Shown piece by piece: positions 1 through 26,576 of a DNA stretch of 26,576 nucleotides. Both the position numbers and the translations under genes were made by a program. The notes beneath the pieces were generated by a model. The model did no database searches and was not told the DNA's origin. It saw nothing but the letters and a program-made list of their open reading frames with translations. Source of the DNA: Saccoglossus kowalevskii (lineage: Eukaryota > Hemichordata > Enteropneusta > Harrimaniidae); contig NW_003141315.1 in assembly GCF_000003605.2 (NCBI RefSeq), positions 474,899 through 501,474 of the forward strand. The letters run 5' to 3'. Numbering within the stretch: the first letter of the stretch is position 1; each line of letters starts with the position of its first letter.

Positions 1-13
1 AAGATGCTCTAGG

Positions 14-250
14 ACAATGTACAAACCTAATTAGTTTGGGGTAAAAATCTGTTCATATTAATTCCCTAATAAGCATAATAATTCATAATTTTTTGGTTCT
101 AATCACATTTCAATTAAACTTGGAGACATAGATTTTCTGTTACATTGCGCAGACCTCATTAGTTTTACACTCAAATCTGGTCATATTAATTTTCTGATTT
201 GCATAATTAGTTTTCAGCTAAGTAATTTCGAATTATATTTAATGTGTCTC
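14..250. repeat. Degenerate tandem duplication, period about 128 bp
   Basis: The segment from about 14 to 104 aligns directly with that from about 142 to 222. Both run through an 'acctNattagttt' block, then 'aaatctgNtcatattaatt', then 'gcataat'. Similarity looks to be roughly two-thirds, so the duplication is old. It may extend past the left edge of the window. No coding potential is visible in it. Confidence 0.55.
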
Positions 251-1171
251 CAATACTCTCAGCACATGGGAGTTCTTTCTAAGCTTTCTTTGATTATTTT
301 TATTTTTAACATTATTTTTTATTTTATTACTTTTCAATTTACAAAAATACGAAAAAAGGAAAATACATAACAATACATAAAATATTAAGATGACAGTATA
401 CTGAACCTTTTTATAATAACTTGTATATGCAACAGTCTCGTAAATGGGACAAACTTATAATATTACCAGTAATTTAGGAATGGGCGATTATAATAGTGAT
501 AACAACTAATGAGTTTACGATAATTATAAGACGAATTAATAGAGATAATCAACAATTTAACACGTGATCACAATGCAGAACATAATAGCCTCACTATCAC
601 TCACCAAAGTAGATATTCTAATGAAGTCACATACCACAACATACAGTGAAATTCACTTCTGTGTTCGTCTGTGTATATAAATAATACCACTCTTTCAATT
701 AATTCAAGGATGGCAAGACTACAAGTAAAACAAAAATAAACACCAGCACAAATAACAAAACACGCCGTACATCACTCGACCACGGACAATAATATCACGA
801 TACAATAACACGCGAAATAATTCTCGCAGAATAAGTCATTCATCGTTTGTTATTGTGAACCCTCATTCACGCGAAAGCACAGCCGTGTCAAATGATCAAC
901 GTTATGTGCTCAAGTAGATATATCTTTTTTTGCCAAGAAACTCACGCACCTACTCGTAATACCCATTTGTGCACATTTTTTTTTTGTAAATCAACAATAT
1001 TTTTTAGAGAGGGTTGTTTATTACACATTGGGGAAATATATGACTATATTGACTCTTCCCATTCTCAATCATAGTCTTTCGCAAAAACACCTATTTGTTA
1101 GTACTGTTACCATAACAACTACTGACTCGTTGACCAGTGCGTTAATGTTTGTTATTTTATGTTCCTTTTAG
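251..1171. other. AT-rich non-coding stretch, probable intron
   Basis: I see no convincing exon here. A 60-codon frame at 892-1074 crosses poly-T and looks like chance. The stretch ends in a pyrimidine-rich tract and AG at 1170-1171, which looks like the acceptor for the exon at 1172. It is therefore probably the last intron of a gene that begins outside the window to the left. Confidence 0.35.
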
Positions 1172-1360
1172 GCTGCTGCCGACGGCTACAGTACAGAATC
1201 CACCATAGTGTTTATATCGGAGCATGCCCGTGATGCTTTAGTGTACAACTTTACTCTGACATCTGCCGTGGATGCAAGTCAAGCGCCCTCGTCGATTATA
1301 AACTTACCCTGCGTAGTGGTTTGCTCTTTATTTTTAATAACTCATTATAGAGACGTTTAG
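1172..1360 (+). CDS. Probable last coding exon of an unrecognised membrane or secreted protein (partial)
   Basis: A frame of 62 codons opens directly after a good 3' splice site ('gttccttttag') and ends at TAG 1358-1360. It has no initiator ATG, as expected for an internal or terminal exon. The encoded segment starts AAADGYSTESTIVFISEHAR. It goes through an N-glycosylation sequon (N-F-T), then a polar Ser/Ala stretch, and ends in a hydrophobic run (IINLPCVVVCSLFLIT) before a short tail, HYRDV. A C-terminal membrane anchor is the natural reading; a GPI signal is less likely because the tail ends in charged residues. Codon choice and local GC are richer than in the flanks. Upstream exons must lie left of 1172, probably outside the window. 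No strong AATAAA follows closely; the nearest variant is an ATTAAA near 1776. I do not recognise the family, and a chance open frame is not excluded. Confidence 0.45.
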   Translation, partial: AAADGYSTESTIVFISEHARDALVYNFTLTSAVDASQAPSSIINLPCVVVCSLFLITHYRDV

Positions 1361-1406
1361 ATCCTTCCTACGCGGACAATATAAGCGATGCGATGATTCA
1401 CACAGG

Positions 1407-1423
1407 CACGTGACTAGCACGTG
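1407..1423. promoter_or_regulatory. Two CACGTG E-boxes one helical turn apart
   Basis: GCACGTG occurs twice, with the CACGTG cores at 1407-1412 and 1418-1423, 11 bp start to start. CACGTG is the core bound by bHLH/bHLH-ZIP factors such as USF, MYC/MAX and CLOCK-type factors. The site lies between the exon at 1172-1360 and the hAT-like MITE. No promoter is visible next to it, so a function is not established. Confidence 0.3.
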
Positions 1424-1442
1424 TTAATTGCCCTGACTCGTT

Positions 1443-1669
1443 CAGAGGCGACGGCACGAAATTTTGCACGGGGGGGGTCTGTCCGTGGACATGCTCCCCT
1501 TAAACATTTTGAAATATAGACCCTCTGAGACGCTATTTCCTGCACTTTGAGGGGCGCATTTTGCTGACACAAATGGTTTCAGCTTGATTTTTGAGGGGCG
1601 ACGTAAGCCCCCTCCCATTTTTTTCGAAGAAGCGACCGCCCCTCTGCACCCCCCGTTCCACCGCCACTG
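1443..1669. mobile_element. hAT-like MITE, copy 1 (227 bp, 5-bp target duplication TCGTT)
   Basis: The element begins CAGAGGCGACGGCACG. Its right end, read on the other strand, begins CAGTGGCGGTGGAACG, giving imperfect inverted termini of about 16 bp. TCGTT lies immediately outside both ends (1438-1442 and 1670-1674). The same sequence with the same termini recurs at 6386-6616, flanked by a different 5-bp duplication, so the borders are certain. CAGNGGCG termini are typical of the hAT superfamily. Most hAT elements duplicate 8 bp, so this looks like a 5-bp-duplicating group. The interior carries G/C runs and no reading frame, so it is non-autonomous. Confidence 0.85.
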
Positions 1670-2229
1670 TCGTTCAATAACGTAGTACTTATGTCACCAA
1701 GATAGCGTAGAAGGTTACACAATTGGAGAAAGGGCCGATATAATACACGGCAGTAGAAAATCGTAGTCCTTAGTATTTATTAAATTTAACCAGGCGTTTC
1801 TAGCACGGTCATTCCCAGTGTAATATCTGAATCAGATATTACACTGACGAAGGTATATTGAATAATCACAAAGAACCTCGGTTACTTACTACAATTTTCT
1901 ATAATAGCGCAAAGGGTATTAGCAGCTCTTACCTTCCGCTAAAGGTGCCAAACCAATTATTCAAAGTCTACCCAAAGGGTACGGCTGAAATATGGTGATT
2001 TGTTTTATTTTCTACACGTGTATCAGCATCGACAAATAATGAAAGGTAAAACGTTTGCCGAATTCTCAGGAGTATATGTGTTTACTATGAGTGACACCTC
2101 TAAGATACGAGTGTAAGAACTTTGAGGGCGCCCTAAATTGTAGCACTATTGTGTGCATTGAATGAATGTGAACGTAGTTAATTTAAGCAAAATGAATCTT
2201 ACGTTGTCGTAATTCATAATATACTTATA
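1670..2229. other. Non-coding stretch, possibly part of a LINE target
   Basis: Apart from the palindrome at 1816-1846, I find no exon, RNA gene or clear repeat. The part next to 2228 may be the continuation of the LINE interrupted by the pogo element, but only a vague protein resemblance supports that. Confidence 0.3.
1816..1846. repeat. 31-bp perfect palindrome with a 1-nt centre
   Basis: The arm CAGTGTAATATCTGA (1816-1830) is followed by a single A and then its exact reverse complement (1832-1846). The arms match at all 15 positions. It could extrude as a cruciform, be a dimeric protein site, or be the fused ends of a CAGTG-type transposon. Confidence 0.9.
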
Positions 2230-3740
2230 CAGTAGAACGTCGATTATCTGTACTGTTAGGGGGACATGCTTTTGTTCGGTTATGCAAACAGTTCGGATAT
2301 GCGATTTTGTGTGGGCGTGCTCAAGATTACAGGCTCACGTACACACAAATTCTAACGCACATATGACTGTAATGAAATCAAACAATAGTACATGTAGAGT
2401 ACGTCATTAAAAACATTTTTATTTAATCAGTAATACATTGTAATAAAAATGTTGCACGCTGGAATGTTAAAAAATGTTTCAAATTGTCCGTAAAATGTAG
2501 CGATAATAAAGTTCCTTTGCTTCTTTCTTGGGAAAACCAAGTCCCGGAACCAAGTGAAGACGGATTTCTCTGAACGATCATCAATGGCTGTTTTCATTAT
2601 CTTTCGTTTCAGTCCTGCACTTGAATCCATTTTACTGGAAAAATCCAGCAGCTTTTGTTTTGCCTTGATATCGGATATCGTTGATTAACCAACACATTAC
2701 TCGGTAGATAGATTGCTTGCGGTTTCGCCACGTTCTAGTCGATTTATAATTGACACCTTCGCGTCCAAATCAAGCACGCAGCGTTTGCGTTTCACTGGGG
2801 TAGCCATGCCAACGCTAGATAAAAGACGCTGATAAAGTAAACAGGCGAAAGGTCGCTTCGTATACACTGTGTATAGATCGGCTCGATGTTACCAGATTGC
2901 TCGTGGATTTTTGAATGGTAAACTGCTACAAGATGTCCCGATTTTATTGGATTCAGCAAAGTTTTTAACACCTAGAACGATTGACATAATAAATTGTTGT
3001 AAAAATCCAGGTTGGCTACTGTGATCCTCGGACGTAAACACTTCGACGCTGTGAACCATCAAACGGCCCGCCGACTGTGGTCATTGGTTGCCGTTGTCTG
3101 CTGATAAACCATCAAAGAGGCACACCAAGGTTTTGTCGTTTTGTCACTCTTTTTCACTGCACTATTAAACTGGCGTCGCTTCTGTGGCAAGACATCCCAG
3201 AAGTTATTTTCTTTCTTTTTTTATTCCGAAAAGGATGTGACTTCTGATAATGGACATTAAAATTAAAAATCGGGAAAAAACATGGGATCGACTCATTGCC
3301 GCGTTTCTTTGGCGGCAGTGTAACCCCGTACAATTTTCCCGGGAAACGTATCCGAACTGCGGTGACTTGCAACTTGGTAAAGTTGAGGATCTGACTGTGA
3401 ACAGTGGAAAAGACATTTGATGAACTTTGTGTTTTTAGGACATTTGTTATTTACAGTGGAACACTGGTGTTGCATAATAGGCTTGTCTGAATTTAGGAAA
3501 TCATTGGATACTGTAATTCGTTTCATTGCTTGCGCGGACACTGTAAACAATGAACGTACACGTGAAAGATGTCAGATTACGTGTCGATAATAGCTTTATT
3601 GAAAGTGTTGCTCCAGGAAATCACACAAGACGACTGTAGTATTTATTTTCACAGTTGACTTTTGTATTATACGAAACACAGCCAGACATGCATACCGAAC
3701 ATTTCGGATAGTCGACGTCCGGATAATCGACGTTCTACTG
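2230..3740 (-). mobile_element. pogo/Tigger-type DNA transposon, internally deleted (1511 bp)
   Basis: The left end CAGTAGAACGTCGATTATC (2230-2248) is matched exactly by the reverse complement of the right end (3722-3740), so the terminal inverted repeats are 19 bp. A TA dinucleotide flanks each end (2228-2229 and 3741-3742), the target duplication of Tc1/mariner/pogo elements. Further copies of the 'GATTATCCG/TTCGG' motif lie just inside both ends, as in pogo and Tigger termini. The interior carries the N-terminal part of a transposase on the minus strand and a poly(A) signal, but no DDE catalytic domain. The segment 2808-3740 is apparently the 5' part of the element; its open frames match nothing I know. 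The element appears to sit inside a decayed LINE. Confidence 0.88.
2427..2807 (-). pseudogene. Truncated pogo/Tigger transposase, CENP-B-type helix-turn-helix part only
   Basis: Reading the minus strand from ATG at 2807-2805 gives MATPVKRKRCVLDLDAKVS and then a helix-turn-helix region with INRLERGETASNL and STISDIKAKQKLLDFSSKM. This is the standard start of pogo/Tigger/jerky-family transposases, related to the CENP-B N-terminal DNA-binding domain. Two codons inside the helix-turn-helix are TAA stops, at sites where the family usually has sense codons. The frame then resumes through GLKRKIMKT and FTWFR, the beginning of the second DNA-binding segment. After that the similarity stops and the frame ends at 2427. 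The DDE domain, normally a few hundred residues, is absent. An AATAAA on the minus strand (2423-2418) lies just past the stop, so the deletion appears to join the N-terminal coding part to the 3' untranslated end. The protein cannot be active. Confidence 0.85.
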
Positions 3741-3742
3741 TA

Positions 3743-4535
3743 ACTATAATTATAATATCGTGTCGTTTTTACATAATGTCTGATATATGAGATGATGCCA
3801 TTATTGGAACTGACGGTATTAGTAATTTTGTTAATGTGTGAATTCCATGACATTGATGATTAATTTAGACTGTCAGATAGGTTACATTGGAAACGCCCTC
3901 TATCGGCGAGTAGTCAATTTCTAGGCAACCATCAATTTGGACGTGTTTTTGAGCCGGTTTTATATTATCATGTAGTTAGTTTTCTCAGTGTTAACTGTGA
4001 GTTTATCCATGAAGTTAGATAAATTAGTATCATCAGCAAACAGTCGGAAATCGAAGACATTAGTACAGGTGTTTATATCGTTAATATAAAGTAGAAATAG
4101 CAAAGAACCGAGAACTGACCTTTGGGGAATCCAACACTTAATTGTTCTTAGATGACGTAGTGCCGTTTACATCTACTTGTTGGTACGGAGTATCTAAATA
4201 ACGTTGAAACCACTGATTCAGAAGTGGGAGACGCCTAACCCCATATTGTTCAAGTTTGCGAAGCAAAATAACATGGTCTATGGTATCAACAAAGGCTTTT
4301 GAAGATACCAAATGTGACATAGCCTTTGTTCATATTTTCCATAATGTTAATGAAACAAGACTAACAAGTGCAAGTTTAGTGCTATAGTGCTTACGAAAAC
4401 CATTTTATGTTGGTAAGAGAATATTAAATTTATCAAGAAATGTTAGTAGCTGAGACTTTACAGAGGATTCTATAATTTTGCTAATAACGGGTAATATATA
4501 ATTGCGGTGTTTGTCAAATGTGATTATTTTGTGAA
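3743..4535 (-). mobile_element. Decayed non-LTR retrotransposon (LINE) reverse transcriptase fragment
   Basis: The minus strand, translated with frame changes, gives the ordered landmarks of a Jockey/CR1-like reverse transcriptase. From high to low coordinates these are LPVISKIIE; FLDKFNILLPT then NGFRKHYSTKLAL; KAFVDTIDHVILLRKLEQYG (motif A); IPQRSVLGSLLFLLYINDI; FRLFADDTNL (motif C, the catalytic aspartates); QIDGC; and SWNSHINKITNTV near 3850. In-frame stops occur in the NGFR and LWKI regions, with frameshifts near 4136 and 3855. The endonuclease domain and both ends are missing. The fragment stops exactly at the pogo insertion (3741-3742). The IPQ motif keeps the usual spacing to FADD, so identity is not in doubt, but the clade is uncertain. 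Confidence 0.87.
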
Positions 4536-5278
4536 ATGAGAGTCATGAATTTTTTGTTTTGCCCTTCTATCACTCTCAGACTCCCTTGTTATCGCTTATT
4601 TTTGTACTTTACTACTTTTATTACTTTTTACTTAAGAAGTACGTATCTTATTATATATTTATATTAAATATCCCATACATACGTTAACACAGTTCTGTCT
4701 ATATCGTACCTGTTACGTCATTGGTCACATGTTGATTGTTAACCCATCACCTATAATCATAATATACACGTTACATTGGTGTTCACTTGTTGATTGTAAA
4801 ATTATTTCCATATTGTTCGTGTTATACAGTTGTACAGACCTCAGCACTTGTATTCATTTGTATATTGCCTTATAGAGTGCTCATGCCTATTTTGTATCTA
4901 CAGGCGTATTTTGTATCCACATGAGAAATGAAATCCGCGAATTTGTATTTCTGCGTCGATGTAAAACCAACGCTGTGATGTAATACCTCTTATACATCAG
5001 CCAATTGATTAACAGTATGAACAGCCAACCAGCGATCACGTTGCAACTGGTAACTTTTTGCATTGATTAGAGACAAGCCGTGGTGTTACTGGCCATAATT
5101 CTCCAGCTATAGACTTTAAAGCAGCTGGCCCGAACGTGTAAGTGCGTTTGAGAAGGTGGGTTTATTTTTAGCAGTAAAGCAGATGCTGTTCTGGCTCCTG
5201 TGAGTTCAGTATCAACATATGGTGAAAGTTAGTGACTGATGGGGTAATTTTGTTGAGCTTGCCGAGTACTTAAATTAA
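4536..5278. other. Non-coding, AT-rich, with a short direct repeat
   Basis: A block 'gttac..attggt..cac.tgttgattgt' occurs near 4713 and again near 4769, a degenerate direct repeat about 56 bp apart. The segment 5040-5250 reads on the minus strand as a broken frame (SIAGELWPVTPRLVSNQ) that may be transposon-derived, but I cannot name it. No exon with clear splice sites was found. Confidence 0.3.
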
Positions 5279-5560
5279 AGGTTGTGGTCGTCCCACCACG
5301 CATGCGCGAGATAAGAGATTCATATGAATAAAGATGGCGACTATTACTGTCGAAGAATACAAACTGAGACGTTACCAAGCTTTAACTATGTAATTCTTTT
5401 GGTGACTGGAAGGTGTCGAATGAATCACCGGCGGTGATTATACTATTGCACGTTTCGCCCAGGCCAAAACTGATTTCCATTAGATGAGCGCATTGGATAG
5501 TGAGAATTAATTTTTATCAACACAAATGTCGCACATACGCGGCGCAACGACCACCGTCCT
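5279..5560. mobile_element. TTAA-duplicating MITE, family A copy 1 (282 bp, T2/Kolobok-like)
   Basis: TTAA lies immediately outside both ends (5275-5278 and 5561-5564); the surrounding 9 bp, TTAAATTAA, is in fact the same on both sides. The left end begins AGGTTGTGGTCGTC and the right end on the opposite strand begins AGGACGGTGGTCGT. The inverted similarity continues for about 30 bp through a CGCATGCGCGA-like block. A diverged second copy is at 13817-14085. A TTAA duplication followed by AGG fits the TTAAAGG ends described for T2-type MITEs (Kolobok superfamily); piggyBac ends normally start CCC. Inside is a 19-codon frame (5334-5393) that shares a long identical stretch with the other copy. 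Confidence 0.75.
5334..5393 (+). other. Conserved micro-frame inside family A MITE, copy 1
   Basis: ATG GCG ACT starts a 19-residue frame, MATITVEEYKLRRYQALTM. It shares TACAAACTGAGACGTTACCA and the following bases through CAAGCTTTAA with copy 2, about 28 nt unbroken, while the rest of the two elements is clearly diverged. The start is embedded in AAGATGGCGAC, which also resembles a YY1 site. It may be a relic of the 5' end of the autonomous element's transposase, or an internal promoter element. Translation is not established. Confidence 0.35.
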
Positions 5561-6385
5561 TTAAATTAAAGCAGCCAGTGACTAAGCACGCATGTTTTCT
5601 ATGGATAGCTTTCCTGTTCTATTCCAGGTTTAAAAAAAAAAACGTCTTAGCACTCAGACAAATTCAAGTCGATTGTAGGGTCACATGACTCGGGGATCGC
5701 CATTACCATTTCCTGGCGAATACGCCTGTGAGTATATGGTAATTTAATAGGAAACAACACCAATTTTAAAATGGAAAGAACCCACAAAGCCACGTTTCCT
5801 CTTTTATATATTATTATATATCATGAATATAATATAAAATGTGTGTTCTCCCCTGGAACGAGAACAATCAGACTAATTACGTTAATAATTACAAGAGTAT
5901 CGCAGTAGCAACGGCTAATAACATCATGTATTCATGATGAGTAGAACATAGAGAACACAGAACATTCGGGAAATGTGTCTCAAACTTGGTAGAGCGTGGA
6001 TTTTGTTAAAGTTAGACATTTCTGTGTTTCGAGATGATACTGATGATGATCATGTTGGCAACATGATTGTCCCGCGTGCCAGTTGCGCTTTCTAAGGCAG
6101 AACACGGTGAGCATTCTGATCTGCAACACAAATTCCCCACGTGTCACCACGCCACGTAACACTGCTGACACTGACAGCCATTACTGACCCGTTTCATAAT
6201 TGATTACTAATGGTGACGTGATCCCCTTGTTTTCAGTTAAATGCGAACGGAAATGAAATGAAATGAAAATATAGATAAAGAGAGGTTGAGACCGGTTATT
6301 GCCTTGTGCTATCGTCGCGCATTGGGGACACCGTCTGGGTGTATGATTTACGTTCGTTTCATTAGTGAAATATTTATTCACAATT
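5561..6385. other. Unassigned stretch
   Basis: Contains an AT-rich palindromic run near 5805-5840 ('tatattattatatatcatgaatata') and frames of about 60 codons without recognisable domains. No RNA gene, exon with convincing splice sites, or repeat was identified. Confidence 0.3.
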
Positions 6386-6616
6386 CAGAGGCGACGGCAC
6401 GGAATTTTGCATGGGGCCGAAGGCGTGACCTTACTAGGGGGTCCTGAGAGCATGGTCCCCTTAAAAATTTGAAATCTAGACTCACTGAAACGCTATTTCC
6501 TGCATTTTGATGGGCAAATTTTGCTGACACAAAACGTTTCAGCTTGATTTTTGAGCGGCGACGCCCCACCAACATTTTTCGAGGTGACGACTGCACCCCC
6601 CGTGCTGCCGCCACTG
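6386..6616. mobile_element. hAT-like MITE, copy 2 (231 bp, 5-bp target duplication CAATT)
   Basis: The same element as at 1443-1669, in the same orientation. It starts CAGAGGCGACGGCACG and ends with the complement of CAGTGGCGGCAGCACG. CAATT flanks both ends (6381-6385 and 6617-6621). Shared interior blocks include 'acgctatttcctgca.tttga' and 'ttttgctgacacaaa'. The two copies differ at many places, including a different run of G/C near the left end, so the insertions are not recent. There is no coding content of its own, although it supplies part of a long chance frame on the minus strand. Confidence 0.87.
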
Positions 6617-6934
6617 CAATTATTATAAAATATCTGTATAGGGATGAATGTACATTGAATGCCGTTACTCGTGCCCGTGTGAGCATTATCCTGTCGCTGG
6701 TCAGTGTCCCGGTGTTATTGGGTGATTTTCCGTTCAGCTGCGAGATCTCGTGAGATGCATGAAAGACGCGCGTCGAACGTCTGCCGCAAAAATCGAACGA
6801 TTTGATTTTGAACTCGAATTTCTTTATTTCGTAGCTCACACCGACCGGCCGATCTTCGACAGAGGAATATTGCTTTCGAATACCCTCACCTAAACGAAAT
6901 TGTTTATCATCAAATGTGTACAGCATATTATTAA

Positions 6935-7059
6935 AGCGCAGTGGTCGTCGCACAGCGCGTGTTTGAATTTCATGTAAATAAACAATGTATTTTACACGCG
7001 TTGTATACGTCGCTATGAGTCCCATGTCGAACAGGACGCGGCGCGACGACTGCCGCCCT
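6935..7059. mobile_element. TTAA-duplicating MITE, family B copy 1 (125 bp)
   Basis: TTAA borders both sides (6931-6934 and 7060-7063). The left end starts AGCGCAGTGGTCGTCGCAC. The right end on the opposite strand starts AGGGCGGCAGTCGTCGCGCC. Inverted similarity runs about 33 bp to a GTTTGA/GTTCGA block, leaving only about 60 bp of interior, with 'taaacaatgtattttacacg'. Related copies are at 20120-20203 and 20651-20766, and a decayed one near 7170-7260. The GTCGTCG termini resemble families A and C, so one transposase may have moved all three. Confidence 0.75.
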
Positions 7060-7169
7060 TTAAGCAAGGAAATGCCCCCAAAATATTTTCACGTTTGTTG
7101 AATCCAACGCGATGTTTGACGCCACTACGACGCTATGACATTTGTTTGTCCTGTTTTTAAGTTCGATTT

Positions 7170-7260
7170 CACGCATAACGCGTGAAAATGGTCTATTGTG
7201 CGTTGCATATGTCACATGGGCCCATATCGAACAGGCCGCGAAGCCTATGGCGTTTCACTA
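7170..7260. repeat. Decayed partial copy of family B
   Basis: The stretch with 'aacgcgtg', 'tctattgtg', 'atgggcccatatcgaacaggcc' matches the right half of the copies at 6935 and 20651 ('atgggtaccatatcaaacagg'). Ends and target duplication are not recognisable, so it is an old fragment. Confidence 0.45.
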
Positions 7261-7422
7261 CTGTGTCAACTAATATCGAAATCTATGTTCGCCGATGACG
7301 CACGTGTTATTTCGCTTTCGTGTACGTGTACGAACGTTTCCGGAGAGTGGAGTAGGGTCACGATTATAGACAATACGAATACGTAAATCAGAAACATTTC
7401 GTTGACTTCCCCCATATTGTAC

Positions 7423-7439
7423 TGCGCCCTCTACTGGCT
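7423..7439 (-). promoter_or_regulatory. CTCF-like core motif
   Basis: On the minus strand the sequence is AGCCAGTAGAGGGCGCA, which fits the vertebrate/insect CTCF core CCASYAGRKGGCRS at every listed position. CTCF is present across bilaterians, so an insulator or loop anchor is conceivable. Similar GCGCCCTCT blocks occur near 12657 and (as AGGGCGCT) near 23892, with poorer flanks. A motif match alone does not show binding. Confidence 0.35.
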
Positions 7440-7476
7440 CTAAATTACTTATTATCCTCGGACGGACATCCGGGCA

Positions 7477-7508
7477 TTTTCACCGCCTGACAACCATCCC
7501 GGTGAAAA
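7477..7508. repeat. 9-bp inverted repeat, 14-nt spacer
   Basis: TTTTCACCG (7477-7485) and CGGTGAAAA (7500-7508) are exact reverse complements. They may form a small hairpin or a dyad binding site. No gene nearby explains it. Confidence 0.6.
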
Positions 7509-8323
7509 CACAGGCCAAAAACTTGCAGAAAACGGTACTTTGGGATGATTGTTGAGACTCCCCCGAACAGTGTAACAAGATTAGCCCAGCGTTTGTAACA
7601 TATATAAATTTACTTGTTCAGGATTATTTCAAAGTTGAGTTTGTGTTGTTTGCTCGAATTTTCACCGGCTCGACCGGCGTTCCACATCAGCGCGCACAGA
7701 GCCCATAGAAATGCATGTACAGTGGTGCGCGTCTTAGCAACGTGGAACGTCTTGTGACGTAGCTTTGCCCTTGAGGATAGTATAACACAGTGTACACACT
7801 TATAACCAGTGCGTCTTACACGGAATGCTGAAAAGAGTGCCATCACTAGTTTAACAAAAAAATGATAGACACGAATCAAACCATACAATATTTATTAAGG
7901 TTGAACCTAGCAAAATTTAACAAGTTTAAATGAAATTTATCCGAAACAGTATTTATGACACAAGTCTGAGAGGGGTACATCTGAAGTAAAGTTCTACTTT
8001 GTACACGATCTACAATTTGTAACTGCGGGAAGAAAACACATCGAAAATATTTACGAGCGTGAAGTTGGGAAAAGATTCAGACTCGACGCTTTAGATTCAT
8101 ATTTGTGGCTCATCTGTAAATCTTCGTGACATTCCAACAAACAACGCAAACTAATTAAGTTATAACTCTGAAAAGATGTAATTCTTCGTTCTTGATACAC
8201 TTGATGTACCTTTAAGTTGAAATTAAAAACAGATGGTATCTATGGATCACACGAGTGAGGCGAAACAACGAGGAGACTTTATTTTTGATCTTAGAACGCT
8301 GATCCGAAACTTGAGTCGTTTAA

Positions 8324-8477
8324 AGCGGGCGAGTCGTCACCTACGCATGCGTAAGATGGCTGTAGCGTGTCATTGTTTACAAAAAAGCGTCTACCCATGA
8401 GCCTTTGCGTTCTTAGTGTGTGTTATCATTGCTGGGGACTCAATTCCCGCGCGTGCGCAGGTGACGACCCTCCCGCT
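8324..8477. mobile_element. TTAA-duplicating MITE, family C (154 bp)
   Basis: TTAA lies directly outside both ends (8320-8323 and 8478-8481). The left end AGCGGGCGAGTCGTCACCT and the right end on the opposite strand, AGCGGGAGGGTCGTCACCT, match closely. The inverted repeat continues to about 28 bp with four mismatches. The GTCGTC block and the following CGCATGCG block recall families A and B, but the interior differs. This is the cleanest pair of termini among the TTAA elements here and probably the youngest insertion. Confidence 0.8.
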
Positions 8478-9422
8478 TTAATTTCTACTTAGCTTGTATT
8501 ATTCTGAGTCGAAATCTAAAATATAAGTTATTATACTATGCAATTACATTTTTCAAACTGATATTTAAATCAAATATGACGTGTGTAAACAAGTCTGACG
8601 TGAATTTCACGCGAATCAGACGTGAATTTCACGCGAATCTGGTATTTTTTAGTATTTTTTGCACCTACTACAACTGCTTCTCAATGGGATGAATGGTAAA
8701 CATATAATTATCCCGTTCCCATGACATCCATGTTAATTACTACCAAATAAATCGTTAATGTGAACTCTGTGGGGTCAGTATTCACTAAAACCTCCAGGCG
8801 TTTTGCCAAGTTTGACAGGTGATTGGGTCTTCTGGAAAGCTGCCAGCGTAATTACGTGCGTTCGCAGTCGCCCGTGAAGAGAATGTGGTTCGTTGCTCTC
8901 TTTTACAAGCGATCGGGATGATAGCCTGACAAACACAAGGCCCCATGGTTACGCTCCAATTAATCCAGTACCCACTCATTCTTTATCATATTAACTCAAT
9001 GTGTAATTTGGTGCTACATTTGTCTATGTCACGAGGTGTGTATTTGAAATGAAGGGGGTGTTCTCCATTTTTATTTTCTATCAATTTAAGAGTGCGTTTC
9101 CCTCAAATCTCCAGACACCACCCCTTCGCAAGATTTTGAATGATCGACATATAACTATAATAGTAGTACAGTTATTGAAGGCATGGACCGGAATCAGCCT
9201 TGTCATATTCAACTGCAACTGTTGTAGTTTACTAATCTGCATATACATGCAGTGTTAAGTGAGTGTTGTTAATCTGATATGACTACACGTATTGTGAATT
9301 ACTATCTACATACATATGAACGAAAACTGTGAATATGTGACAAACTATTTTGTTTACTAATCTGAATAATTTATGCACGAACTTAGAAGTGAGAATTATT
9401 AATCTTAATACAACTGTTGCAG
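8478..9422. other. Unassigned stretch with a duplicated dyad and a degenerate direct repeat
   Basis: Contains the 22-bp tandem duplication at 8597-8640 and one partial copy of a repeat ('tttactaatctg...ctgttg.ag') near 9205-9300 that recurs near 9350-9420. Frames of 64 and 69 codons at 8785-8979 (-) and 9049-9258 (+) show no domain. Confidence 0.3.
8597..8640. repeat. 22-bp tandem duplication containing a palindromic core
   Basis: Two adjacent 22-bp units (8597-8618 and 8619-8640) differ only in the last two bases. Each contains CGTGAATTTCACG, a palindrome with a 1-nt centre, so two identical dyads sit two helical turns apart. This could be a pair of protein binding sites; the factor is unknown. 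Confidence 0.8.
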
Positions 9423-9440
9423 GTGTTACTATTGTGTAAA
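9205..9440. repeat. Degenerate direct repeat, period about 124 bp
   Basis: 'tttactaatctg' followed by 'gtgag..tt.ttaatct' occurs near 9228 and again near 9352. An 'aactgttg(c/t)ag' block precedes the first unit and follows in the second. Two old copies. The acceptor of the candidate exon at 9423 lies in the second one. Confidence 0.45.
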
Positions 9441-9520
9441 TGTGCTGTCCATTACATCCGGGCCATTAAAGAGTTCTGGCTGAATCTGGCGAATTATAAA
9501 GAATCACTAGAGGGAAACTT
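9423..9520 (+). CDS. Candidate internal exon of an unrecognised protein (partial)
   Basis: A 98-nt segment lies between a 3' splice site ('caactgttgcag') and a consensus donor (GTAAGT at 9521). One frame is open throughout: VLLLCKCAVHYIRAIKEF followed by WLNLANYKESLEGN. It enters in phase 0 and leaves with two bases over. The residue mix (charged, aromatic, Leu) looks protein-like, possibly helical, but I do not recognise a domain. No partner exons were identified. The acceptor has a poor pyrimidine tract and lies in a repeat, so a chance arrangement remains possible. Confidence 0.3.
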
Positions 9521-12072
9521 GTAAGTATGCTACCAAGTTAGCGATTAAACCAAATAAAACATACATGTAAATTATCGTGATATACACGTGTTAGATGGTT
9601 GTCACTGGTTATTCATGGATATGTGAAGCGAGCAATTGTATTCCCATTTGTCGGATTTTTTTATTCGCAAAATATACAATATATTTGAACCAAAACGTTG
9701 AGGGAATCACTCGACGATACAAAGTATTTTGTATTAAATCTGCAGAAATATTTTTTGAAATATAGAGTGGAAATGTACATTTGTTTCATAGTATCACAAA
9801 CGAGAACAAAACGAACTCAACAAATTCAATGACAGTAGCAGACGAGCATTTTTTGCGAGACTTGTCTAGGCATCATAAAAAATACTCGAGGTACAGTATG
9901 TTAGTAGTGAAAAAAATGTCCTATTTCAAAATGGCAACCTCGCGTTACTAAGCATACTTACATATGCACCAGCGATAAATCTCTGGGTACTATAAAATGA
10001 AAGTCCCACCTGGTAGGTCATCGACTTGCTTTTAATGAACCTACTTAAAGTGAAATACGAAGCTGAAAGCTCCTCTAAAGCAAACTACCAAAACACTCCA
10101 GATGGCGTCGCGAGGTCTCGCATACAGAGTCAGGTTTCAATACAATTGTTCCATTCATACTTTCATCTAGTCAACAAAAATGGCTTTCCGCCATTCTCGG
10201 CTATTATTCAGTAAACTACAATTTTTTTTTTAAATAAACATACGACTTGTTTTATTAACTATAACCCAACCAGCAATTAACTACCAAATATCGCTATACT
10301 CTAGGAGCCTAGCCCAGTAAATTCCCGTCATTCCTCCAGTCAAAATTTGTGTGATGTTTTATTCACGATGATTATTTTACTTTATAATTAAAAAAAAAAA
10401 CTAATTGTGCATTTTTGTTTTCAAATTCAACTTGCTTTTTCACATCCAGTTGTAGTCTTCTGTTTAGATGATTTAGCATGTTCAAATATATGTAATGATG
10501 CATACTATCTGTTGTTATAAAGACAACACGTACGACACATGTAATTAATTAAGAATCACCGACGTACTAATGTATTAGATTTATCTTGAAATGTACATGT
10601 AATGCTATTCACCACAACCCTTATATAGCCAAACATTAAAATGAATGCTGATATTGTGACAGAACTATGTTTCCAAATTACCATTGTGATGTTAATGAAC
10701 TCTATACTTATGTTTCAGCAGTAGCTGGTTGTCACCGGTTACGCCGGGCTCTGTTGCTATATGTATTTGGTTATTAGGAAAGTGTGTTCACTAAATACAC
10801 GTTTTTGCTATGAAAGTTTACCAGATCATGTTTGGCCGTACCCAGGAGTACTTAATATAGTGTTATGGGGTGATATATATATGATGTCAGATGATAATGA
10901 TATATAATAATAATGATGTATGATAATGATAATGACCCACGACAGCCGCCACGACCACCTAAAGCAGTCAACACAACCACGGGCAAGGAACGAGCTAACA
11001 CAGTCATGCTGACTGACTTCCTCATTTAATTCTCTTGATTGGGCAAGAAGATTAAAGTGCTTTGCGAACAAGTAACGTTAGCGTAATCGATCTTGAGTGT
11101 ATACTTATATTTCAGCTAATCTTTGCAACTCCCAATCATTACATAAATTAGAACATTGTAAAATAACGTTGCAATAACCCTTACGATTCCAAAACACGAT
11201 AATGTTTTTACCAAGCACAATAAGGAAACAGGAAGCCACAGAAACACGAATCAGGAAACTTCGTGACGAGTGCTGGTATCTGTACCGGGAACCACTGAAA
11301 CAAAAATATCTTGTTACAGTATGTATGTGCTCGACTTTCGGGGCGTAAACAGACTCTGAAATATCAATTAGTTTCACTTCTCTGAACCGTTTTCTTTCAA
11401 CAAACAAACATGAAAGGAAAGCACGTTGAGTGTATTATATGATTTACCCTCGTGACCGATGTGTTGGGATATTTTCTTATTCACGGACTGAAAGAGGAGA
11501 CTCATTCACAGCTCAATTTTACTTTATACGCTTAAACACTACAATACAAACAGCAAGGCAGTTTCAGAGTGATATCATATAACGCACAGATCGGGTTATT
11601 AACAGAGTGGCCGGCGAATTGTATTATTTTTTTTTACCAACATCTTGTGCACTGACCATCTTTATAACTATTTCAACATTCATAACCAGAAATGTAGGAA
11701 TTAACGTACTAAGTGTAATTTTTACATAACACAAACTATTCCCGCTCCCATGTTTTTAATCTTTGTGGGGATATTTTTTAAATTACCCCAGTTAACACAA
11801 AATCGGATAAAAACTGTACAGGCTAACTTAGTGTACACGATGTTTGCCCCCAAGTGCTGTTTCTGGACAAAAAATCAAGTCCATTTCATGAATCACCAAA
11901 TATAACTGTATGTTTGATACAACATATCCTGCCTTCAGAATATGAACAACTTTGCATGTCTTGAATGCCGTCTTTGTCACCTACCAGCACATTTACAAGG
12001 CGTGTTAAGCAGTACATTTCATCCTTAAAGTAGCCATGTTACAACAAACAATACAATTTATTAGTTAAAATA
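9521..12072. other. Long stretch without a recognised gene
   Basis: Holds a 63-codon open stretch near 10026-10214 (+), a low-complexity (ATG/ATA)-rich tract at 10870-10935, and a 100-codon minus-strand frame at 11105-11407 that contains internal acceptor-like 'tttttgtttcag'. A short open stretch after 'ttatgtttcag' near 10721 ends at TAG within 20 codons. None has enough support for a gene. No transposon ends were found. Confidence 0.3.
10870..10935. repeat. Low-complexity ATG/ATA microsatellite-like tract
   Basis: Irregular runs of 'atgata', 'ataata' and 'atgatg' over about 65 bp, followed by 'gataatgataatgac'. A simple-sequence expansion with no function visible. Confidence 0.6.
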
Positions 12073-12196
12073 AAATAATATAAGGTAATTACGAGGATAC
12101 CTCAAAGTATGCACGAAGACAGTACAGCGGGAGTATCGACGGCGTACTGTCTTCGTTCATACTTTGAGGTGTCTTTGTAATAACTTTATTATTATA
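12073..12196. repeat. Long near-perfect hairpin (53-nt arms, 18-nt loop)
   Basis: The left arm (12073-12125) ends in CCTCAAAGTATGCACGAAGACAGTAC; written in two parts, CCTCAAAGTATG then CACGAAGACAGTAC. The right arm (12144-12196) is its reverse complement with one mismatch in this inner half and more mismatches in the AT-rich outer half. The loop is 18 nt (12126-12143). The whole is the size of a miRNA precursor but the stem is longer and more perfect than most. It is equally consistent with a foldback MITE. No promoter or host transcript is visible. Confidence 0.7.
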
Positions 12197-13816
12197 CATA
12201 TTTTTCTTCCAAGGGCACATCATGATAATGCCAAACTCCAAGAAGTTTATAACAGTATCAGCAAACCGCTTTTGTGGAGTCCGGTCAAACCCTGATGGCA
12301 GCCATGTTTGTTTTTATTATTAGAGGACGCTTACGCGCGTAATCATTCCATATTTGGAATTCGCATTTCCTAATATAGTAGGATGAAAATACCCCGTAAA
12401 ATACCGCAATTTTACGGTACGCTGTAACTTATGGCGTTACGGTGACAGATGTATAATAATAAATATTATATAGAATGTGCAATATTGACAGAACTGTTGC
12501 ATACTAATTGTAAATTATTAAAACACGTAGATAAATCGTGTTAAATACAGTGTGTGTTTGTATGATTATATCAATGGCGTCTTGCTACTGACGTAGACGA
12601 TACATTTTCTTGGATACTTTTCCTATTAATTTTTTGAATAAATTAATCCTTTATGTCGCGCCCTCTATCGACGACGACGCACGTCTGTGGCGGGAGAAGG
12701 ACGGTTGGTTGAAAGGCCTGGAATATTATTCAAATACCAGTAATCTATATTATTTGGTATTTCATCTTTCGTCGATTATCACAAAATGGGAAAAATGAAA
12801 CTATTTATATAAATCAATGCAGTTCAAAACAATATTATAGGTGTATAGTAATAGGTTTTGAGACGAAAATTAACAAATTTCCTGTGACGATCTTCGCATT
12901 ATCGTTTTATCCAATCATAACCTTTTGTGTCATGAACCTCTCACGCGGCTACATCACTATGCTAAGTCTAATTTTTAGCATGTATGATTGCTTTCTATCA
13001 TTTATATATTGTCACATTCAATAGTTCATAAATTACTGTTGAGTACATTTCAAATACAGCTGACATGATTCACACTGGACATCGTTTACACTGTTACAAA
13101 CTGGACTTGTATTTATATCGGGATACCCACCTAGAACTAGAACACTTTTACACGTGCGCTTCCCCTGCGTTCCGGACAGAGCAACATCGTACGAGTCCCC
13201 GTCGAATTGTAATCATACGCCCGTACTTTCTTGTAGTTGTACCTCAGTGTCTGTACCTGGGCTTAACACGCATACTTTTATTTGGCAGACTGCCAGGAGC
13301 TAGCCTTTTAACGATATTATGAGTTAAGTTAATATTTAATCTGTTGGTTAATATTTGAGATTGTTTAAATTATAAATTTAACGAGTAACGACCATATGTC
13401 ATGCAGTGTATGCAGACATTATACAAGCATCAACTCTAGAAAATGAAATAAAAACACACACAAAAAAAGTAAAACTTGTTTCTTTTTGAGATATAGTACG
13501 ATATACTCTCAGCAGAGATGAACAAACTCAAAACGTACTTATAAAACTGAGAGTACGAGGATATTATATATATAAGATTATTATATATTTACGCATGATC
13601 ACTGAAACATGCGCAAGTCAAGCGCACGGTATTAATCTTTTTTAGTGGCATTGGCTTTGAAACTGTGAATTTTCCGCACAGTGCCTTGCAACTGACGCTT
13701 TGTACCCAACTTTAACAGCTTGGCGGAATTAATTGTATTTGCTTTAATTTTCCTAAACACACAGAAGTATGGTCGCTAGTTCGAATTAAATACGTGTCAA
13801 TATACGAGTAGGTTAA
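12197..13816. other. Unassigned stretch
   Basis: Includes an 85-codon frame at 13065-13322 (+) beginning MIHTGHRLHCYKLDLYLY, with an AATAAA 125 nt after its stop (13447-13452). No domain or splice context supports it. A 9-bp inverted repeat (TACTCTCAG/CTGAGAGTA) lies at about 13504-13554. A 62-codon frame at 12610-12798 begins with a non-ATG codon and is probably chance. Confidence 0.3.
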
Positions 13817-14085
13817 AAGGCGATAGACGTAGCGCCACGCATGCGCGAGATATTTGGGTATCATATAAACAAATATGGCGACATTGACTGTTGCGCAGGT
13901 CAACGAGTACAAACTGAGACGTTACCAAGCTTTAATTAGGTATTTTTAGGTGTTTGGAAGGTATCGAAGGAATCAAAACAGGCCAAAACTCATACACGTG
14001 ATTTCTATTACCGCATTGGATTGTGGGAAAATCAATGTTTATCAACACAAATGTCGCGCATGCGCAGTGCGACGACCACTGTCCT
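13817..14085. mobile_element. TTAA-duplicating MITE, family A copy 2 (about 269 bp)
   Basis: A diverged copy of 5279-5560. TTAA is kept at the left (13813-13816); the right flank reads TTAT (14086-14089), a single change. Shared blocks include CCACGCATGCGCGAGATA near the left end, 'caggccaaaact', 'cgcattgga', and 'atcaacacaaatgtcgc.ca' near the right end. The left terminus is more decayed than the right (AGGCGATAGACGTAG against AGGACAGTGGTCGTCGCAC). The micro-frame conserved in copy 1 is present at 13875-13949. Confidence 0.72.
13875..13949 (+). other. Conserved micro-frame inside family A MITE, copy 2
   Basis: ATG GCG ACA starts a 24-residue frame, MATLTVAQVNEYKLRRYQAL and then IRYF before TAG. 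It shares EYKLRRYQAL with copy 1, at the nucleotide level without a mismatch over about 28 nt, but has a longer N-terminal part. 'ATTAGGTATTT' near its end resembles a splice donor, so it could be a relic first exon of the parental element. No function is claimed. Confidence 0.35.
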
Positions 14086-14167
14086 TTATTAGTATGGCAA
14101 GTCGTTGTTCTATTGACCGTGTCGTATATAGAACGTAGACAACAAATTGGGAGAATAATATATTTAC

Positions 14168-14299
14168 ATGTCTGTTGAAAGGACGCTTTCATAATCGCCC
14201 TAGAGGCACCGTACATTATTCGCTGCATTGTTCTAACACGATGGTAGCGATTCCCCAGTTCACCCGCTGCATACACAGTACTGTTCAAGGCGCCAAGCA
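14168..14299 (-). CDS. Weak candidate internal exon (partial)
   Basis: On the minus strand, 'gttgcagttttacag' precedes a 132-nt segment that ends before GTAAAT. One frame stays open: LGALNSTVYAAGELGNRYHR then VRTMQRIMYGASRAIMKASF. It would enter and leave in phase 1, so it is a symmetric exon. Composition is protein-like, but the pyrimidine tract is poor, the donor is suboptimal, and no neighbours were found. It lies next to a MITE and could itself be repeat-derived. Confidence 0.18.
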
Positions 14300-14476
14300 C
14301 TGTAAAACTGCAACACTCGTGTATTATTTGTTCACAGTCGTCATATAAATTTTGCCGCTGGTTTATATGTGTGACTGTGTAGCCTTCGCCTTTCGTAAGC
14401 TTTGTTGACTTGTCTTATCGCTGTATCTGTACAAGTATGTTGTCATTGCAGTATATAACATCACAAATTGGCTACA

Positions 14477-14617
14477 ATGCCGCCAACCCGCAAAAATGTA
14501 AAATATGGGCGCGCCGACAGCTTGTCAGATATAGGGGCTAAGGTTGGCGTGTATTTATTGCCACGTGACGTTATGCATTATGAGAGACTTGACTGTTTAA
14601 TATCCCACAATACATGA
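14477..14617 (+). CDS. Small open frame, 46 codons, unrecognised
   Basis: ATG in fair context (A at -3) starts MPPTRKNVKYGRADSLSDIG and continues AKVGVYLLPRDVMHYERLD to TGA at 14615-14617. The composition is balanced, with charged residues and GC-richer codons than the surroundings, which is why it stands out. There is no signal peptide, domain or poly(A) signal close by. It could be a short first exon (a weak donor-like AAG|GTTGGC lies inside), a fragment of a decayed element, or chance. Confidence 0.22.
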   Translation: MPPTRKNVKYGRADSLSDIGAKVGVYLLPRDVMHYERLDCLISHNT

Positions 14618-15320
14618 TTCTAGCGTGGCTGAGCCGGGTCCACTAGTTAGATAGCAGGTTTCGCGATCTGAATTAGTTGTATATATCTAAAATTATCAGG
14701 AAGTATCATTTGATACACGGGCCACCATCATTGATAAGGCGATCCACGGAAGAACGCATGCGATTGGACAATGAACTGATTAATTGTAGTGCTGTATATA
14801 CTCACAGTCAGCTGGCGCACACGTGATAATAAAATAAATACGATATTTACTATATGGGGCCGCCATCTTGAATGACGCATACAACTAAATAAGAGACAAG
14901 TTGTGAAACGCGTTTTTCAGATTCCTACAAATCAGGACAAAAATACCAATCTTTCACAAAAATACGGTCCGTTGGGGTTATATTAAGCCAACCGATAACA
15001 AAATTCGGCCTAATTCGTCGTTTTTGTGTGGAAAAATCCCTTGCATACGAACACCTAATTACGCGAAGAACCTAGAACACGAAGCCGGGGTATTTGAAAC
15101 CGAAATTGTCATTTAAGCGTTAGGCCGTCGCTGATTGGCTACTGAGCTGGAATGCCAATTTTTAGTAATCATACTACCACATCATCGTTTAGCTCTGTGT
15201 ACATGTCCATGAATGTGGAAATGTTTATTTTCATCGGGACGTTTGTTGGCACTGCCAAATCCCAATGTAATGCCCTCTTATTAAAACCGCCATGTACACA
15301 GGACTAATAACTTTAGTGCG
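14618..15320. other. Unassigned stretch with a YY1-like site
   Basis: Besides the YY1-like motif at 14859-14870, I find no exon, RNA gene or transposon border. An 'attggct' inverted CCAAT block near 15135 is isolated. Confidence 0.3.
14859..14870 (-). promoter_or_regulatory. YY1-like motif
   Basis: The minus strand reads CAAGATGGCGGC, the classical YY1/Pho-type consensus around GATGGC. In animals such sites often lie at transcription starts or in transposon promoters. No start is evident here. Similar AAGATGGCGAC occurs inside family A at 5331. Confidence 0.3.
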
Positions 15321-15380
15321 GTAATCTCGTTAGTACGGTAGTCTCGTTAGTACGGTAATCTCGTTAGTACGGTAGTCTCG
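15321..15380. repeat. 17-bp minisatellite, about 3.5 copies with alternating units
   Basis: Unit GTARTCTCGTTAGTACG repeats at 15321, 15338, 15355 and (partial) 15372. The fourth base-pair variant alternates A, G, A, G, so the array behaves as a 34-bp dimer repeated twice. A decayed half unit may precede it at about 15311. Confidence 0.9.
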
Positions 15381-16339
15381 TTTGAGAGCGAATGATTCAA
15401 GAGATTTGTTATTGTTATCACGTCCACTGTTCCAAATGCCACGGTTACGTGGTCAGTGGAACTGCGGTCATTTCCCTCTTAGGTCGACTACAGTTGTTTG
15501 TCATATTCCTCTCACACTCGCCAGTTATACATATGCACACACATGCACTCGAATAACCTCGTCCATTGAACGAATGACACCATTCAATTGAATACTAGTG
15601 TCTGTTTATTACTTAACTCGGTGTACAATGGATACCCCCCCCCCCCAATGTATTTCATATTATGCCATATATCTCGGCGTTCCTATTATTACAAATTTAC
15701 AGTTCCGGTTCACGGCTCGGTTATTTCATTAAATAACCAGTTTGTAATCGTATACATCAATGCAGCTCATATAGCGACTAAGCGTCGTGCTCCACTACCA
15801 CCAAAAGCATTCGACAATGTTCAGTGTAATACTGACAATATATAAAGGTTTGGTCTCACCGGAGTTCACAGTGAAACAATACTTCTATTGATTATAGGGT
15901 ATACTAGTATCTATTTATAGATTCATTCGTAAAAGGGTGTTCGGACCTTTCTTCATAATAATTAGCACACTATCAAATACATTTTCCAAATGTCTGATCG
16001 ACTATATTAAATTTAAAATCCATCCAGTGAAAGGTCCGCTATTTCTTTAAAGTGGGTATTAGTTTGGAGAAATTATAGGAGAAGTATTAGCGCAGAGCTA
16101 GGGAGACCAAGCCGCGAAACGTTTTTATGATCCTTATAATTCAACCACTAGTAATTGCATTCTCTCTTAACTTAGTATAAATAAATCCAATATTTCATAG
16201 CCGGGGAACTAAAATATGGTAAATGAATCTTCAACAATAATGTGACACAGCATCTTATTTTTATCGTGTATGACGTCATTTATTGCATTAAAAAATCACA
16301 GATTTTTATTTTGACAAATGTTATCGGCAAATACATAAA
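15381..16339. other. Unassigned stretch
   Basis: Contains a run of 12 C at 15635-15646 and two open frames of 69 and 85 codons (15382-15591 and 15588-15845, +) without recognisable features. The 5' part of the LINE remnant at 16340 may extend into the end of this stretch in unrecognisable form. Confidence 0.3.
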
Positions 16340-17503
16340 GTTGGATAGTAAACTGTATACCTGCTTTATTCGATACAGTTTGGAGAAATATCCTCTTATA
16401 CAAATTACTAAATAATAGCATCAATGGGAAAATATATAAAGTTATTAAGTGCATATATAATAAAACACAGTCATGTATACGCTACAACATCGAAATTTCA
16501 CAAATATTTAAGACCACAGAATGAGACTGACAAATATGTGTCACTAGTTCTATTCTATTTAATCTACATATTAAAGTTCTGCCCATGCCCTTTATAAACT
16601 TAAACAATAGATACCAAGTGAAAGTAACAGTAAAACATATATACATCTCTTTAAGGCCCGTATAAAGCCAACCCGTCTATACCATTCAGATATTTGGGGG
16701 TACTGAAATTCTCACTAATGTTAAATGGGATAAAACCCCAACTAAAAACAATCACTCAAAATTTTACAAGCAACTACTGGATCCAAACAAACTTACTGAA
16801 AATTTAGCATGTAAAGCTGAGGTTGGAGAACTATACAGCCAGGTAAAACAAGCATTTTATGAACAAAAACGCTCAAATTTATTGTAGATGTTTCATATGC
16901 AAAATATATTGAAAGAAGAGAATGTACAAGAAAAGGATATATTTATCTTCAACAAATTCTAAAGCTATTCATGAAACTACAACAGAAAAAATATAAAGAA
17001 AGAAAATTCAAAGTTGAGAACGTATGTAGAGTGCAAAAATAACTATAATTGTGATCCTTACCTTGCTATATTAAAACCAAACAAAGAATCATGTCAAACA
17101 TTTTGAACAAGTAACAACAATTTTGCAATTGAGAAAGATAGACATACCCAGCCAAAGATAATATATAATTTAATTTGTAAACAATGCTCGCTAAATCCGA
17201 TTTAAGATGAATTACACATTTTACTACTTTGCCTTAAATATCATTTAGACTGACAAAATATCCTGACGAATATTGAATTCCCTGCTAAAATCACCAATAT
17301 ATTCCAGAAACTTGTATATCTACTTGAAAACAGAAATGTGGAAATAATAAAAAGCATTGGAATTTTTTTAAACAGGTGCTTCACAACACGAAATGAAAGC
17401 GCATAAGTTTTCTTTTGATGTTACATGTACTACTTTTTAGTTTTTGTTATCTACTAAAGTATATTATTTAGTGTTCTTTTTTTCTAAAGATGCAATAAAA
17501 TAA
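16340..17503 (+). mobile_element. Decayed 3' part of a second non-LTR retrotransposon (LINE)
   Basis: Across several frames the plus strand gives, in order: LFDTVWRNILLYKLL (reverse transcriptase motif A) with INGKIYKVIKCIYNKTQSCI (16370-16480); ILFNLH; then 'RIKPTRLYHSDIWGY' near 16665; GGTEILTNVKWDKTPTK and FYKQLLDPNKLTENLACKAE (16690-16830); and near the end DELHILLLCLKYHL with NRNVEIIKSIGIFLNRCF, stopping at TAA about 17405. This is the order of a LINE ORF2 from mid-RT to its C-terminus. The FADD region is missing or unreadable, so there is an internal deletion. A short 3' tail with AATAAA near 17494 and an ATT/ACT microsatellite follows. It differs in sequence from the LINE at 3743-4535 and lies in the opposite orientation. 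Confidence 0.8.
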
Positions 17504-20119
17504 TGCTATTACAAATTACTATTACTATTATTACTTTTACTACCTCTGTCACAGTTTGTATCGCACTCGGACCAGCCAGGTCCGCATTCATTGATTCTAA
17601 ATGCGCCATAAATACAACTTCGGAACAAAATATGGTGTCTTGTTTTACGTGCCCTTCTTACAAAAAGTCTGTACAAGAAATCTGCATGTAACACATTTTG
17701 AATGCGAGAACGACAATAATCTCTACAGTGACGCTAGCCCGGCGTTTTCGAACAAAATCGCACAATCGCATTTTTTTCAAAATCGTTCAATGAGAGTGTT
17801 ATCATTGTACGGGTAAGGGCAACTTTGTCTCTGACCAATCAACGCAAAGCCATTTTGTAAAACGTTTGGGCTGATTAGCTGTATGCGTCACAAAAGTCCA
17901 TGATTATTTCAAATTCTCCTTTACCGCCCTTGCTAGGTTCGCCTCTAATCAACGTCTACGCGAAATGTGCCAAAAATATGTGTTGTTCGTGCAAAGACTA
18001 TATATACCACCTTGTTGCACGACTCTCAAGTTTCATTCTTGCTCACGTACAGAATCTTCAACTACAAAACACGCACTATTCTGTCCCCGGCTGTACCTGC
18101 TGCCCACGCTCGCGAATGTAACTCTATTTTGTTCATAGGAATGAAATCGCAGCAACTTCGAATCACGTTGATTATCGGTGAATGGGCGTTGAGTCTCTTG
18201 TTTCCAACATATAAATGGAAATCGCACATCGTCTATATTATAACAAATTGGAAAATCATTTGAAATTAAACCCGGGGCTTTAATTGGTAAACATACGTTC
18301 AATTTTCACGCACCACTTTTTCTTCTTCAAAAAACACAACAAAAAAACAGTATCAATAACAGATCGAATTCACCCAAAATAAAACAAACTTGTTCAAACT
18401 TGTTCTTTTAATAACTGTATGATTACTCAGTACAGTAGATAAGAGTTAGACGTGTTAGTTTAACGGTTACAGAACAATAAAAGTAATATCAGAAAGTGCA
18501 GATTGCATAACATAACAGGAAGTAGTACAGATTTGCATCGTCAGTTCGTTTTTTTTCTTGAAAACAATGTTCCTAGATGTGCTTGCGTTGATTCTCATGT
18601 TGGAAATGGTATACCGAAATAAATAGTTATATGAATATATAATAGTAAATTTTCCAAATATTGAATGCAATGGCGTTTCGGGCGCTTAGCATGAGGGTCT
18701 GGACCGGGTGATAAAAGGGGGTCAGTTTTAATCCGTACTTATCGTTTCTTAGCACGCACTAATCAATCAGCCCGTACCAAGGAGTGCCATGGGTAAATGT
18801 ATAATCCGCGTCTCCCATCCAACTCCTAAATGTACAAAAACACAAACAAATTAATATATATGAAGTATAATACTTCTTTTATTTTTCTGTCAATGTATTA
18901 CTATAATAATTATAGTTTTTTATTTGTCACTAATATGTTTTGCCCTTTATCTATTCGACATCACGTTGAGGAACGGTGTCGACATGTTTGAAAAATCAAA
19001 GAAGACAAATCAGTAAATAGTCAGCCCTTTCCTTCATTTTGAATATAATATTGAATAAAAAGAAAAGAAACGTCAACATGTTGTGTTGGTTTAAAAATTA
19101 AGCAGTTATAATGGTTAACATAGTTGCCTTCTGACAAGCTTCAGTAATGTCTATCTTTAAGTTTTAGCCCGTACAACTATTATGTTCGGAGTAACCCGGG
19201 AAGCACTTGTCTATACTGTTGTTACGCAGTGATAGTCAACATGTTAAATTTGAAATGAGCACGAACTGCGTTTATTTCATGTAACATTGAATCAGACTTT
19301 AGTAACCAAAGAATTGCACATGGCGGTACGTTTGCAGGATGTACGGCTAAATATAATATAACCTGAACACCACACGCACAATAGCTTGTTTTCATTCATT
19401 CAATCGTTACGTTTTGTTTTCTTTTTTGATACAACAAAAGTTATTTAGTTCTGTATGATATGGAATATATTATACTAACAAATCGTATATCATCGTCATC
19501 TGCAACCGACGTCCGTGACGACACCACCCTGTACGTTTGAGTCACTGCCAACGTGTCACGGGACCCACTGTGTCAAGTACGACGTACAACACACCGTACT
19601 TCTTATCTCAATCAGATTAATGATAGCCTTGCGAACCAAGGTGAATGACTAGGCTATAAACAATTATGTGAGCGACGGTCCGCCCAAACATGCACATTGT
19701 TGCGTAGGTCAGTAGCAAACATATATATATATATCAAGTGGGTGCTATGTCGGCCATGCTTAACACCACTACGCTTCCCGACGAGACGCTGCCGGCGATC
19801 AGTGATCATGTTGTTATTGGTGGTGATAGCTTTCAACCGTGTCACATATCATGTTCATCTGTAAAGAATGAGTTTTCTTTCCTTCTGAACATCCGGTTCA
19901 CCTTTCCCCCGTAATGGGCGTATTTCGTGTTCATGGCGATTATCTTAAAACACCACACGGAGGCTGGTGGCTGAGTTCCATTTCTACATAATTAGTAGGA
20001 TATTGAAAATAAATCACATCGACTCGTACCACGCAAAAGATGGTGTTTATCTAATACTCGATTTGTGCTTTAACTACCGCACAGACTAAGCACTGTTACA
20101 ATGCGTGTCGAAGTGTTAT
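17504..20119. other. Long stretch without a recognised gene
   Basis: Begins with an (ATT ACT)-rich tail of the LINE. The part at 17690-18260 is more GC-balanced and has overlapping frames of 60-98 codons on both strands, but none shows a domain or a consistent splice context. An (AT)7 run is at 19721-19734. AAGTACG/CGTACTT and other short dyads near 19576-19602 look like chance. I see no RNA gene. Confidence 0.3.
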
Positions 20120-20203
20120 AGGGCAGACGTCATTGCGCAGTGTAAACAATGTATTTTACACACGCTGTGTACGTCGCCGTAGTTCCCACATCGACCACCA
20201 TCG
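20120..20203. mobile_element. Family B MITE copy, shortened
   Basis: Shares 'tgtaaacaatgtattttacac', 'cgctgtgtacgtcgc' and 'cccacatcga' with the copy at 6935-7059 (read in shorter blocks). The left flank is TTAT rather than TTAA and the GTCGTC-containing left terminus is mostly lost, so the copy is old and truncated. Confidence 0.55.
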
Positions 20204-20650
20204 TTTTACAAAATCACGCATTAGACTCGATAAATGTAATCATGACAGTTACCCCAGACTGTTACGTTAGTAATTTCACAAAATAAAACCGGGATTTGAT
20301 ATTACACAGGATACATGCAATGTTCTTCTTCTTAATGGTGGGGAAGGGCATTAGAAAATCTAGGGTTCACGTTGGCAGAATTGAAAAAAAAAAATCTAAT
20401 AGGATTACGTATTAAAACATTATATCAATAAACATTAAAAATTTCCTAATACTAATAGTTCGTGTCAACCATGCGTACTCATGCTATAACTACGTATGTT
20501 TGTTTTCACTATAGGTAAACACAACACAATTCCTAGATATAAATCAAAATTACCATTATTCATGAATGCCCATTTCTGTGTGCGAAGTTGTTTAGCAATC
20601 AAACATTTTTAATCTGGGTTAAACAACAGAATAATATAAATCAAATTTGA
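20204..20650. other. Non-coding spacer between two family B copies
   Basis: AT-rich, with a run of A at about 20384 and no exon or RNA gene visible. Confidence 0.3.
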
Positions 20651-20766
20651 AAGACGCTGGTCGTCACGCAACGCGTGTTCGAAGATCACGTAAACAAACT
20701 ATGTATTGTGTACGTCGCTATGGGTACCATATCAAACAGGTCGAGTGGCACGATAAACAACGCTCT
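20651..20766. mobile_element. Family B MITE copy (about 116 bp)
   Basis: The left end AGACGCTGGTCGTCACGCAA and the internal 'acgtcgctatgggtaccata' match the copy at 6935. The right terminus is decayed (on the opposite strand AGAGCGTTGTTTATCGTGCC). Flanks read TTGA and ATAA, each one change from TTAA. It lies about 0.5 kb upstream of the promoter at 21.3 kb. Confidence 0.62.
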
Positions 20767-21278
20767 ATAAGGTAAAGGAAATCTCATGAGCTATTTTTTT
20801 TTGGCAACTTACTTCCTTAATACGCTGACTTTTAATATATACCATACTTAGTTGCCGCGAACGACGTGCAAAGATTCAAAAATACGTGTGTATATTACGT
20901 CGGTGTGGGCTTTTTTTTTAGTTTTCTACAAGACGACGATAACTATGACACTTAGTATATATTAGTGTCACGGGCACACAAATAGATTCCAGTGACCTCG
21001 CTATGACAAATGTTTCTATGAAATTGTAGATTAGAATACTAATTCAGGACATGTAGTAAGCTCTGGAACTTGATGGAGGAATTCACTTACAATGTAACTA
21101 GTTTCTTTCTGTATTTCAAGACTGAAAAATAATAATGTGCCCTATTCGCCATTACCCCAGCACTGTAACCATGTACTTTATTTTAGTCAATATTTCACTC
21201 GTTACTAGGGTGACTTTCAAACAAACATTGGAGCGAGCGTCTGCGGTGTAGCGTTACGACATTTCAAAGCAGAAGTGT
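20767..21278. other. Upstream flank of the small surface-peptide gene
   Basis: No exon was found. A small dyad (TGACACT...AGTGTCA) lies at 20946-20970. This stretch probably contains distal regulatory DNA for the gene at 21370, but nothing specific can be assigned. Confidence 0.3.
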
Positions 21279-21372
21279 CCAATCACAGGTCGTTTAAACT
21301 CAACGTCACGTGACAAGTAACACGTCATCCATCGGAGGATATAAAAGCAGACAGGGCGACTCCAAAATCAGC
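21279..21372 (+). promoter_or_regulatory. RNA polymerase II core promoter: CCAAT, E-box, TATA, initiator
   Basis: The elements are CCAAT at 21279-21283; GTCACGTGAC, a perfect 10-bp palindrome, at 21305-21314; a CRE-like ACGTCA half-site at 21322-21327; TATAAAAG at 21340-21347; and a TCAGCA initiator whose A at 21370 lies 30 bp from the first T of the TATA box. CCAAT lies about 90 bp before the start, a textbook distance. The palindrome is a USF/MITF/TFE-type E-box and identical to the vertebrate CLEAR consensus for TFEB. It serves the four-exon gene that follows. The spacing of four independent elements makes this a strong call; the factor that binds the E-box is inference. Confidence 0.85.
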
Positions 21373-21434
21373 ACTACAGAGGTTACGCCGAAGGAAGAAA
21401 CTGCAATCAAACTAACATTTACAACAAACCCACA
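21370..21434 (+). other. Predicted 5' untranslated region
   Basis: About 65 nt from the predicted start at 21370 to ATG at 21435. It contains no upstream ATG. The start codon context is 'cccacaATGag', with A at -3. Confidence 0.7.
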
Positions 21435-22977
21435 ATGAGGTAGGTTTTTTTTTAAATCTTATCTCATGTATCATAAGTTTGCTGGCAAATTCAGAGCGAT
21501 TTCGTTTGTCCTACGTTGGGAATCCCCGATCTAATTCTGTATTTTTCGTTGGTGATTCTGAAGGTGCTCATCGCGTAAAGTGCTCCAAAAAATCGGCTTC
21601 TGTTTTGTGTGAATCTAGCGGGTTTCGTTCACTCACCTGGGTTTGTGGCGTATAATGTCGCGACTGTTACTTGAGGTCAATTGTCTCGTCTACATGCAGA
21701 TCGCATCATCGTCTGTACACACAGTATGCCTCTCATTGTCGGCGATGTAAAAACATTCACCACATCTGTGAGCGTATCGTGTGTGGTTGTTATTAACGTA
21801 GCTACTATTATTTCTGTTAATAATTAAACCACAGGTACATAATCTGCGTGTCATAACCAGCAGTTCGTTACCGCCTACCGCGTCTATGCCGTGATGAGAA
21901 ATCAGCACTAGAAACCCAATTTCAGAAATAGGGTTTCCTTTAAATATAAGCACACACTTAGCCGGTGAGATGATTATGATGATGACAGAATTTGTATTTG
22001 TATCCGTCTTTTTTCTCCACAGATTCGCCGTAATTGTATGTGTTGCACTCGTGCTGTTGGTTACCTACGTTAAATGTAACAACCCAGACGGTAAGTGAGT
22101 GCACTGTGTTTTAAATACTGCTGAACCTAGAGTTTTACTAGTTTAGCCATGCCGTAAGTCACGTTTTGACTGTCTCGAGTATGATGAATGTATAAATTAT
22201 GACGTTTACGATTTTAACTGTGACTGTTTCCGCGCCATGCGCCATTATTGAGGGGGTAGTCTTCTTAAGTCAGTTTAGTTTATTTAAATTCAAAATACAG
22301 GAATACTTGACACGACTACGTCGGAGGAAAATAAACAGAATATATTCATTTTGCGATAAATTTCCATGATACTCCCACGAAAATGCAACTTGGGTTTTAA
22401 AAATGAAGATAAAAATAAGTTTTTTTTTTAGCAATTTATTGCACATACAAGTCGGCGGGCGCGAGAAATTACGCTGAAATAAAATTTTATTTTTATTTCA
22501 TTTTCGGCGCCTGTTCATTCGGCGGGTTCGCGAAACAAGGGATAATAAAAGTCTGGCCTTACATAAATGTCAACTTGTATGTTCACATGAAATACTAGTT
22601 GCTCACTGTAAATTAGACTATTTTTCAACGTTTAGTTTGATTTACGTGATGCTCGTTTTTTTCTCACCCCAGAATTTCTGAATGAACGGGATTTGCGGGA
22701 CGTGAACGGCGAGGAGATGGAAGGTACAACAGAAGCCGGTAAGTTGATGAATCTATATAATATTACGAGTCCATATGCGTTCCACTGTGAGCTGTCAACT
22801 TTTACAACGGTTACAATCGTATCTGTGCCGTGTTAATCCAACTCTGCCGTTTATTTATTCATTTAATTGGTTGTTTTTGTTTTTGTTTTCTCATCAACAG
22901 GTAGTTCAGTCTCCGGCTTAAGGGTGGATTATGTAACCTTCCTCTGTGTCTGTGCGACTGCTTTGCTGTTCCGATAA
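21435..22977 (+). CDS. Four-exon gene for a 71-residue secreted or GPI-anchored surface peptide, unrecognised
   Basis: The coding exons are 21435-21439, 22023-22090, 22673-22738 and 22901-22977, in phases 2, 1, 1. All three donors (GTAGGT, GTAAGT, GTAAGT) and acceptors (CCACAG, CCCCAG, CAACAG after pyrimidine tracts) are consensus. The precursor begins MRFAVIVCVALVLLVTYVKC, a clear signal peptide probably cut after Cys20 (V at -3, C at -1). Residues 21-46 are polar and acidic: NNPDEFLNERDLRDVNGEEM and then EGTTEA. Residues 47-52 (GSSVSG) are small, followed by a short spacer and a hydrophobic tail (VTFLCVCATALLF) ending in Arg71. That order fits a GPI-attachment signal, with a mature chain of only about 29 residues, an arrangement like mammalian CD52 or CD24 but without sequence similarity I can see. 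A single-pass tail anchor is the alternative. Exon 3 (66 nt) is symmetric and encodes most of the acidic part. The promoter is described separately. Gene structure is firm; function is unknown. Confidence 0.82.
21440..22022 (+). other. Intron 1 (583 bp)
   Basis: Runs from GTAGGT to CCACAG and splits the coding sequence after five nucleotides, so the start codon has almost an exon to itself. The 87-codon minus-strand frame at 21690-21953 lies within it and is treated as chance. Confidence 0.8.
22091..22672 (+). other. Intron 2 (582 bp) with an internal inverted repeat
   Basis: Runs from GTAAGT to CCCCAG. It carries a 10-bp inverted repeat (ACATACAAGT, 22443-22452, and its complement at 22573-22582) that encloses about 120 bp. 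Inside, TCGGCGGG followed by GCGCGAGAAA or TTCGCGAAA occurs twice, and GAAATAAAA/TTTTTATTTC can pair. Confidence 0.75.
22443..22582. repeat. Possible small MITE or regulatory module in intron 2
   Basis: Ends are ACATACAAGT and its exact complement. Within are two E2F-like blocks (one with the palindrome TTCGCGAA) in an otherwise AT-rich intron. No target duplication is visible, so a mobile origin is only a possibility. Confidence 0.35.
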
Positions 22978-24545
22978 AATTCAGCATTAAATGTAAGAAT
23001 ATAGAGCAAAATTAACAAAACTCTTCATTTTTTAAGCGTTAAAGCGTAATAGTCACCTTGAAGCGCGCGCGTCAGATTATTTTACGCGCCTTTTAGAACA
23101 TACAAACCGCCGTGGCGCGACACGTCAGTGGCGCGTGAACAAAAACATATTGAATGAGGCGTCAGGTATTTGTTTACTATTTCTGTTCATGTTAGCCCAA
23201 GAATTGTTTGAAATATCAACGAATGTCTAGTCGGCACTCATGTACACTGTTCTTGTTATCAGCAATAACGCAGGTAACTTGTATGTAAACGACACACAGA
23301 AAAATAAAAAGTGTTTTCTGTTTTTTTTAGTACAGTTCAGTACTAATAACAACAGTTGTTACGCAATATTCACATGTACTGCAACGCAATGCCATAGCAT
23401 CGTAACTCGATTTACATTATTGAACCATATAATAAAAAAAAACAGGGTTTTGCATTTCCCATATTCTAAAAACTTGTCTTTTTTCTTATTTTTAGGGACA
23501 GTACAGTCCGTTTATTGAGTACAACGATCCTGACGGACGGCGCCTAACCGACACCGATCAACGAACATCATGCGGCTACTGTCATGATTGGATGCAATTC
23601 CTGTTTTTGTGAATGTTGGGAGTTTTCATGTAATTCTACTTTGACGAATTTCAGGAAAACAGTCCACTTCAAAAAGTCTAGCGCCCAAACCTTATAATTG
23701 TCTAATCTATGTATCAATCCTATTAGCTGACATATTTTCTGTTGATATCGTGTGACTTTTAATGAGAGGCGATCTGCCACGATGAATAGTTTTGTGATTG
23801 GTTGCATTCAGATTTCATGACAGTAGCCCGGATGTAGTAATGCTCGTGTCTATTCTGAGTTGTTATGACGGGACTGACGAATATGGACAATGAGGGCGCT
23901 GTTTCTTGCCTTAGTCGAAGTTCGGCTGCTGTCGCAAAAGCCATGACAGGACATTCTGCATTTCGGATATTCAGGTTATTTAAATAGGTACACAGTGTAA
24001 CGATACTAAGCATAACGTGACCACACGTACTAAAATGACTAAGTTAAATTATCTTTACACACCAATGTCGTCCCATAGTATCTCTATGGTGACAGATACC
24101 AGTATTGCTATGTGGAAGATACCGTGACACAAGTATGCATGAATGACGTCATGATTTGATGAAAACGGATGCCAGGCACATGAAGGCACATAATCAAAGA
24201 CACTAAAAACTAGTGTCTTTGACATAATGGATGATGTTCTAATACATATGCATTGCAATTCGTAATGTCTATTTATAGTTCAAACGATTCCGTGTCTGAG
24301 ATCATGGCATCTGTCGAAAATATTGTAAAAGCATAGGAATTTCATTGTAATGTTTCGCAGTAAAACTGGCGAACTTTTGGAACAACCGGAAGTAAATTAA
24401 CATTGAAATCCCGCTTCTGTCGATACAGGGTAAACGTGACATCTTTCTGCCGCTTTCATGTCGGGCTTTCCATATATACCCTACCTCCTGCATTTTCATA
24501 TTTATGTATTTATGAACTTGACAAATAAAGTATAACTTTAGAGTA
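22978..24545 (+). other. 3' flank or untranslated region of the small gene, with several poly(A) signals
   Basis: Poly(A) signals on the plus strand are ATTAAA at 22986-22991, only 9 nt after the stop, and AATAAA at 23303, 23431 and 24524. The last is followed by a T run (24559-24569) and a GT-rich stretch, as expected of a strong site. The true end of the transcript cannot be fixed from sequence. A GC-rich patch with repeated GGCGCG lies at 23060-23140 and a perfect stem-loop at 24194-24222. Minus-strand frames at 23568-23807, 23759-24013 and 24302-24499 have no support. Confidence 0.4.
24194..24222. repeat. Perfect 12-bp stem-loop with 5-nt loop
   Basis: TCAAAGACACTA (24194-24205), loop AAAAC, then the exact complement TAGTGTCTTTGA (24211-24222). 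If the upstream gene uses the poly(A) signal at 24524, this would lie in its 3' untranslated region. No terminator or histone-type consensus is present. Confidence 0.8.
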
Positions 24546-24570
24546 AATGAAAGTCTGATTTTTTTTTTGT
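24524..24570 (+). terminator. Candidate cleavage and polyadenylation site
   Basis: AATAAA (24524-24529) is followed about 30 nt later by a T run and 'gttcggtgaggg', the arrangement of a signal with a downstream U/GU element. It could end the transcript of the gene at 21370, or of an unseen gene. Confidence 0.4.
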
Positions 24571-26576
24571 TCGGTGAGGGTTAACTCAATCAGGACTTCC
24601 TACGTCATTTCCTTCGATTTGACTCATTACAGTGACTGAAATTGCCCACTATCTTGTATGGGTTGTGCTATTGGTTGGTAAAAATAAGGTCACCAGGGCA
24701 TGACCATATTTGGATAGTATTTTTTCCGAATTGCTAAATAGTTTGATGTTTTGCTAGAGTAATACTGTTTTTTTTTTTGTCAATCGTAAGCAAAAAAATA
24801 ACCATACTGATTGTTAGAAACCAAAGAAATACGCCAGGTAATGAGAACGAGTACTTATGTTGGTGACTATATTCCTCCAAAAGATTGGCAACATTTTTAA
24901 CACCTCTATAAGTTGTCTTTCACCAGAGGTAAAATTGATATTCGGATCACACACTGCAAACGTATTTCGCCAGGCTTCTTCAGAATTTAATAAGATTCAA
25001 AATGGTAAGCCAGTAAAACGGTTTAGAGAAATCTTTGTCCAATGGGACAGATCCTTGAGAGTTATGATGCGCGCCCCAGTGCTAAAAGCTTGTACATAGA
25101 TACTATCAACACCAACAAAATGCCGTTTTTGTCATGAGCCGAACACAGGCGCCATTGAATTTAATTTTACCACTATGTCACGATATTAAATTTACCATGA
25201 TTAATAGTATTGTTCCAAGTCACTTCCAAAATATCTCAACATTCATTCAACCTGGAATGTAAATAAACAATTTTCATTTTTAACACGGACGTAGTCACGG
25301 ATTTACTTGATCAGACTATATAGATAAAAGAAAGAGGGCGCACATCCTAAATTATACCACGCCAAATTCATTCTTCTCCAAATTGGCCATTACTGCTCGG
25401 GAAAACACACACAAAAAAAAACAAGAAAGCATAATCAACATTGGCAAAATATAGCAAAGAAGAACATCTATATAAGATAAATACAAGATAGATTTGAGGT
25501 CACCGACAAACGAAAACGTTGCTAGTGGGTTGTTACCCGAACACCGATCTGAGCACACCAGTGCATACCAGGATGGATGGAAGAGTAAACACAGTACAGT
25601 AAACAGTGTTTAACATAATTATGGACATGCCGTGCATATTAAACAGTTACTGTGCGTCAATCATGATGACTTTTTCTGAAAATTGCATAATAATAACAAA
25701 ATCAGATAATAGTTTGGTTCAAGTTGTTTGTCGAGTTTTTGATTTGAGTATTCAATATCGTTTAATGAATAAACTATATGAAAGTTAAAATTATAAATAT
25801 ATAACAAGTATGGCACATTTTAGCTGATAAAAAAATAACATTATACTGGAAGTACAACCATATACTCCACAAGTCTATGCTACAACGCAGTCTCAACACG
25901 ACACGAACGAAGATGTGTGAAGAGCGCCACCATCGGTGAAATATTGGCTTCTTTCGTATACATTATTCGCGTTGCGTTCCGCTTTGATTCAATTTCAAGT
26001 TCATTTTTCTATCCCATAATCCTTTGCAAAGTCTATTATTATAGAGTTAAGGTAGAGATGCAGGTTCGTGGGCACTCAGAGTGAATTTTTTTTTTTTTTT
26101 TTTTGCTTTTTCTTACACAGACAGTCTTGGCTAGATATTGTTAAAAATTCGGAGCATTGCCAATGTTGGAACATACTCAAAAATCAATTTTAAAATATAG
26201 GGAGCCGAGGCACGCGTATGTGATTAAAAGTCCCGAAAGTTTGTTTGCGTTGCTCTTTGATTGACAAGTCACTGTTGATGTTATATGCAAATGATTGCTG
26301 GCCTCAGTGTTGGGTAGCGGTGTGCGACTTCCTGTCCTGGCTCTCTGTTTACTTACCCCAAGCGCGATCAACTACAGTAGCAAACTACAAAAACAGGCAA
26401 GACGTAGACGCTTCCAGCATGCGAGGTGAATGAAACAAAACATACAGTTGTAAATAATAAGTAAACTTTTCACCCTTAAATAAATTGATTTTTCATTTAT
26501 TTTCATGTAGGATGTAGCGTCGATAGGGCGATTTAATTTTAGCGCAAAACAAGGCCACAATTTCTTTTGTTTTCAT
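24571..26576. other. Right-hand stretch without a recognised gene
   Basis: An 80-codon frame at 24857-25099 (+) starts MLVTIFLQKIGNIFNTSISC and ends in a basic part (FNKIQNGKPVKRFREIF). It has no clear domain and is the best of a weak set. A 19-nt T run lies at 26086-26104, possibly the reversed poly(A) tail of an old minus-strand retrocopy, but no body or target duplication is recognisable. Frames at 25352-25558, 26177-26371 and 26372-26560 (-) and 26245-26433 (+) look like chance. Confidence 0.3.

Follow-up and report, generated by a model that had tools for sequence, protein, structure and literature searches.

The hemichordate Saccoglossus kowalevskii carries, in a stretch of 26,576 nucleotides that we refer to as the window (positions 474899-501474, reaching the end of the contig), a chain of four short exons that rejoin into a single frame of 71 codons. 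The chain encodes, in order, a hydrophobic N-terminal segment, an acidic middle, and a small-residue patch followed by a hydrophobic C-terminal end. Judged from its sequence, the locus is very probably a real gene, and we lean toward the view that its product is a GPI-anchored acidic surface peptide, for which we infer expression, both cleavages, the attachment of GPI, and a role as coat or carrier. The gene looks like a small animal gene lacking a name, not a new kind of system.

Four Short Exons Rejoin in One Frame

Rebuilding the gene from the sequence yielded a 71-residue frame from four rejoined exons, with a stop codon ending at 22977 (Table 1), and the coordinates assigned to it in an earlier, sequence-only reading proved to be exact. 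That reading had described four exons, six consensus splice sites, and a 71-residue precursor, all of which stood: the reading frame is preserved across each junction (21439/22023, 22090/22673, and 22738/22901), with intron phases of 2, 1, and 1, and the splice sites rank among the best of the + strand. The coding portions of exons 1 to 4 are 5, 68, 66, and 77 nt in length, respectively, and the spliced product is MRFAVIVCVALVLLVTYVKCNNPDEFLNERDLRDVNGEEMEGTTEAGSSVSGLRVDYVTFLCVCATALLFR. A stop is present in both other frames of each of exons 2, 3, and 4, and the frame that is open in these exons is the one required by the splice phases. The GC content of the coding sequence is 0.48, as compared with 0.35-0.41 for the introns. 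Exon 3 could be skipped with the frame left unchanged.

Table 1. Features of the predicted gene and its flanks, in window coordinates
Feature	Position	Strand	Remarks
CCAAT	21279 (-91)	+	Word match, putative upstream element
ACGTCA	21303 and 21322 (latter -48)	+	Word match, putative upstream element
CACGTG within GTCACGTGAC	21307 (~-63)	+	Word match, putative upstream element
TATA box TATAAAAG	21340..21347, -30 from proposed start	+	Single TATAAAAG on + strand of window
Predicted 5' untranslated region, 65 nt	21370..21434	+	Leader free of ATG; A at position -3 relative to start codon
Exon 1 coding part, ATGAG	21435..21439	+	Rebuilt model; ATG at 21435
Intron 1, 583 nt, phase 2	21440..22022	+	Donor rank 5, acceptor rank 1
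Exon 2: predicted signal peptide and first mature residues (2-24; codons 2 and 25 split at ends)	22023..22090	+	Rebuilt model
Intron 2, 582 nt, phase 1	22091..22672	+	Donor rank 2, acceptor rank 2
Exon 3 (66 nt; phase 1-1), encoding the acidic segment EFLNERDLRDVNGEEMEGTTEA	22673..22738	+	Rebuilt model
Intron 3, 162 nt, phase 1	22739..22900	+	Donor rank 1, acceptor rank 4
Exon 4 through the stop codon, encoding the GSSVSG patch of small residues, a spacer, the hydrophobic tail VTFLCVCATALLF, and a final R	22901..22977	+	Rebuilt model
ATTAAA polyadenylation-like signal, shortly 3' of stop	22986..22991	+	Word match
Possible alternative last exon, unanchored 53-residue product (speculative)	23496..23518	+	Acceptor 5.1; chain sum 39.3; also in word test

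Splice Sites and Comparison with Shuffled Sequence

The splice sites were scored with a generic donor and acceptor matrix that was not trained on this genome. By this generic measure the three donors rank first, second, and fifth among the 1690 GT dinucleotides of the + strand, and the three acceptors rank first, second, and fourth among its 1244 AG dinucleotides. The minus strand speaks against uniqueness, as it has a stronger donor at 21636 (score of 8.7) and an equally strong one at 17061 (7.3). The former (CAGGTGAGTG) is the top donor-like site of the window on both strands; it lies antisense within intron 1 and could be the mark of an antisense or divergent transcript.

With thresholds set at about the weakest observed scores, exactly one in-frame chain of three introns encoding at least 60 amino acids was present on the + strand of the window and none on the minus strand, and the same rule returned no chain in any of 400 dinucleotide shuffles. 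When models were anchored on a TATA box and the scores were relaxed, the gene attained a sum of 40.1, as compared with a maximum of 29.4 across 200 shuffles of both strands. Under a laxer test, which dispensed with the matrix and relied on consensus words only, three-intron chains encoding at least 50 amino acids turned up in four of 500 shuffles and two-intron chains in 38 of 500. Applied to the real + strand, the word-only test found four three-intron chains, which have exons 1-3 in common and vary in the last exon. It also found 21 two-intron chains; these pass without exception through the same internal exons, and 20 of them begin at ATGs located at 21970-21982, within intron 1. No chain was found by this test on the minus strand of the window.

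Because the chains from the word-only test share their internal exons and differ in the start or the last exon, we regard exons 2 and 3 of the predicted gene as firm and its ends as less so. Exon 1 is assigned on the strength of the promoter and of a strong acceptor, that at 22023. For the last exon there are several choices, and the one adopted is the best of them, the alternatives being nearly equal in TATA-anchored sum score (39.3, 37.5, and 37.5, as compared with 40.1).

Putative Promoter and Transcript Ends

The proposed start of transcription is the A at 21370, which lies in an initiator-like TCA site downstream of the TATA box. Further upstream, at 21279..21327, are motifs that we presume to be promoter elements. 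Single words are frequent on the + strand of the window (27 occurrences of TATAAA, 19 of CCAAT, and 13 of CACGTG); GTCACGTGAC occurs once on that strand, and apart from it and TATAAAAG the promoter words recur often in the window. The pairing of a TATA box with TCA(G/T) at the correct spacing is found at four places on the + strand of the window and at none on the minus strand. The region had been described as a complete promoter: the layout of TATA box and initiator does fit this description, but it amounts to a consensus match only. The predicted mRNA would be about 0.3 kb in length, plus tail.

The Precursor Has Two Hydrophobic Ends and an Acidic Middle

Residues 3-18 of the precursor form a strongly hydrophobic core, and the sequence V-K-C precedes Asn21. 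When the residues were shuffled 200,000 times, an equally hydrophobic N-terminal end arose 19 times and an equally hydrophobic C-terminal end 4333 times, but the two were never found together. Nine of the 26 residues at positions 21-46 are acidic, giving a net charge of -7, and none is cysteine. Neither an N-X-S/T sequon nor a dibasic site is present in the 71 residues, and Ser and Thr account for four of residues 21-49.

The C-terminal end conforms to a GPI-like rule at Ser49, with a spacer of 8, and an omega at Gly42, Ala46, or Gly47 would likewise place small residues at both omega and omega+2. The GPI signal, as described in the available text of PMC9098846, consists of small residues at omega and omega+2, a spacer of 8-12 residues, and a hydrophobic tail of 15-20 residues; the tail of the present protein has 13 uncharged residues followed by Arg71, which is below that range, or 15 residues, at its lower limit, if both Tyr57 and Arg71 are counted. 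Our rule was drawn up after the peptide had been seen, with the tail length set to 13 residues, and under it a single one of the 504 open reading frame ends in the window (frames of at least 30 amino acids) conforms, namely that of the exon 4 frame of this gene; five of the 504 have the hydrophobic tail alone. The terminal Arg could favor a membrane stop, and a short transmembrane form is possible.

These features bear out much of what had been read from the sequence. A signal peptide had been proposed and agrees with the hydrophobic core and with the rarity of so hydrophobic an N-terminal end among the shuffles; the acidic middle is evident from its composition and charge; and the small-residue patch with its hydrophobic, GPI-like end is present, although the tail is short. 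The alternative that had been offered, that of a peptide precursor, loses ground in that no dibasic site is present.

Searches for Relatives

None of 24736 Pfam models matched the 71-residue protein at E values of up to 10. A search of PHROGs gave one weak match, to phrog_12653 (function unknown; E of 0.0026; residues 4-34), which falls mainly on the hydrophobic signal and was dropped as compositional. The PDB gave a single match, with an E of 1.7. Among viral contigs there was one match, of 19 residues, which we take as chance: it runs across the end of the signal peptide and lies within a frame that, judged by eye, encodes a phage DNA polymerase. Contigs of bacterial and archaeal genomes yielded 289 matched stretches, none of which was confirmed as a relative.

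The organism's own genome (572,110,611 bases in 4830 contigs), searched at E values of up to 10, returned only the gene's own three exons (three first-look candidates); this protein search was run exon by exon, so that distant copies would escape it. The DNA of exon 2 occurs once in that genome. Nothing convincing as a paralogue was seen in the window besides the gene itself, or in the 20 kb upstream of it. The proposal that the locus represents an undescribed system was thus overstated, as we are dealing with a single small gene for which no paralogue was found in its own genome.

The string DEFLNERDLRDV was not found in the literature searched. Literature on small GPI-anchored and secreted proteins and on hemichordate peptides and genomes was also searched, with most subscription papers lying outside the coverage, and among the matches listed we recognized none as this gene, nor did we recognize among them a minimal surface peptide of this kind in a deuterostome outside the chordates.

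Across the window as a whole, we found no match to Rfam at gathering scores and no tRNA with ARAGORN. A Pfam scan of nine of the 28 window open reading frames of at least 80 amino acids assigned no family to eight and gave two sub-threshold matches for one. An AT-rich open reading frame at 23231-23518 has a sub-threshold match to a Pfam neurotoxin helical domain (18.4 bits, as compared with a cut-off of 52.2), which we take as chance.

What the Product May Be

As we picture it, each exon would supply roughly one functional segment of the 71-residue precursor. Exon 2 would provide an ER signal peptide, with cleavage near Cys20/Asn21, and would end just past the predicted cleavage site; exon 3 would provide a short acidic, cysteine-free ectodomain that is probably disordered; and exon 4 would provide a GPI-attachment signal, whose omega residue is most likely to be among Ala46, Gly47, and Ser49. 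Removal of both ends would leave some 26-29 residues with a net charge near -7, held by GPI on the outer leaflet of the membrane, where the peptide could act as a small acidic surface coat or carrier and might be O-glycosylated.

A real gene could also encode a single-pass (type I) membrane microprotein in which the C-terminal stretch is a short transmembrane segment and Arg71 is cytosolic. We consider this unlikely, if worth keeping in mind: the terminal Arg does follow a hydrophobic run, and short-CDS smORF peptides, in the part of PMC10036370 available to us, have a median length of 80 amino acids and generally a transmembrane helix, but 13 uncharged hydrophobic residues are short for the usual helix, and the small-residue patch and polar spacer that precede the tail are as in GPI signals. 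Somewhat less likely again is a secreted peptide or propeptide, in which the acidic or the hydrophobic C-terminal part would be active or from which a soluble form would be made by way of the exon at 23496. The presence of a signal peptide accords with secretion, as does the finding that the 23496 last exon yields 53 residues without a hydrophobic tail at a sum of 39.3; set against this are the lack of a dibasic processing site, the lack of cysteine in residues 21-46, and the retention of the tail by the top-scoring model.

We judge it very improbable that the locus is not a functional protein gene at all, whether because its splice-like sites form a chain by chance, because it specifies a non-coding RNA that is spliced, or because a former gene has decayed. 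No homologue was accepted from the libraries searched (Pfam, PHROGs, PDB, viral contigs, bacterial and archaeal genomes, and the organism's own genome), and the lax rule did produce three-intron chains of at least 50 amino acids in four of 500 shuffles. Yet the scored rule produced none in 400, the splice sites rank among the best of their strand, the TATA box and initiator are in position, the combination of signal and tail was absent from 200,000 residue shuffles, and the frame has no internal stop. Among all of these readings, the one we prefer is that of a GPI-anchored acidic surface peptide. A bolder version of it, to which we give slightly less credence even than to the absence of a functional gene, is that of a minimal GPI-anchored acidic peptide restricted to hemichordates and independent of CD52 and CD24, which would exist in anchored (22901) and soluble (23496) forms, allowing a change from one role, as cell coat, to another, as a signal that is released.

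The strength of its splice sites and the layout of its segments make it possible to recognize, in raw sequence, a credible gene whose coding exons measure only 5-77 nt. If expressed and conserved, it would add to those of the non-chordate deuterostomes a protein of very small size that is probably GPI-anchored.

Surroundings of the Gene and the Mitochondrial Contig

Elsewhere in the window there are dispersed repeats that resemble one another at about 70-75%, as well as an inverted element (6384-6616 with 1441-1669; 13835-14088 with 5296-5563; and 12075-12195); these are probably copies of transposable elements. Copies of 5283-5565, 13824-14088, 12227-12463, and 8318-8481 are also present in the 20 kb upstream of the window. 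A tandem repeat at 15313-15382 consists of about four copies of a 17-base unit, TTAGTACGGTAATCTCG. The idea of an arthropod host was set aside when cuticle proteins of family PF00379 had no match in the genome, a result that is weak alone, given that 14 control genomes also had none.

A mitochondrial contig of the same genome (C4830; 17,037 bp) carries COX1; its other genes were named by reading translations. On it, ND5 adjoins CYTB, ND6 is on the opposite strand, ND2 comes before ND1, and COX1 is inverted between ND1 and COX2. Ten stop-to-stop frames of the contig contain 7 AGA, 1 AGG, and 55 AAA codons, the lone AGG preceding the probable start of COX3. In an alignment with mammalian COX1, nine ATA codons fall opposite Ile (five), Val (two), Leu (one), and Met (one), and one AAA falls opposite Lys; ATA is probably read as Ile. 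According to the accessible part of PMC3121625, the S. kowalevskii mitochondrion has an inverted COX1 and a transposition of ND1 or ND2 relative to Balanoglossus, and its code has AUA as Ile, AAA as Lys, AGG unused, and AGA as Ser. Hemichordates have nd5 and cob adjacent (PMC2697986, as far as its text is available), and lancelets have another mitochondrial gene order (PMC2034537) and read AUA as Met (PMC3121625), again by the available portions of these sources. A lancelet was set aside on the grounds that the contig reads ATA as Ile and has COX1 inverted. The gene order and code of the contig agree with the published Saccoglossus traits, so that the host is most likely a Saccoglossus-like acorn worm.

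Comparison with Known Small Proteins

In neuropeptide precursors, dibasic cleavage sites flank the peptides, whereas the 71 residues of the present protein contain no dibasic pair. CD52 is laid out as a signal peptide, a short ectodomain, and a GPI signal, and CD24 is a mucin-like protein with many glycosylation sites and a small GPI-anchored ectodomain. The gene had been likened to both, and the comparison holds for size and layout but not for glycosylation (no sequon and four Ser or Thr in residues 21-49). With CD24 it would share a small GPI-anchored ectodomain, the anchor being predicted here, but dense mucin-like glycosylation in CD24 contrasts with four Ser or Thr in residues 21-49, no sequon, and a mostly acidic character here. 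The likeness to CD52 lies in a very short mature peptide, a GPI anchor (again predicted here), and the layout, and no sequence similarity is claimed. Human CD52 is a GPI-anchored peptide of 12 residues that is heavily glycosylated, with N- and O-linked glycans (PMC11982460 and PMC7125958, in the parts available), and its 12 residues with an N-glycan differ from the approximately 26-29 acidic residues, with no sequon, that are predicted here.

Two further groups of small proteins bear comparison. Purriato is described, in the available text of PMC10036370, as crossing the membrane once, a topology that is conserved, and as having homologues across the protostomes. It and other short-CDS smORF proteins from that text resemble the present protein in length (about 70-80 residues) and in having a hydrophobic membrane segment, but this gene differs from Purriato in encoding two hydrophobic ends and in having no relative in the collections searched. 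The secreted orphan proteins of aphid bacteriocytes, as presented in the accessible portion of PMC3574423, are small, carry a signal peptide, lack known relatives, and are often cysteine-rich. The present protein is likewise small, carries a signal peptide, and has no relative in the collections searched, but whereas the aphid proteins of that account are often cysteine-rich and are secreted, this one would have a cysteine-free ectodomain and a GPI-like tail.
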